Source: Promethearchaeota archaeon (lineage in GTDB: Archaea > Asgardarchaeota > Lokiarchaeia > Sigyniarchaeales > SOKP01). Taken from it: DNA of 64,000 nt. Under the pieces are notes generated by a model. The model made no database searches. It worked only from the letters and a program-made list of their open reading frames with translations, and was not told where the DNA came from. A program made the position numbers and the translations under genes. This document shows, piece after piece, positions 1-64,000 of this stretch (the stretch's first letter is position 1; each line of letters opens with the position of its first letter). The stretch lies in the NCBI GenBank assembly GCA_019057795.1, contig JAHLWS010000021.1, forward strand, positions 1-64,000, in the 5' to 3' direction.

Positions 1-1127
1 CCTTGGATAATCATAAAAAATAAAAAATCTGAAATCGCCATCAGAAAAGTTAAAACAGCATATAATCCAACTGTAATAACGATGATCTTTTTTCGATTAG
101 ATAGCTTAAAAGCATACAATACTTCGTCTTGATTATCATCCTTAACGTTCAATTTATATGGGTCTTTAGCCATAATTTTGTTAATTTTATTATTCATTTT
201 GTTTGAAATTCGTTGCCCCATTATACAACCTCCAATGTTAAGTAAGATTAACACAACATATAATAAAGAGTAAATATTAAATTCTTCTTCTCCGAATCTG
301 GTTAAAATCCAAGACATAAAAGGAAATTTATACAAATTATCACTCCATATCAATAAGAACGATAGAAATAACAGAATCAAATTTAAAGTATTATTTCCCC
401 CTAAACTTATAACATCCTTCTCACATTGTTCGGAGTTTTTTTCTGGTTTATTAGCTGTTTCTCTCAAAAAAACTGTTGATAAGATTATAGGAAGAGATGA
501 TAAGAAACCAATAAAGAAAAAACTGTTCCATTGATTGACGTTAAAGATATCGTTTACAGTAAAAAGGAACACAACTGATGGTATAAACGAGCCAATATTT
601 GAAGATATATTAATAGCAACTAAATTATTGTCTTTAACAGTTTCATTGAAGGAAAGATCAATGATCATTTTTGAAATTCCAACTCTAACGATTTCTTGAC
701 TCAACAAGTTCAATGCTAAGAAGAGACCGAATACACCTAAATTTCTACCACTAAACACAGTAAGTAAGAAGCTAGCCAAAAAAAGTATACTGGATGATAT
801 AATTATTAACTTTTTATTTTTGGAATACCTATCAAATAAATATCCTAATCCTGGGCCTAAGAACATAACGAGATAAACAAATACTTGGATGAATGCTAAT
901 TGGCTTCTATCAACGTTCAAAATGTTTAATAAATAGACTGGAAGATATACTACTAAATAGATTCTTATGACGCTAATGGCAAAATACAGAAAGAAGAACC
1001 CGATATAGTTTGATCTCTTAATATTTCCTTTTTCTCTTTGCTTAAAGAACCTAAAATTCCACTTATACTTAAACTCTGATATTTCAACCGATTTATTAGC
1101 TGTTGCCCTATCTTTATTATTAAACAT
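1..1127 (-). CDS. MFS transporter, 3' end cut by the window edge
   Basis: An open frame reads leftwards from ATG at 1127 and runs without a stop to base 3, about 375 codons, so the C-terminus lies outside the window. The product starts with a charged tail of about 38 residues (MFNNKDRATANKSVE) and continues with many hydrophobic helices. A motif-A-like loop, GPGLGYLFDRYSKNKK, follows the second helix, and a longer polar central loop comes after about helix six. That layout is typical of the major facilitator superfamily, secondary transporters of the cytoplasmic membrane. The substrate cannot be told. It differs from the other MFS gene at 3275-4594, so the two are not recent duplicates. Family call is firm, function open. 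Confidence 0.8.
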   Translation of the reverse strand, partial: MFNNKDRATANKSVEISEFKYKWNFRFFKQREKGNIKRSNYIGFFFLYFAISVIRIYLVVYLPVYLLNILNVDRSQLAFIQVFVYLVMFLGPGLGYLFDRYSKNKKLIIISSSILFLASFLLTVFSGRNLGVFGLFLALNLLSQEIVRVGISKMIIDLSFNETVKDNNLVAINISSNIGSFIPSVVFLFTVNDIFNVNQWNSFFFIGFLSSLPIILSTVFLRETANKPEKNSEQCEKDVISLGGNNTLNLILLFLSFLLIWSDNLYKFPFMSWILTRFGEEEFNIYSLLYVVLILLNIGGCIMGQRISNKMNNKINKIMAKDPYKLNVKDDNQDEVLYAFKLSNRKKIIVITVGLYAVLTFLMAISDFLFFMIIQ

Positions 1128-1324
1128 CTTCAAAATTCAACCGCGAAAAATTATTCAGTTTTTATTTTCAATAATTTTGTTCTTAAACTTAAAAACTACA
1201 CAGTAAATAATTTTATGATGTTTTAGAAAGCTATATTTATCAGCAAAAGAAAATTATTGATATTTATCCTTACTGAGCAGGTATCTTCCATCATACTTAC
1301 AAAAAAAAAAAGGGAAAAATATGG

Positions 1325-1366
1325 TTTTCCCGCATTTCGGATTTTTTAATAATCCAAGCGGGAGAA
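1325..1366 (-). terminator. Bipartite hairpin in a 449-bp gene-free gap
   Basis: The gap 1128-1576 holds no credible gene. Within it, 1325-1333 pairs with 1358-1366 (nine pairs, one G-U) and 1339-1343 (GGATT) pairs with 1351-1355 (AATCC) around a seven-base loop. On the minus strand this is followed by an 11-base T run (1301-1311). It could end transcripts of the gene at 1577-2566 or act in the leader of the transporter starting at 1127. The structure is seen directly; the role is inferred. Confidence 0.4.
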
Positions 1367-1576
1367 TCGTTTAGGGTGTAGTATCACAAGTTGCAGGCAT
1401 TTTAGCTTACCTCAGCTTATTTTAATGAAATTTAAATTGATTATTGTATATAAACCCGCTATCCTCAACCAACGAGCTCACAATATTTTATTTATAAATA
1501 AATATAAAAACACAACCGATTTAATGATAATAAAAAGTAAAATGAAATAAAATAGCTCAAACTTTAGCTCAAAGCG

Positions 1577-2566
1577 TTAATCCCGCGTTGTGGATAAATA
1601 CTCCGAAATGCCATCGCCTTCTTTACCATTGTATGTGAATATTGCTACTTGTTCGTAAATTTCAGTTAGCCCTTTCTCGGATGGAAGAGGTAAATATTGC
1701 GAAAATATTGTTTTTGATTCTATGGTTCTTTTCTTTCCATTTTCATCCGTTATGATAAATGTTGATGAAACAGGTGTTTTTTCGTCTTCTTTCGTTTTTG
1801 TGCTCACTTCAATATTTGTTATTCTAATATTATCAGCACCTTTAGAATAAATTATTCCATCTTGTCTTACTTCACCAAGGGCTTCAGCTTTGTAAAAATT
1901 AATAGTCTCATCTTCAAACTGGGCAACAACCCAATTCCACGAATCAATCCCGCCCCAATCTCTAATGCCCCAGCTATGATCGCGATGACCGAAACCTTTA
2001 ATGGTTCGCGTTTCAATTACTTCCCCCTTTTTCTTCAGAATCAAAGTACCTGTAGCTATCATAGGTTGCTCGTAATGCATTTGAGCAAATACTTGCTCTG
2101 TCTCAGTATAGTTATCCTCCTTAAGAAATGCTAATGGATCCGTACCCGCAGCTGAATTAAATATTGGAAATCTTCCCTCAAGGTTAACATCTAAATCAAC
2201 TTGGCTGTTTTTGAATTTAATTTTCCATTGCTTCATAGGTTTGACGCAGTAATACTTTACTTTATTATCGATTTCCCAATTAGCAGGCATTTTTTCAAGA
2301 GGAATTTCTTTAAAATAAACTCTAGCCTTACCATCAATTATCAGCAAAACTAAAACCAGAGACTTTTTTTTATCCATGTGGTAAGATAATCTAGTAACTA
2401 AAAAAACGTTGTTTGGGCGATCAATAAAATTGAAGTACCAACTCTCGTTATGGAATGGAGGAAACTTCCCCCAATCGTGGCTATATTCATCCTTATCAGA
2501 TAAATCATAGCTATCATTAACCTGTTTCTTTTGTTTTTTCTCTTTTGTCATAATACATCCATTCAA
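1577..2566 (-). CDS. CrtC/AttH-like (DUF7064-type) protein
   Basis: The 329-residue product carries GFGHRDHSWGIRDWG near residues 191-205. This His/Asp/Trp-rich signature is typical of the lipocalin-like CrtC/AttH superfamily, including DUF7064/7065 proteins, where one domain half precedes and one follows the motif. No signal peptide or membrane helix is seen. Members of the superfamily include hydratases and lipid-binding proteins, but no substrate can be named here. The start used is TTG at 2566, chosen because AGGAGA lies seven bases upstream; the in-frame ATG five codons later is too far from it. The gene is single and flanked by gaps on both sides. Confidence 0.6.
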   Translation of the reverse strand: MNGCIMTKEKKQKKQVNDSYDLSDKDEYSHDWGKFPPFHNESWYFNFIDRPNNVFLVTRLSYHMDKKKSLVLVLLIIDGKARVYFKEIPLEKMPANWEIDNKVKYYCVKPMKQWKIKFKNSQVDLDVNLEGRFPIFNSAAGTDPLAFLKEDNYTETEQVFAQMHYEQPMIATGTLILKKKGEVIETRTIKGFGHRDHSWGIRDWGGIDSWNWVVAQFEDETINFYKAEALGEVRQDGIIYSKGADNIRITNIEVSTKTKEDEKTPVSSTFIITDENGKKRTIESKTIFSQYLPLPSEKGLTEIYEQVAIFTYNGKEGDGISEYLSTTRD

Positions 2567-2797
2567 AAAATTTTCTCCTAATAAAAACTAGAAATATAGA
2601 ATGTTATTTAAAAATCTTCATTTATCAATCAAAATAAGAGATTCTTTAAAGAGTAGCTAAAAAATCAATATATTGTTTTAGAATTTTGTTCCTTTTGTCA
2701 AATTAAATTTATAACCTAAATTAAATAAAGAATAAATTAAATATTCATGAAATTTTAAAAAAGAATATATAAAAAATTAAAAACAAGGTTTTTATAA

Positions 2798-3184
2798 TTG
2801 ATATTTGATTGGGCTCAAACTTTTAGTACTCTTGAAGGAATAATGGGGTTCCTTATTTTTTATTTGATCTTTCTTGTATTAATGGCGCTCTTTCTTAAGC
2901 TTGCCTTAAGTTTTTTCAGTAAAGCGAAACACAAAGAATTCGGACAGATAATTATAACGGCGTTTATCATAACTATTATTTATGCTCTTACATTTCTGTT
3001 TCTGGGTGGTTGGTTAGCATGGGTCATAGTTTTAATTGCTGCGTGGTTAATCATTAGCGGACGGCACCATACTGGATTTTTAGGAGCGATAGTGGTTACA
3101 GTTATTGCTTTTATACTATTTATAATTATTTCTATATTGCTGGTTGTGCTATTTGGTATTACCCTATTTATTATCCTAATTTAA
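2798..3184 (+). CDS. Small four-helix membrane protein
   Basis: The 128-residue product is almost entirely hydrophobic, with about four transmembrane segments (roughly residues 15-40, 48-70, 71-87 and 92-127). A short basic patch, KAKHKEF, lies near residues 42-48 and an exposed GRHHTG loop near 88-93. No family is recognised. The start is TTG at 2798, ten bases after an AAGG. Transcription probably ends in the T-rich tract at about 3197-3222. It faces the convergent transporter at 3275-4594, with which it shares no obvious function. Coding status rests on hydrophobic periodicity and absence of stops. Confidence 0.55.
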   Translation: MIFDWAQTFSTLEGIMGFLIFYLIFLVLMALFLKLALSFFSKAKHKEFGQIIITAFIITIIYALTFLFLGGWLAWVIVLIAAWLIISGRHHTGFLGAIVVTVIAFILFIIISILLVVLFGITLFIILI

Positions 3185-3274
3185 TTTAAATTTTAATTTT
3201 TTTTTCTTTTTTTCTTTCTTAAATTTATATTAAATGAAAAAACCAATTTGACAAATGATAAAAAAAAGGATTTT

Positions 3275-4594
3275 TTAAGTATTAGTTAAAGATTTTATTC
3301 TCTCGTCAAATTCTTTCTCTGTAGATTCAATTTCTCTTACGACATTTTTAAGGACTGGAATCCAGAAAAAGGGAATAAAAATCCAAAAGAAAATTGAAAT
3401 CATCATTCCAGTAACAAAACCAAAAATGTCAGCGATAATGGTTCCGATTAAAGGACCAATCGCCCGTCCAATGATGTCAAAAAAATTTGAGGTTGCCAAT
3501 ACAGTTCCACGGTTTTCTGGTAGGTTTAAGTCTACGACTGTGGCGTACCAGTTTCCGTTAACGGCTCCATTTGTAAACATTCCAATACTGAATAGTACGA
3601 TCCAAATTAATAAGCCTGGAAATAAATTAGGAGCGCTAAACGGAATAATTAATGCGACGAATAGAAATGGAATAGGAGCAATATTGCCAAATAACGCTAA
3701 AAGAACCCTCGCTTTTTTATTGCCTTTTTTAAACTGCTTGTCTCCAATATACCCAAACACTACAGTCCCAAGTATGATACTTACGAGGATGACTAAAAAA
3801 ATTAGCACAGTCACATCCGCGGTAATCCCATGATATACTTCCATATATGCGTACAGTAATGTTAGTATAATGCCGGTCGGAATTGTGTCTACAAAATTAA
3901 CAACTAACCAAATATTAGCTTTCTTTTTAAAAATTATCCTTACATCTGATAGTTTTATCCTATATGAGTAATCGACAGCGTCTATATCAAAGGCGTGGTC
4001 TTTACCCAAACGAGAAGGTTCTTTAAATAGTAAAAATAATAACGATGCCAGAATTCCAACAATGCCAATTACTAGAAAAGGGAATCTCCAATCAGTACTG
4101 CCTGCATATGTAGCTAAGGCGCTACCAAAAACTATTCCAAATAAAGATGCGATCGAGAAAAATGAGAAGCCTTTAGAGCGATCCTCACTTGAGACCATAT
4201 CCCCCATTAACGAAAAAATGCTCGGAATTAATGCGCCGTACCCTATTCCTGTTAAGATAGTTAAAAAGAAAAAAATTGAATAACCAAAGATTCCAGTTGG
4301 GACAGTTATAGTGAAAAGCGAAAATATTGAAAATATTAATGAACCAAAAAACACAATCCATTTTCTAACGATTTTATCGGCCAAATACCCAAAAATTAAC
4401 ATCGTTATCCCAGTAAAAATCATAAAAGAGAAAGTAAGTACTCCAAGAGGTGCAGTATCACCGCCAAACCCGAAATAACTTGAAATCACGAGTAAATTCG
4501 GCGAAATCATGTTTGATACTGAATTTATTAGCGTAATGATCAAAACAAATAGAATAATTGATAATAATGGCAATTTCTTAGAATTATCGTTCAT
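3275..4594 (-). CDS. MFS transporter, 12 helices
   Basis: The 439-residue product is a complete major-facilitator permease with about twelve membrane helices. Motif A appears as GYLADKIVRKW between helices two and three (about residues 69-79), with a related copy, GYIGDKQFKKG, at the start of the second half. The N-terminus has a short polar tail and the C-terminus ends in a charged tail (REIESTEKEFDERIKS). Such proteins exchange or symport small solutes across the cytoplasmic membrane; the sequence does not tell the substrate. The start ATG at 4594 is the first in frame. The HTH gene upstream (4731-5189) is on the same strand, 136 bp away, and could control it, though that is only positional. 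Confidence 0.82.
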   Translation of the reverse strand: MNDNSKKLPLLSIILFVLIITLINSVSNMISPNLLVISSYFGFGGDTAPLGVLTFSFMIFTGITMLIFGYLADKIVRKWIVFFGSLIFSIFSLFTITVPTGIFGYSIFFFLTILTGIGYGALIPSIFSLMGDMVSSEDRSKGFSFFSIASLFGIVFGSALATYAGSTDWRFPFLVIGIVGILASLLFLLFKEPSRLGKDHAFDIDAVDYSYRIKLSDVRIIFKKKANIWLVVNFVDTIPTGIILTLLYAYMEVYHGITADVTVLIFLVILVSIILGTVVFGYIGDKQFKKGNKKARVLLALFGNIAPIPFLFVALIIPFSAPNLFPGLLIWIVLFSIGMFTNGAVNGNWYATVVDLNLPENRGTVLATSNFFDIIGRAIGPLIGTIIADIFGFVTGMMISIFFWIFIPFFWIPVLKNVVREIESTEKEFDERIKSLTNT

Positions 4595-4730
4595 ACTATA
4601 AATTTAAACTTTATTCTATAAAAAGATTAAAAAAGACTTTGAAACTTAACATAATTCACAAAGAATTAGATTTGCAATATTTTAATTAGTCAAAGGAAGA
4701 ATTTAATAATAAAAATATGCCGATTAAAAC

Positions 4731-5189
4731 TTAACAAAGCTCTCCTTGTTTTTCGTAGCAATCAAAAACACTATCTAAATCTTCGATATAATTTAGCATA
4801 GATGCGTACCATTTATCAAGTAAATCGCGAGTCTGCTTCTTAACCATTTCTAAATCTTTTGCTCCGTAAACATATAAGTATCCCCGTTTAATTTTCTCTT
4901 CTAAATCCTTTTTTTCGCTGAAGTCTTTTAAAGACATTGATTTTCTTTCGATAACATTAACTTCAATAAGAGTTTGGAGGGCTCTTTGAATTGAGCTACG
5001 ATCTTTTTTAAATATTTTAGTTAATTCCATCGTACTAACATTGTCGTGTTTTAATAAATAAGAAAAAACAACTGATTCTATGACGTTAAGTCCTAATATG
5101 CATTTAAATAATTTTCCACTTTTAAAAATCTTTTTCTCTTCTAACATACCTTTTAATTGATCTGAAATACTTTCTATTTCCATTTCCAA
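4731..5189 (-). CDS. TrmB/MarR-like winged-helix regulator
   Basis: The 152-residue product has an N-terminal helical lead, then a winged helix-turn-helix at about residues 32-85 (LGLNVIESVVFSYLLKHDN followed by the recognition helix RSSIQRALQTLIEVNV) and a wing ending in GYLYVYGAKD. The C-terminal third is helical and probably dimerises. This plan matches short archaeal TrmB/MarR-type transcription factors that bind palindromic promoter DNA. It lies 63 bp downstream of the thioredoxin gene on the same strand and may be cotranscribed. A 6-bp inverted repeat ahead of thioredoxin (5694-5710) is the natural candidate for its operator. Several Cys (positions 30, 144, 152) could make it redox-responsive, which would suit the neighbour, but this is inference. 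Confidence 0.7.
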   Translation of the reverse strand: MEMEIESISDQLKGMLEEKKIFKSGKLFKCILGLNVIESVVFSYLLKHDNVSTMELTKIFKKDRSSIQRALQTLIEVNVIERKSMSLKDFSEKKDLEEKIKRGYLYVYGAKDLEMVKKQTRDLLDKWYASMLNYIEDLDSVFDCYEKQGELC

Positions 5190-5252
5190 GGATTAACACC
5201 AAAATTTTGCTATATAATAAAAAATTCAATAAAATAAACAATAAAAAATAAA

Positions 5253-5660
5253 TTACGCGAAAGATTTAAGTTTTTCCAGGATTCTGTTCATATAATCTTC
5301 GTTTACTGCGCCAACAATTTTATGTATTACCTTATTATCTTTAATAAATAATGTCGTAGGAATTCCAGTAATTCTGTAAGTTTGGGCTATAGAGCCGACT
5401 TCGTCAACGTTTACTTTAACAAAGATAAAATCTTGATAGCGTTCCTTTTGAATTTTTTCGAATATTGGAGCAAACATCATACAAGGAGAACACCAAACCG
5501 CCCAGAAATCTATTATTATAACTTTATCAGAGAAATCTTGGGTTAATTTACTAAACTCTTCTGCCGAATGAATTTTAACTATTTCTGTTGGCATCGATTG
5601 AGCTTTTACCAGCATTTCGGCCTTTTTTAGCCGAATCTTTTCTAAATCATTATCAGACAT
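5253..5660 (-). CDS. Thioredoxin with N-terminal extension
   Basis: The 135-residue product has a thioredoxin fold with the active site WCSPC at residues 56-60 (usual WCGPC, Gly replaced by Ser) and the cis-proline in GIPTT at 101. About 30 residues of charged helix (DLEKIRLKKAEMLVKAQS) precede the first strand, making it longer than the usual 105-110 residues. It should reduce or isomerise disulfides in the cytoplasm, fed by a thioredoxin or ferredoxin-linked reductase not in this window. It leads a two-gene set with the HTH regulator at 4731-5189. The start ATG at 5660 is preceded by purine-rich DNA but no clear Shine-Dalgarno sequence. Confidence 0.93.
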   Translation of the reverse strand: MSDNDLEKIRLKKAEMLVKAQSMPTEIVKIHSAEEFSKLTQDFSDKVIIIDFWAVWCSPCMMFAPIFEKIQKERYQDFIFVKVNVDEVGSIAQTYRITGIPTTLFIKDNKVIHKIVGAVNEDYMNRILEKLKSFA

Positions 5661-5693
5661 TTTCTTTTCCGTTTTTGTGTTGTTTTTAAAGTG

Positions 5694-5710
5694 GTGATAT
5701 AGTGTATCAC
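5694..5710. promoter_or_regulatory. Inverted repeat ahead of thioredoxin
   Basis: GTGATA (5694-5699) and TATCAC (5705-5710) form a perfect 6-bp dyad with a 5-bp spacer, about 35 bp upstream of the thioredoxin ATG and just downstream of an AT-rich, TATA-like stretch near 5720-5740 on the minus strand. That is a repressor-like position. The candidate binder is the winged-helix protein encoded at 4731-5189. Binding is inferred. Confidence 0.4.
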
Positions 5711-5937
5711 AATCACATAACTTTATTAATTTATAAAATTTAGCCTTCTATTTAAAGCTCGCGATTATGAAAAAAAAGTCCCAACAAAAGAACGAAAAAA
5801 CGAAAAATTTTCAAAACTCTTTTTATAATTATAATTAATAAAGATCAATAATATTAGTAGACTATTTTTCTATTAATAAGACTTAAAAGAGCAAATTTAT
5901 TCTATTTTTCTATAAATAGATATTGGTGTAATTCAAG

Positions 5938-6690
5938 ATGAACATCCATTCGCTTTTTATATTAAAAAATACTGGAGTTTGTATTTACAGCAGAAATATC
6001 ACGAGCGATTTTGATAATATTGATCCTAATTTAATTACACCCTTTTTTTCTGCGTTATTTTCATTCTCTGCAAACGTTATATCTAAACAGACTCCGGAAA
6101 TTCTCGAAATGGGCGGATTTAGAATTGCTTTTAAAGTGAAAGGAGAATTTATTTATGCTATTTTAGCAGATTCAAGTGCAAGTTTATTATTTATTAATTC
6201 CCGTTTGGTTAGTATAGTTGATGTATTTGAAGAATTTTTAGAGAACAACGATGTTGAAGATTACGAAGTAATCGAAAGCGCCGAATTCGACTCTAAAATT
6301 GATTCAATTATTACCGGGGAAGCTGAATTGATCGGTAGTCAACCTTTATATAAAAAAATTATCGATCTCATTAAGAGATTAACTTTAGAAAACGAGATAT
6401 TAGGCGCTACTTTATTTACTATCAATGGAAAAGTAATTTTTACTTCTCTCCCGCACGACATATTGTTATCCTCTTTAAAAGAATTAGAAATTAGACATAC
6501 GGTGGCAAACGAATTCAAATTGACTTTTGTCTGCTTAGACAATGGACAAAAAGTCTTTACGGGAAAAATAAATATTCCGTGGAAGCTCGATCCATTATTG
6601 ATCGTAGTGTTATTCGAGTCTTCGGTCCCTCTCGGTATGGCCGAACTAAATTTAGATAAACTAATTAAAACAATCGAAAATATCCTTTAG
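5938..6690 (+). CDS. Longin-roadblock type protein
   Basis: The 250-residue product starts with a longin-like pattern: a first strand IHSLFILKNTGVCIYSR, a helix with PFFSALFSFSANV, and strands FRIAFKVKGEFIYAILAD. The C-terminal half (about 130-250) has a roadblock/LC7-like pattern beginning with a helix and EILGATLFTINGKVIFTS. Proteins of this build belong to the eukaryote-like small-domain repertoire of Asgard archaea and usually act as GTPase partners or scaffold subunits. No membrane segment is visible. The ATG at 5938 lacks a strong ribosome-binding site. Two direct copies of CTATTTTTCTAT lie upstream near 5865 and 5906. The FAD reductase follows 97 bp downstream. Fold assignment is by eye and needs structure prediction. 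Confidence 0.6.
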   Translation: MNIHSLFILKNTGVCIYSRNITSDFDNIDPNLITPFFSALFSFSANVISKQTPEILEMGGFRIAFKVKGEFIYAILADSSASLLFINSRLVSIVDVFEEFLENNDVEDYEVIESAEFDSKIDSIITGEAELIGSQPLYKKIIDLIKRLTLENEILGATLFTINGKVIFTSLPHDILLSSLKELEIRHTVANEFKLTFVCLDNGQKVFTGKINIPWKLDPLLIVVLFESSVPLGMAELNLDKLIKTIENIL

Positions 6691-6787
6691 TTTTTTATTA
6701 GTTAATATTTTCTACTAGTGAATTTAAGAGGTTCTATTAAAATTCTATTTAATAATCTTTTTTTTTTATTAATAATTTAAAGATTTA

Positions 6788-8053
6788 ATGAACTACGATA
6801 TTATTATTATCGGTGCGGGGATTTCTGGAGCAACTTTAGCGTATAAGTCATCAAAATACGCAAAAACGCTTCTAATTGAATCACAAGATTTCGATCGGGA
6901 AATACCTGTTAGAATAAATATATTTGCTGAACATAATAAACCTTTTATTGACGATACCTTCTGGAACGACGATTCAATTTTTCCACGTCCTTTTCTCCAA
7001 TTAAACTATAAGAGCGACAAGTATGACGGCCTTTTGAATTCGAAAGAATTTGGGGCGCCGTTAGGAAAGATTTCACACACAGAAATATTCATTAAAAAGC
7101 TTATTGAAAAGTTTAAAGATCAAGGTGGCACGACGCAATTTAATGAAAAAATTGCAAAAGTAGTTAAACACAATGATTATGTTGAGGTTATTAACAATAA
7201 AGGAGAATCTTATACTGCTAAACTTTTAATTTTAGCTACAGGTTCTCGTGGATTTGATTTACAGAAATCGTTAGGATTTGAAATTCCCGACTCTTTTATG
7301 GGAATTTATACTAATACCTACGCTGATGAAAGCCTACTAGATGAGAATTTTAACTTTCAATATATGTTTCATCTAAACCCCAACATAAGCCCTAATGGAC
7401 CCTTCTTTTTTAATGTAGGAAAAGGTAGGGTTTCGACAGGATATTTAGGAAATAAAGAATCTCCCGACCAGCTCAGAGAAAAATTAGAAAGAATTCTAAG
7501 AAACTATAAGAAAATTCAACCTTTTATGAATGGATTGAAATGGGACAGAAATTTTATAACTGGAGGGATTTCAAAACATCCAATAAAAACCATGACTAAA
7601 GATCGCGTAATTGTCTTGGGGGAGGCCGCAGGAGTGGTTACCGCGTTCTTTTACGAAGGCCTTTTAGGTGGTTTAGCTAGCGCTGATATCGCGGCAAAGC
7701 TTATTAAACCATTATTAGAAAACAATTCAAACTTTTCTAGATCAGAATTAATAACATACGACCGTGAGATTGCTCGAATTTTGTTAAATGGATATTTTAG
7801 AAATGGTGTTGCTTGCGAATTGCTGTTCTATAGTAATGATTCGTCCGCAAAAACCTTATGGACAACTTATACTAATTTATTAAATACAAATAAAACAGTT
7901 AGAAAATATGTGTACGAAGCGCATACTATCCAAGATTTATGGAATTACGAGACGGATAGAGATAGATATGTCGGAGAGCGCTTATTTGGTGCTCTACCTG
8001 GTCTACAAAAATTAACCTTGTGGCCTAAATTTCTAAAAGCGATGTCCAAATAG
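6788..8053 (+). CDS. FAD-dependent geranylgeranyl-reductase-like oxidoreductase
   Basis: The 421-residue product has a dinucleotide-binding fold at its N-terminus (GAGISG at residues 9-14, acidic Glu31 ending the second strand) and the late FAD-binding signature RVIVLGEAAG near residues 273-282 followed by FYEGLLGGLASA. This is the geranylgeranyl reductase family arrangement. Archaeal members saturate isoprenoid chains of membrane lipids, or reduce other alkenes; some are halogenase- or hydroxylase-like. The middle contains the substrate domain, with no obvious extra cofactor. The ATG at 6788 follows an AT-rich leader. No lipid gene sits next to it, so the exact substrate is not shown. Confidence 0.75.
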   Translation: MNYDIIIIGAGISGATLAYKSSKYAKTLLIESQDFDREIPVRINIFAEHNKPFIDDTFWNDDSIFPRPFLQLNYKSDKYDGLLNSKEFGAPLGKISHTEIFIKKLIEKFKDQGGTTQFNEKIAKVVKHNDYVEVINNKGESYTAKLLILATGSRGFDLQKSLGFEIPDSFMGIYTNTYADESLLDENFNFQYMFHLNPNISPNGPFFFNVGKGRVSTGYLGNKESPDQLREKLERILRNYKKIQPFMNGLKWDRNFITGGISKHPIKTMTKDRVIVLGEAAGVVTAFFYEGLLGGLASADIAAKLIKPLLENNSNFSRSELITYDREIARILLNGYFRNGVACELLFYSNDSSAKTLWTTYTNLLNTNKTVRKYVYEAHTIQDLWNYETDRDRYVGERLFGALPGLQKLTLWPKFLKAMSK

Positions 8054-8156
8054 TATTTTTTTTAAAAATCTTTTCTTGAATATTTATAAAATTTAACATG
8101 AAAGTGAATTAGAATAAGATCAACAAATTAAAAATAAATTTATATGAGTAAGAAAT

Positions 8157-10475
8157 TTATTTGTTAGCAAACTTCTCTGATAAGCCTTTTTGAAGTTTTT
8201 CTATTGATTTTTTAATATCCATAATAAAAGGACTAATTTTGTTTCCTATTTCGGGATTTATATTGATTGCTTTATCTAGGTTTTGGATCGCTGAATGGTA
8301 ATCATTTTTATCTAAATAAGCATATCCCATAAAAAGCCAAGCAAACGCGTAATCTGGGTCGATTTCCGTTGCCTTTTTATAAGCATCAATTGCGTAATCA
8401 AATTGTTCTTTATGTTTATACGAATTTGCCATATTGTAGTATGCTAATGCGTAAATTGGTTCAAATCCTACTGCTTTTTTATAAGAGTCGATTGCTTTAT
8501 CGAATTGCTTTAATTTTTCGTGACTAAATCCCATATTATTCCATGATTTTGCGTGTTTAGGGTTGAAATTAATAGCTTTTTTAAAATAGTCAATAGCAGT
8601 GTTGTACTCGTGTTTATCGTTGTTTGCAATACCAATGTAATAGAAAGCGTCTATAAAAGTACTATCAAGTTCTATTGCTTTATTGCAATCTGCAATGGCA
8701 TTATTAAAGCTTTTTCTTTTAATTTCTAATATGGCTTTTTCAATTAATTTCAGTTTGTATTCGTATTTAATAGCAATTAGGTTTTTAAATTCTGGACTTT
8801 TGATGGATTCGTTAATTTTAATTGCTCTTTCAAAGTTTTCAAAGGATTCTTTAAAGGATTCGCTATCTGCTAACTGTACGCCTTGTTCAACTAGTAGCTT
8901 GATTTCAGAGTGGTATAATTCGTCAATAGATTTCTTTATTTGTTCCATTTCTTGAAATCTACGGTTGGGGTCATCGATAGTTTTGGCGTAATCCATTTTT
9001 TTGTTAAGTTTTTCGAGTTCTTTTTCGTATTTCTGTATTTCTTCAGATAAATCTCCACGGTCTACTAACTCTTTTAATTCTGCTTGATAGACTAAACCTT
9101 TAATTTTATTAATCTCTTCTTCCATCTCTTGAGTTAGGTACATTTTATTCGTCATTTCAAGAGCCCTATTAAAAATTACTATCGCTTCCTTATAATTTTT
9201 CAGAGCTAATTTATCTTTACCTTCTTTAAGAACATCCTCAATTTGGGCGAGATAGACCTTATTAACAGTATTTTTCAAATCTATAAAAAATTCATTTGTT
9301 TCTTCAGGAATAGCCATTTTCTTTGCGACACTAATTGCGGCATATAGCTCGTTAATTGCTTTTTCGTAATCTCGTTGTCCGATTTTTTGGATCGCTTTTT
9401 CTTTAATAAAATTAATTCTCTTTTTGCAAGTGTTGTTAATTAAATCAGTTATATCGGTTATCTGATCGTTTCGTTCTCTTGATTCAGCCATTTTATTTGC
9501 AATATCCAAAGCGTTACGATATAAATCAACTATTTCGTTTACAACGCTAACATTTTCCTCAAAATTTTCTTTAATTTCTAACTCTTTTCCCTTATTTAAA
9601 ATAGGTTTAATTCTTTCTAAATAAATTGGATTCAGCACATCTGAGGCAATAGAATTTATTCGGTTTATTTCCGATTTCTTTTGTTCTGAATCGTACATTT
9701 CATTAGTAATTCTTAATGCTTCTTCGAATTCTTTGGCTGCTTCTTCGAAATTATTTTGTTCGATTAAGTTTTGTCCATTCTGTACAATAGATTTCACTTT
9801 ATTCGAATAAACTTGGTTGATCAAACTTCTTAAATTAGTTATTTCAGTATCTTTTAATTGAGACTCGTAATAGTGATCTGTCAATTTAAGACCTTCACTA
9901 AACGTTTTAAGCGCGCCATCAAGATTTCCGCTTACTTTTAATTGATTTGCTTTTTCAACTATAAGATTAACTTTTATGGAATATATCTCATTGATTGAAT
10001 TTTCAATTTTTTTAATCAGTTCACCTTCGAGATCTTCCATATAAAACTCTTTGGCGGCATTTAAGGTGTCTCTAAGCATACTAATGGCTCGATCGTATTG
10101 CTCTTCCTTTTTTACTGTTTCGGCTTTGAAGATGGACTCTTCAATTTTGGTTTTATTTATTATATAATTAATTTGATTAACTTCATAATCTCTCAAGCCC
10201 TTGTCTACAATTTTATCAGCGATCCTTCCTACTTCGTCAAAAATTTTATAGACATTGTCGAAATCGTTGTTATTAATTAAATTATTTGCCGTCTCAATAA
10301 TATCGATGATTTCTACAGAATATATTTGGTCAATTTGAGATTTGATGTTTGCTGTCTCGTCTTCGCGTTCTTCTGGTTCTTTTACATTCTCCTCTACGAA
10401 CCTCAAAGCTTCGAAATACTTTTCAACCGCTTTATTGTACTTTCTAAGGTTTTTGAACTCATTTCCTTCTTGCAT
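8157..10475 (-). CDS. Large TPR / helical repeat protein
   Basis: The 772-residue product is all-helical. Residues 1 to about 540 hold seven or eight long helical-hairpin units of about 70 residues, each with a version of YxxAIxxFxxALxxxxxM and ending near INxIYS. Residues about 570-750 hold five canonical 34-residue TPRs (for example SWNNMGFSHEKLKQFDKAID). Such proteins scaffold complexes; no enzyme motif is present. The annotated ATG at 10475 sits inside the first repeat unit. In-frame codons continue upstream to a TAA at 10527-10529 that is followed at once by GGAAGG (10521-10526), so a non-canonical start such as ATT at 10511 is possible. The gene is isolated from its neighbours. Confidence 0.8.
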   Translation of the reverse strand: MQEGNEFKNLRKYNKAVEKYFEALRFVEENVKEPEEREDETANIKSQIDQIYSVEIIDIIETANNLINNNDFDNVYKIFDEVGRIADKIVDKGLRDYEVNQINYIINKTKIEESIFKAETVKKEEQYDRAISMLRDTLNAAKEFYMEDLEGELIKKIENSINEIYSIKVNLIVEKANQLKVSGNLDGALKTFSEGLKLTDHYYESQLKDTEITNLRSLINQVYSNKVKSIVQNGQNLIEQNNFEEAAKEFEEALRITNEMYDSEQKKSEINRINSIASDVLNPIYLERIKPILNKGKELEIKENFEENVSVVNEIVDLYRNALDIANKMAESRERNDQITDITDLINNTCKKRINFIKEKAIQKIGQRDYEKAINELYAAISVAKKMAIPEETNEFFIDLKNTVNKVYLAQIEDVLKEGKDKLALKNYKEAIVIFNRALEMTNKMYLTQEMEEEINKIKGLVYQAELKELVDRGDLSEEIQKYEKELEKLNKKMDYAKTIDDPNRRFQEMEQIKKSIDELYHSEIKLLVEQGVQLADSESFKESFENFERAIKINESIKSPEFKNLIAIKYEYKLKLIEKAILEIKRKSFNNAIADCNKAIELDSTFIDAFYYIGIANNDKHEYNTAIDYFKKAINFNPKHAKSWNNMGFSHEKLKQFDKAIDSYKKAVGFEPIYALAYYNMANSYKHKEQFDYAIDAYKKATEIDPDYAFAWLFMGYAYLDKNDYHSAIQNLDKAININPEIGNKISPFIMDIKKSIEKLQKGLSEKFANK

Positions 10476-10693
10476 AATCGAATTAAGTTTCTTTATGTCG
10501 GTTTTTTTAATTTCTATACGCCTTCCTTATTAACTGAAGCTATTTATTTTTTTACAGTTAAATCTAAGAATTAATCAAAATTTTTTAAACTTTTCTTATA
10601 AAATACTTACTCAATGAAAAAAATCGATTTTTAATTTATTTAATTCAATTCTCATAATATAATAATAATTTATAATTATCAAATATTGGTTTT

Positions 10694-12310
10694 ATGAGCA
10701 TGATAAATTTAGAAAAAAAAATTTATTTTGGAGGGTCAATAGTAACTATAAACGAAAATCAACCCTTCGTCGAGGCTGTAGGAATTGAAGGCGAAAAGAT
10801 AGTATCTGTTGGTGATTTAGAAGATGTTAAAAAAGTCTTAGGGAGTGAATCTGCCCTTATTGATTTAAAAGGTAACTCTTTGCTTCCAGGATTTATTGAT
10901 TGTCATCTACATCCGATTATTTATATTTTTTATTTATTAAGTCCTGATGTATCAGATGTGAAAAGCATTGAAGAGCTTAAAGAATATTTAGGGAAAGTAT
11001 CAAAAGAAAAGAACAAAGACGAGCTTATGACGGTATTTAATCTATGCGAGGAAAAATTCGATGTTCCAAAGTTACCTAATAAGGGAGATTTAGACGAAGC
11101 ATGCCCCGACCATCCTGTTTTTGTGTTGAGATATGACGGACATATAGGTATCGCAAACACTAAAGCGTTAGAGCTAGCAAATATAGACGAACATACAACA
11201 GTTCCTGAAGGTGGTGAAATACGAAAAGATAATAACGGAAATCTTACAGGCGTCATATCTGAGCAAGCATTAGACATCATTTTATCTAAAATGTCATTTC
11301 CAAATGTAGAAAAAATAAAAGAAGCGGCTGTTAAAGCCTTTAGAATTTTCGCTCAGAAAGGATTGACATCGCTTCACGGCATACTTAGTGCCGATAGCAC
11401 CGGAGAATTTGGTGATGCAGGAGCAATGGAACTTCCATTACGTAAATCAATCCAAAATAGTATTTTACAAAATTGGTACGCTTTAATCAATACTGACAAA
11501 CCTAAAAAATTGCTAAAATTAAGAAAACCTCCCTTAGATGGTGGAAAGAAAGATAGTAAGTTTAAAGTTGGTGCTTTAAAACTATTTCTCGATGGTACTT
11601 TTGGAGCAAAAACGGCTTGTATGTTCGAACCCTTTTCAGATGAGCCAGGAGCGTGTGGGTTTTGTGTTGTTGAGGAGGGAGCAATTTACGAGAAGATGGT
11701 TGCAGCCCATAACAATGGTTTTCAAATTGGGATTCACGCAATCGGAGATAAAGGAAACCGAATAGCCATGGATTTATATAAAAAGCTTTTAACGGAATTT
11801 CCTCGGGACGACCATCGCCATAGAATTGAGCACGCTTCTATGTTAACTAAGGATGTTATTAAAGATATGGCTACTTATGGCGTAATTGCTTCGTGTCAAC
11901 CACCCTTCATTAATTCAGAATACACTTGGTTGGTAAAACGGCTCGGTGAAGAACGATGTAAGTATACTTATCCAATGAAATCAATTATTGACGCGGGCGT
12001 CGTTCTTGCTTCAGGATCAGATTGTCCGATCGAAGATCCTAGCCCTATCTTAGGATTACATGCTTTAGTAACTAGAAATGGTTTTATTCCAGAAGAGAGT
12101 TTAAGCATGGAAGATGCTTTAAAAACCTATACTATTAACGCTGCATACGCTGCCTTTGAGGAAAGCATTAAGGGGAGCATAGGAGTAGGAAAGCTGGCTG
12201 ATTTTGTTATTTTAGATAAAAACCCATTAGAAGTTCCTAAAGACGAGATTAAAGAAATTCGCGTTCTTGAAACAATTATAAGAGGTAAATCAGTTTTTAA
12301 GAAAGAGTAA
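10694..12310 (+). CDS. Amidohydrolase 3 family metal-dependent hydrolase
   Basis: The 538-residue product fits the YtcJ/amidohydrolase-3 group: an N-terminal beta-sandwich piece, the metal-binding GFIDCHLHP (His71, His73), the later GIHAIGDKGNR and HRIEHAS histidines, and SGSDCPIEDPSP containing the catalytic Asp. The C-terminus returns to the beta-sandwich (LADFVILDKNPLEVPKDEI). Members hydrolyse C-N bonds such as N-acyl or cyclic amides in the cytoplasm; the substrate is not predictable here. The length is normal. ATG at 10694 and ATG two codons later are both possible. No operon partner is evident, since both neighbours run on the other strand. Confidence 0.88.
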   Translation: MSMINLEKKIYFGGSIVTINENQPFVEAVGIEGEKIVSVGDLEDVKKVLGSESALIDLKGNSLLPGFIDCHLHPIIYIFYLLSPDVSDVKSIEELKEYLGKVSKEKNKDELMTVFNLCEEKFDVPKLPNKGDLDEACPDHPVFVLRYDGHIGIANTKALELANIDEHTTVPEGGEIRKDNNGNLTGVISEQALDIILSKMSFPNVEKIKEAAVKAFRIFAQKGLTSLHGILSADSTGEFGDAGAMELPLRKSIQNSILQNWYALINTDKPKKLLKLRKPPLDGGKKDSKFKVGALKLFLDGTFGAKTACMFEPFSDEPGACGFCVVEEGAIYEKMVAAHNNGFQIGIHAIGDKGNRIAMDLYKKLLTEFPRDDHRHRIEHASMLTKDVIKDMATYGVIASCQPPFINSEYTWLVKRLGEERCKYTYPMKSIIDAGVVLASGSDCPIEDPSPILGLHALVTRNGFIPEESLSMEDALKTYTINAAYAAFEESIKGSIGVGKLADFVILDKNPLEVPKDEIKEIRVLETIIRGKSVFKKE

Positions 12311-12387
12311 AAAAATATTATTATTTTTATTTTAAATGTTCTTGAATAATGTCAAATTTCTCTCGAATAAAATTGAAAGTATAAGAT

Positions 12388-13542
12388 TTAATCTGTAAAA
12401 TAGAGGTGCTCGTCAAATCCCGTTTCTGCTATAAGATCTTGACCAAGCTTTTGAATGACTTTTTTAGTTGGGTTTTGTAGAATATGTTTAGCAATATTAA
12501 CAACTTTAGTTAACTTTCCATCCGAAAATTCACGGATAATGTTATCGTATCGAGAAAAATCTAATCCAGCCGTATAAACGCCTGCGCTTCCATGCCCTGC
12601 CGTAGACGAAACTTGCCAGTGCTCTACTTTTAACTCTATTTTAGAAAGAAGTAAACTAGCTGTATACCATTCTATGAATAAATTCATCCGTTTTGATTTT
12701 CTTTTTGTTGATTTGAGCATCTTCAACGCTCGGTTTAATCTATCTGGGTGCATTTGTCTAAACACTTTTTGTTGGAGCTCGCTCATGTTATCTCTAACAT
12801 GCGCTTTTATTTGCTCAACGATTACTTCGACCTTTTGCGCTCTTTCTTCTGTTATATCTTGGTGAATTGATTGTATATGACGCGCAATTGTTTCGTTCAA
12901 ATCTTGACTTTGATCGATGGATGTTTCTTGATGGCTCGGTGGAGATGCTGAAGAACCTTGTTGGATTTCAGAAGGCATGCTATAAATTTCTCTCTGTTGT
13001 AGGTTAAAAAGAGCTTCTAATTTCGTAGGATCTTGTCTAACTTCGTTAAATCTTTTTTGGATATCCTCTCGAGAATATCCCATATTCATTAAGTAAAATG
13101 CAGCACTTGATAGTTGGTGTTCCAAAGCTTCCGAAGTATTGTAATTTCCTGTACCACCAAATTGTTCCCTTAACTGATCGTCTGCAAGCAAACTGATTTT
13201 CTCTTCGTTAATTTCATTTACTTTAAGAGAATTTATTTTAGTAAGTATGTGTTCGATTTGTTCGCTAGCTAAGTAGCTTAAGTTCCCTGTTGGTCCAACC
13301 ATATAGGAAATTTTTTCCATTTTTTTTAAAAGTTCGGCGACATCTTGCTGTGTTTTACCGTTTGAAACTATTAAAAAGTGCTCCAAGAATTTTTTGGTAA
13401 AGCCCGCAATTATAACAAGATTTTTCTCGTCAAATTTATTAAGATGGCTGGTCAATCCATTATCTTGAAATTCAGTAGGAAGATTAATGTTATAGACCAA
13501 TATATTATCTAATATCAAGTAAATATAATCTTCCTTATTCAT
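12388..13542 (-). CDS. Unknown protein with a UBA-like helical segment
   Basis: The 384-residue product is not recognised. Residues 1-100 look alpha/beta (ILDNILVYNINLPTE, then a KTQQDVAELLKKMEKISYMV helix) and recall small roadblock-like folds. Residues about 138-175 form three short helices around LMNMGYSREDIQKRF, which resembles the MGF/Y loop of ubiquitin-associated domains. A Ser/Gln/Pro-rich linker (about 190-215) separates a basic helical C-terminal half rich in KRKSKRMN. The HCxxGxxR phosphatase gene lies 107 bp upstream on the same strand and may be coexpressed. The UBA reading rests on a short pattern only. Confidence 0.45.
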   Translation of the reverse strand: MNKEDYIYLILDNILVYNINLPTEFQDNGLTSHLNKFDEKNLVIIAGFTKKFLEHFLIVSNGKTQQDVAELLKKMEKISYMVGPTGNLSYLASEQIEHILTKINSLKVNEINEEKISLLADDQLREQFGGTGNYNTSEALEHQLSSAAFYLMNMGYSREDIQKRFNEVRQDPTKLEALFNLQQREIYSMPSEIQQGSSASPPSHQETSIDQSQDLNETIARHIQSIHQDITEERAQKVEVIVEQIKAHVRDNMSELQQKVFRQMHPDRLNRALKMLKSTKRKSKRMNLFIEWYTASLLLSKIELKVEHWQVSSTAGHGSAGVYTAGLDFSRYDNIIREFSDGKLTKVVNIAKHILQNPTKKVIQKLGQDLIAETGFDEHLYFTD

Positions 13543-13649
13543 AATAACCCTTAATAATCAAGAATTTTAGATATAAATATTTTTTTGACAACTTATTCAA
13601 TACAAAATTACTAATCTAATAAAATTAATCTAATAAATACTTTACATTA

Positions 13650-14126
13650 TCAATTTTTTTGATATTTTTTTGCTATTCTCCGCGCAAAATTCATTTGTTC
13701 TTTAGTCTCAAGACTGCATGGTCTATATTTTCGTATCCATCTTACGGGATCCATATGTTCGGGTATATATCCATTATTGGCACCCCATGCTACAATAAAT
13801 TGTCCGGTTCTCCCACATCCCGCAACACAATGAACGACGATTGATTCATTATTTTGTCTATGTTTCTCACAAATTACCAGAAAATCTTCTATTTGCTTTT
13901 CTGTTGGTAATCCATAATCAGGAACATTTATATGATAATAATTAAATCCGTTAGGGATATCTTTTCTGTTATCAAATTCCGAACAATTGATTATAACTGA
14001 GATTCCTTCTTTTTTGTATTTTTCAAAAACCGGCGGATCAGGCCACCAACTTGCTGCCATTTTTTCCTTAACAATCCATGTAAATGGTTGTGTTTTTTCA
14101 GGCATCCCACCTCTAGGCCAATACAA
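13650..14126 (-). CDS. Dual-specificity protein phosphatase
   Basis: The 158-residue product has the Cys-phosphatase P-loop HCVAGCGRTG (His99, Cys100, Arg106) and the general-acid loop VPDYGLPT with Asp70, in the correct order and spacing for the dual-specificity/PTP fold. It should dephosphorylate Tyr or Ser/Thr of proteins, or possibly phosphoinositide or RNA 5' ends as some archaeal members do. Length is that of a minimal catalytic domain with no regulatory part. It ends in TGA followed immediately by TAA, a tandem stop. The next gene downstream on the strand is the unknown UBA-like protein at 12388-13542. Confidence 0.88.
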   Translation of the reverse strand: MYWPRGGMPEKTQPFTWIVKEKMAASWWPDPPVFEKYKKEGISVIINCSEFDNRKDIPNGFNYYHINVPDYGLPTEKQIEDFLVICEKHRQNNESIVVHCVAGCGRTGQFIVAWGANNGYIPEHMDPVRWIRKYRPCSLETKEQMNFARRIAKKYQKN

Positions 14127-14342
14127 AGGACGAATATTTAATTACCTCTTACTTTCTATTTATTATTACTCATTAAATTCTAACAGTTTAACTCAACGAC
14201 AATGAAAAATAAAATTTCCTCTAATATTTTTTGTTATTCGAAAAGATATGTTGTATCTTTATCTCCTAATTTTAAATTTCTGACTTAATTAGAAAATAAA
14301 TAATATAATAATAAGAAAAAAAAAAAAGAATTTAAGATTTTT

Positions 14343-17300
14343 TTAGTATTCACTTCTTTTTTTACGCCGGTTTCTAATTGTTATAGCAGAAACTATACCT
14401 ATTGCTGCAAATATGAAGTAGAGGTTGTATCCAGGAATTACGGGCGGTGTTGGCTCCGGTTCCGGTTCCGGTTCTGGTTCCGGTTCCGGTTCTGGTTCTG
14501 GTTCCGGTGGGATTTGCACAACAACTTCGATGCAATTGGAAAGAGTATCACCATAGGCGTTATGTGCGACAACTATAAAGTAATAGGTTCCATTAGTATA
14601 ACCACTCAAAGCAAGAGAAAGATCTGTTATTCCATCTCCTAAAAGGGTTAAACTTCCATTGATTTCGGTAATAAGACCTGAATATTCATACACAGAGTAG
14701 GTAAGAGCTCCATCTGCACTTTCCCATGTTAAATCAAACGCACCATTATCATCCGGCGTTCCCGCATTAGATGATAGTTCAAAATCACCTGGTGATAGGT
14801 CTAAATAAGTAAATTCTACATTAGTATCGATGAAATCAAGAGTGTAATTCATACCACTACTACTTATAAAGGTACCATTCAACAATATACCCGTACTTTT
14901 CTCATACCATGCAATTCCACCTGGAACAGTTAAATCCTCTAATACCCATACTTCTACTGGACCATAACCTGGAAGATTATATATCAAATCATCAATAACA
15001 TTGAAGATATGCTCTTCTCCACCCATAGTAGCTATTGGGATATCATCACCTATATTGGTATCTGTAAATATCCAGCCAGGATCGTGATGTCCCACTCCGA
15101 AAAATACATCCCCCCAGACATCTGTCATTATTCTGGTAGTAGAATCTACATCATAAAAGCAATGATAATCATAACCTTCATCATCCAAGTAAATCCACCA
15201 ATCACCCTGAAATATAGATTCTGAGACATAAGAATATAAGAAATGGGAAGAACCTATCCATTCATCCATATATATGAAAGTATAATCTGTAAGCATACCA
15301 TCGAATAATTGACTGTCAACAATAGGTATTAACTCAGTTGCTATATTATTTTCTATATGGGTTTCACCAAGTACAGGAGGAGCATAAGCAGTGAAATTGT
15401 AGGTGTTATATTCAGTTGGAGTCCACATATAATTAATTGTTTCACTCGCACCAACAAGTAAACTTGAAATAGTAATTGAATTGACAATTAGGTCATCAAG
15501 ATATAAAAACAGATCAACGTTTATTTCATCATTTTCACCATTATTTATAACAGTCGCATTAATAGTGTAAGTATTACCAATTTCTGGATTGGTTGGAACT
15601 TCTAAAGAAACGCTTAATTCATGATCAAAGGAAATATAAGTAAATTCAACATTAGTATCTACGAAATCAAATGTATACCAACCCGATCCTCCAGCATAGT
15701 AAAACATTCCATTCAAGAGAATTCCAGTACTTTTTTCATACCAAGCAACTCCACCAGGAAGAGTTAAGTCTTCTAGCTCCCAAACCTCTATTAGTCCAAA
15801 ACCAGGTAGATCATAGATTAATTCGCCTGCTACGCTGAAAAGATGATCGCCTTTACCATCGGCAGCAATTAAAATTTCGTCACCTAAAGATACATCGGTA
15901 AAAATCCAAATAGGAGTATGAAATCCATTTCCAAATTGCCAACCGTCACCACCAGAATTCTCCATAATTCTTGTTTGGCTATCGACATCCCAATACATAT
16001 GACTAGGAGATCCTCCTTCATCCATATACCAATCAACATGAAAAATATCCCCTGAAACATAGGAATATATGAAATCTGAAGGTTTTACCTCACCAAAAAT
16101 TGTCCAATCATAACTAACGAACATTCCATCGAATAATTTAGTTTCTCTAATTGATAATAACTCAGTTGCGATATTGTTATCAATGTAAGACTCATCAGGT
16201 ACAGGTGGAGCATAAGCAGTGAAATTGTAGGTTTTATATTCGGTTGGAGTCCACATATAATTAATTGTTTCACTCGCACCAACAAGTAAACTTGAAATAG
16301 TAATTGAATCTACAAGTACTTCATCAAGATATAAAAACAGATCAACGTTTATTTCATCATTTTCACCAGTATTGGTGACTGTTGCATTAATGATGTAAGG
16401 ATTATCAATTTCAAGAAAGGTTGGAACCTCTAAAGAAACGCTTAAATCATGATCAAATGTCGCATATGTAAATAAAATTGAAAAATCATCAGTTAAATCA
16501 TTTAGACCCTGATATGAATTATAATAATCTGTATCTATGCCTAAATTTAATCCACATGTATATCCATTATAAGGATCGATATAGTCAAGATAATCATAAT
16601 TAAACACAATTTCGCCTGTATCGTATAAAACTACTTGAAATGAACCTAGTAAAGGGCCATCTATATGATATATATCTTGCCATTCTGCCACCCAATAAGT
16701 CCCAAATGATTGTACATAGATATGTCCTCCATAGGCGGGATATATATCATCCCAAAATGGAGCAATCATATAAGTATGTGTGGGATCTGCCGAGGGAAAG
16801 GGAACATTTGAATATTGCCAAGGTGTCGTATCAGTGAAACTAAGATATCCATTGGCACCTAAATATATAGTTGAAAAGGTGTCATCGTAGAATTGAAAAT
16901 TAAAGGGTAAAGCTATTGTAGCATATCCATCATCACTTAAAATAAGTTCTGTTCCACCAGAAGCGTCTATCCAACTATAAGGATATCCTGTATCCATAAT
17001 ATAATTTTGAAGATAGCTAATTGTTATTAACTCAGTTGCGATATTATTTCCTATATATGTCTCATCAGGTACAGGTGGAGCATAAGCAGTGAAATTGTAG
17101 GTCCTATATTCAGTTGGAGTCCACATATAATTAATTGTTTCACTCGCACCAACAGGTAAACTTGAAATAGGAATTGAATCAACAAGTACTTCATCAAGAT
17201 ACAAAAACAGATCAACGTTTATTTCATCATTTATGCCAGTGTTCGTAACAGTCGCATTAATAGTGTAAGTATTACCAATTTCACAATCTGTGGGATATTC

Positions 17301-18746
17301 TAAGGAAACTTTCAATTCATGATCTAAATCCATGAATGTACCGATTACATATCCTGGGGTTGTTTTAGGAACATCTGGTGACTCAGGTGTAATTTCTTGT
17401 AGAACTCCAGATATATATCTCTCAATACGGAAAGAAGAGATTATCCCAGGCGTGTTTGATGATCCTAATTCTAAATAAAATAAAACATCATTATTCGAGT
17501 CATAATAAGATTGGAACTCCGAAATATCTAAAGCCATAAACGAAGGAAATAGAGCAGTTGTATGTTCTTGATACTCAGGATTCAGTGTATTTAAAGGTGA
17601 ACCATACGGTCCAACTCCCAAGGTGACTATGTCATTCATCCTAGTGGGACAAGTACTAAATTCCCAAGTGGAAACCAAACTTGGGTGATAATCAATTCTA
17701 TCATCATAATATCCTATTTGGATATAACCATCCCCAAGCACTCCAATTTCTTTTAGTGTTTCGTAGGTCAACCAGTAAAAACCGCTTTCGCCCCAGCTAT
17801 CGCCCCATGAATTTACGACTCTAAACGCGCCAACATCACCATCATCCGTTATACTATCATCGAATCCAACAATACAATTAGCATGATTAATTGTTGAAGA
17901 ACTATATTCAGCAGAAGATATAATAAAATTATCAACAAATCCCTGATCATATCCATTAGCATCGATATTAAATGTCACTGGGGTTCCCCCCTCGACAAGA
18001 TTTTTAATTGTTGTGATCGTTGGATCTCCCAAATAGGAAAGCCAATTGAATTGTAGAGGTCTATGGAGTGGTGCTTCTCTCCATGCAGATTCATCACCCC
18101 AATTAGTGTAATCAGTGTCTGTATATGGTATTGTTTCCCAAGTGGCTGCGCCCCACTCTTCTAAAAGAAGCCCCGTCTCAATATGATGAGTACCGGACCC
18201 CTCATAGGTGAGTTTATTATAGGACCAAGCTGGACTCAGCAGATAAGCATTATTTCCAGAACTCGCATCCCACCCATAATCTTTTGCTTCTAAATAACCC
18301 ATTGAATAATAAACGCTTGCCCAAGAGGTGCAAGATCCTTGGCTACCTTGACTTCTTACAGGGGGAAAATAGATTTCTGAAGAAAGGTCATAAGCTGCTT
18401 TCGAATCTACTGGATTATTGGGGTCTTTAATCACATTTAAAATCATAATTTGCCCAACCGTCTTTTCCAACGCCTCTTCTGTTAGAGATTCAGCCCCAGT
18501 GCCCATCCCATTGATGATTTGGTCAGAAGCTTTACTGGAATCTGTGATTCTAATTTGTTTTTTCATTAATTCAACTTTTTCTTTTGTTAAAAACTCAGCA
18601 AAATATTTCAAACCATTTTCAGTATAGGTAAAAATTCCATCATTTCCAACATTACTGGATAGAGTAGATTCAATGTCTGTAGATTTGTAAAAAGTATTTA
18701 TAGTGCCTAAAGAAGAGAATACTAAGATAGATAAATATAATACCAA
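14343..18746 (-). CDS. Giant surface papain-like protease with sorting signal
   Basis: The 1467-residue product has a C1-family peptidase domain at about residues 120-340: Gln133 and Cys139 in QGSQGSCTSWA, His288 in INHANC and Asn312 in VNSWGDSWG. After it come three CARDB-like beta domains (each with INATVTNTG and NYMWTPTEY), two copies of a module ending near WYEKSTGILLNG, a fibronectin-like domain, a Pro-Glu repeat and a C-terminal PGYNLYFIFAAIGIV helix followed by RNRRKKR, a Loki-type sorting signal. The protein is therefore exported and held at the cell surface. The in-frame start (TTG 18746) lacks a full signal peptide; a better one begins at ATG 18781 but is out of frame by one base across an A13 run. 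Confidence 0.88.
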   Translation of the reverse strand: MVLYLSILVFSSLGTINTFYKSTDIESTLSSNVGNDGIFTYTENGLKYFAEFLTKEKVELMKKQIRITDSSKASDQIINGMGTGAESLTEEALEKTVGQIMILNVIKDPNNPVDSKAAYDLSSEIYFPPVRSQGSQGSCTSWASVYYSMGYLEAKDYGWDASSGNNAYLLSPAWSYNKLTYEGSGTHHIETGLLLEEWGAATWETIPYTDTDYTNWGDESAWREAPLHRPLQFNWLSYLGDPTITTIKNLVEGGTPVTFNIDANGYDQGFVDNFIISSAEYSSSTINHANCIVGFDDSITDDGDVGAFRVVNSWGDSWGESGFYWLTYETLKEIGVLGDGYIQIGYYDDRIDYHPSLVSTWEFSTCPTRMNDIVTLGVGPYGSPLNTLNPEYQEHTTALFPSFMALDISEFQSYYDSNNDVLFYLELGSSNTPGIISSFRIERYISGVLQEITPESPDVPKTTPGYVIGTFMDLDHELKVSLEYPTDCEIGNTYTINATVTNTGINDEINVDLFLYLDEVLVDSIPISSLPVGASETINYMWTPTEYRTYNFTAYAPPVPDETYIGNNIATELITISYLQNYIMDTGYPYSWIDASGGTELILSDDGYATIALPFNFQFYDDTFSTIYLGANGYLSFTDTTPWQYSNVPFPSADPTHTYMIAPFWDDIYPAYGGHIYVQSFGTYWVAEWQDIYHIDGPLLGSFQVVLYDTGEIVFNYDYLDYIDPYNGYTCGLNLGIDTDYYNSYQGLNDLTDDFSILFTYATFDHDLSVSLEVPTFLEIDNPYIINATVTNTGENDEINVDLFLYLDEVLVDSITISSLLVGASETINYMWTPTEYKTYNFTAYAPPVPDESYIDNNIATELLSIRETKLFDGMFVSYDWTIFGEVKPSDFIYSYVSGDIFHVDWYMDEGGSPSHMYWDVDSQTRIMENSGGDGWQFGNGFHTPIWIFTDVSLGDEILIAADGKGDHLFSVAGELIYDLPGFGLIEVWELEDLTLPGGVAWYEKSTGILLNGMFYYAGGSGWYTFDFVDTNVEFTYISFDHELSVSLEVPTNPEIGNTYTINATVINNGENDEINVDLFLYLDDLIVNSITISSLLVGASETINYMWTPTEYNTYNFTAYAPPVLGETHIENNIATELIPIVDSQLFDGMLTDYTFIYMDEWIGSSHFLYSYVSESIFQGDWWIYLDDEGYDYHCFYDVDSTTRIMTDVWGDVFFGVGHHDPGWIFTDTNIGDDIPIATMGGEEHIFNVIDDLIYNLPGYGPVEVWVLEDLTVPGGIAWYEKSTGILLNGTFISSSGMNYTLDFIDTNVEFTYLDLSPGDFELSSNAGTPDDNGAFDLTWESADGALTYSVYEYSGLITEINGSLTLLGDGITDLSLALSGYTNGTYYFIVVAHNAYGDTLSNCIEVVVQIPPEPEPEPEPEPEPEPEPEPTPPVIPGYNLYFIFAAIGIVSAITIRNRRKKRSEY
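14450..14512 (-). repeat. Pro-Glu dipeptide-coding tandem repeat
   Basis: A 6-bp unit (GGTTCC/GGTTCT on the plus strand) is repeated about nine times and encodes alternating Glu-Pro just before the C-terminal anchor of the surface protease. It probably forms a stiff stalk that crosses the surface layer. Repeat length is likely to vary between strains. Confidence 0.85.
15381..17268 (-). repeat. Three near-identical CARDB-coding DNA copies
   Basis: Segments starting at 15381, 16209 and 17079, each about 190 bp, are nearly identical (for example all contain CACATATAATTAATTGTTTC). They lie within the surface protease gene and encode the core of its three CARDB-like domains. Spacing is 828 and 870 bp. 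The DNA-level similarity suggests recent duplication or gene conversion within the gene. Confidence 0.88.
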
Positions 18747-18751
18747 AAAGA

Positions 18752-18764
18752 TTTTTTTTTTTTT
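18752..18764 (-). other. A13 run splitting the signal peptide from the protease frame
   Basis: On the minus strand, ATG at 18781-18779 reads MKFLNLKKKK and then meets a run of 13 A. One more A would join it to IFLVLYLSILVFSSLG, giving a textbook signal peptide for the protease. GAGG lies 11 bases before that ATG. The run is either a slippage site that switches surface expression or a homopolymer error in the assembly. Confidence 0.7.
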
Positions 18765-18936
18765 AAATTCAAAAATTTCATTTATAATTTCGCCTCTTAA
18801 AAATTATTAAAACAACTTTTAAGGTATGAATTATTTCTCCATCTTCCTTATTAAACTTATTCCTCTAAAGGAAATTTATAATTATAAGTTATCTTTATAG
18901 ATTTAATACAAAAAGAATCTAATTTATTATTTAAAA

Positions 18937-19404
18937 ATGGTAAATAAAAAAAATTTTACCCCTTTCGGTTTAAGACGTTATCCTATCGTTCCATTAATAG
19001 GAGTTGGCGTTTTACTGATTCGCAATAATTCGTTATTGCTAGTTAAACGAAAATTCAATCCTGATGCGGGATATTGGTCCATTCCCGGAGGGCACTTAGA
19101 TCTCGGTGAAAGAGTACAATCTGCTGCCGAAAGAGAGGGTTTTGAAGAAACAGGCTTTAAGGTGAAGGTTACAAAATTAGCCGGCATAATAGATAAAATA
19201 ATGTACGATGATACCGGGAAGATCGAATACCATTATGTTTTGATTAATTATTTCGTAGAACAAATGGAGGGCGATCTAAATCAACCCCCCATACCAGATT
19301 CCGATGCGTTGGACGCTAAATTCGTGCCATTTGAAGAATTAAAAACTTATAAATTAACCGAATCTTTAATTGAGCTTTTAAAACAACTAAAATTGGGATA
19401 CTAA
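18937..19404 (+). CDS. NUDIX hydrolase
   Basis: The 155-residue product contains a complete Nudix box, GHLDLGERVQSAAEREGFEE starting at residue 52, with Gly52, Glu58, Arg66, Glu67, Glu70, Glu71 and Gly73 in register. These residues bind the metals that cleave nucleoside diphosphates linked to another group. The family members closest in build are MutT or ADP-ribose pyrophosphatase types; the exact substrate is unclear. Length is normal for a single-domain enzyme. It starts at ATG 18937, about 160 bp from the divergent surface protease gene. Confidence 0.9.
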   Translation: MVNKKNFTPFGLRRYPIVPLIGVGVLLIRNNSLLLVKRKFNPDAGYWSIPGGHLDLGERVQSAAEREGFEETGFKVKVTKLAGIIDKIMYDDTGKIEYHYVLINYFVEQMEGDLNQPPIPDSDALDAKFVPFEELKTYKLTESLIELLKQLKLGY

Positions 19405-19588
19405 CAAGATATTTTTTATATATTTGATCATAAACTTTAGAAAAAATTCCTTTTTTTTTGTTTTTTGATAATTAAAGTCTATATTCTTAACGAAATCCTA
19501 TACTTTGATTAACAAAAAGGTAAAGATTTAAATATTTTTGTATCTGATTATTAAATTCTACGAAATCTAATTTAATTAAAAGAATGAT

Positions 19589-19930
19589 GTGATTAAAATA
19601 ACAATCCTAATAAATCGAGTTTGGTTTCCTGCTGAACAGTCAAGTAAAATAGTAAAAGCATTTACAGAATTTCTAAAAGATCACCCTCCGGATAAATCAA
19701 TTGAAAAAACACTCGTCATTGCTGTCGGTTCCGACGAAGATGGAACTCTTTTAACTTATGGTATTGGCGAAATAATGAAAGGCATGGAAAAAGAAGCCCT
19801 AAAGCGGTCAACTCAACAAAACTTATTCATGGCTTCTAAAATTGATGGGCTTAAATATAAAGTAGAAATCTTTTTGGACTTTACAGAGGCTTATAAAATC
19901 TTAGGTATGACGGCACCAGAAGTAGTATAA
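19589..19930 (+). CDS. Small alpha/beta protein, paralogue of 59709-60035
   Basis: The 113-residue product is not in a family I can name. It shows two beta-alpha-beta halves, suggesting a ferredoxin-like or dimeric alpha-beta-barrel fold. Its C-terminal third, DGLKYKVEIFLDFTEAYKIL then GMTAPE, closely matches EGFKYNIEVRFKITEALEMV then GMKMPE in the protein at 59709-60035, so the two are paralogues. Start is GTG at 19589 because the nearby ATG runs into a stop. The paralogue precedes an acetoacetyl-CoA ligase and this one faces an acetyl-esterase-like gene, hinting at a role near acyl metabolism, without proof. Confidence 0.65.
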   Translation: MIKITILINRVWFPAEQSSKIVKAFTEFLKDHPPDKSIEKTLVIAVGSDEDGTLLTYGIGEIMKGMEKEALKRSTQQNLFMASKIDGLKYKVEIFLDFTEAYKILGMTAPEVV

Positions 19931-20034
19931 AATTCTATCAATAAAATTAATTTCTTTTTATTTTTTGCTCTTAAAGCAGCTAAAAATGAGATTTGAATAG
20001 AAAAATATGTTTGAAATCGATAAAAAAATAATAA

Positions 20035-20967
20035 TTATTTGAAAATTTTATTAATAAATTCTCCTATTTTCTCAATACCTTCTTGGCCTTCAGGTGCTAA
20101 AACAGCAAACGCTTGAAATACATGAACCATGTCTTCCCATATATCCAATTGTACTTCAACGCCGGCTTCTTTAGCCCGAGTTGCTAATCTGATAGCATCG
20201 TCAAGTAATACTTCTGCAGTTCCAACTTGGATGCATAAAGGCGGAAGATCTTTAAGATTTGCGTATAATGGAGACGCATAGGGGTTTTTCGGATCAGTTT
20301 TTCCTAAATACATGCTGGCAGAAAACATTATATCGTCGGGGGTTACGAATGGATCTTCATGAACTTTTTCCTTTATTGACTCTCCAGTTAAAGCTAAATC
20401 CGTCCAAGGAGAAAGACAAACCGCAGCAACCGGTAAAGCTATTCCCTCGTCGCGCAATTTTACAAGAGTAGCCACCGTTAAACCTCCACCGGCAGAATCT
20501 CCTGCGAAAATAATGTTTTGAGGTAAATATCCTTCTGTGTCAATTAACCATCTATACGCCCTAATTGAATCTTCTAAAGCGGCAGGAAAAGGGTGTTCTG
20601 GGGCTAAGCGATAGTCTAGTATCAATACTTTAGCTTTAGAAACTCTAGAAATCCTTTGTGCGAGATCCTTATGGGATGTTATGGAACCTTCGATATATCC
20701 ACCTCCATGTAAATATAGTATAGCCCTTTCTTTTACAACTTCTGGTGTGCTCACCCAAGCAGCAGGAATTCCGTCTACATCTATATTTTCAAGTTTGGTG
20801 TCTTTTGGAAGTGGTGCTATAGCTGCCAACTGATCTAATGCGGCACGAGAATCGTTAATTCTTTTTTTAATAGCAACTTCTCTGTTTTGTATTAATATTT
20901 TAATTACACTTTTCATTCCTCTACTAACCATACGATTCACATCCAAGAAATTTTTATGAAGTTCCAA
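20035..20967 (-). CDS. HSL-type alpha/beta hydrolase (acetyl esterase-like)
   Basis: The 310-residue product has the hormone-sensitive-lipase family oxyanion motif HGGG at residues 87-90, the nucleophile elbow GDSAGG with Ser158, Asp256 in the loop after LCIQVGTAEVLLDD, and His282 in MVHVFQAF. The N-terminal 50 residues form the cap helices usual for this group. It should hydrolyse short-chain esters in the cytoplasm. Length and motif order are normal. It is convergent with the small alpha/beta protein at 19589-19930 and has a leader of about 165 bp to the thiC gene on the other side, which is transcribed divergently. Confidence 0.9.
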   Translation of the reverse strand: MELHKNFLDVNRMVSRGMKSVIKILIQNREVAIKKRINDSRAALDQLAAIAPLPKDTKLENIDVDGIPAAWVSTPEVVKERAILYLHGGGYIEGSITSHKDLAQRISRVSKAKVLILDYRLAPEHPFPAALEDSIRAYRWLIDTEGYLPQNIIFAGDSAGGGLTVATLVKLRDEGIALPVAAVCLSPWTDLALTGESIKEKVHEDPFVTPDDIMFSASMYLGKTDPKNPYASPLYANLKDLPPLCIQVGTAEVLLDDAIRLATRAKEAGVEVQLDIWEDMVHVFQAFAVLAPEGQEGIEKIGEFINKIFK

Positions 20968-21136
20968 AAATTCCTTGCATTAATAAATAGATATAATTAC
21001 AAAAATATTTCTGAAATGGTGTCTTATTATTATTTATTAAACAAAACAATTTAATTCAATTATTATTAATTGGTATTAGATATAAGTTATTTAATCGTTA
21101 GTAGAAGAATAATCACATACGAGAAGGTCTAAAAAT

Positions 21137-22456
21137 TTGCCCACATTAATGAAAATCGCTCGAGATGGTAAAATCACCAAAGAAATGGAGTTAGTTGCAA
21201 AAAAAGAACAAGTAGATGTAGAATTCCTCCGAAAAGGAATCGCAAAAGGCCGTATTATTGTTCCAAAATCCAATAAACGCGATATCGAACCTATTGGCAT
21301 CGGTGAAGGTTTGTTAGTAAAAATTAACGCCAATATAGGCTCCAGCAAGCGAGTGTGTGATATTAACGAAGAATTAGAAAAAGCCAAGATCGCTGTAAAA
21401 TATGGGGCAGATACCGTCATGGACTTAAGCACCGGAGTAACCGAGGACGATGTGAAAACCATTCGAAAACAAATTTTAAAAGAAATTAAAGTCCCAATAG
21501 GAACGGTTCCTATTTACCAATCCGCGTTAAGAGCGTTAGAAAAAAAAGGAGCTATTATAAACTTTGACGAAGATGACCTCTTTAACGTAGTAGAAGAACA
21601 GGCCAAAGAAGGCGTGGACTTTTTTACGATTCATGTTGGAATTACGAAAGAGATAATAAATTACCTAAAAGATCATCCGAGAACTATGGGAGTAGTATCT
21701 CGCGGAGGGACTTTTTTAGCCGCATGGATACTTGAGAACGATTTAGAAAACCCATTTAATCGAAATTACGATTATTTATTAGATATGGCTAAGGAGTATG
21801 ATTTCACTCTCTCACTTGGAGACGGCATGAGGCCTGGAAGTATATTTGATTCCACTGATTACGCTCAGATTCAAGAACTTATGGAAATATCTAAATTAGT
21901 AAAGCGCGCTTGGGTACATAATGTTCAAGTAATGGTGGAAGGTCCAGGGCATATACCCGCTAATGAGATCGAACGCAACATCAAAATAATGAAATCTTTA
22001 TGCAATAATGCACCTTTTTATGTTTTAGGACCACTTGTGACCGATATCGCTCCAGGTTACGATCACCTGGTAAGCGCTATTGGGGGAGTAATGGCAGGAT
22101 TAGCTGGTGCCGATTATCTCTGTTATGTTACGCCCTCTGAACATTTAGCATTACCCAATAAGGAAGAAGTTAAAAGAGGAACAATTGCTTGTAAAATAGC
22201 AGCTCATGCAGTAAATATCGCGAAATACGGTAAGAGGGCATCAGATTGGGATTACAAAATGGATATTGCCCGAAAAAACCTAGATTGGGAAGGAATGATA
22301 AAATACTCAATCGATCCAGAATTATCTCGTGAGATTCATTATAGAAATGGGAGTGTTGGCGATGATGATGATGTATGCAGTATGTGTGGCGAATTTTGCG
22401 CGATAAAAATCTTAAAGGACGCTTTGGAAAAAAAAGCTTCAAAAAATATATTATAA
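21137..22456 (+). CDS. thiC: Phosphomethylpyrimidine synthase ThiC
   Basis: The 439-residue product is an archaeal-size ThiC, the radical-SAM-type enzyme that turns 5-aminoimidazole ribotide into the thiamine pyrimidine HMP-P. It has the core motifs LGDGMRPGS, MVEGPGHIP and GPLVTDIAPGYDH, and the C-terminal cluster motif CSMCGEFC with Cys414, Cys417 and Cys421 for the [4Fe-4S] centre. The start is TTG at 21137, supported by AGAAGG nine bases upstream. It is convergent with thiDN, separated by only 8 bp. The leader (20968-21136) shows no convincing TPP riboswitch. A second, interrupted ThiC lies at 58196-59443. Confidence 0.96.
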   Translation: MPTLMKIARDGKITKEMELVAKKEQVDVEFLRKGIAKGRIIVPKSNKRDIEPIGIGEGLLVKINANIGSSKRVCDINEELEKAKIAVKYGADTVMDLSTGVTEDDVKTIRKQILKEIKVPIGTVPIYQSALRALEKKGAIINFDEDDLFNVVEEQAKEGVDFFTIHVGITKEIINYLKDHPRTMGVVSRGGTFLAAWILENDLENPFNRNYDYLLDMAKEYDFTLSLGDGMRPGSIFDSTDYAQIQELMEISKLVKRAWVHNVQVMVEGPGHIPANEIERNIKIMKSLCNNAPFYVLGPLVTDIAPGYDHLVSAIGGVMAGLAGADYLCYVTPSEHLALPNKEEVKRGTIACKIAAHAVNIAKYGKRASDWDYKMDIARKNLDWEGMIKYSIDPELSREIHYRNGSVGDDDDVCSMCGEFCAIKILKDALEKKASKNIL

Positions 22457-22464
22457 ATCTAATT

Positions 22465-23871
22465 CTAAGATACTATTTCTATAATTTTACTGAGTTTTTC
22501 TATCATATCTTTTGAATTTTTACTAAATAATCTAATTATCGGTTCCTTCCCCATTGCTCCTTTATCCCAAATAATATCTGGTATTTTACCTTTACTAGCA
22601 ATACTTTCTTTAATTAACCATTGCATAGTTGAAAATTCTTGTTTTTTAATCTTTTCCGGTTGATCTTCTCTGATTATCTCCTGTAATTCTAAATCAGTGT
22701 TTTGCTGAATTAAATCTATCCAGTTTGGATTATATTTAAGATTCATTACGTAATTAATTGAGTTATCGAATTCTTTTGCCGAAAGTATCAATCGAGCAGT
22801 ATGATCTGTGACACCAAACTTTATTTCTCCGGAAGCTTGTGGATAACCATTGATAATTGTAATTCTACCTTCAATACCCGCGATGTCCTCTTTTATAGTA
22901 GCGTTAGGTAGGGACCCAGATATATTCATTCTAACTTCAGGAATTAATTTGCTAAATTTTTTCAATCTGGAGATAAAATTGTAAATCTCCTTAATTTGAT
23001 TTATAACTTCCACTCTTTCTTCTGAAATAGTTAGATCAATTACTTTACCTTTATTGGGTAATTCAACAAACTTCTGAAATTTAGCATCAAAAAAACTTTC
23101 TGCTTTTTCAATAGCCATAGCTAATGGATTTCCTCTAGCAAGAAAAGCAGTTATAGCAGAAGAAAAAACACATCCCGTTCCGTGGACATTTCCATTATCC
23201 AAAAAAGATAGTTTTGGCTTCTGATATAATGTAAATTCATAATTTTTATTGGAACCTATTCCTTTACTAATACATACTAGATCGAAAATCTCTCCCTGTT
23301 TAGTTCCTGCACTTTTAATAACAACTGCTTTCTCCGTATCCAATGCCTGATTTTCAGAATATAACTTTTTTACCAATATTATTGCTGCTTCTTTAAGTTC
23401 AGCAATATTTTCTATAGTTTTATTTGATAAATCTCGATTCGCATAAAAACTGGCTTCATTTATATTTGGTGTAAGGATTTTTATGTACGGAAACAAACTT
23501 CTTTCTATTTCTAATTCGAATCCTTCACTCGAGAGCCTTTCACCCGCGCTAGAAATACAAACAGGGTCTAAAACAACAATTAAATCGTGTTGTCTTACTA
23601 CATCTACGATAATGTCTAATGTTTTGGCATCTGGTATCATCCCTATCTTTACAAATCTAACAGGATAAGAAGTAAAAATAGCATCTAGCTGTTTATTTAA
23701 ATCATCTGAAAGAGATTTATATCCATAAAATTCTGTTGCTGATTGATAAGTAATAGCCGTTATTACCGAAAAAGGGTGTACTCCACACCTATCAAATGTT
23801 CTAATGTCCGCTTGAATTCCTGCTCCACATGTAGAGTCTGAACCTGCAATAGTTAAACAAAAAAGTTTCAT
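22465..23871 (-). CDS. thiDN: ThiD-ThiN fusion: HMP-P kinase / thiamine phosphate synthase
   Basis: The 468-residue product joins two enzymes. Residues 1 to about 275 are the HMP/HMP-P kinase ThiD: TIAGSDSTCGAGIQADI at the substrate site and the ribokinase-type anion hole GTGC at 231-234. Residues about 290-468 are ThiN, the archaeal thiamine phosphate synthase, ending with the signature PDIIWDKGAMGKEPIIRLF. The fusion phosphorylates the pyrimidine and couples it to the thiazole, completing the pathway begun by ThiC. It is tail-to-tail with thiC. ATG at 23871 is the first in frame; the RING gene lies 26 bp upstream on the same strand and may share its transcript. Confidence 0.95.
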   Translation of the reverse strand: MKLFCLTIAGSDSTCGAGIQADIRTFDRCGVHPFSVITAITYQSATEFYGYKSLSDDLNKQLDAIFTSYPVRFVKIGMIPDAKTLDIIVDVVRQHDLIVVLDPVCISSAGERLSSEGFELEIERSLFPYIKILTPNINEASFYANRDLSNKTIENIAELKEAAIILVKKLYSENQALDTEKAVVIKSAGTKQGEIFDLVCISKGIGSNKNYEFTLYQKPKLSFLDNGNVHGTGCVFSSAITAFLARGNPLAMAIEKAESFFDAKFQKFVELPNKGKVIDLTISEERVEVINQIKEIYNFISRLKKFSKLIPEVRMNISGSLPNATIKEDIAGIEGRITIINGYPQASGEIKFGVTDHTARLILSAKEFDNSINYVMNLKYNPNWIDLIQQNTDLELQEIIREDQPEKIKKQEFSTMQWLIKESIASKGKIPDIIWDKGAMGKEPIIRLFSKNSKDMIEKLSKIIEIVS

Positions 23872-23897
23872 TTTATATTATTAGTAAAAATCAAAAA

Positions 23898-24473
23898 TTA
23901 ATTAACTCTATCATACGCCCATTTGGCCTGATCTTTTAAACCTATGGCTTCATAGGATTTTCCAAGATATAAAAACCCTTCTGGATAGTCATATTTTTCT
24001 TTTACTAATTTAGTTAATAAGTTAATTGACATATCATAACGACCTCTCAAGTAATTAATCTTTCCCTTTAAAAACAAAAGGTTTTGACTTTTTTGATTTG
24101 AAGTGGTATCGTTATCATGTAAATCTAACCTTGATAGAGCATACTCGTATTCTTTCGCATCCATTAATACCTCAATAGATTCAATAAATTTCAGAAATAT
24201 CATTTTTTCAGCAATTTTCCCCATTTGTTTGATTTTTTCTTGTTTTAGTTCACTTTCTAAAGCTTCTTGTTTTTCTTGCTCTTTTTGCTGAATAAAATCT
24301 TTAAAGCCTTCAATAACGTGATTTGAGTACGGCTCTCTACATAAAGGACAGTTTGAAGCGTGAAGCAACCATTCTTTCAAGCAATCGGTATGAGTGGGAT
24401 GTCCGTTAGGGCACTCCTGAGAAGAATCTACTCCTTCAATAATTTCCAAATGACAAATAATACAAGTAGCCAT
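23898..24473 (-). CDS. RING-H2 finger protein with coiled coil and TPRs
   Basis: The 191-residue product begins with a full RING-H2: Cys4-Cys7-Cys21-His25-His28-Cys31-Cys42-Cys45, spacing C-x2-C-x13-C-x3-H-x2-H-x2-C-x10-C-x2-C. Trp35 and Pro43 occupy the places that contact ubiquitin-conjugating enzymes in eukaryotic E3 ligases. A charged coiled coil (about 60-95) and two TPR-like units (about 100-190, LLFLKGKINYLRGRYDMSIN) follow. It is probably a cytoplasmic ubiquitin-type ligase or adaptor. No E1, E2 or ubiquitin gene is in this window. The gene is divergent from the roadblock-GTPase pair, sharing about 105 bp of promoter DNA. Confidence 0.85.
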   Translation of the reverse strand: MATCIICHLEIIEGVDSSQECPNGHPTHTDCLKEWLLHASNCPLCREPYSNHVIEGFKDFIQQKEQEKQEALESELKQEKIKQMGKIAEKMIFLKFIESIEVLMDAKEYEYALSRLDLHDNDTTSNQKSQNLLFLKGKINYLRGRYDMSINLLTKLVKEKYDYPEGFLYLGKSYEAIGLKDQAKWAYDRVN

Positions 24474-24546
24474 AGCAATCAGAAAACTATTTAATAAAAA
24501 TTTTATAATAATATAAAATTATTACTTTTAAACCTAGGTTTTTATT

Positions 24547-24580
24547 AATCTTGAATCCATAATAATCTTGAATCCATCAT
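24547..24580 (+). repeat. 17-bp tandem repeat abutting a start codon
   Basis: Two copies of AATCTTGAATCCATNAT (24547-24563 and 24564-24580, one mismatch) lie head to tail. The second runs into the ATG at 24579 of the first roadblock-GTPase gene. It could be an operator, or a duplicated translation leader. No function is shown. Confidence 0.6.
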
Positions 24581-26165
24581 GTCTATAAATAAAAAACGAC
24601 TTTTTAATGAACTTCTTACTAACTTTTTGCTTATTAATGAAGATGTAGAGGCTCTAATTGTATCTGATCGCGAAGGTTTTATTATAGCTGGTCAAAAAAA
24701 AGCAAGCACTGATATGGAATTAGTATCTGTTTTAACCGCATTAATAAATCCACTTTTAGAAAGAATGCGAGAAGAATTTGCCTTTAAAAAGTTTGGATCA
24801 GCTAGTTTTGACACCGAAAAAAATCGATTGCTCTTTATTTCTATAGACGAGAATATCACTCTTAGCGTAGTTTTAGACGTTTTAGCTTCTGTTGATAATA
24901 TTAGCCCATATGCTTATTTTCTAGCAGAAAAAACTGCTCAAATCATATTTGCAAACGAAGGCGATTTAATTCAAGTTAATATACCGAATTTTGAAACAGA
25001 ATCTACTACTTCTGATAGTACTGGTAGAATAAAAGAACAAATATACCAACTCCGTTTAGATTCGGGAGGAATATACAAATTTAAATTTATAATAATCGGC
25101 GATAGTTCAGTGGGAAAAACTTCCATTATAAGAAGGTTTGTTGAAAATAAATTTTCTCTCGATTATCGGGCAACCTTAGGGCTTAATGTGTTAGCTCACT
25201 CAATTAAATTTTATGGAAATGAAGTATCTTTATCACTTTGGGATGTAGGCGCACAAGATTACTTTAAACGCTTTAGAAAGACTTATTATATGGGCGCGCA
25301 AGCTGCTTTCATCGTGTTCGATGTTTGTAAAAGAGATTCCTTTGTAAATGTGAAAGTATGGTACAAAGAACTAGAAGATTTTCTCGATAAAAAAAATTTT
25401 CCAATAGTAATTGTAGGTAATAAAATAGATTTAGCAGATCAGAGAAGCGTCACATACCAAGAGGGTATTGAGCTAGGTGAAGAGCTCAAAAAGGAGAATA
25501 TTGAAGGCCACTTCTCTTACATTGAAACTAGCGCATTAACCGGTGAAAATGTGGAAGATGCGTTTAGCTTAATAGCTTACCATTATATAATGAAGAGCAA
25601 AGAGAGAGAGGAGCAAAAGTTAAAAGAGAGCTTAATGGATCAAATCAATTCGTTATTAAATAAAAGAGGAAAATTAACCCTCTCTTTTATTACTGAAAAC
25701 CCATACTGGAGCCCCGGATTGCAGATCCTAAATGATGTGAATATATTATGTGAGTGTGAAAAACTAATAGGTGATAAAGATAAAAGATTGTATAAATACT
25801 CCAACGGGCTAATTATTAAGAATTTTTCATTAGATAACATAGATATTAAAGATTCTGATGGAGTTTTCGTTATATTTGAAGCTCGAGGTAAGAAGCATAT
25901 CGAACCAAAGTGGAAAGAAGTTGTTATTAATATAATCCAAAACCTTGGCGAAAATAAAGTTGCACTAATAGGTATAAGAGTATCTGGTCAGAGTGATTGG
26001 TCAAATATTATAGAAGAATTTAATGTTAACGAATATCTAGAAAAAAGTATGATCTCTCTTTTATTTTTTAGGATTGGTTTCGAGTATCGCTTGGAAATCT
26101 ACGACCAACTTGAAGTAATGTTTAGCACCATCATAAACCTCAAAAATTTTCTCAAATATTTCTAA
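24579..26165 (+). CDS. Roadblock-Ras-like GTPase fusion, copy 1
   Basis: The 528-residue product has three parts. Residues 1-135 are a roadblock/LC7 (MglB-like) domain (DVEALIVSDREGFIIAGQ). Residues 165-340 are a Ras/Rab-family GTPase: P-loop GDSSVGKT (174-181), switch-I Thr199 in RATLGLN, WDVGAQ (221-226) keeping the catalytic-position Gln, NKID (281-284) and ETSAL (316-320). Residues 350-528 form an alpha/beta domain I do not recognise (SDGVFVIFEARGKKHIEP). In bacteria MglB is a separate activator of MglA; here a roadblock partner is fused to its putative GTPase. No lipid-anchor Cys is at the C-terminus. A paralogue of identical architecture follows 100 bp downstream. Confidence 0.9.
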   Translation: MSINKKRLFNELLTNFLLINEDVEALIVSDREGFIIAGQKKASTDMELVSVLTALINPLLERMREEFAFKKFGSASFDTEKNRLLFISIDENITLSVVLDVLASVDNISPYAYFLAEKTAQIIFANEGDLIQVNIPNFETESTTSDSTGRIKEQIYQLRLDSGGIYKFKFIIIGDSSVGKTSIIRRFVENKFSLDYRATLGLNVLAHSIKFYGNEVSLSLWDVGAQDYFKRFRKTYYMGAQAAFIVFDVCKRDSFVNVKVWYKELEDFLDKKNFPIVIVGNKIDLADQRSVTYQEGIELGEELKKENIEGHFSYIETSALTGENVEDAFSLIAYHYIMKSKEREEQKLKESLMDQINSLLNKRGKLTLSFITENPYWSPGLQILNDVNILCECEKLIGDKDKRLYKYSNGLIIKNFSLDNIDIKDSDGVFVIFEARGKKHIEPKWKEVVINIIQNLGENKVALIGIRVSGQSDWSNIIEEFNVNEYLEKSMISLLFFRIGFEYRLEIYDQLEVMFSTIINLKNFLKYF

Positions 26166-26265
26166 TTATAAATTTAAATAGCTACTTTTAAAAACAAGTT
26201 ATATTATAATAATGATAAATACAAATTCCGTATTGAATTCAATATTATTTTAAAGGTAGATTTGA

Positions 26266-27822
26266 TTGATTATTAACAGAAATCAACTTTTTAACGAGAT
26301 TTTAAATAATTTTTTAGAAAGATTTACAGATGTTGAAGCAATTATCGTTTCCGATATCGAAGGATTTGTTATTGCGGGAGAAAAAAGAAAAGATATTGAT
26401 GTCGAAATTGTATCTGTTTTAACTACACTAATAAAACCGATTTTAGAAAGGATACGAAATGATTTCTCTTTTAAGAAATTTGGAACTGCTGCGTTTGATA
26501 CAGACGAGTATCGTCTCCTATTTGTCACTATTGACGAAGAGAGAATATTAAGTATAATTTTTAACAGTATGGCGTCAGTAGAAAAGGTCTCACCATATAC
26601 ATACTTTTTAGCTGAGAAATCAGCTCAAATATTGAACGCCCAAACGGGCGATTTAGTTCAATTGGCAATTCCCGATTTTGATAATGAAGCTGAAAGACAT
26701 GAAAGGTTAAAAGCATCAATATGTCAATCGGAATTCATTGAATGCGGTAATTATGCCTTTAAGTTCGTAATTGTTGGTGATCATACGGTTGGAAAAACAT
26801 CATTGATTCGACAATTTGTAGAGCGCAAGTTTTCACACGATTATAGAGCCACTATTGGCCTAAATATTTTAGCACATAATTTTGACTTTCAAGGAAACGA
26901 AATTTCAGTTTCGCTCTGGGATATTGGTGCCCAACAATATTTTAAACGTTTTCGCAAGATATACTATGCTGGCGCGGAGGCTGCGTTCATCGTTTTTGAT
27001 CTTACTAAAAGAGAATCTTTTGAAAATGTAAAGAGTTGGTATGAAGAAATATCTGAACTTATCAAAGAAATAGATATTCCCTTAGTGGTTATTGGTAACA
27101 AAAGCGATTTGACCGAAAATCGATTAATATCTACCGAAGAAGGAGAAGAATTAGCCAAATCGTTATCTGAACATGGTTCATCCTATATAGAAACGAGTGC
27201 ACTTACGGGAAATAATGTTAAAGACGCTTTTGAATTAATTGCTTATCATTATATCGTAAAAAGTAAAAAAAAGGAAAAGGATAGAATCAAAGATGGTTTA
27301 ATAGAAACGATTGAATCCGCTTTAAAAGAGTTGATTATATTGGAATTAACTTTTATTACTTATAGCTTTAGTTGGAACCCTGGATTCCATACTATATTGG
27401 ATATCGAAAAACTAGGAGATTTTTCTAAGATAAAAGATAGTAGCGAAGAAAAATTATTCACTTATAAGAACGGAGTGATCTTAAGTAGTTATCTTTACGA
27501 TAAATTTAACCTTTCTAATTCTGACGGTATTTTTTGTATATTCGACGCTAGAGATAAAGAACACATCGATCCTAAGTGGAAGGAGGTTTTAATTCAAATT
27601 ATTCAAAAAATTAGAAAAAAACGAACAATTATCGTTGGAGTTCGAGTTTCTGAGGACCAAAACTGGTCCCAATTAATGGAAGAACTTGTTATTGACGAAG
27701 ATTTAGAAGAAAAGGTTGTATCGATAGTGTTTCTCAAAATTGGTTCTGATTACAGAGAAAAAATACACGATTACCTTAAGCTCTGGTTAAACGCAATAGT
27801 TAACACGAGAAACTTAAAATAA
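26266..27822 (+). CDS. Roadblock-Ras-like GTPase fusion, copy 2
   Basis: The 518-residue product is a paralogue of the preceding gene along its whole length. The roadblock domain is at 1-133 (DVEAIIVSDIEGFVIAGE). The GTPase is at about 162-335, with GDHTVGKT (171-178), RATIGLN, WDIGAQ (218-223), NKSD (278-281, Ser replacing Ile) and ETSAL. The same unknown C-terminal domain ends near 518 (SDGIFCIFDARDKEHIDP). Start is TTG at 26266, set by AAAGG about nine bases upstream. All nucleotide-binding motifs are intact, so both copies are probably active. Tandem arrangement suggests an ancient duplication and perhaps a heterodimer. Confidence 0.9.
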   Translation: MIINRNQLFNEILNNFLERFTDVEAIIVSDIEGFVIAGEKRKDIDVEIVSVLTTLIKPILERIRNDFSFKKFGTAAFDTDEYRLLFVTIDEERILSIIFNSMASVEKVSPYTYFLAEKSAQILNAQTGDLVQLAIPDFDNEAERHERLKASICQSEFIECGNYAFKFVIVGDHTVGKTSLIRQFVERKFSHDYRATIGLNILAHNFDFQGNEISVSLWDIGAQQYFKRFRKIYYAGAEAAFIVFDLTKRESFENVKSWYEEISELIKEIDIPLVVIGNKSDLTENRLISTEEGEELAKSLSEHGSSYIETSALTGNNVKDAFELIAYHYIVKSKKKEKDRIKDGLIETIESALKELIILELTFITYSFSWNPGFHTILDIEKLGDFSKIKDSSEEKLFTYKNGVILSSYLYDKFNLSNSDGIFCIFDARDKEHIDPKWKEVLIQIIQKIRKKRTIIVGVRVSEDQNWSQLMEELVIDEDLEEKVVSIVFLKIGSDYREKIHDYLKLWLNAIVNTRNLK

Positions 27823-27829
27823 TAAAATA

Positions 27830-28894
27830 TTACTTTTTCAACCTATTTTTTAATAGTTTGGCGATTAAATCGCCCATTTCCTCGGTTGAGAAAGTTTTTA
27901 ATTTTTCACTTTTTATATCTACAGTTCTACCTTCCTTAAGGGCTTCTTCTACTGCTTTATCAACTTCGTTTCCTATTTCAAGTGAATTAAACGACTCCTG
28001 CAGCATTAATTTTACGCTTAATATAGTACCAATAGGGTTAGCTATGCCTTTTCCGGCGATATCAAGCGCAGAACCGTGAATGGGCTCATACATAGATACT
28101 TTTCCAGGATTAATATTCCCGCTGGAAGCCATCCCTAAACTCCCTATAAGAAATGCTCCTTCGTCACTAATTATGTCTCCAAACATATTTCCCGTTACAA
28201 CCGTTTGAAATTTGTATGGTGCTCGAATAAGCCATTGACAATACGCGTCAACGTAAATATCTTCTTTTTGGATTTTTGGATAGTTTTCACCTATTTCGTG
28301 AAATATTTTGCGCCACAATTGACTAGTCATTAAAAGGTTTGCTTTATCAACAGAAGTAATTTTGCTGTGCCCCTTTTTTTTGGCAAATTCAAACGCATAT
28401 TTTATTATTCGTTCACAGCCTTTTCTGGTGTAAAGCATTAGATTCTGAGCAGAATTCTCGTCTATATTCCCTATATTTTTATAGAGACCTTCAGTATTTT
28501 CCCTTACAAAAGTGATATCTATCCCACTACCTATAAATTCGTCTTTCAATGGACATTTCTCGCGAAGTATGTCGTATAGTTTAATTGGTCTTAAATTAAC
28601 GTATAAATCTAATCCTTGTCTTATCTTCATTATTGCGCTTTCCGCTACTCCAAAAGGTAAATCAGGTAATCCTATGGCGCCAAATAATAACGCATCGGAA
28701 TTCTTAATCGTTTCAAACGATTGTTCAGGAAGGTTGTTCCCAAATTTTTTCCATACTTCCCCTCCCGCTGGTGCTTCTTTGAATTCAAAATCAAACTCAG
28801 TATAACTCGAAATGACTTCGAGGACTTTTACTCCTTCGTTTACAACCTCAGGACCTACGCCGTCCCCCCTGCATACAGAAACGATTTTTTTCAT
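27830..28894 (-). CDS. Isopropylmalate/isocitrate-type dehydrogenase
   Basis: The 354-residue product is a beta-decarboxylating dehydrogenase: RGDGVGPEVV at the N-terminus, the substrate-binding FVRENTEGLY, the catalytic Lys in SVDKANLL and the metal-binding Asp pair in FGDIISDEGA, followed by the nucleotide-binding PIHGSALDIAGKGIANP. Length and order match 3-isopropylmalate dehydrogenase (leucine synthesis), but homoisocitrate and tartrate/malate relatives share these motifs. ENTEGLY rather than a classical LeuB loop leaves specificity open. It is convergent with the second roadblock-GTPase gene (7 bp gap). No other leucine-pathway gene is nearby. Confidence 0.85.
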   Translation of the reverse strand: MKKIVSVCRGDGVGPEVVNEGVKVLEVISSYTEFDFEFKEAPAGGEVWKKFGNNLPEQSFETIKNSDALLFGAIGLPDLPFGVAESAIMKIRQGLDLYVNLRPIKLYDILREKCPLKDEFIGSGIDITFVRENTEGLYKNIGNIDENSAQNLMLYTRKGCERIIKYAFEFAKKKGHSKITSVDKANLLMTSQLWRKIFHEIGENYPKIQKEDIYVDAYCQWLIRAPYKFQTVVTGNMFGDIISDEGAFLIGSLGMASSGNINPGKVSMYEPIHGSALDIAGKGIANPIGTILSVKLMLQESFNSLEIGNEVDKAVEEALKEGRTVDIKSEKLKTFSTEEMGDLIAKLLKNRLKK

Positions 28895-28991
28895 AAGATT
28901 TCAAGTCAAATAATTTAATTGTGTAAAATAAATTACCAGATGTAATAAAACTTATCAGATCTGGAAAATAAAGAAAAAAAAGTGTTAATTT

Positions 28992-30677
28992 TTAGGCAAA
29001 TGGAAAGAAATTGATCATTATCCACGAGTAAAGAATGCAGAGAAAAACAGTTGAGCCCACGATATTTCTACCCGAATGCATATAAACCCAAGTCACCAAA
29101 ATTTGTTGAATTACCGCCATAATAAATGTTGCAGTTAACGACAAAGATATAAACGATAACATAGAATTAGCAGATCCCCATGTTAAAAGTGCTAGTGGAA
29201 CAGTCACTACGGTTTCCATAAAAATTCCGATAAATACCATGGAAAAGTATTCCTTGAATCTATTTGAAAAGTTAAGTTTACTTTGAACCGTTCTGAAATA
29301 GAACTCTTTAACAAATAACAGTGGAAAGAATATAAATGTTAATCCAATAATCGTTCCTATTTCTCGTGTAGTAGGCCAGCCAGGCGATTGGCTCCAAAAC
29401 GAAATTTTTGTAATTCCTATAATTAGAAATATAGCCGCTACGACCCCAAAAATCAAAGAACTTGTTATATTATTCGATGTAAGTTCTTTAAACTTCATTG
29501 GAAGATCTTTGAGGCTAACTCTTTCTTTTCTAAGAACAAGTAAGGAATAAACTATTAATACTCCCAACGCAAATCCGAAATTAAATGCGAAAATTTGATC
29601 GCCAGCAGAAAAAGTCACAACATCAACAAATAGATCAGCAAAAATCAAGTAGGATAAAAGACTTATTATTCCTATTATAATGGAATATAACAAAAGCAGT
29701 AATAGTGAGGTGTTTTTCGTTAAATCTTTTCTCATATCCATCGTTTTATCTTTCCAAATAAACTTACTTAGATAGATTATAACAACGAAACATAGACAAA
29801 CCGAACCGAATATTGAAATGTAGAAGAATGCATTTTGGAAAACGCTTGTAATAACAATTTCCCACCTTACAGAACCGTAAAATGCTAGTTCAAACCAATT
29901 GACAATCTCGTAAATAATAACTGGGTCTGTTCTTTCATATAAATGCTCGCTAAATGGGCCTAGTGCTACTTTAGTTGCGCTTCCATCTGTAAAATCTCCA
30001 TAAAGAGTATCAAAAGCTAGACCAGTTTGACCCGTATATAATTCTAAGAAATCCAAAGCAGAATCTACCACCATAGCTTGCTCAAACTGTCCTAGAGCAA
30101 CTAATAAATTAGGAATTAGCGTTGCATTTGCTGAGGATGGTATACTACCCATTGAAACAGTTGCGTTAATCTGATTTGGAATCTTCTCTGCTACTCTTCT
30201 GACTGTACCTGCGCCCATTGAGTGCCCCATTAATCCTATCTTATCCACCACCCCTGAATCCTTGAGGTACTGTATTCCCGCCATTACATCCATTTCTAAT
30301 TTTTCGTATCCTTCAGGATCTCTCGATAAATATCCCCCACTTGCTCCATGCCCTCTGAAATCTATGTTGACTACAAGAAAATTTCGTTTTACAAGTTCTA
30401 TACCTATACTATTTAAGGAACCTTTACTCCCACAGTAACCGTGGGCTAACACTACGCCCGGGATGCTACCTGAAGCGGTTAGTGGCGCGTAAATTAAAGC
30501 TTGTATTTCGGTCCCGTCTTCTGAAATTAATGTTTCTTGAGTAATAGTATAAGGATGAGCAGGGTCCGCAAAAAACGTAAAAATTATTAGAGGAACAACT
30601 CCAATAAGAAGTATTATTATGGATATAATCACTCCAGCTCTTTTTTTATCAGCTTTTAAAAATTCTATAATTGACAT
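28992..30677 (-). CDS. Membrane-anchored alpha/beta hydrolase with helical C-terminal domain
   Basis: The 561-residue product has one membrane helix at about 15-37, then an alpha/beta hydrolase domain (about 45-270): oxyanion HGYCGSKG, FRGHGAS, and the nucleophile elbow GHSMGAG. The last 290 residues hold about seven or eight further membrane helices. The N-terminal orientation suggests the hydrolase faces outside or is held close to the membrane, where it might act on lipids or peptides. I know no family with exactly this fusion by name. ATG at 30677 is the first in frame. The gene stands alone between long gaps. Confidence 0.75.
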   Translation of the reverse strand: MSIIEFLKADKKRAGVIISIIILLIGVVPLIIFTFFADPAHPYTITQETLISEDGTEIQALIYAPLTASGSIPGVVLAHGYCGSKGSLNSIGIELVKRNFLVVNIDFRGHGASGGYLSRDPEGYEKLEMDVMAGIQYLKDSGVVDKIGLMGHSMGAGTVRRVAEKIPNQINATVSMGSIPSSANATLIPNLLVALGQFEQAMVVDSALDFLELYTGQTGLAFDTLYGDFTDGSATKVALGPFSEHLYERTDPVIIYEIVNWFELAFYGSVRWEIVITSVFQNAFFYISIFGSVCLCFVVIIYLSKFIWKDKTMDMRKDLTKNTSLLLLLLYSIIIGIISLLSYLIFADLFVDVVTFSAGDQIFAFNFGFALGVLIVYSLLVLRKERVSLKDLPMKFKELTSNNITSSLIFGVVAAIFLIIGITKISFWSQSPGWPTTREIGTIIGLTFIFFPLLFVKEFYFRTVQSKLNFSNRFKEYFSMVFIGIFMETVVTVPLALLTWGSANSMLSFISLSLTATFIMAVIQQILVTWVYMHSGRNIVGSTVFLCILYSWIMINFFPFA

Positions 30678-30842
30678 TTTTTTAAATAAATGCTTTTGAG
30701 TGATATAACTTTCGAGAATCTAATATTTAAAATTTTCAATCAATTAAGTGATATGTAATCAAAATCAAGAAAGTAACAAAGACTTTGAAAATGTTAACTT
30801 TTATCCAGAAAATATATCAAAATAATAGTATTTTCACCAAAG

Positions 30843-30953
30843 CTAGCCTATCTTCTCTATGTTTAAACCTGTCTCGTCTACATTTTCCAAAATAAAAAAA
30901 GATCTCTGATCTAACGGCTCAGAAGTATATCTCCCGCTTTTCTTCTCTAACAT
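30843..30953 (-). other. Short open frame, possible small gene or remnant
   Basis: The 436-bp gap 30678-31113 is AT-rich except around 30840-30970. There a minus-strand frame from ATG 30953 to TAG 30843 encodes 36 residues (MLEKKSGRYTSEPLDQRSFF and on to ENVDETGLNIEKIG). Its amino-acid make-up looks coding and its GC content exceeds the flanks. No Shine-Dalgarno sequence is seen. It may be a remnant of a longer gene or a small protein. The rest of the gap holds only the histone promoter region. Confidence 0.25.
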
Positions 30954-31122
30954 CGTAATTTTGTCGATTGGAAGAAATTATTAACCGAAACATACTCTAT
31001 CAAAAATATTACGCAAGTTTTAAATATTTAAAAGAAAATATATAATATAATAAGGTTCAAATTGAAAAATGTGAACTTTAGAAAAAAAATATTAAAAAGT
31101 TAAAAGTGGAGGAATGAAAAAA

Positions 31123-31335
31123 ATGGCTAAAAAAGTATTTGCCTGGTCACCAGTTCGAAAGTTAATGAAAGATAACGGCGCTGAAATGGTTGCTCGTGAA
31201 GCAGTAGACGCTCTAATTGATTATTTAGAGAAAGTTGCTAGAGGAGTAACAAATAAAGCATTAGAAATGACTCGACACGCCCAGAGGAAGAAGCTGACTG
31301 TTAACGACATGACTCTGGCAATGGAATTATTGTAG
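31123..31335 (+). CDS. Archaeal histone
   Basis: The 70-residue product is a single histone fold (helices about 6-15, 20-48 and 58-69), with the DNA-contacting loops RGVTNKA and RKKLTVND. It should dimerise and wrap DNA. Two Met codons compete: ATG at 31114 lies one base after GTGGAGG (31106-31112), too close, while ATG at 31123 is ten bases after it, so 31123 is preferred; the earlier start would add MKK. A TATA-like stretch lies at about 31038-31050. A tail of only three or four residues precedes the fold, unlike some Asgard histones with long N-terminal tails. Confidence 0.95.
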   Translation: MAKKVFAWSPVRKLMKDNGAEMVAREAVDALIDYLEKVARGVTNKALEMTRHAQRKKLTVNDMTLAMELL

Positions 31336-31474
31336 ATTTCAATTATACTGTAAAAAATTATATAATTTTCTATTTTTTTATTTTTTTATTTTAAATGTTA
31401 AAATATTAATTTTTACTTTCATTCCTATTTTTAATCAAATTCAATGAGATATGAATTTTATTTGATGTTAAAAC

Positions 31475-32071
31475 ATGCCTGAAGAAAAAAAAGATAAAGA
31501 AGATAAGGAAGAAGAAGATGACGTATTTCCTTTCATAGAAGGAGAGACCATCGATTTGGTTGCTGGAAATTCTAAATGGGCTAATTTAGTTTGTAAATGG
31601 ATGAACGATCCAAAAGTTCGTCATTACTCTCGAAATATGTGGCCACTTACTCTTGAAGAAGTAAAAAAATGGTTCGAACCCCAACCAGACAGACAAATGA
31701 GGGAATTCATTGTCTTTACAATCTATCATAAGCACGCAAAACGACCAATCGGTAGTATAGGATTTAATCACATTAATTGGGTCAGTAGAAATGCTAATAT
31801 CTTTGCATCAATCGGAGAACCTGAATATTGGGGGAAGGGTATAGTTGTTGAAGCTGCTAGGTTAATGATCAATTACGGTTTTACTGAATTGAATTTACAT
31901 AAAATTTTTGCTGGAGTTTTTACACCAAATACAAGGTCTCTTCGCGCAGCTGAAAAATTAGGATTTAAAGAAGAAGGAGTTTTAAAAGAAGAAATGTACG
32001 TTGACGGGCAATATCACGATATCCACAAATTCGCATTGTTTAAAAGAGATTGGAAAAAAAACAATGAGTAA
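31475..32071 (+). CDS. GNAT acetyltransferase (RimJ/RimL-like), copy 1
   Basis: The 198-residue product is a GCN5-related N-acetyltransferase of the RimJ/RimL type: ENTIRE fold from IEGETIDLV to the C-terminus, with the acetyl-CoA loop EYWGKGIVVEAARLM (a variant of Q/RxxGxG/A) and the late NTRSLRAAEKLGFKEEG. An acidic, Lys-rich tail of about 18 residues (KKDKEDKEEEDD) precedes it. It should acetylate a protein N-terminus or small amine. The next gene is a shorter paralogue 36 bp downstream, so the pair is probably one transcript. The ATG at 31475 follows AAAAC and has no strong ribosome-binding site. Confidence 0.88.
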   Translation: MPEEKKDKEDKEEEDDVFPFIEGETIDLVAGNSKWANLVCKWMNDPKVRHYSRNMWPLTLEEVKKWFEPQPDRQMREFIVFTIYHKHAKRPIGSIGFNHINWVSRNANIFASIGEPEYWGKGIVVEAARLMINYGFTELNLHKIFAGVFTPNTRSLRAAEKLGFKEEGVLKEEMYVDGQYHDIHKFALFKRDWKKNNE

Positions 32072-32107
32072 CAATTATCAAATTAGTTATACTGGAAGAA
32101 AAACAAT

Positions 32108-32668
32108 ATGACAGATGACATAATACCAATATTTATCGAAGGAGAAACTATAGATTTCGTCCCATTAAATATTGAAAACGTTAAATTGTATGGAAAATGG
32201 GAAAATAACCCAAAAGTGCGGATATACTCTCGGAACATTATACCTCGTACCGAAGAAGAAATGAAGAAATACCTAGAGCCTTCGGATAAAAGACCTAAAA
32301 ATGAAGTAAGTTTCGAAATTTGGCATAAAAAAGATAAAAAGACAATTGGTTTAGGAGAATTGTCAGATATCAACTGGTACAACCAACAAGCGTATTTAGG
32401 GTTGCTTATTGGAGAGCCCGATTATTGGGGGCAAAAAATTGGAGAAGAAGCTACAAGGTTATTAGTTGAATATGCATTTAACGAACTAAACATTTTTAAA
32501 CTTAAAGCTTCTATACTTGTTGTTAATAAAGGGTCGTGGCGTTGCGCAGAGAAAAACGGTTTTACTCGCGTAGCTACACTTAAGAAAGATATGTATGTTA
32601 ACGGAGAATATTTGGATAATTACGTGTATTCCCTCCTAAAAGAAGATTGGTTAAAACTAAGAAAATAA
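32108..32668 (+). CDS. GNAT acetyltransferase (RimJ/RimL-like), copy 2
   Basis: The 186-residue product is a paralogue of the gene before it, sharing IEGETIDFVPL, the NPKVRIYSRN segment, DYWGQKIGEEATRLL at the acetyl-CoA site and KGSWRCAEKNGFTRVATL. It lacks the acidic N-terminal tail. The acetyl-CoA loop has QKIG in place of GKGI, a looser version of the motif, so cofactor binding may differ. GGAAG lies ahead of the ATG at 32108. The substrate is unknown. Confidence 0.86.
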   Translation: MTDDIIPIFIEGETIDFVPLNIENVKLYGKWENNPKVRIYSRNIIPRTEEEMKKYLEPSDKRPKNEVSFEIWHKKDKKTIGLGELSDINWYNQQAYLGLLIGEPDYWGQKIGEEATRLLVEYAFNELNIFKLKASILVVNKGSWRCAEKNGFTRVATLKKDMYVNGEYLDNYVYSLLKEDWLKLRK

Positions 32669-32696
32669 AAAGTATTTCACTAGGGTGTAGCACAAA

Positions 32697-33134
32697 TTAA
32701 AACTTAACTCCAAATACCTTCTCGCTCCATATGGATTTAAGATAAGTTATACAAATTCCGAAATAATCCACTAATTCTAATGTTTCATAGTTACCTTCCA
32801 GAGATAAAAGAACCCCCCCCTCAGGATCAAGAAGTTCACCTTTCTCTTTTGAAATTTCGCACATGGGTCCATCATCATTACCTATTTTAGAATCTAAAAT
32901 GAATCCTATTTGGAAATTGTTATAGTTTAAGATATCATTATGCTTATCAAGTTTCATTAGAGGAAATCCGTTTTTATTTTTAACCATGTTTCCTTCTAAG
33001 GATCCCATTTTTCTCTGTTTTTTATCAAAATAGATTTTTCCATCTATGTATCCTATCTTTTTATGTTTATTATTATACACTTCTAACATATTAACATCTT
33101 TCGTGTTTTTAATTGATATAATTTTAGAAAGCAT
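32697..33134 (-). CDS. Unknown beta-rich protein
   Basis: The 145-residue product is not recognised. It consists of short strands separated by turns with repeated small motifs (KKIGYIDGKIYFDKK, KMGSLEGNMVKN, LLSLEGNYETLEL), suggesting a beta-meander of four or five similar hairpins. A single hydrophobic stretch near the end (YFGICITYLKSIW) could pack inside or touch a membrane. The annotated ATG at 33134 is the first in frame and a second Met lies at codon 15. It is convergent with the GNAT pair (28 bp gap). Confidence 0.5.
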   Translation of the reverse strand: MLSKIISIKNTKDVNMLEVYNNKHKKIGYIDGKIYFDKKQRKMGSLEGNMVKNKNGFPLMKLDKHNDILNYNNFQIGFILDSKIGNDDGPMCEISKEKGELLDPEGGVLLSLEGNYETLELVDYFGICITYLKSIWSEKVFGVKF

Positions 33135-33270
33135 CTAAATTTTTCTAAAAAAGGAGCGTTCTAATTACATATTCATTTAATAATTTAATATAACGAGTAA
33201 TCAGACTCTTAACTTAAAAAATAAAAAAAAAGAATTTTGTGATTATTTTTCAGTATTACATCTATTCCTA

Positions 33271-33564
33271 CTAATCTTCGACGCGAGTAAAATACCATTT
33301 ATACAATAAAGCTTGGTTTCCAGCGAATATTCCGACTCTATCGCCATCGTTTACCTTTTTATTAAATCCAGAGTACACTCCATTTACAAAGATGTGGCTG
33401 GTTTCACTTTCTTTAATCGAAAATTTCTTTAAAATGTCAGAAACTCGCTCTATTCCTTCAGTGCTTATTTCTGCGTTAGTTGGGCTCTTTGGAGATTTTT
33501 GTTTTGATATTTTCTTTGCTAAATCACCGAATAGTTTGACTAAAATTGTCATCTTTTTAGGCAC
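33271..33564 (-). CDS. MoaD/ThiS-like beta-grasp protein, no terminal GG
   Basis: The 97-residue product has the ubiquitin-like beta-grasp pattern of MoaD/ThiS: ILVKLFGDLAKKI at the start and HIFVNGVYSGFNKKVNDGD then RVGIF near the end. It ends in YFTRVED rather than Gly-Gly, so it should not form the usual thiocarboxylate or conjugate. It starts with GTG directly after the TAA of the aldehyde:ferredoxin oxidoreductase (TAAGTG), which means translational coupling. A role in loading or stabilising the tungstopterin cofactor, or as a structural subunit, is inferred from this linkage, which is common for AOR-family genes. Confidence 0.75.
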   Translation of the reverse strand: MPKKMTILVKLFGDLAKKISKQKSPKSPTNAEISTEGIERVSDILKKFSIKESETSHIFVNGVYSGFNKKVNDGDRVGIFAGNQALLYKWYFTRVED

Positions 33565-35310
33565 TTAAGATTCAAAGACGCTATCTATCTCATCGTCTGT
33601 TACATCGAACACTTCATTGTGTGGTGGCAGTGGTTCTTTTAGAAAGAATTCAGGCAATCTATCGTCTGCGCTAGTAAATCCTGCTGCCTTATTGAACTTT
33701 AGTTCTGTATCAATAATTGACTTTCCTAGTCCCGCGATGTCGTTAACAGTTAGATTAACTCCTAATACTCCATTTACGGATTCTACCATTCCTTCTAAAC
33801 CTTCGGGGATATCTAATACGGCAAAAGCGGTAAATAGACAATAACCCGCAGCATCAATTACCGCTGTTGCGAACTGTAAATTCCGCGACAATTCTGCTTT
33901 TTTAGGGTCTCTAGGATCTGCGGTACCACCCACTCCCATAATTTCGGTTGCTATTGCGTACCCAGCCGTGTGGTCTGCTCCCATTGGAGTTGTTGCGTAT
34001 GTTACACCAATACCTTTAATTGCTCTAGGATCGTAAGCCGGTAGCGCTTGGTTCTTTACTACTGGGACTCTTGTTACGCCCATAGCTTTTCCAGTAAATC
34101 CCGTACCATTTGCTAATATCCTTCCAGTTGGAGTCTTCTTTCTAACTTCTTCCATGAGCTTTAACGCTCCCTTTGCGTCTCCAAATTCGACTAATCCACC
34201 TTCCATCGCTACGGCAATTGCGTTTCCCATTTCAATCGTGTCAAGTCCTAAGTCGTTACAAGCACGATTTAGTTCACCAACATCATCTAAGTTGTAAATG
34301 CTACAATTCGCTCCTAAGGCCCAGACAGATTCATATTCTAAAACCCCAACCGGATCTTTACCGCCCGGTTTTGTCCACACTTCAGAGCATTGAATAACGC
34401 AACCTGGGCTACAGAAATGAGGACGAACGCCGCCTCTCTTTTTGATTTCTTCCGCCTTTTTCTCACCTGAAATGTTTTCAACTCTATCATCTTGACCAGA
34501 TGAGAAGTTTCTCTGGGGTAACCCTCCTGATTCGTTAATAATATTAACTAAAACACCCGTACCATAAGTGTTTAGCGCACCTCCAGGTTTTGTCACGTCG
34601 TGAGATGTAAGTGCGTCCCTTAACTTTTTCGCCCCTTGTTTGAAAACTTCTAGGTTTTTAATTTCAACGCCTGGTGCTCCAGCATCGTCAACAACTATAA
34701 ATTTCAATCCTTTTGACGCCATAACGGCTCCAAGTCCACCCCGTCCTGCGTACCTACTAGGTAATCCTTCGGGGTCGTTAAAACAGACCCCAGAAGCTGT
34801 CCCTAACATTTCTGCAGCGATTCCACAACTACTAATGCTTACCTTATCTCCGAATTCCTTATAAAGGTCTTTGTAGACTTGATATAGTCCTTTTCCAGAC
34901 CACTTATTTGCATTTGTAAATTCAATGCCATCGTTAGTTATTTTTAGAAGGTAATAGTCCTTTCCTTCGTGCTTCCCTTCCACGATTATTGCAGCGATTT
35001 GTAATCGAGCTAACATTTGAGCGAACGTAGTACCTGCGTTTGCTTCCTTAATTCCTCCCGTTAAGGGGGATTTTGCCCCTACTGATAGTCTTCCTGATGT
35101 AGGCGCTGAAGTTCCTGTAACAATACCGGGTGCAAATACAAGTTTATTATTTGGACCCAAAGGATGGCAAAGAGGGGGTACTTCGTTTAATACAATCGTC
35201 GAAGTAAGCGAACGACCTCCAAGAGCCATGTAATCTTGAGGAAAATCCTCAAATTTGGCTTCAAGTTTGTTCATATTTACTCTTAATATTCTTTTTGGCA
35301 TAAATTTCAC
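33565..35310 (-). CDS. aor: Tungsten-type aldehyde:ferredoxin oxidoreductase
   Basis: The 581-residue product is an AOR-family enzyme, which oxidises aldehydes to acids and passes electrons to ferredoxin. The [4Fe-4S] ligands are Cys300, Cys304 and Cys308 in HFCSPGCVIQC and Cys491 in AAGYCLFTAF. The tungstopterin-binding regions GVTYATTPMGADHTAGYA and RYAGRGGLGAVMASKG are present. Length matches the family. It heads a two-gene unit with the MoaD-like protein at 33271-33564. The substrate subtype (AOR, FOR, GAPOR-like) cannot be fixed; the CX3CX3C spacing is that of the mesophilic branch that also occurs in clostridia. Confidence 0.93.
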   Translation of the reverse strand: MKFMPKRILRVNMNKLEAKFEDFPQDYMALGGRSLTSTIVLNEVPPLCHPLGPNNKLVFAPGIVTGTSAPTSGRLSVGAKSPLTGGIKEANAGTTFAQMLARLQIAAIIVEGKHEGKDYYLLKITNDGIEFTNANKWSGKGLYQVYKDLYKEFGDKVSISSCGIAAEMLGTASGVCFNDPEGLPSRYAGRGGLGAVMASKGLKFIVVDDAGAPGVEIKNLEVFKQGAKKLRDALTSHDVTKPGGALNTYGTGVLVNIINESGGLPQRNFSSGQDDRVENISGEKKAEEIKKRGGVRPHFCSPGCVIQCSEVWTKPGGKDPVGVLEYESVWALGANCSIYNLDDVGELNRACNDLGLDTIEMGNAIAVAMEGGLVEFGDAKGALKLMEEVRKKTPTGRILANGTGFTGKAMGVTRVPVVKNQALPAYDPRAIKGIGVTYATTPMGADHTAGYAIATEIMGVGGTADPRDPKKAELSRNLQFATAVIDAAGYCLFTAFAVLDIPEGLEGMVESVNGVLGVNLTVNDIAGLGKSIIDTELKFNKAAGFTSADDRLPEFFLKEPLPPHNEVFDVTDDEIDSVFES

Positions 35311-35426
35311 CTTAATTTTTAGGCATTTTATAATTGTGAATAATGTTTATATAAATTTACGTTATGTTTTTTCAGACCGAACGAAAGTTATTAGGATTAG
35401 TAATAAAAATCCAAATCATAAAAAAA

Positions 35427-35549
35427 CAGGCCCGAGGGGATATGTTCAAAAAACGCGAAGTGCGTATTATATTGAACCCCCGACCTTCTGCTTTCTCCAT
35501 ACACATTATGTAGGAGGCAGCCGCGATATCCATGCTTCGCCACGAGCCT
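35427..35549 (-). tRNA. tRNA-Arg(CCT) with two introns
   Basis: Read on the minus strand, the 123-nt gene folds as a tRNA. The acceptor stem AGGCTCG/CGGGCCT, U8, the D-stem GCGA/TCGC, loop GG, anticodon CCT with T33, and T-arm GGGGGTTCAA..ATCCCCT are all present, with G73 at 35427. An 18-nt intron (35493-35510) sits after base 37: CTCC (bases 32-35) pairs with GGAG in the intron, flanked by 3-nt bulges TAC and AAA. A 30-nt intron (35442-35471) sits in the T-loop after base 58: GTTC pairs with GAAC, with bulges AAT and ATA. Removal of both leaves a 75-nt tRNA. G27-A43 in the anticodon stem is a mismatch. Confidence 0.93.
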
Positions 35550-35568
35550 TTATGTATAAAAGATTCTA

Positions 35569-35580
35569 GGAATATATTCC
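35569..35580. promoter_or_regulatory. Palindrome in the tRNA-Arg upstream region
   Basis: GGAATATATTCC is a perfect 12-bp palindrome 20 bp upstream of the tRNA 5' end. It overlaps the place expected for a TATA box. It may be the promoter core of the tRNA gene. The rest of the 334-bp gap 35311-35644 is AT-rich and otherwise empty. Confidence 0.4.
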
Positions 35581-35644
35581 ATATATGTTTTTTGATTCTT
35601 AATAAATCATATTTTAAAAATCCATCTAAGACCATGTTATTATT

Positions 35645-36601
35645 TTGGTTTTTATTTTTCTTAAAATTGTGACCATAAAGAATAAGAATCCAAGAAGAAA
35701 TAAACTTTACAATGATGGAGAAAGAAAGGAATGTGGAGAATGTCATGAGATCAAATCTCATGAATATTTTCGAAAAAGAAAAGGGCGTTTAAGGTCCATT
35801 TGTGAAGATTGCAGACAAAAAATGTATGCAATTAATAACTTTAAGAAACAAATTAAAATAATTACCTTACTATTTGATAAAAGATGTCACAATTGCCATA
35901 GTGGTCTTCAAATTTTACCTGCGATGGAATTTCATCACTTGAATCCGTACTCCAAAAAGTATTCATGGAGAGACTTAAGAGGAAGAAATGTAGATGAGAT
36001 AATTAGAATTATTAAAAACGAGAATCTTCAAGTTTTATGTAGAAACTGTCATAGTTGTGCAGAAATAACTAATTATGACAAATTTAAGGAGATTATCCTA
36101 TCAGAGAAATTATCAATTAATAATGTTGGAGAAATTGATGCCATAGTTTATGAAGAGATCAAAAGTAATATTAAATATCGATCTGAAAGTCTTAAAGGAG
36201 CTCAACATAGAGCAAGAATTAAATATAGAATTAAGAAATGGATCAAAAAGAGGATAATTATTGAAATCTTATATAATGGTGCTTGCATTGGTTGTCGAAA
36301 CATAAGAATTAATGACAAATTACCTGCTTTAGATTTTCATCATCGAAACCCAAAGATAAAAGAATTTAAATGGGAAAAGCTATCTAAACTTCCTATAAAT
36401 AATATAATTACCATTTTAAAGAATGAAGATTGTATTTGTTTGTGCAAAAATTGCCATTCCTTAATCCATTCAATAAATTTTGAACAATTTATTGATGAAA
36501 TCTTTGAAAAGGAGAATGCATTAGTGATAGAATTAGTGGAAGAAAGCTATTTGCAACTAAAAGAAAACATTAATAACTTCTCCTTTAAAGAAAAACTATA
36601 A
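35645..36601 (+). CDS. Protein with two HNH-like nuclease cores
   Basis: The product (318 residues from TTG 35645, about 310 from GTG 35669) has an N-terminal zinc site (CGECHEIKSHEYF to CEDC) and then two HNH-type cores. The first has CHNCH, MEFHHLNP and LCRNCH. The second has CIGCR, LDFHHRNP and CLCKNCHS. The His-His and Asn positions of the beta-beta-alpha metal finger are kept in both, so both may cut DNA. Basic linkers rich in Lys and Arg lie between. This looks like a duplicated homing- or restriction-type nuclease. It lies 95 bp from the intron-bearing tRNA-Arg, on the opposite strand, which may or may not be meaningful. Confidence 0.72.
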   Translation: MVFIFLKIVTIKNKNPRRNKLYNDGERKECGECHEIKSHEYFRKRKGRLRSICEDCRQKMYAINNFKKQIKIITLLFDKRCHNCHSGLQILPAMEFHHLNPYSKKYSWRDLRGRNVDEIIRIIKNENLQVLCRNCHSCAEITNYDKFKEIILSEKLSINNVGEIDAIVYEEIKSNIKYRSESLKGAQHRARIKYRIKKWIKKRIIIEILYNGACIGCRNIRINDKLPALDFHHRNPKIKEFKWEKLSKLPINNIITILKNEDCICLCKNCHSLIHSINFEQFIDEIFEKENALVIELVEESYLQLKENINNFSFKEKL

Positions 36602-36742
36602 ATAAAAAATTAGAGATAATAGTGGGATATTTATATCCAAATTACGATGGAATAAATAAATCAAAAGGTTTTAATTCTGAACTTTAATTTAAATTATTAT
36701 TAGTATAGATTTTTTTGAAATATTATTTTTAGTGTATATAAA

Positions 36743-37027
36743 ATGGAAAGAAGAAATTACCCACAACATAGGCCACAAAGACCTATTGATTATTTAAAGA
36801 ATTCTGTGAATAAGATCATATTAATTAAAGTTAAGAGGAATCGTTTATTTCGAGGTAAATTGGCCGGATTTGACGAGCATCTTAACCTGTATCTAGAAGG
36901 AACAACTCAGCTTTTTGAATACATAGATGAGGATGGTTCTGTTCACGAGGAGCACGAAACGCTTGGAGACATCGTTGTACGCGGTGATAATGTAATATTC
37001 GTCAATCTCGCCAACCCAGACGGTTAA
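36743..37027 (+). CDS. Sm-like (LSm) RNA-binding protein
   Basis: The 94-residue product has an N-terminal helix (RPIDYLKNSVN), Sm1 (IILIKVKRNRLFRGKLAGFD, with EHLNLYLEG) and Sm2 (LGDIVVRGDNVIFVN). These match archaeal LSm proteins, which form heptameric rings that bind U-rich RNA. The insert between Sm1 and Sm2 is acidic (IDEDGSVHEEHE), longer than in many archaeal members. An AT-rich GTGTATATAAA lies directly before the ATG at 36743, so the leader is very short or the message is leaderless. No L37e gene follows, which is often its partner in other archaea. Confidence 0.93.
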   Translation: MERRNYPQHRPQRPIDYLKNSVNKIILIKVKRNRLFRGKLAGFDEHLNLYLEGTTQLFEYIDEDGSVHEEHETLGDIVVRGDNVIFVNLANPDG

Positions 37028-37188
37028 AAACTCTCTGAAATAAATCTTCTCGTTCTTGGAAATCCTTACATGATATTAAATCTCATTTAGATCACTCAAA
37101 ACTTATTAGATCGCAATTCTTTAAAATAGATAGGAATTGAAATTTGATTTTTAAATTAAAAAGCAATTTTACGAGAGATCTTTAAATA

Positions 37189-37533
37189 TTGATTGAAGCT
37201 GAGAGTATTAAACCCGAAAAGACATTATTGATAAGCCCAAATTTGGGACACCCTCTATTTTTAGATATAGATCGTAACTTCAAGCAAAAAGAATTTGAAG
37301 TTAACTTATTATTTGTGAGCAATATAAAAGATATCGAAAATTTCGAGAGGCTCATTAAGCATGGGTTAGATTTTATCCCCATTCTTGAATATAAGTGGAA
37401 ATTGAAAGCACATTTCGAAAAAGAGAAAGAAGAACGATTGGAAAGAAAAAAGAAAAGAAGTATCTGGGATAAAATTAAAAGCATTTTTACTCGGAAAAAA
37501 AAAAGAAGGAAGAAGAATTACCACCCGTTTTAG
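37189..37533 (+). CDS. N-terminal part of the metallophosphoesterase, split by a frameshift
   Basis: This 114-residue frame starts with TTG at 37189 (IEAESIKPEKTLLISPNLG) and ends shortly after an A10 run (37495-37504) in a short tail without similarity to anything. One extra A in that run would carry translation into the next frame as KKKKKEEELPPVLEITDS, joining smoothly to the phosphoesterase beginning MFDIVQAEK. I therefore read it as the first fifth of one gene reaching 39332. The segment looks like an alpha/beta domain followed by a Lys/Glu-rich linker. Whether the shift is real slippage or an assembly error cannot be told here. Confidence 0.65.
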   Translation: MIEAESIKPEKTLLISPNLGHPLFLDIDRNFKQKEFEVNLLFVSNIKDIENFERLIKHGLDFIPILEYKWKLKAHFEKEKEERLERKKKRSIWDKIKSIFTRKKKRRKKNYHPF

Positions 37534-37556
37534 AGATTACAGATTCTACGGGAAAA

Positions 37557-39332
37557 ATGTTTGATATTGTGCAAGCCGAAAAAATCGAAACGTTAAGGCC
37601 GCGAGCATTTAGAGGGGATTTAATAAAAGGGACTCTTTTAAAGGTAGAACCCGTAAAAACCTGCGAGATTGATAACATTAAATTTGACAATTATTATAGT
37701 CCTCGAAATTACTTAATTAAATATAATATTTATTCGGGTTTAAATGAATTTTACAAGGCGACAATTCAGTTCAAGTTATCGAAAGAAGTATTGGAATTTT
37801 TAGAAAGTTTTAATTTTGTAATGTTTGATCTTTGGCAAGAAATGCCCAATAAGGAAATTCGCGTTTCTTATCATTCAATCGTCGTTTCAAAAAATAAATG
37901 GAGCGATTTTAAATTCTTTCACGCGACAGATTTACACTTGGCAGAACGTAACGATAGAATTTACGAAATCGTTAAGAAATGGAATGTTTTAGTGAGAAAA
38001 TCAGATTTTGGCGAACTTCTTGCCCAAGGCGCGAAGGCAGTTTCATTTTTTCAACGTTTACTAATAAAAAAACCAGAAGATAAAATTCCAATTAAAAGTA
38101 CTGAACCACTTCGTAAACGATTTGTAAACCCTAACAATAACTTTAGAACGTTTATTAAGCTCGTTAACAAGAAAGTAAATAAGAACGATTTAGATTTTGT
38201 CGTTTTAACAGGAGATTTAATAGATTTTGCTATTCTCTCCAAAATACCCAGAGAAAAAAGAAAAAATCTAGATTATAACTATAAGGATAGTAATTGGCGG
38301 ATATTTAAAGAGATTTTGTTAAATTTTCCTCAAGAGAAAAGAAGAGGGATGGTTTCTGGAGAAGAAATACTTTGTCCTATCTTTACTATTCCCGGTAACC
38401 ACGATTATCGACCGTTTCACTACGACCTTCGGTGGGGAAATTTATACCGAAAAATTGGTTTAAATAGTAACGAAGCAATCGCTTTGAACGAAGAGTTAAT
38501 GGCAAACCCAATTAGTTCAATAACTAAGAGCTTCAGCGCTTTGAAAGCATATTTGATAGAAATTAACTCTTCTTTAGATTATTGTATCAAGTTAGGAAAT
38601 AACAACTTTATTTTCTTAAATACTGGCTCAGATTCTTTTAAAAAATTAATGGATTTTCTCAGTGGTCATCCATCGGTTACTGGAATTTCAGAAAAACACA
38701 TTAAATATTTAGAAAATATAATTAATAGTAAAATAGAACCAGAAAACAACAATTACCTTATGCTTCATGGACCACCAATTAATCCAAAAAAAAGTATTAG
38801 CCCACTTAAACGGTATGCAATGTCAAAACAATCCGAAGAATTATTAACAAAAATTGATGAATTTAAAGAATCTTTAATCCAAAAGTTAGGTAAAAAACTT
38901 TCCTTAGCTCGAATTGATAACAAATTTGACGTGCAATATGGCGCAGTCTCAAAAAACTGGGAGAAACTTCTTAAATTTTGTTTAGATTTCTGTATTCTTA
39001 CGCTTTCAGGACATACGCACGAATTAAAAGAATTTAGATTGAGCGACCCACAAGATTTAAAGACTAAAGACGTCGATACACACACATCGCCTTTTAGTTT
39101 AGAAAAATTAGAAAATCCTGCGGAGATATACTATGATATCTATTCTGAACTATATAATAATCCCGAAGATATTGAAAATAATGGCCCCTTTGTCGTTCAA
39201 ACGCCTGCACTGGGCTTAGGGAGTTATAAAAACCCTAAATCTGCAAGCGCTTTTCGAGAGATCGTTATTAAAAAAGGGAGACTCGCTTCTTTTAAAGTTA
39301 AGTACTTAAAACATCAATTTAAACAATTATAA
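37557..39332 (+). CDS. Calcineurin-like metallophosphoesterase
   Basis: The 591-residue frame has the five metallophosphoesterase motifs in order: HATDLHLAE, LTGDLID, GNHDY, MLHGPP and SGHTHE. They bind two metal ions that hydrolyse phosphoesters, with phosphodiesters, phosphoproteins and nucleotides all possible. Two inserts (about 150-195 and 240-290) make it larger than the usual 250-300-residue core. It most likely continues from the frame at 37189-37533 across a poly(A) frameshift, giving a protein of about 714 residues. No export signal is seen in either part. The next gene is convergent. Confidence 0.85.
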   Translation: MFDIVQAEKIETLRPRAFRGDLIKGTLLKVEPVKTCEIDNIKFDNYYSPRNYLIKYNIYSGLNEFYKATIQFKLSKEVLEFLESFNFVMFDLWQEMPNKEIRVSYHSIVVSKNKWSDFKFFHATDLHLAERNDRIYEIVKKWNVLVRKSDFGELLAQGAKAVSFFQRLLIKKPEDKIPIKSTEPLRKRFVNPNNNFRTFIKLVNKKVNKNDLDFVVLTGDLIDFAILSKIPREKRKNLDYNYKDSNWRIFKEILLNFPQEKRRGMVSGEEILCPIFTIPGNHDYRPFHYDLRWGNLYRKIGLNSNEAIALNEELMANPISSITKSFSALKAYLIEINSSLDYCIKLGNNNFIFLNTGSDSFKKLMDFLSGHPSVTGISEKHIKYLENIINSKIEPENNNYLMLHGPPINPKKSISPLKRYAMSKQSEELLTKIDEFKESLIQKLGKKLSLARIDNKFDVQYGAVSKNWEKLLKFCLDFCILTLSGHTHELKEFRLSDPQDLKTKDVDTHTSPFSLEKLENPAEIYYDIYSELYNNPEDIENNGPFVVQTPALGLGSYKNPKSASAFREIVIKKGRLASFKVKYLKHQFKQL

Positions 39333-39352
39333 TTGAATTTAATAAAGAGATG

Positions 39353-40006
39353 TTAATCAATTAAGCTAGTTCCTAATTCAAATGCGCGTATATCTCTTGA
39401 AGAGTCTTCATGAAATTCTCTTAAAATCGTTAAAATTAGCTTTTCATAAAATATGTCTCGAAATTCTTTTACCCCCACTCCTAATGCTATTATAGTGCTG
39501 TAATTGGGGTTGTTAAAGTATTTAATTGAGAGCTCGTTGAAATCGAGCGAAAATACCTTTCTAGCCAATTGATCTAAAATGTCAACAATTTGAGCAATCG
39601 AAGGATATATGATTTTCTTTTTCGAATCTTTGATGCTTTGCTTTAAATCTATTTGATGAGTATTTAAAATCACCACAGTTTTTTCTGAAATGTATTTTAA
39701 ATTCTTTAAGGTTTCAAGGGGTTCAAGTCCTAAAAATAGATGTGCATCTCTTATAGGGATTTTCGAGGAATTAAGATCTTCTATAGTATAATTCTGGTCG
39801 AGGGAATATATCCTACTATCAATAAGATACCGAACAAATGCTATCTTCGATCGTTTCTTTTTTGATTCATAGTCTAAGGTGGACCCAACAGCCTTTTCAA
39901 TTAAAATACTTCTATCTCCGTACTCCTTTAAGATGTTACGTAAAAATGAAACTTCTCGTTTATCTACTCCGATTACCAGAATGTTATACATATCTCCAAT
40001 TAGCAA
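39353..40006 (-). CDS. Degenerate 2-oxoacid:ferredoxin oxidoreductase gamma-like protein
   Basis: The 217-residue product resembles the gamma subunit of pyruvate/indolepyruvate ferredoxin oxidoreductase in its second half: DAHLFLGLEPLETLKNL followed by TVVILNTHQID and a tail SIIALGVGVKEF. The usual N-terminal GxGGQG signature is replaced by NILVIGVDKREVSF, so the classic binding site is gone. Family membership is a judgement by eye. If right, the protein may be a diverged regulator or a subunit of an unusual oxidoreductase; no alpha or beta subunit lies in the window. It is convergent with the phosphoesterase gene (20 bp gap). Confidence 0.5.
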   Translation of the reverse strand: MLIGDMYNILVIGVDKREVSFLRNILKEYGDRSILIEKAVGSTLDYESKKKRSKIAFVRYLIDSRIYSLDQNYTIEDLNSSKIPIRDAHLFLGLEPLETLKNLKYISEKTVVILNTHQIDLKQSIKDSKKKIIYPSIAQIVDILDQLARKVFSLDFNELSIKYFNNPNYSTIIALGVGVKEFRDIFYEKLILTILREFHEDSSRDIRAFELGTSLID

Positions 40007-40124
40007 TCACTTTATTATTTAATAATTCTAATTCTAAAAAATTCTCATCATTAATTATTCTTATTTATTAACGAAAAATGCTCGGTATTGAAAAATGAAA
40101 GAAAATAGAATAAGATTTACAAGT

Positions 40125-41609
40125 TTAATGATGAACTGGTCGACCCTTTTTGTGTATTGCCATACCAAAAACATCTTCCATCCCTTCTAAAACCATCTCG
40201 CTGATGGTTGGGTGTGAATGTATTGTTTCTGCGACATCGTGAACTGTTAATCCGTGTTGCATGGCTAAAGCGATTTCTGCAATCAATTCTGGTGCTTCAG
40301 TTCCAATACAAGATGCTCCAATAATTTTATGTGTTTGCTTATCCGCCAAAATTAAAATAAAGCCTTCTTCTTCACCCATACACTTCGCTTTTCCTAGCGA
40401 CATATACGAGAATCGTCCCATCATTAATTCGTATCCCAAATCTTTAGCTTGTTTTCTACGTATACCGACTGAACCAATATTTGGGCTTGTAAAAATGGTT
40501 GCTGGAACAACCTTATAATCTGTGGTTCTTTCTTCAACAGGAAATCCACCTAAGCTAGCTAAAGTGTTTGCAACGGCAACATCCCCTTCGTGACTAGCAA
40601 CATGGGCAAGCATAAGTCCGCCTGTCACGTCACCAATGGCATAGATCCCTTTTACGGAAGTTTCTAAAGTCTTGAGATCTACTTTTATTGATCCTCTAGC
40701 AGTTTCGATTCCAAGTTCTTCTAATCCTAAGTTACCCGATTCTTTTGCTCGGCCAATAGATACTAAGCAATAATCAGCTTCAAAGTAGGACTTTTCGGCA
40801 GATTCTACTTGGGCTCTAGGAACAGCTGCTGAACAAGTTGTTGCTTTCACGCCCGTTCCAGTATTTTCAACTGATAAGACGTTTTGAGAGACATGAATTT
40901 CGATTCCTAAAGAATTTAATTTCTTTTGTAGCTCTTTCACGATCATCGGCTCTTCGGTTGCGATCGGAGAGGGAAGATATTCTAATATGATAACCTTACT
41001 TCCAAAAGCAGAAAATATGTTTGCAAATTCGCATCCTATCACTCCAGCTCCAATAATGAGCAATCGTTTTGGAACAATTCTGAAATCGGGCAAGAGAATA
41101 TCGTCGCTAGTTAAAATTCTATCGTGATCAATATTGAACGCGGGAATCAGTGCAGGAGAGGAGCCTGTAGCAATTATGACTCTTTTTGCTTTAATAGTTT
41201 TCTTTTCTTCTCCTTCTATTGAGATTTCAAAGCCATCGTTAGCATTTCCACCTAAGATTTTTCCATGTCCCATAAAAACATCGTTCTTCCACGCCTTTTC
41301 TAATGCAGCAATTCCGCCAGTTAATTCTGAAACAATTTTATTTTTACGCTCTACAGCTTTGCTAAAATCTAACTTTATATCACAAGTTACTCCAAGTTCT
41401 TCTCCATTTTCTCTTATACGTTGTATAAGTTCTGCAGACGCATATAAAGCTTTAGTAGGGATACAACCCACATTTAAACAAGTCCCTCCAAGACTCTTTT
41501 TCTCTATTAAGGCGACCTTAGCACCATATTGAGCTGCTCTAATGGCTGAGTGATAGCCACCGGGTCCACTTCCAATAACCGCTATATCATATAATTCAGT
41601 ATCCGACAT
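40125..41609 (-). CDS. lpdA: Dihydrolipoyl dehydrogenase (E3)
   Basis: The 494-residue product is a class-I pyridine-nucleotide disulfide oxidoreductase. FAD site GSGPGG at residues 13-18, redox disulfide Cys44-Cys49 in GGTCLNVGCIPT, a second dinucleotide site GAGVIGCEFA, FAD loop YAIGDVTGG and the C-terminal HSHPTISE supplying the catalytic His-Glu pair are all there. It reoxidises lipoyl groups of 2-oxoacid dehydrogenases or the glycine cleavage system. Neither E1/E2 nor H-protein genes are nearby, so its partner is unknown. Short stretches (for example TCSAAVPRAQVE) are unusual inserts near the middle. Confidence 0.95.
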   Translation of the reverse strand: MSDTELYDIAVIGSGPGGYHSAIRAAQYGAKVALIEKKSLGGTCLNVGCIPTKALYASAELIQRIRENGEELGVTCDIKLDFSKAVERKNKIVSELTGGIAALEKAWKNDVFMGHGKILGGNANDGFEISIEGEEKKTIKAKRVIIATGSSPALIPAFNIDHDRILTSDDILLPDFRIVPKRLLIIGAGVIGCEFANIFSAFGSKVIILEYLPSPIATEEPMIVKELQKKLNSLGIEIHVSQNVLSVENTGTGVKATTCSAAVPRAQVESAEKSYFEADYCLVSIGRAKESGNLGLEELGIETARGSIKVDLKTLETSVKGIYAIGDVTGGLMLAHVASHEGDVAVANTLASLGGFPVEERTTDYKVVPATIFTSPNIGSVGIRRKQAKDLGYELMMGRFSYMSLGKAKCMGEEEGFILILADKQTHKIIGASCIGTEAPELIAEIALAMQHGLTVHDVAETIHSHPTISEMVLEGMEDVFGMAIHKKGRPVHH

Positions 41610-41739
41610 AATTTAGTTTCCGACATCCTTTTTATCAACTTCTTTAATATAAAGTAATAAATACTATATTTTAATTGATATAAATTATACAAACAATATT
41701 AAATTTAATAAATAATAATTCAAATAGCAGTGTTCAAAT

Positions 41740-43167
41740 TTGTTCGTTAAAAATTTATCGCAATTATCTCCTAAAAGCTTAGACAAACTTACGTTAGAGT
41801 TAAGAAAAGTAGGACTTGAAGCTTTGGAAATTGCGATTAAATCAGTTGAGCCGAGCAATCTAATCCAGAATAATGTTAAAGTTTTTGATGGTAAATTAAA
41901 TATTCAAAAGGATAAATTCGATCTCAATAAATATAACAATATTTTTATAATTGGAGGTGGAAAAGCTTCTGCTCAAATGAGTTTAGCACTCGAAAAAATT
42001 TTGAAAAAACAACCTAAGATAAAATACGAAGGATTTATCAACATTCCAGAAGGTCAAAAAATAAGAGACTACAGTCCTTCGAGCAAAATAAGGATGAATC
42101 GTGCTTCCCATCCTATTCCAAACGAAAAGGGTTTAACTGGCACGAAGGAAATGGTGAAAATTGTTGAAAATGCCACAAAAAACGATTTAATTATTTGCGT
42201 AATTTCAGGTGGAGGTTCCGCCTTATTGCCTTTGCCTAAACAAGGTATAACTCTCGAGGATTTACAAAAAGTCAATTCGTTATTATTAGCCTCGGGAGCG
42301 TCAATTCACGAAATAAATATTATCCGAAAACATCTATCGGACTTTAAAGGCGGAAATTTAGCAAAAAAAGTACATAATACTAGTAAAGCAACTTTAATAA
42401 CGCTAATTATCTCGGATGTAGTAGGAAATAATTTGGATTCTATTGCCTCTGGGCCTACAGTTCCAGACTTGACAACTTTTAACCAAGCTTATGATGTGTT
42501 AAAAAAGTATAATTTAAGCGATAAGATTCCTTCTTCGATAAAAAAAATAATTGAAAAAGGTTTGAGCGACCTGAGATTAGAAAACCCTAAGGAACACGAT
42601 GTTTGCTTTAATAATATATTCAATTATTTAATCGGAAGCGTCGATTTAGCTGTTGAAGAAGTATCAGCAAATCTGAAAGCTTTTAATTATATCATCGACT
42701 ATTTTACAAATGAAATTGTAGGTGAGGCTGTAGATTTTGGAAAGGATTTACACGAATTAATTTCAAAAAAATTAAAACCATATACCAAAAAACCTGGTAA
42801 ACATAAACTAGCTCTAATTGGCACCGGTGAATTGACAGTTACGATAAAAGGAAAAGGAGTTGGTGGAAGAAACCAAGAAATGTTATTGAGTTTTCTTGAC
42901 AATGTAAAAAATAAGGAAATTGATTACAATTTCTTAATTATCGGAGCCAATTTAGATGGGATTGAGGGGAATAGTAAGGCAATGGGAGCACTTATCGATA
43001 ATGTTTCACTTAATCAAATAAATAACGAAAAAATTAAGACTAAGAGCTATTTAGAAAACAACGACTCCAATAGTTTTTTTAAGCTATTAAAAAGCGAGAT
43101 AATTACAGGCCCTACCGGTATCAATGTTAACGATTTACTTCTTATTTTGATAGAACTTTATGTTTAA
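41740..43167 (+). CDS. Glycerate 2-kinase (MOFRL family)
   Basis: The 475-residue product has the glycerate-kinase MOFRL arrangement: an N-terminal Rossmann part with IIGGGKASAQM, the CVISGGGSALLPLP loop, HLSDFKGGNLAKKV, ISDVVGNNLDSIASGP and, in the C-terminal MOFRL domain, GTGELTVTIKGKGVGGRNQE. The enzyme phosphorylates D-glycerate to 2-phosphoglycerate, linking glycerate or sugar-acid degradation to glycolysis. Length is slightly above the family average because of an insert near residue 300. Start is TTG at 41740. No other sugar-acid gene is adjacent. Confidence 0.9.
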   Translation: MFVKNLSQLSPKSLDKLTLELRKVGLEALEIAIKSVEPSNLIQNNVKVFDGKLNIQKDKFDLNKYNNIFIIGGGKASAQMSLALEKILKKQPKIKYEGFINIPEGQKIRDYSPSSKIRMNRASHPIPNEKGLTGTKEMVKIVENATKNDLIICVISGGGSALLPLPKQGITLEDLQKVNSLLLASGASIHEINIIRKHLSDFKGGNLAKKVHNTSKATLITLIISDVVGNNLDSIASGPTVPDLTTFNQAYDVLKKYNLSDKIPSSIKKIIEKGLSDLRLENPKEHDVCFNNIFNYLIGSVDLAVEEVSANLKAFNYIIDYFTNEIVGEAVDFGKDLHELISKKLKPYTKKPGKHKLALIGTGELTVTIKGKGVGGRNQEMLLSFLDNVKNKEIDYNFLIIGANLDGIEGNSKAMGALIDNVSLNQINNEKIKTKSYLENNDSNSFFKLLKSEIITGPTGINVNDLLLILIELYV

Positions 43168-43180
43168 CGTTTCGTTTAAT

Positions 43181-43556
43181 ATGGTTGCTTCTGGACCTAC
43201 GATGATTCCCTTCTCTACTTTCTTAATTTCATATTTCTCCAAAGTTCTCCAAACCTATTGGGGTAAATACTCCGGCAAGAACTCAAAAAGCTCCAGCCCA
43301 GATCGCTCGAAAAGAAAGCGGTTCTAAAGCGGTGCTATCCTCCGTAAAAAAAGTTAAGCGAGTTAAACAGGAAGGTTCGGGTTCGATACCACCAATAGAA
43401 AACTTTCGAGAGTTTAAGCTGTGGACTTTAAAAAAATTATTCTATGGAATAAGTACAAGTAAGAAAAAGCGTAAAAATTGTGGGTTATATGATGGAAATG
43501 CTTATAATTGCTTCCATGTGCATGATATTTATATAATAAAATTATTACTTTATTAA
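43181..43556 (+). other. GC-raised island without a confident gene
   Basis: The 420-bp gap 43168-43587 contains a stretch (about 43181-43420) clearly richer in G and C than normal intergenic DNA here. One frame stays open from about 43228 to 43556 and looks coding in composition (PIGVNTPARTQKAPAQIARK, then ENFREFKLWTLKKLF) but lacks an early start codon. A second overlapping frame from ATG 43181 to 43327 encodes 48 residues. Neither is convincing. It could be a decayed gene end or a structured RNA. No tRNA or known RNA motif was found. Confidence 0.25.
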
Positions 43557-43587
43557 TAGAAGTATTAAATTATAATCCTTTAATTTC

Positions 43588-44163
43588 ATGAAGGAATTTC
43601 AAATTAATAGATTTTTAAAGTTACGGTTAGAGAACGGTAAAACAAGTATTTACATAAAAGATCAATTATTTAGACAGTGTAAATTTTTACTAATTAATAT
43701 TGACCCTAATAATGCTTCTAATTTTGAAGGAGTAACTTCTATAGACGAAGCAGAAGAAATATTAGATGCAACTTCTATAGACAAAGCAGAAAAAATATTA
43801 GATCAATCATTAGAAGAAAAAGGATTAGAAGAATATGAAATACGGCCAGAAGAGGAGTTTTGGGCACATTGTTCTAACTTGGATGCGTGGGCAAAGCATA
43901 AATACGATACGCGATTGCTACATAGAACTCTGGCGTTTCCTCTTTTAAAGGTATTAACTGAAGCAGGAGATCAAATAGCAAAAGCAGTATTTAAAGAAGA
44001 AATTATAAAGAGATTCGAAGGCGGTCATCCAAAGGTTGTTCGCTATCTAATTAGAGAAGGTTACATAAATGAATATGCCAAAAATGAACTAATAGAAGCT
44101 TTCTTGGAAAGTGAGGATGTATCTAATCTAAAAAACTGCAAACTCTTTGTAAAACGGATATGA
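43588..44163 (+). CDS. N-terminal domain of a split LRR protein
   Basis: The 191-residue frame carries a domain I associate with archaeal LRR proteins: FLLINIDPNNASNFEGV, an EEFWAHCSNLDAWAKHKYDT segment and helical repeats (LLHRTLAFPLLKVL, HPKVVRYLIREGYI). It contains a short internal duplication, TSIDEAEEILDA/TSIDKAEKILDQ. It overlaps the LRR frame at ATGA. In an A6 run (44130-44135) one extra A would continue it as NLKKLQTLCKTDMKIAEE into the LRR frame, so both are probably one gene of about 436 codons. ATG at 43588 is the first Met. Confidence 0.6.
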   Translation: MKEFQINRFLKLRLENGKTSIYIKDQLFRQCKFLLINIDPNNASNFEGVTSIDEAEEILDATSIDKAEKILDQSLEEKGLEEYEIRPEEEFWAHCSNLDAWAKHKYDTRLLHRTLAFPLLKVLTEAGDQIAKAVFKEEIIKRFEGGHPKVVRYLIREGYINEYAKNELIEAFLESEDVSNLKNCKLFVKRI

Positions 44164-44897
44164 AAATCGCGGAAGAGTTTGACCTTTTTATGCAACCCGA
44201 CATTCCACAATATTCACTTGAATTTGATAAAAAAAAGCTTTCTGGATTGAATTTAAGATTAAATAACTTAAAGCAGTTTCCGCAAGAAACAACACAATTC
44301 GTCTCTCTTAAAAAACTTTTCTTAGATGATAACATGTTACGATCCATTCCAAATGAGATTTGGCAATTAAAGAATCTACGAGAATTGAGTTTATCAGGTA
44401 ATTTACTAGAAGTGCTTCCTTCTGAGATTAGTTCCCTAAAATCTCTTGAATCTCTCTCTTTGGACGTTAATAAATTTAAAATATTTCCAGAGGCCATAAT
44501 GGAATTAAATAATCTTAAATATTTAGGTTTAGGAATGAATCAAATCCGTGATATTCCTGAATCAATCGAAAACTTAAGAAATTTAAAAATTTTAGCATTA
44601 AATCGTAATCGTATCTCTAGATTGCCTGAGACTTTTGGGAAATTAAAATCTCTTGAGTTTTTAAGCTTGGATAACAATAAAATAGGTTATATCCCCGAAT
44701 CACTTGGTAAATTAAATTCCTTAAAAGAACTTGAGGTTCGATCTAACAATTTGGCTTCTCTTCCAGAATTTTTATTTAAACTCAAGTACTTTAAAAAGTT
44801 AGATATATCAGACAATAATATTTATCATATCCCAAACCTAAAAAAAAAGATTAATTCTTTAGAAGTGTTTAATTATGATAAAAAAAAATTAAGTTGA
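44160..44897 (+). CDS. Leucine-rich repeat protein (second part)
   Basis: The 245-residue frame contains about eight LRRs of 23 residues with the pattern LxxLxLxxNxLxxIPxxIxxL, for example LRELSLSGNLLEVLPSEI and LKYLGLGMNQIRDIPESI. Such repeats form a curved scaffold for protein binding in the cytoplasm. No membrane segment or enzyme motif is present. It ends in TGA at 44895-44897; the same frame then stays open for 56 codons and encodes a zinc ribbon. It probably starts upstream, in the frame at 43588-44163, across a one-base shift. Confidence 0.75.
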   Translation: MKIAEEFDLFMQPDIPQYSLEFDKKKLSGLNLRLNNLKQFPQETTQFVSLKKLFLDDNMLRSIPNEIWQLKNLRELSLSGNLLEVLPSEISSLKSLESLSLDVNKFKIFPEAIMELNNLKYLGLGMNQIRDIPESIENLRNLKILALNRNRISRLPETFGKLKSLEFLSLDNNKIGYIPESLGKLNSLKELEVRSNNLASLPEFLFKLKYFKKLDISDNNIYHIPNLKKKINSLEVFNYDKKKLS

Positions 44898-45068
44898 ATT
44901 ACCATACCTAAAATTGAAGACTCAGTAATAACATGCCCAGTTTGCGGATTTACTTTTAGAAACCGCGATCCCTTCGCAAAAAATAGGGATATAATTTGCC
45001 CAATGTGTGGATTTAAGTTTAAGGAACCAAGTTTTTTCCCTAAAAGAATAAACGGGTTTTCAGTTTAA
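44898..45068 (+). CDS. Zinc ribbon in frame after the LRR stop codon
   Basis: Directly after the TGA of the LRR frame, and in the same frame, 56 codons run to TAA at 45066. They encode ITIPKIEDSVITCPVCGFTF and later IICPMCGFKFKEP, two CPxCGF knuckles 20 residues apart that would bind one zinc. No ATG, GTG or TTG is positioned to start it, and no Shine-Dalgarno sequence is seen. Readthrough of TGA, a nonsense mutation, or an ATT start would explain it. The remaining gap 45069-45226 is AT-rich and empty. Confidence 0.5.
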   Translation: MTIPKIEDSVITCPVCGFTFRNRDPFAKNRDIICPMCGFKFKEPSFFPKRINGFSV

Positions 45069-45226
45069 CGCATTAAATGACTTTTTATTAAATTCATGTT
45101 TTAGTTAAAAAATCTTTTTTAACTATCGTGAGAATATTTATTCTATAAAAATATATTAATTATTATTCCATAGATATTTATGGAACTATAATATTAACAG
45201 AAATGTAAAAATTGTGGTAATCTAAC

Positions 45227-47392
<2,166 letters not shown>

Positions 47393-47550
47393 TCATTAAA
47401 ACTAAAATTATTTTTTTTTATATTTATATTTTTAAATTATCATAATCATTTAATAAACTAGAAAAAACTTCTATATTTAAGACTAATAGATTATGTATTG
47501 ATTTTGTACAGAATAAAATTTATAAATTTTAAAATTTAGAGATAAAACAC

Positions 47551-49221
47551 ATGTCGGTCAATAAACAATTTAACTTAGATTGGATGTTTGAATGTCCTGA
47601 TGCTGTTTTAACTTGTTCGACCCTTGAATGTGGAGACGACACGTATTTAGTATTTGGAGGCCATGATAAGACTCTATACTTAATGAACGAAGAATTAAAC
47701 ATCCTCGATAGTATTATGTTTGATGGGTGGGTAAGAACTACTTTCCCTATAGATATTACTAAAGACGGATGCCAAGAAGTATTAGTAGGAGCAGGAGACG
47801 GTAATTTTTTAGTAGTAAAATTCGTAAAGGGGATAAATAAGCTAGCAGGGATTATGAATTATAAATCTAAGGGTAAAGTATTATGTGTCACGGCGGGTGA
47901 TTTCACTAGAGATGGAAATATTGAATTGATTCACGGTAGCGAAGATAAAACTTTAAAGATATTCGAAAACATTGATTCCACTGAACCTAAGTATGTATTT
48001 TATTACGACTCGTGGGTAACTGCTTGCGTATTAGGATATTTAAAACTGTTAAATGTGAATAAACCTATTTACGGATTATTAATTGGTACTAAAAACGGTA
48101 TGCTTCAATTAATCCAGTTTAAAGAAGGCAAACCAGATATTATTTGGCAAAAAGACTTAGGCTCTCAAATTAATACAATTGAAGTGGGCGATGTAAAAAA
48201 TGACGGTTTCAACGAAATAGTAGTAGGTACAGACGCATCTCAATTAATAATATTTAATAGCGAAGGCGATGAGTTAAAGTCTATAACTCTTGAAGAAGGG
48301 CGACCTATATCTTTAAAATTAGTTGATATTGACGGTGATAACGCAAAAGAAATTATTGTAGGATGTGCAGATGGCACTCTTCGAATATATCACAACACAA
48401 ATCTAAATTCAATAGATCTAGAGCTGAAATGGAAAGCTTCAGCAGAAAACTCAATAAAAATCGTATCTACTATGAAGGATCCTAAAGAAGATTTAACGCG
48501 CATTATAGTTGGAGGATACGATCGAAGTATTAGGTGCATCTGCGATCTCGAATGGGGCAAAAAACCACCACTTGAAATTCCAAACAACATTGTAGAAACT
48601 CAACCGACAGAAGCGGAAGCAAAAGTGGAAAAAACTATCAAATTTGAGACAATTCCGACAAACATCAGAGAATACATTTTCAAATATTTAATAGATAATA
48701 AGATTATATTAAGTATTGCAAATGAATTAGAGAAAAAAGGATATCTCACTGATAGCGTTGTCGAAGAATTCCAACGTATGATCTCAGAAAAATCTGATTC
48801 TTACGAAAAAATTACATATTCAGTTTGGACACTACCAGAGGATAAGATAGGTTTAGGCGTTGCGGTCGGAACTCCCGCCAAAAAAGGTAAGAAATTAAAA
48901 CCTGTAGTGATAGAGCAAGAGATACCCTCACAAAAAGGAGGAGCGCTAATCGACGCGTTAAAAAAAGAGCCTCAAAAAACAAAGGGAAAAGGAAAGAAGG
49001 TTCCAAAAGAGACTATAACGGAAGTGAATATAAGAACAATAATTATTACACATTTAGAAAAACAGAAATTAATTCGGTCAAAAACAAAACTGGTCGACGA
49101 TTTGGTCATTTTAGGATACGAGAGAGCAGTAGTGGAAAAACAAATCGATAAATTAAGGATGGAAGGCGTTCTTGTGTACTCGCGTTCAGAACCTAAAGGT
49201 TGGAGTTTAGGTGCCGTTTAA
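47551..49221 (+). CDS. Beta-propeller protein with winged-helix C-terminus
   Basis: The 556-residue product has six or seven blades of FG-GAP/WD-like type in residues 1 to about 345, marked by repeats such as DITKDGCQEVLVGAGDG, DVKNDGFNEIVVGTDAS and DIDGDNAKEIIVGCADG. Two small helical, winged-helix-like domains follow (about 365-430 and 480-550), joined by a Lys/Pro-rich linker (KKGKKLKPVVIEQE). No signal peptide is seen, so it is probably cytoplasmic, unlike most FG-GAP proteins. It lies between the acidic sandwich protein and a convergent longin-like gene (7 bp gap). A scaffold role is likely. Confidence 0.7.
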   Translation: MSVNKQFNLDWMFECPDAVLTCSTLECGDDTYLVFGGHDKTLYLMNEELNILDSIMFDGWVRTTFPIDITKDGCQEVLVGAGDGNFLVVKFVKGINKLAGIMNYKSKGKVLCVTAGDFTRDGNIELIHGSEDKTLKIFENIDSTEPKYVFYYDSWVTACVLGYLKLLNVNKPIYGLLIGTKNGMLQLIQFKEGKPDIIWQKDLGSQINTIEVGDVKNDGFNEIVVGTDASQLIIFNSEGDELKSITLEEGRPISLKLVDIDGDNAKEIIVGCADGTLRIYHNTNLNSIDLELKWKASAENSIKIVSTMKDPKEDLTRIIVGGYDRSIRCICDLEWGKKPPLEIPNNIVETQPTEAEAKVEKTIKFETIPTNIREYIFKYLIDNKIILSIANELEKKGYLTDSVVEEFQRMISEKSDSYEKITYSVWTLPEDKIGLGVAVGTPAKKGKKLKPVVIEQEIPSQKGGALIDALKKEPQKTKGKGKKVPKETITEVNIRTIIITHLEKQKLIRSKTKLVDDLVILGYERAVVEKQIDKLRMEGVLVYSRSEPKGWSLGAV

Positions 49222-49228
49222 ATTCGTA

Positions 49229-49666
49229 TTATGTATATGGAAACTCTTTGATTTCGTTTTGGAAAGGTGCAAATTGATTCAATTCTGAAAAGTCTTTATT
49301 GTTATATCTAGAAACAAAGAGTAGTGAAATAGGTTCGATTTTTTGTAGAAATTTCTTAACAAACTTATCCGTATCTTTTTTCTTTTTATCTATTAAACAA
49401 TACAAAATGATAGGCTCTTTCTCATCAGAATCTGAAGGTAATATGTCAAATGCTTTGAAGATAAATAAAATATTATTAGACTCTAAATATTCTAAACTTA
49501 AGTTGTTAAACGCATTCTTAACAAATATATTAATCGCCGATATAAAAGCTCCCCTTAAATCTTTATTAGGATTCTTAAGATTATCTTTTTTTTCAATGTT
49601 TTTAAACACATGGCTAACTAAAACAAAACCTCGGAATACAATTCCGATTTCATACAGTTCTTTCAT
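49229..49666 (-). CDS. Longin-like small protein
   Basis: The 145-residue product shows the longin pattern: a first strand ELYEIGIVFRGFVLVSHVF, a helix RGAFISAINIFVKNAF, strands NNILFIFKAFDI and EPIILYCLID, and a final helix KFVKKFLQKIEPI. Longin and related roadblock folds are subunits of GTPase regulators and of vesicle adaptors in eukaryotes, and are plentiful in Asgard archaea. It has no SNARE or membrane segment. It is convergent with the beta-propeller gene. The fold call needs structure prediction. Confidence 0.5.
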   Translation of the reverse strand: MKELYEIGIVFRGFVLVSHVFKNIEKKDNLKNPNKDLRGAFISAINIFVKNAFNNLSLEYLESNNILFIFKAFDILPSDSDEKEPIILYCLIDKKKKDTDKFVKKFLQKIEPISLLFVSRYNNKDFSELNQFAPFQNEIKEFPYT

Positions 49667-49775
49667 ATTATAACTTATTTATTTGAAGTTAAAACTCTAT
49701 AAACTATAAACTTAATAATAATATTCATATTTATTATTACACAAAAAAATCACTTAAATCACTTAGGTTACGCAA

Positions 49776-49973
49776 TTGAAAAAAGCATGTAAATGGTATC
49801 AATGTTGCCCGATTAAATATTTTGTAGATCACGGAATGCTTGAAAAAGAATGGGTTGAAGATTACTGTTTAATAGGAAATAAGAAGTGTATTAGATATCA
49901 GAAAGAAGAGAGTGGGGAATTCCACCCCGATAATTTACTTCCTAATGGAGAGATTCGACAAGAATTAAAATAA
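49776..49973 (+). CDS. Small Cys-rich protein
   Basis: The 65-residue product has four or five Cys in the pattern CKWYQCCPIKYF..WVEDYCLIGNKKC, then RYQKEESGEFHPDNLLPNG. It resembles small archaeal proteins of similar length with conserved CxxxxCC, which probably bind a metal or cluster. Start is TTG at 49776, with no strong ribosome-binding site. Its 3' end overlaps the convergent MBL gene by 9 bp. No function is established. Confidence 0.6.
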   Translation: MKKACKWYQCCPIKYFVDHGMLEKEWVEDYCLIGNKKCIRYQKEESGEFHPDNLLPNGEIRQELK

Positions 49974-50654
49974 ATAACTATTACCAACACATATATCATT
50001 AAATTGGTCAGAAAATCTTTGCTTTATTTCCCTAATTCTTTGCGTACAGTGGCAAGCTCCTATGAATTCAACTCCTTCTAGAAAAGAAAAATTCCGAAAT
50101 CCATGGAATCCCCCTATAACGGCTTTAATTTTATTCGATATCGTTTGACCCTTTAAAATAAATGCTTCTAAACCCGGATGAGCGCAACCTGAGATTATTA
50201 TTAAATCGTTTTTTTCTGTTTTTAAAAATAAAGATTGCTCCGTTAATCTACCTCCAAATTGACCAGATGAAAAAATATTCTTGTCAACCTCAATCATCTC
50301 AGAGATACCTTGAACTTGAGCTTCGGGGTAAGTCCTTATAAAAGATTTTATATCGTGGAGTGGCACATAAATTTCAATATCATGATTTATTTGATAAATT
50401 TCTTTTAGACTCCCTGTGTGGTCGAAATGGTTATGTGAAATTATAACTTTTTTTATTTCTGAAACTTTAACATTAAACTTGTTTATGTTGTGAATTAGAA
50501 TATCCCCCTTGCTTCCTGTATCAAACAATAAGTGGGTTTTTGAGAGGTTATTATAAATTAAGGTTGAGAAACCAAAATCTGTTAAAAAACCCGGTTGTGC
50601 AGCACAGATGTCGTCATAAACAATTTTAATTTCAAAGGAAAAGTCAGATTTCAT
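49965..50654 (-). CDS. MBL-fold hydrolase (COG1237, dihydropterin-linked)
   Basis: The 229-residue product is a metallo-beta-lactamase fold with HNHFDH at residues 74-79 in IISHNHFDHTGSL and the C-terminal GCAHPGL and GGFHGF. These are features of COG1237, whose archaeal members include enzymes of methanopterin synthesis (dihydropterin-6-yl-methyl-aminobenzene phosphate synthase). A role in pterin chemistry is therefore likely but unproven. The start is ATG at 50654. A final SYLF end is normal for the group. Confidence 0.8.
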   Translation of the reverse strand: MKSDFSFEIKIVYDDICAAQPGFLTDFGFSTLIYNNLSKTHLLFDTGSKGDILIHNINKFNVKVSEIKKVIISHNHFDHTGSLKEIYQINHDIEIYVPLHDIKSFIRTYPEAQVQGISEMIEVDKNIFSSGQFGGRLTEQSLFLKTEKNDLIIISGCAHPGLEAFILKGQTISNKIKAVIGGFHGFRNFSFLEGVEFIGACHCTQRIREIKQRFSDQFNDICVGNSYLF

Positions 50655-50904
50655 ACTTTTAAAAAGACTTTACCCATTATTAACTATTAGTTTTTGGATA
50701 AATATCTTATTGTGATTTTTTCCTTAAAATAATAGCTTCTTCAGGATATAGTTATTGAACTATATCTAATCCTTTCATCGGTTTTCGAGATCGCAGAGGA
50801 ACTCGTTTGAAAATTATGGTTAAATCAAGTTTAAAAAGAAGCAAACAATATTATAAAACATTACTTTAACTATTGAAAAAAAAATGTAAAATTGCTCGAA
50901 GCGA

Positions 50905-51339
50905 GTGAAAATGACGCCATTTTGTCCAAATCCGGAGTGTGAAGCTGAAATTGAAGAAAATTGGAATAGATGTCCGGAGTGTGAATGTGATTTAAATCTT
51001 AATGGTCAACAGTTAGATGAAAAATCTCAACAATCAGATGAAAATACTCAATATACTCTATTACCCCCGAAAACCTCTCAACTTCCAACATACACATACA
51101 AACCGCCACCTAAAAGTTCTAATGGATTTGGCACTCTTTCATTGATATTAGCGATAATAGGATGCTTCTGTTTTGCGTATGTCTTTGGCCCTATTGCTAT
51201 GATTCTAGGAGGTATTGGGATAAGTAAGGATGACAGCCCAAGCAGGGCTAAAGCGGGGTTAGTATTCGGGATTTTTGTTTTATGCTTTGGTATTATTTCT
51301 TTGATTTTCTCTATTCCGTTTTTAATATTTTCTTTTTAA
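50905..51339 (+). CDS. Zinc-ribbon plus DUF4190-like membrane protein
   Basis: The 144-residue product has a zinc ribbon at the start (FCPNPEC..RCPECECD), a polar Gln/Pro linker, then two membrane helices of the DUF4190 type (LSLILAIIGCFCFAYVFGPIA and AGLVFGIFVLCFGIISLIFS) separated by a short SKDDSPSRAK loop. Such proteins are small membrane-anchored zinc proteins with no known activity. ATG at 50905 is used; the second Met follows two codons later. It is convergent with the ferredoxin-like gene and ends near a strong hairpin. Confidence 0.75.
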   Translation: MKMTPFCPNPECEAEIEENWNRCPECECDLNLNGQQLDEKSQQSDENTQYTLLPPKTSQLPTYTYKPPPKSSNGFGTLSLILAIIGCFCFAYVFGPIAMILGGIGISKDDSPSRAKAGLVFGIFVLCFGIISLIFSIPFLIFSF

Positions 51340-51375
51340 TTAAGTGTGATATTCTTTTTGGGAATATTCCTTTTG

Positions 51376-51398
51376 AGAAAATCTCAGCGAGATTTTCT
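51376..51398. terminator. 10-bp perfect hairpin between convergent genes
   Basis: AGAAAATCTC (51376-51385) and GAGATTTTCT (51389-51398) form a perfect 10-bp stem with a 3-base loop, midway between the stops of convergent genes 50905-51339 and 51411-52217. GGAATATTCC (51361-51370) is a second palindrome next to it. This looks like a two-way terminator or a transcript end guard. Confidence 0.6.
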
Positions 51399-51410
51399 GG
51401 AGATATCCTC

Positions 51411-52217
51411 TTAGATACGATGTTTCCTTAAAGTAATTGCTTCTTCAGGACATTTAGAAACGCAAACTCCACAACCAAAGCATAAATCGGGGGAAAATGT
51501 TAATTTTTCGTTAAGGAGTTTTCGTGCGCCAAAGTAACACCATTGTTCGCATGATCCACAATTATTGCACTTGTTTGGGTCGCTATAGGCTATAAAATCG
51601 CTTTTAATCATTTGAGGTGAGCCACTTTTTAAGAACTTATTCATAACTACACAGCAACACGGACAACAATTGCATACCACATAATAAAATTCGGGATTAG
51701 GGAAATATATAATTTGGTGGACAAGTCCTCTCTGATCGCATTCTTCTAGAAGCTGTTTGATTTCTTCCTTTGTAACTTTTTCCAAATTTTCGGATTTATA
51801 GGGAATCTCGTGTAAAGAATTTCCAAACCCGATATGGATACAAGTTTTAATAGGATGGTCGCAATTAGGCAAATCTGAATGTTTTCGTTGCGTTTCTCTA
51901 CAGTAACAATTTCCTATTCCAACAACATTAGATCTACTTAAAAGCTCTAAAATTTCTTGAGAAGGAAGAAACTTAGTGCCAACCTCAAAGTTTACATTCA
52001 ATGGAACGACCTTTCCGCCCCATCTTTTCTTAAAGACATACCTATTTACTATATTGATGGTGCTAACGTTAAACTTATTATCGAGAAATCTGAAAATTTC
52101 TAATATTAACAACTCAAAAAGTCCAAAAATTGACGATAGAATTTTGCCTATTAATGGTACCCTCTTTAAGAGCCTATCAAATTTCGCATGAAATAACCGA
52201 TAAGGAAAGACTGTCAT
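51411..52217 (-). CDS. Ferredoxin-type 2[4Fe-4S] protein with extra Cys cluster
   Basis: The 268-residue product ends in two classical [4Fe-4S] motifs, CNNCGSCEQWC and CFGCGVCVSKCPEE. Before them come two more Cys groups, GNCYCRETQRKH near residues 105-116 and CNCCPCCCVVMN near 185-196, so a third cluster or metal site is likely. A conserved YFPNPEFYYVV-type strand lies between. It may be an electron carrier or oxidoreductase subunit. N-terminal 60 residues are amphipathic and could touch the membrane. Its partner is not in the window. Confidence 0.8.
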   Translation of the reverse strand: MTVFPYRLFHAKFDRLLKRVPLIGKILSSIFGLFELLILEIFRFLDNKFNVSTINIVNRYVFKKRWGGKVVPLNVNFEVGTKFLPSQEILELLSRSNVVGIGNCYCRETQRKHSDLPNCDHPIKTCIHIGFGNSLHEIPYKSENLEKVTKEEIKQLLEECDQRGLVHQIIYFPNPEFYYVVCNCCPCCCVVMNKFLKSGSPQMIKSDFIAYSDPNKCNNCGSCEQWCYFGARKLLNEKLTFSPDLCFGCGVCVSKCPEEAITLRKHRI

Positions 52218-52319
52218 GAAAGCAAATAAAAACTATTTTTAATCAATTCAATTATTATTCATTAAAGATTTATATTTATCATTATTTAAATGATATTATC
52301 AATAATTGAGTGATACATT

Positions 52320-52835
52320 ATGAAAGATAAAGATAAGAAAGATGAGATTTTAAATAAAGCATTTGAGTTGGGGAAAAAGTACGAGCAAGAATGTACTGGG
52401 TGCGCTCAAACGGCTGTTGCGGCGATTTTTGAATCGTTAGGTATCTGGAACGAAGATGTTTTTAGAGCTGCTAGCGGTTTAGCCGATGGTTTGGGGTTAA
52501 CAGGCAATGGTTCTTGTGGAGCGCTTGTTGGATCTTCTATGGTAATAGGGTATCTCTTCGGAAGGAGTCGGGAAGATTTTAAAGATATGTATAAACCCAT
52601 GAAATCTTACACGCTTGTTAAAAAGTTACACGATAAATATGTTAAGCAATACGGTTCTTGTCGTTGTTTCGATGTTCAAGAAAAAACGATGGGTAGGACA
52701 TTCAATTTATGGAATGCTGACGAAATGAAAGAAGCGTTTAAGGCGGGTATGATGGATAATTGCTCTACTATCGTTGGAAATGTAGCTAAGCTTGCTACAA
52801 AAATCATATTAAATGGTGGATTTAAACCTAAATAA
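52320..52835 (+). CDS. C-GCAxxG-C-C family protein, copy 1
   Basis: The 171-residue product belongs to the C_GCAxxG_C_C family: Cys25 and Cys28 in ECTGCAQTAV, the core GNGSCGALVGSS with Cys66, then Cys114/Cys116 and Cys148. The conserved cysteines probably bind a metal or Fe-S centre; family function is unknown and members often occur near redox enzymes. It is followed by a second, diverged family member whose real start is 17 bp downstream of this stop. ATG at 52320 is in a good context (AGTGATACATT before it). Confidence 0.85.
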   Translation: MKDKDKKDEILNKAFELGKKYEQECTGCAQTAVAAIFESLGIWNEDVFRAASGLADGLGLTGNGSCGALVGSSMVIGYLFGRSREDFKDMYKPMKSYTLVKKLHDKYVKQYGSCRCFDVQEKTMGRTFNLWNADEMKEAFKAGMMDNCSTIVGNVAKLATKIILNGGFKPK

Positions 52836-52851
52836 TAAATTGGAGTGTTTT

Positions 52852-53370
52852 ATGTTGACTGAGAAAGATTATAAACTTTTGTTTGATGAAAAAATTAAAG
52901 AATTAGAACAATCACTACCTAAAATGAAAGAAGGCGTGAATTGTGCTGAATTAACTTTAACAAATATTTTGGACATTTTGGGTCTCCACAATGGCGTATA
53001 TAATAACATGATGATTCCTTTAGCGGGTGGACTTGGCGGTTACAAGTCTCAGAAAGGATGGATGGGCGCTTGTGGGGCTGTGGCTGGGGGTTGTGCGGCG
53101 ATTGGAGTGATTTTAGGCGGTAAGGAAAGGATGGATAACGCTCTAATTCCTATAGCATACCTCAAAGCGGCAAAATTCGCGTCGGAATTTGAAAACGAGT
53201 TTGGTTCTGTTGTTTGTTCAGATTTATGCGGCGTAAGTTTCAGCGATCCCAATGGATACATCGAGTACAGACAAAACAATATCTGGTCAAAAACTTGCTG
53301 TAGATTTATATATTGGGCGATTGATGAAGTGAGAAAGCTAACGCGCAAACAATTGAAAAAGAATTGGTGA
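52852..53370 (+). CDS. C-GCAxxG-C-C family protein, copy 2
   Basis: The 172-residue product shares GWMGACGAVAGGCAAIG and further cysteines (NCAELTL, CSDLCGVS, KTCCRF) with the family but differs from the preceding copy in length between motifs. The start is ATG at 52852, set by GGAG six bases upstream; an upstream TTG frame from 52813 would overlap the first copy and has no ribosome-binding site. It ends in TGA one base before the diaminopropionate ammonia-lyase ATG. The three genes are therefore one operon. Two different copies suggest a hetero-oligomer. Confidence 0.85.
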   Translation: MLTEKDYKLLFDEKIKELEQSLPKMKEGVNCAELTLTNILDILGLHNGVYNNMMIPLAGGLGGYKSQKGWMGACGAVAGGCAAIGVILGGKERMDNALIPIAYLKAAKFASEFENEFGSVVCSDLCGVSFSDPNGYIEYRQNNIWSKTCCRFIYWAIDEVRKLTRKQLKKNW

Positions 53371-53371
53371 A

Positions 53372-54589
53372 ATGAAAGGAATTAAGTTTGTTTTTAATAA
53401 TCGCTCAAGAGAGCCATCAATTGAGAAAGAATCTACCGATTTTATGTCTATAGATACTATCCAAAAAGTCAGAAATTTCCACAAAAAGTTCTCTCAATAT
53501 CAACCAACGCCACTTCGTTCGTTAGATGGTTTAGCCAATAAATTTCATATAGATAAAATTTGGGTAAAAGACGAATCCTATAGGTTTGGATTGAATGCGT
53601 TCAAAGTTTTAGGAGGATCGTACGCAATTGGATTCTATCTTAGTCTTAAATTGGGTATTGATATTAGCGAACTGTCATTTGACGACTTAAAATCGCCCGA
53701 ATATAAAAAAAAAATTGGAGAATTAACTTTTGTAACGGCCACAGATGGAAACCACGGGCGAGGTGTTGCGTGGGCTGCTAGAGAACTTGACCAAAAAGCC
53801 ATCGTATTTATGCCTAAAGGCTCATCCAAGTTCCGCGTTAATAATATTAAAAAAGAAAACGCTGAAGTTATCGTTACGGACGAATATTACGATGAAACAG
53901 TAAAAATAGCTGCGAATTTTGCAATTGAAAATAATGGCGTTTTAATTCAAGATACTGCTTGGGAAGGATACACCAAAATTCCAACCTGGATAATGCAGGG
54001 TTATGCAACTCTAATTGACGAGGTTTTTGAACAGTTAAAAATTGAGGGAAGATCCACGCCTACTCACGTATTCCTACAAGCAGGGGTTGGATCTTTAGCT
54101 GCAGGTGTTCAAGGATATCTTATGACTAAAGTAGGCAAAGAAAGACCCATAACTATTGTAATCGAACCGCATAACGCTGCGTGTCTATATAAATCAGCAA
54201 AGATTGGTGATAATAATCCGCATTCGGTTAAAGGGAAATTATCAACGATCATGGCAGGACTTGCTTGTGGCAAACCTAGCATAATTGCCTGGGATGTTTT
54301 AAGAGATTACTCCGACGTCTTTATTTCTTGCTCAGATGATATTGCTGCTAAAGGTATGAGAATTTATGGTAATCCGCTACCAAACGACCCTCAAATAATT
54401 TCAGGAGAATCTGGAGCAGTTAGTTTAGGTTTAATGGCAGAAATACTTCAAAATAACAGTTACGGCGATCTTAAATCGAAAATGAATTTATCTAGCGAAT
54501 CTAGAATTCTACTTATTAGTACAGAAGGAGATACAGACCCAGATCATTATAGAAAAGTTGTGTGGGATGGAAAATATCCTTTATTATAG
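53372..54589 (+). CDS. Diaminopropionate ammonia-lyase
   Basis: The 405-residue product is a fold-type II PLP enzyme of the YgeX type. Lys78 in NAFKVLGGSYA forms the Schiff base, TATDGNHGRGVAW binds the phosphate-side Asn-Gly-His, and AGVGSLAAGVQG is the glycine-rich phosphate loop. It splits 2,3-diaminopropionate to pyruvate and two ammonia. It starts one base after the second C-GCAxxG-C-C gene, so translation is coupled. Length is normal. The cysteine-rich partners upstream have no known role in this reaction. Confidence 0.92.
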   Translation: MKGIKFVFNNRSREPSIEKESTDFMSIDTIQKVRNFHKKFSQYQPTPLRSLDGLANKFHIDKIWVKDESYRFGLNAFKVLGGSYAIGFYLSLKLGIDISELSFDDLKSPEYKKKIGELTFVTATDGNHGRGVAWAARELDQKAIVFMPKGSSKFRVNNIKKENAEVIVTDEYYDETVKIAANFAIENNGVLIQDTAWEGYTKIPTWIMQGYATLIDEVFEQLKIEGRSTPTHVFLQAGVGSLAAGVQGYLMTKVGKERPITIVIEPHNAACLYKSAKIGDNNPHSVKGKLSTIMAGLACGKPSIIAWDVLRDYSDVFISCSDDIAAKGMRIYGNPLPNDPQIISGESGAVSLGLMAEILQNNSYGDLKSKMNLSSESRILLISTEGDTDPDHYRKVVWDGKYPLL

Positions 54590-54763
54590 GATTATAGTAA
54601 AAGTTCCAGAACTTGCACCTAAATCAAATACCAAAACGGTAAAAACTTTATTATCCATAATCACAATAAAATAATATTTTGAAAATTGATAATTTTTTAA
54701 GCAAATAGTATTTTATTAAAATTATTCAAAAGAAATTTTATTTCATTATACGATTATACGATA

Positions 54764-55018
54764 GTGATTAGAGTTATGACTGAAAATGAAACACGCTTCT
54801 GTCCTTACTGCGGCGTTAAGCTACAACGTCCTTATTGGGCCCACATCCAAAAAGAACATCCAGAAAAGTATACTCAAAAAGAAACATGGGTAAAATTGTT
54901 TGAAGATTATACAAAATTAGGAATGGACGAAGATATATCCTTAACAGTAATTTCTGAACTGTTTAACGCTACAAAAGAAGAAATAAAGTCTTTCTTAAAG
55001 AGTAGAAAAGTGCTTTAG
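54764..55018 (+). CDS. Small zinc-finger protein
   Basis: The product has 84 residues from GTG 54764, or 80 from ATG 54776, which I prefer. It has a C2H2-like finger, CPYCGVKLQRPYWAHIQKEH, and a helical C-terminal half ending in a helix-turn-helix-like stretch (SLTVISELFNATKEEIKSFL). It could bind DNA or RNA. Archaeal C2H2-type proteins of this size are common but poorly studied. The gene stands alone; the 174 bp before it is AT-rich. Confidence 0.65.
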   Translation: MIRVMTENETRFCPYCGVKLQRPYWAHIQKEHPEKYTQKETWVKLFEDYTKLGMDEDISLTVISELFNATKEEIKSFLKSRKVL

Positions 55019-55119
55019 TCTTATTTTTTAGTTGTGAGCTTTTGTTTTCTAATTAATATTTGAAAATAAAAATAAATAGAAAAATAGTAGTAAATATGTT
55101 AATTATACAACATTTTTAG

Positions 55120-55419
55120 TTAGAAATCTTCTTCGTCTTCTTCTAGTAGTCCCGATTGTTTTAATAGATCCTCAACACTATCTCTCATTTTCATTACTTG
55201 CTCGTTTTCTGAGAGTTTAAGGTTATCAATAACTGTGTCTGAGAATTCCATAAATTGCTTAATTGAGGCACTCGAAAATTCTTTAATTTTCTCTGAAGTT
55301 TCTTCAATAAAATCTTTACCACTTTCTCCAAAAGCCCCGCCAACGAAATCTACAAATGCTGTATTCAATTTATCTAAGATATTTTCCTTCTTCTCTTCTC
55401 CTTCTTCACTCATTGCCAA
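55120..55419 (-). CDS. Small helical acidic protein, unknown
   Basis: The 99-residue product is helical and acidic (start SEEGEEKKENILDKL, end LLEEDEEDF) with a pair of amphipathic helices in the middle (FIEETSEKIKEFSSASIKQF). It has no Cys and no membrane helix. No family is recognised. The first Met and the third (AMSEEG) are both possible starts. It sits alone between a zinc-finger gene and an ornithine-cyclodeaminase-like gene. The remaining 185-bp gap to 55605 is AT-rich and empty. Confidence 0.55.
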   Translation of the reverse strand: MAMSEEGEEKKENILDKLNTAFVDFVGGAFGESGKDFIEETSEKIKEFSSASIKQFMEFSDTVIDNLKLSENEQVMKMRDSVEDLLKQSGLLEEDEEDF

Positions 55420-55604
55420 TTTACCTTTTTTAATTTAATTAACTTTTATTTCACTTTTATTTCATAAAATAAATTTACTTGCATTAAATAATTTTTTCAA
55501 ATTCTTATGTATATTTGTTATATGATTTTAATGACAACCATACCATTTTATGCGTTCTTATAAAAAATTTTGAAAGGTTAAAAATAAAAATTTTAAATAA
55601 TGCT

Positions 55605-56594
55605 TTAAAAATCAATATCTTGCCCAATTCCTTCTTTTAAGGCTCGATCATAAACTAGTTTTCCAACTGCTACATCTTGCGCGCTTATTCCTACAGATTT
55701 AAACACAGTTATCTCCGATTCAGAAGTTCGACTAGAAACCTTTCCGGTTATAATATTTCCTATCGAAATTATATCCTTTTCAGAAATAAGCCCTTCACTA
55801 ATAGGAATTATATAATCACCTGCTTCAGCTAAACAAGCTTCTTTTAATCCAGCTACAAGTAAAGAAGCTCTTTTTATTGTTGTAGAGTCTAATTCCCGAA
55901 CATCGGCGGCATGAGCACCAATAGAAGCGATATGCGTACCCTCAGCCACTTTATCTCCTGAAAATAAGGGAGTTGTGCTCGTAGTTGCTGCGACTATGAT
56001 GTCAGTATTAGACAGTAGGTCGTCTCCAGACTCGGCGATCTCAACTTCAATTCCTAATTCTTTTTCGATTTCGGTTTTAAAAGCTTCAGCAATATCTTTT
56101 TTAAAATCAAAAACTTTACATTTCTCTAATTTTTGGTTTAATCCGTAATAAACACCCTCTACTTGCTTTCTTGCTTGAACGCCTGCGCTATAAATACCCA
56201 TTGTAGTACTATTTTTTCGCGCTAAGTATTTTACAGAGACACCAGTTGCTGCCCCGGTTCGTATTGCCGTAATAAGACCTCCATCCATAATTCCAACGAT
56301 ATCTCCCGTATTTATGTCTTGAATCATAATCTTTGCTAAAACAGTCGGCATGTTATACTTTTCTGGGTTTTGTTTATACACCGAAACAATTTTAGTTGCT
56401 AGAGCGCTCATATCGCCTCCAATGATGCCCGGCATTATCAATGTTAATCCTGGAGCTGGATCTGTAATAGCAATTCGTTGAGGAACAAAGGCATTTCCTA
56501 AAGTTAATTGTTTATAAGCTTCTTCGACGTATTTTAACGCGTCTGACATGTTTAGCAACTGAGCTACATTTTCCTTGGTTAATATCCTTACCAT
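55605..56594 (-). CDS. Ornithine cyclodeaminase / mu-crystallin family dehydrogenase
   Basis: The 329-residue product has the family's N-terminal substrate part (MVRILTKENVAQLLNMSDAL, PQRIAI, MPGIIGGDMSALATKIVSVY), a Rossmann domain from about 130 with GIYSAGVQARKQVEGV, and the closing VAATTSTTPLFSGDKVAEG and GAHAADVRELD. Such enzymes are NAD(P)-dependent and act as ornithine cyclodeaminase, archaeal alanine dehydrogenase or imine reductase. The substrate is not fixed. It is divergent from the acyl-CoA synthetase gene with about 118 bp between. Confidence 0.88.
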   Translation of the reverse strand: MVRILTKENVAQLLNMSDALKYVEEAYKQLTLGNAFVPQRIAITDPAPGLTLIMPGIIGGDMSALATKIVSVYKQNPEKYNMPTVLAKIMIQDINTGDIVGIMDGGLITAIRTGAATGVSVKYLARKNSTTMGIYSAGVQARKQVEGVYYGLNQKLEKCKVFDFKKDIAEAFKTEIEKELGIEVEIAESGDDLLSNTDIIVAATTSTTPLFSGDKVAEGTHIASIGAHAADVRELDSTTIKRASLLVAGLKEACLAEAGDYIIPISEGLISEKDIISIGNIITGKVSSRTSESEITVFKSVGISAQDVAVGKLVYDRALKEGIGQDIDF

Positions 56595-56712
56595 TTTTAA
56601 AAATTCAACTCTTTTTGATTGATATATTAATGAAAATATTATTCGGGAACTATTAAATTAATATATTTAAATTTTAAAAGCATCAAATATTTTTTGTTAT
56701 AAGTGAAGATTT

Positions 56713-58194
56713 ATGAGCAGAGATCATTTCCTACAAGGATTTTTAAATCCTAAAAGCGTCGCTTTTTATGGCGCTAATAATAAAGGTGGTTCTTTAGCAG
56801 CAATTCAAATCATGAACCTAATAAAAGCCGAGTACAGCGGGAACGTATATCCAATCCATCTTAAACTAGATACCGTTATGGGGTTTAAAGCTTATAAAAC
56901 GCTTTCCGAAGTTCCTAAAGTTCCTGATCTTGTTGTTATTGTACTTAATTCCAAAATGGTCCCTCAAATTTTTAGAGAGTGTGGAGAAAAGGGTGTGAAT
57001 AAAATAATTCTGATATCTGGGGGCTTTCGTGAATTAATTGACGACCGTAAAAACACGCTTACAGAAGAAATTAACGAAATTGCTAAAAATTATGGGATAC
57101 GGTTTATTGGTCCAAATTGCTTAGGTTTGTTCAACAATTGGTTCGAACCTAGTAATAAAAGGAGTTCCTTTAATATTGCCATATGGGAACGTTTAAAGAA
57201 AGGAAATTTTTCAATAGCTTCCCAAAGTGGAACCTTGTCTTCTCACATTTGGTTTGACCCCGAAAGCTTAGATTTAGGACTAAGTAAATCCTTATCGGTT
57301 GGAAACGAAGCTAATATTGATCTCGTAGATTGCTTACAATATTATAAAGATGATAAAGAAACTGAAGTAATCGGACTATACATCGAAGAATTAAAGCGTG
57401 GAAAAGAATTCTTAGAATTAGCAAGGGAAACAACCCCTAACAAACCGATTATCGCGATTTATGTAGGGGGATCTCAGGGAGGGAATCGCGCTTTACAAAG
57501 CCATACAGGATCAATAGCGGGTGATTCTAAAATATATAACGCCGTTTTTAAAGAAACTGGTATTATTAGTACTGATTACGTTCAAGAATTTTTAGATATT
57601 GCTTTAATACTATCAAACGGGATTATACCAAAGGGTAATCGAATAGGTATTATAACTAATTCTGGAGGTCCAGGGGCTATGATTGCAAATAACGCCGAAA
57701 AGCACGGTTTAATCGTTCCAGAACTTTCAGAACCGCTCCAAAAGGAATTAAAAGCTAAGTTGCCTTCAACAGCTAGTTTTAAAAATCCTGTGGATTGCAC
57801 GTTCGATATGAATCTTCCCTACTTTTATATAACTCTTCCAGAAATGTTAATGAAATCCGGCGAAATAGATGCTATTTTCCAGTATGGCGTAGTTGGATTT
57901 CAAGATGTAATGGACGATTATCTTAAAAACGAAAAAATTGCAAAATACGCGGAATTCCAACATCAATCGGAAGAATTTATGGACAATTTAGCTGAAAAAT
58001 TGCTCCAGCCAACCATGAAGAACTGTCAAAAGTATTCTGTTCCGATATTATACATTAATCCAATGAGTTTTACTAGTCCGTGGTCAAAGAGACTAAGGAA
58101 GAACGGAGCTTTACTTTTTAAGTTATGGGATCGTCCTGTTAACGCCTTGGCAAAAGTATGCGAATACGTTAATTACAAGCAAAAAATTAAATGA
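56713..58194 (+). CDS. NDP-forming acyl-CoA synthetase alpha-type subunit
   Basis: The 493-residue product has a CoA-binding Rossmann domain at the start (NPKSVAFYGANNKGG, FIGPNCLGLFNN), then two succinyl-CoA-synthetase-like domains: SQSGTLSSHIWFD and VGNEANIDLVD in the first, and the phosphohistidine loop QSHTGSIAGD and NSGGPGAM in the second. This is the alpha-type part of ADP-forming acetate-CoA ligases, which make ATP from acyl-CoA; the ATP-grasp beta part is not adjacent. It ends in TGA one base from the true end of the convergent ThiC paralogue. Confidence 0.9.
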   Translation: MSRDHFLQGFLNPKSVAFYGANNKGGSLAAIQIMNLIKAEYSGNVYPIHLKLDTVMGFKAYKTLSEVPKVPDLVVIVLNSKMVPQIFRECGEKGVNKIILISGGFRELIDDRKNTLTEEINEIAKNYGIRFIGPNCLGLFNNWFEPSNKRSSFNIAIWERLKKGNFSIASQSGTLSSHIWFDPESLDLGLSKSLSVGNEANIDLVDCLQYYKDDKETEVIGLYIEELKRGKEFLELARETTPNKPIIAIYVGGSQGGNRALQSHTGSIAGDSKIYNAVFKETGIISTDYVQEFLDIALILSNGIIPKGNRIGIITNSGGPGAMIANNAEKHGLIVPELSEPLQKELKAKLPSTASFKNPVDCTFDMNLPYFYITLPEMLMKSGEIDAIFQYGVVGFQDVMDDYLKNEKIAKYAEFQHQSEEFMDNLAEKLLQPTMKNCQKYSVPILYINPMSFTSPWSKRLRKNGALLFKLWDRPVNALAKVCEYVNYKQKIK

Positions 58195-58195
58195 C

Positions 58196-59443
58196 TTACA
58201 ATATATCTTTTGATATAGATAAAGCACAATGATTCCCGCACATAGTGCAAATCTCTTCATTATCTAAATGTCTTTTTTTTGGTTCGTCAGGGTCTATACA
58301 ATATTCAAATTGTTTTTTTCAGTTCTTTAAGAATCGATTCTTTGAGAGCTCTAAATCGTTGTTAAATAGATCGTTCAACCCAAATTTCATAGAGTCACCG
58401 ACATGGGCAGCAATTTTACAAGCAATTAATCCATTTTTAATATCATCAAGAGAAGGTAGACAAAGGTGTTCCGCTGGTGTGATTGCACATATGTAATCTG
58501 CACCAAAACCAGAGGCAAATGCTCCCCCGATCGCCGCAGCAATATGATCGTGACCTGTGGCGATATCAATGGGAAGTGGACCTGAAACAAATAACGGCCG
58601 ATTATTGGTTAATTTTTTATGTAGTTTTACCCATTTAATTATGTCTTTTGCGTTTATATGACCTCCCAAACTTTCTAATATTACTTGAAGACCGGCTTTG
58701 TTTGCTATTTTGGCTAACTTATTATTTGTTTTTATTTCTGAGAGTTGAAATTCATCCACTTTATCGTGAATGCATCCACTTCTCAATGCATTTCCTAGGT
58801 TTATTACAATGTCGTATTCTTTAATTAGTTCGAGAATGTGTCCAAAATTTTGTAGAAACGGGTTTTCAATATTGTTAGATTTCATTACAGAGGCCGTTAA
58901 ACTACCTCCTTTTGAAACTATTTTCATTATTCTTTTTCCTTTCATTTTATTCAGAGTTTCAAGGCTAAAACCAGTATGTATAACGATGGAACTAATTCCG
59001 TCTTTTATTTGCTTTTCGATTACTTTGAAAATCATATCTTCTGAAACATTTGAAACAGAATCTGCTTCAATAATAGCTTGATAAATTGGAACGGTGGTTA
59101 TAGGAATGCTTGAAATCTCTAAAACTCTCTTTCTAATCGCGTCAATATCACCTCCCATCGAGAGATCAGACAAAGTATCAGCTCCATATTTCTGAGCAAT
59201 TTCTACTTTTTTAAATTCTTCACTTAAGTTTATAGCCGAAGAGGATGTACCAAAATTAACGTTAATCTTTGTTCGCAAAGGGAAACCTATACCCACAGGT
59301 TTAAAACTCTCCCTCTTCATTATAACCACCTCTCCTTTTGAGATCTTTTTCATAAGTTTCCTAACATCAACTCTTTCGATCTCGGCTATGTGGAGCATTT
59401 CTTTAGTAATATTGCCTTTTAAGGCTTCCTCGAAAATTGTCAT
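58196..59443 (-). pseudogene. thiC: Second ThiC, interrupted by an in-frame TGA
   Basis: The frame from ATG 59443 encodes a ThiC paralogue (374 residues up to TGA at 58319-58321): GIGFPLRTKINVNFG, NALRSGCI and GPLPIDIATGHDH are recognisable. The same frame then continues without a stop to TAA at 58196 as KKQFEYCIDPDEPKKRHL and EEICTMCGNHCALSISKDIL, restoring the [4Fe-4S] motif CTMCGNHC. In ThiC1 the aligned residue is Trp (DWEGMIKYSIDP), and Trp is conserved there in the family. The TGA thus replaces TGG. Truncated, it lacks the cluster and should be inactive; if read through it may work. Changes such as MRPGS to LRSGC also set it apart. Confidence 0.8.
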
Positions 59444-59605
59444 TATCTCGAAATTATTTCCGTTTAGATTATATAAGGTAGTAATGAAAAAAATTCAATT
59501 AAAATTTACTATTAAAATAAAACGAGTATATTTCAAATTGCTACATCCAATATTAAGTCATTTATAGAACTTAATTTGTCAAATGTTTATGTATTTGCAT
59601 TTCCA

Positions 59606-59667
59606 TTTACTTAAATGTAAATATTTAAATACAAATGAAATATAGAGCTAATTTACATTTAAGTAAA
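59606..59667. promoter_or_regulatory. 17-bp inverted repeat, paired operator candidates
   Basis: TTTACTTAAATGTAAA (59606-59621) and its exact reverse complement TTTACATTTAAGTAAA (59652-59667) are separated by 30 bp; one more base on one side also matches. Each half is itself a TTTAC-6-GTAAA dyad. They lie 42-100 bp upstream of the small-protein gene at 59709, between it and the divergent ThiC paralogue, around an AT-rich TATTTAAATA (59623-59632) that could be the TATA box. A dimeric repressor, for example of the TetR type, is a reasonable guess; none is encoded here. Confidence 0.6.
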
Positions 59668-59708
59668 AATCATATTTCTTAGATGAAAAAAAAATAAAGG
59701 TGAAAAAT

Positions 59709-60035
59709 ATGCCGTATGTGTTTACATATAGTTTAATACCAGCTCATAAAACAATTAAATCAGCGGAAATATTTTTAAAAGAGAGGAAAGACGAGCGAGC
59801 TGCTGTGAGACCATTAGCTAAAGAAATTATACCAAATGCTGTAAAGGCTACTATGGATGGTATTGAAGTCATTAGCGTTCACGATGTAAAAGAAGGAAAA
59901 TTAGAGGAATTTCTAAATTTACAACAAAAATTAATGGTTGCGTACCATGACATAGAAGGGTTTAAATATAACATCGAAGTTCGGTTCAAAATAACAGAAG
60001 CACTAGAAATGGTCGGAATGAAGATGCCTGAGTAG
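59709..60035 (+). CDS. Small alpha/beta protein, paralogue of 19589-19930
   Basis: The product (108 residues from ATG 59709) starts MPYVFTYSLIPAHKTIKSAE and ends FKYNIEVRFKITEALEMVGM. It shares its C-terminal third with the protein at 19589-19930. Start is set by AAAGG (59696-59700) eight bases before ATG 59709; the GTG at 59700 overlaps that site. It is the first gene downstream of a striking inverted repeat and is followed by the acetoacetyl-CoA ligase gene after 233 bp. Fold looks like a dimeric alpha-beta barrel; function unknown. Confidence 0.7.
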   Translation: MPYVFTYSLIPAHKTIKSAEIFLKERKDERAAVRPLAKEIIPNAVKATMDGIEVISVHDVKEGKLEEFLNLQQKLMVAYHDIEGFKYNIEVRFKITEALEMVGMKMPE

Positions 60036-60268
60036 TACTTTAATAATTAATATTATTTAATTTTACTTTTTTTTTATAGAATATTTTTGTTGAAAATCCC
60101 TTAAATACAAAAGTGAAAACAACAATTTTTTTCTATTTTAATTGGAAGAAGCACTTATATATTGCAATTCAGAAAGATTTAATAGAAAATCTGTAGTTAT
60201 AGAAATATTCAATTTTTAAAAAAAATAATTTAAATAAAATCCAAATAAAAAAGAAGAGTCGTTAAATT

Positions 60269-62254
60269 ATGAGCGATGATAGAAAAAAACTCTGGGAACC
60301 TTCAGATGAGTGGATTAAGAATGCAGAAATCACTCGTTTTATTGAATTTGTCAATAAAGAATACGGTCAAGATATTAAAGGCGGGAAAGACCTTTATAAA
60401 TGGTCGGTAACTAAAATTCCCGACTTTTGGGAGGCTGTGTGGAAATTTACGGATATTATTTCTTCTAAACCTTATGATAAAGTTGTTGAGGACTTAAAAG
60501 TTTTCCCTGGGACCAATTGGTTTCCTGGATGCCTTCTTAACTTTGCAGAGAACCTTTTAAAGTATAAAGATGATCAATTGGCTTTTGTATTTCAAGGAGA
60601 AACTAAAGTTACTAAACAAATGACATATGCCGAGCTAAACAAAACTGTAGCTCGTTTGGCAAAATCTCTTAAAGAAATGGGAGTTAAAGTAGGTGATAGA
60701 GTAGTTTCATATATCCCAAATCTTATTGAAACACCAATAGCTATGCTTGCGGCTACTGCAATAGGGGCCACATGGGCTTCTTGTGGAGCAGAATTACAAC
60801 CAAGCGCAGTCATCGATAGATTCGGGCAAATTGAACCCAAAGCCCTCTTTACAGTTGATGGATATTATTACAGGGATAAAAAATTCAATATTAGTGAGAA
60901 TGCCAAAGTTGTTGTAGATGCCATTCCTTCTATAGAAAAAGTAGTGGTGGTATCCTATATATCTGATAAAGCAGATGTTAGTGGAATTCCTAAAGCGGTA
61001 AATTGGGAGGAATTTATTTCAAAAGACGACGATCATGCTCTCGAATTTGAGCAATTACCTTTTGATCACCCATTATATGTGATGTTTTCATCCGGAACAA
61101 CGGGAAAACCTAAATGTATGGTTCAAGGCGCTGGTGGCGTATTGATCAATCATTTAAAAGAATTAATCTTATCTACTGATGTAAAAAGAAGCGATGTCAT
61201 TAATTATATTACGGCACCCTCTTGGATGATGTGGAACTGGCTTATCAGTGCCTTAGCCACGGGTGCAACAATATTCTTGTATGATGGTAATCCGCTATTT
61301 CCAGAACCATTAAGGTTTTTTGAATTAATAGAAAAACATAAGGTAACTATATTTGGTACTAGTGCTGCGTATATTCATTACCTAATGGGGCTTGGGGTAA
61401 AACCTGCTGAGAAATACGACCTAAGTGCATTAAGAGAGATCTCGCAAACCGCATCTACATTATCTCCTGAAGGTTTTGAATATGTCTATCGAGAGATTAA
61501 AAAAGATCTCTTTTTCAATTCAATTAGTGGCGGAACAGATATTAACGGTTGTTTTGCTGGAGCGATACCTATTTTACCGGTATATTCTGGAGAATTGCAA
61601 GGGCGTGCATTAGGTATGAAAGTAGAATCGTATTCTGGGAAAGCTGAACCTATCGAAGATGAACAAGCTGAACTAGTATGTGAAGCTCCCACACCTTCGA
61701 TGCCAACCTATTTCTGGGGCGATGACGATAACATGACAAAATATAAAGCTGCCTATTTTGACTATTATAAAGACATAGGAAAAATGGTTTGGAGACATGG
61801 CGATTATATAGTCATTCATAGCGATACAGGCGGTATTACCTTCTGGGGTCGATCGGACGCAGTTTTAAAACCTTCTGGAGTGCGAATTGGTACTGCAGAA
61901 ATCTATAATGTTGTAGAACAATTACCTGAGATCGCTGATAGTCTTGTTATAGGTCAAAAATGGGAAGGAGATGTACGCATTATAATGTTTGTTCTCTTGA
62001 ATGAGGGTTACGGATTAACTGACGCTTTACAAGCCAAGATTAGGACAACATTGCGTGAAAAGACATCCCCAAGGCATGTGCCAAAATTAATCTTTAAAGC
62101 ACCCGAAGATGGCATTCCTTATACTTTCAGCAACAAGAAAGTCGAAATTGCCGTGACAAAGATCATTCACGGTATGGAAGTGGCCAACCGAAGCGCATTA
62201 AGGAATCCCACATCTTTAGATTACTATATGGAAATGAAAGACAAGTTAAATTAA
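60269..62254 (+). CDS. Acetoacetyl-CoA synthetase-type ligase
   Basis: The 661-residue product is an adenylate-forming ligase of the acetoacetate-CoA ligase group: N-terminal KLWEPSDEWI and FPGTNWFPGCLLNFAENLL, the P-loop-like FSSGTTGKPKCMVQ, SGGTDINGCF, and late HGDYIVIHSDTGG with GRSDAVLKPSGVRIG. The C-terminal Lys for adenylation lies in FSNKKVEIAV. It activates acetoacetate (or related short acids) to the CoA ester with ATP, feeding beta-oxidation or isoprenoid synthesis. Length is the family's 650-660. The leader 60036-60268 shows no clear motif. Confidence 0.92.
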   Translation: MSDDRKKLWEPSDEWIKNAEITRFIEFVNKEYGQDIKGGKDLYKWSVTKIPDFWEAVWKFTDIISSKPYDKVVEDLKVFPGTNWFPGCLLNFAENLLKYKDDQLAFVFQGETKVTKQMTYAELNKTVARLAKSLKEMGVKVGDRVVSYIPNLIETPIAMLAATAIGATWASCGAELQPSAVIDRFGQIEPKALFTVDGYYYRDKKFNISENAKVVVDAIPSIEKVVVVSYISDKADVSGIPKAVNWEEFISKDDDHALEFEQLPFDHPLYVMFSSGTTGKPKCMVQGAGGVLINHLKELILSTDVKRSDVINYITAPSWMMWNWLISALATGATIFLYDGNPLFPEPLRFFELIEKHKVTIFGTSAAYIHYLMGLGVKPAEKYDLSALREISQTASTLSPEGFEYVYREIKKDLFFNSISGGTDINGCFAGAIPILPVYSGELQGRALGMKVESYSGKAEPIEDEQAELVCEAPTPSMPTYFWGDDDNMTKYKAAYFDYYKDIGKMVWRHGDYIVIHSDTGGITFWGRSDAVLKPSGVRIGTAEIYNVVEQLPEIADSLVIGQKWEGDVRIIMFVLLNEGYGLTDALQAKIRTTLREKTSPRHVPKLIFKAPEDGIPYTFSNKKVEIAVTKIIHGMEVANRSALRNPTSLDYYMEMKDKLN

Positions 62255-62335
62255 AACAATAAATTTTATTATTATTATTATTCTTTATAATTTTGATTAT
62301 AGAAAATCCATCATCTTCTTTCGTACAATTAATCT

Positions 62336-63997
62336 TTAATTATTATAGATCTCTTTAAATTGTATTCTAATTACTTTCTTATTTAACTTACCTACGCTGG
62401 TCCTAGGGATAGAGTCCACAAATATGATCTTGTTTGGTATTTGCCATTTAGCAAAATTCTTGGTGAGATATTGGCGAAGTTCTTTTTCAGCAATTGATTT
62501 AAAGCCTTCCCGTAGAACAACTAAAGCTAAAGGTCTTTCCTCCCATTTTGGATGTGGTAATCCTACTACGGCAGCTTCAAGTACGCCTTTATGAGACATT
62601 AACGTATTTTCCATATCAATTGAACTAATCCATTCTCCACCGCTTTTAATAACATCTTTAATCCTATCTGTTATCTTTAGATATCCTTCAGAATCAATAC
62701 AACCAGCATCACCAGTTCTAAAAAATCCATCTGGTGTAAAACTATCCTTAGTTCGATCCGAGTTATAATAGCACCTGGTAATCCAAGGACCACGTATAAG
62801 CACTTCTCCAGAAGACTTCCCATCGCTAGGAAGCTCATTACCCATCTCATCTAATACTTTAATGTCTATACCTGAATTAATGGTACCTTGCTTTTTCTTA
62901 AGTTCCCAAAGATCCTCTTCAGAAAGTTCTTTTTTAAGCCAGGGTTTGAAATAATTTAGGGTGACAATTGCTAACCCTTCTGTAGAACCATAAGTATGTA
63001 CAATTTCTCCACCAGTATCGTCCCAGAAACCTCGCATTAGAGTTATTGGGGGTTCAGATCCTCCGCAGAGGAAACGAGCACCGGTTAAATCTGGTTTTTC
63101 GTCCATTTTTCTGATTATTTCATGCATTGCCATCAAAACGGTCGGTACTGCAGCTGATATAGTTACTTTTTCTTTAACCATCAGATTGGTAAGTTCTTTT
63201 AGATCTTGTAAGCCCCACTTGCCCGAGAAAATTAATTTAGCCCCTGCATATGCTGAAGCTTGAGGTATCGACCAACCAAGGACATGGAACATGGGAACCA
63301 TTTGAAAAACAACATCATTCACTGATATAGAGAATTTAGCAGTAAACATTAAGGCATGAATATATACTTCTCGGTGAGAGTAATATACACCTTTTGGTTT
63401 TCCAGTAGTACCTGTTGTATAACACGCTGCATACGAAGAATTTTCATCTAAGTAAGGCCATTCATATTTCGGTGAGGCATTATTCACAAGTTCTTCATAG
63501 CTATAAATTGGGTTAAGATCAGTTCTTATATCACTTAAATCCTTTTCAGTAATAATTATGTACCCTTTTATTTCCTTGCATAAAGCAGCTACAGATTCAG
63601 CTACACTAATCAGATCTTCATCAACAATGATATATTTTGCACCAGAATGATTTATTACGTAAGATAATTCCTCAGGAATAAGGTTTAGATTCAAAGAAAC
63701 CATAACAGCCCCCATTCCAGGGAGGCCATAATAAATCTCAAAATGCTGATGGTGATTCCAAGCAATAACTCCAACTCTATCACCAACTTTTATACCAATA
63801 GAGTCTAACGCATTTGCTAATCTTTGCATTCTTTCATATGAATCCTTATAGGTATACTGAAATAAGTTCCCATCACTTTTTCTTGTAATGATTTCTTGTT
63901 TCGCGAAATTTCTTATACCCTGCCGCATATGGTTTATAACATTAAGCTGGTAATTTTTTTCTTGCTCAACCATAAAACCTTTAACAATCTTCCTCAT
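62336..63997 (-). CDS. Medium/long-chain fatty acid-CoA ligase
   Basis: The product (553 residues from ATG 63997, or 545 from ATG 63973) is an acyl-CoA synthetase of the AMP-forming family. YTTGTTGKPKGVYYSH is the P-loop, VHTYGSTEGLAI binds the adenine, FRTGDAGCIDSEGYLKITDR and the final PRTSVGKLNKKVIR include the adenylation Lys. Its similarity is to fatty-acid and 3-methylmercaptopropionate type ligases. AAAGG lies six bases before ATG 63973, so that start (MVEQEKNYQLN) is favoured. In-frame TGA directly precedes 63997, so the gene is complete. It is convergent with the acetoacetyl-CoA ligase. Confidence 0.9.
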   Translation of the reverse strand: MRKIVKGFMVEQEKNYQLNVINHMRQGIRNFAKQEIITRKSDGNLFQYTYKDSYERMQRLANALDSIGIKVGDRVGVIAWNHHQHFEIYYGLPGMGAVMVSLNLNLIPEELSYVINHSGAKYIIVDEDLISVAESVAALCKEIKGYIIITEKDLSDIRTDLNPIYSYEELVNNASPKYEWPYLDENSSYAACYTTGTTGKPKGVYYSHREVYIHALMFTAKFSISVNDVVFQMVPMFHVLGWSIPQASAYAGAKLIFSGKWGLQDLKELTNLMVKEKVTISAAVPTVLMAMHEIIRKMDEKPDLTGARFLCGGSEPPITLMRGFWDDTGGEIVHTYGSTEGLAIVTLNYFKPWLKKELSEEDLWELKKKQGTINSGIDIKVLDEMGNELPSDGKSSGEVLIRGPWITRCYYNSDRTKDSFTPDGFFRTGDAGCIDSEGYLKITDRIKDVIKSGGEWISSIDMENTLMSHKGVLEAAVVGLPHPKWEERPLALVVLREGFKSIAEKELRQYLTKNFAKWQIPNKIIFVDSIPRTSVGKLNKKVIRIQFKEIYNN

Positions 63998-64000
63998 TCA

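Follow-up and report, generated by a model that had tools for sequence, protein, structure and literature searches.

The window, a 64-kb stretch of DNA from a Lokiarchaeia genome, very probably carries on its minus strand a functional, single-copy tRNA-Arg(CCT) gene with two bulge-helix-bulge (BHB) introns, both of which would be cut by the splicing endonuclease of the host, with the exons joined by RtcB and CCA added to the 75-nt product. This reading is based on the motifs, on the junctions compared among relatives and on the endonuclease and RtcB genes of the genome, from which we infer transcription, enzyme assembly, cleavage, ligation and AGG translation. A tRNA gene of this kind is already known and is ordinary for the lineage; the one described here is a clean example.

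Structure and detection of the tRNA-Arg(CCT) gene

Read on the minus strand from 35549 to 35427, the gene consists of AGGCTCGTGGCGAAGCATGGATATCGCGGCTGCCTCCTA, cataatgtgtatggagaa, AGCAGAAGGTCGGGGGTTCAA, tataatacgcacttcgcgttttttgaacat and ATCCCCTCGGGCCTG, and cutting out the lower-case segments leaves a 75-nt tRNA with the anticodon CCT. The 5' exon (35511-35549, tRNA positions 1-37), which holds the 5' strand of the acceptor stem, the D-arm and the anticodon arm up to A37, was delimited on the post-splicing cloverleaf and is conserved in 30 genomes of the family. Intron 1 (35493-35510, 18 nt) lies between positions 37 and 38 and has the central helix CTCC/GGAG with the bulges TA^C and AA^A. The middle exon (35472-35492, positions 38-58), supported by the cloverleaf and by relatives, comprises the 3' strand of the anticodon stem, the variable region, the 5' strand of the T-stem and TTCAA, and it is followed by intron 2 (35442-35471, 30 nt), placed in the T-loop between positions 58 and 59, with the helix GTTC/GAAC and the bulges AA^T and AT^A. 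Both introns were assigned from the motif, the paired helix and exact absence in relatives. The 3' exon (35427-35441, positions 59-73) ends in the discriminator G, and CCA is not encoded. Immediately 3' of the tRNA, an oligo-T run (35420-35426, minus strand) is a probable transcription terminator, the 3' flank being T-rich in most relatives; further downstream and outside the tRNA, the neighbouring gene on the same strand (33565-35310) encodes an aldehyde:ferredoxin oxidoreductase (AFOR) family protein with the Pfam domains AFOR_N and AFOR_C.

Both introns show the architecture expected of a BHB, a 4-bp central helix with a 3-nt bulge at each splice site, and their removal restores a standard cloverleaf with T8, A14, T33, GG in the D-loop and the T-loop TTCAAAT, whose sole flaw is the anticodon-stem mismatch G27-A43. 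This mismatch counts against our preferred explanation, as does the lowest-energy fold of the T-arm, which is slightly off the strict BHB; in this predicted fold the bulge bases A57-A58 pair with UU of the intron instead of forming a 3-nt bulge. The same alternative pairing is possible in 13-15 of 22 distinct T-loop introns of the family, whereas 21 of the 22 can form the first pair of the BHB inner helix.

A script that enumerates BHB introns and tests for a cloverleaf recovered exactly the introns 37/38 and 58/59 in 35549-35427, confirming the coordinates, strand, anticodon, T-loop position and 75-nt product given in the original prediction. When both strands of the window were scanned for cloverleaves with up to two BHB introns removed, as that prediction had proposed with a BHB-aware tool, the single match was the tRNA-Arg(CCT), with both introns, and the same scan gave zero matches on four order-1 Markov-randomised windows. 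ARAGORN found no tRNA at this locus or elsewhere in the window, and neither did Rfam at its gathering threshold. A second tRNA-Arg(CCT), which if uninterrupted and expressed in place of this one would have spoken against the prediction, was absent from the results of a blast of the genome with the mature tRNA sequence. Searching the genome with RF00005 yielded 27 tRNAs at E<=0.001 and missed several genes interrupted in the T-loop. Asgard tRNAs of this type can therefore escape standard finders, and the annotated tRNA complements of Asgard genomes are probably incomplete as a result.

The gene would be transcribed as a 123-nt precursor, and both BHB motifs would be cut by the host tRNA-splicing endonuclease before exon joining by RtcB and the addition of CCA to the 75-nt tRNA. 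Removal of the T-loop intron would be needed to form the elbow between the D-loop and the T-loop. The product is predicted to read AGG codons; as a tRNA-Arg(TCT) is also present in the genome (L001) and can in principle read AGG as well, the tRNA-Arg(CCT) gene is not provably essential.

Presence and absence of the introns among relatives

Searches covered 58 relatives with the precursor as query and 196 genomes of the phylum with a model of the mature tRNA (R1); as this model also matches other tRNAs, our counts are limited to loci that were read individually. Parsing by exons gave 24 orthologues, all 24 of which splice to exactly 75 nt, and six more genomes bring the family to 30. Both introns are present in 18 of these genomes, the T-loop intron alone in 8, the anticodon intron alone in 2 (G015, G029) and neither in 2 (G162, G136), and thus all four combinations occur within one family with clean junctions. 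Intron 1 is exactly absent in G019, G025, G030, G033, G121, G020, G190, G172, G162 and G136, while exact absence of intron 2 in G015, G029, G162 and G136 leaves an ordinary T-loop. The orthologues that lack an intron are joined at the predicted junction, and such precise absences settle the exon-intron boundaries. This comparison of the same tRNA in related genomes, also suggested at the outset, thus agreed with the predicted junctions.

An AFOR gene adjoins the tRNA-Arg(CCT) in most loci of the same genus and marks a conserved neighbourhood. Around the intron-free genes of G162 and G136, no AFOR gene was found within the flanks read; sequence is thus the only ground on which these two are called orthologues. 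In other Asgard families, the tRNA-Arg(CCT) genes that were read (L185, L192, L195, L197, L200, L205) are uninterrupted. Judged from the sequences of the relatives, the introns appear to have been gained or lost singly, and a series with both, either or neither intron within one family makes intron gain and loss, as well as the substrate range of the Asgard endonuclease, directly testable.

The introns have diverged far more than the exons. Mean pairwise identity is 53% for the T-loop introns (minimum 13%) and 89% for the exons of the orthologues (minimum 75%). Pairing of the central helix reaches 97.7% in the T-loop intron (22 distinct introns) against 41% in shuffles, and 100% in the anticodon intron (16 distinct introns) against 34% in shuffles, percentages that show conservation of the motif and not independent events, since orthologues are related sequences.

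These data bear on two other readings of the locus. The gene could be a decaying tRNA pseudogene with two BHB-like insertions that arose by chance, and the G27-A43 mismatch would fit this, as would the fact that neither ARAGORN nor Rfam scores a tRNA here. We consider this highly improbable, as in the orthologues the exons stay at least 75% identical, the junctions are exactly preserved and the central helices remain paired despite intron identities down to 13%, and changes in the T-stem are compensated, as in G007 (GGGAG with CTCCC). Alternatively, only the anticodon intron might be spliced, and the T-loop segment, which is predicted to fold into a stable hairpin, might be retained as an enlarged T-loop or arm. 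The T-loop is, however, required for the tRNA elbow; moreover, the segment is missing to the nucleotide in the four relatives with an ordinary T-loop, its motif is a strict BHB, and at least seven other tRNAs of the genome are interrupted at the same position. We therefore give retention, too, very little probability, and favor a functional tRNA from which both introns are removed.

The splicing endonuclease and its putative specificity

Two proteins of the genome match PF01974 above the cut-off, L036 and L037, and the RtcB ligase is encoded by one copy; the genome thus has genes for both endonuclease and ligase. L036, an EndA alpha subunit, contains the catalytic Tyr, His and Lys and is closest to the alpha subunit of Aeropyrum pernix (E=4e-34). 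It is 97% identical to the EndA alpha of the Lokiarchaeota MAGs HM4_B22 and Loki_b31, which identifies the host as a member of Lokiarchaeia and agrees with the Asgard host named in the prediction. L036 also carries the CSL ('Crenarchaea-specific loop'), which aligns without gaps to K44-P45-R46 of A. pernix (GISKPR against DVEKPR). In that enzyme, P45A and R46A drastically lower cleavage, and K44 is proposed to contact the RNA (PMC12397907). L037, the putative beta subunit, is a clear member of the family without the catalytic His, with Asp-Ser at the aligned place, and most closely resembles the M. jannaschii alpha4 subunit in sequence. The genome therefore has the sequence features of an (alpha-beta)2 EndA with CSL, namely an alpha subunit with the triad, a second subunit that is encoded separately and has an incomplete triad, and the Lys, Pro and Lys/Arg of the loop.

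The enzyme is most likely an (alpha-beta)2 heterotetramer of L036 and L037, with the CSL on alpha. It resembles the A. pernix (alpha-beta)2 endonuclease (3p1z, 3ajv; PMC6379350, PMC12397907), which likewise has a separate Y/H/K alpha subunit with K-P-R in the CSL and a second subunit whose triad is incomplete; unlike in A. pernix, the beta subunit is nearest to the M. jannaschii alpha4 subunit, and the assembly is a predicted one. A narrow-specificity, alpha4-type homotetramer of L036, with another role for L037, could also cut the two strict BHBs of the tRNA-Arg(CCT). We regard it as unlikely, given that L037 is evidently of the EndA family and lacks the catalytic His, that two family members recur across the phylum, that the alpha subunit has the CSL as found in (alpha-beta)2 enzymes, and that BHBs in G031 and G023, two of the relatives, lack one of the four central pairs.

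The two-subunit enzyme thus remains our preferred model, and its parts are widespread. EndA family members were found in 148 of 148 sampled Asgard genomes, with two copies in most, and K-P-K/R is present in every Asgard alpha read across many classes (L036, L068-L097, L098-L177); the count in named loci is 72 of the 72 that could be parsed, eight of 80 being left unparsed. The 'Crenarchaea-specific' loop is common to all Asgard alpha subunits examined, a distribution that bears on the origin of broad-specificity splicing and perhaps of the eukaryotic TSEN. A literature search, mostly outside subscription journals, found no paper describing the CSL in Asgards. The suggestion that the T-loop intron would inform the specificity of the endonuclease held only in part. 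A CSL-bearing two-subunit enzyme was found, but because both motifs are strict BHBs, the tRNA-Arg(CCT) alone neither demands nor shows relaxed specificity; G031 and G023, where one of the four central pairs is missing, offer better substrates for this question.

T-loop introns in the genome and in known systems

At least eight tRNAs of the genome have T-loop introns, the others being Arg(GCG), Thr(GGT), Lys(TTT), Ala(GGC), His(GTG), Phe(GAA) and tRNA-Sec. The eight introns (L026, L039, L040, L214, L217, L225, L226 and the tRNA of the window) are all 30-31 nt long and differ in sequence. The tRNA-Sec (L225) was recognised by eye, on the basis of a TCA anticodon and of acceptor and variable arms that are both long. 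In the Arg(CCT) orthologues, the 22 diverged T-loop introns measure 29-31 nt; introns at other positions in the tRNAs of the genome, read with the same parser, are about 15-34 nt long, some with ambiguous placement. The parser failed or was ambiguous for L013, L019, L021, L022, L024 and L025, and the genome-wide intron count is therefore partial. When the pattern searches were widened to T-loop introns of 10-24 nt and of 40-68 nt, no additional tRNA emerged among genes with GG before TTC, which the patterns require, so that some genes may escape; the candidates that passed the T-stem check lay inside long reading frames and formed no cloverleaf.

The T-loop introns of Lokiarchaeia may form a length-locked class, and the CSL may be an older trait that Asgard and Thermoproteota enzymes have in common, a tentative combined proposal to which we give somewhat less than even confidence. 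If it is true, the length lock would point either to descent from a single T-loop intron, which moved from one tRNA gene to another before the copies diverged in sequence, or to a length-measuring requirement that the Asgard CSL-type endonuclease imposes on the T-arm.

In an Asgard genome, an intron in the T-loop or a second non-canonical one had been expected to be unusual; this did not hold, in view of the number found here and of the literature (PMC5330540, PMC9499178, PMC11291895). A T-arm intron of 31 nt in the tRNA-Sec of Lokiarchaeota was published in 2016 (Mariotti 2016, as cited in PMC5330540 and PMC9499178). As it is cited there, it is alike in lineage, arm and length, and the genome's own tRNA-Sec agrees with it, whereas the tRNA described here is a standard arginine tRNA. 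Introns occur in 92-95% of the tRNA genes of Atabeyarchaeia and Freyarchaeia and are often non-canonical and multiple (PMC11291895, 2024); these hosts are likewise Asgards but of classes other than Lokiarchaeia, and the phrase 'splicing endonuclease' is absent from the paper. Crenarchaeota and Caldiarchaeum have T-arm introns as well (PMC3293823, PMC6379350). The non-canonical BHB introns of Thermoproteales and Caldiarchaeum (PMC4033280, PMC3293823, PMC8450103) share the BHB, the T-arm position and more than one intron per gene, but here the host belongs to Lokiarchaeia and the length of the T-loop intron is fixed at 29-31 nt.

Several other tRNA loci of the genome were also noted. The tRNA-His(GTG) and tRNA-Phe(GAA) (L217, L226) apparently have three BHB introns each, one of them in the T-loop, and L025 (G000:C70:5491-5560) is probably a Ser(GCT) tRNA, seemingly interrupted near the 5' junction of the acceptor and D-arm. 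Finally, some 5 kb away from the intact tRNA-Arg(GCG) gene there is a 66-nt copy of its 3' end, 97% identical and with the T-loop intron included (duplication loci G000:C52:62423-62463, L218, and C52:67406-67446, L219), which resembles the duplicated attachment site that an integrated element leaves behind.
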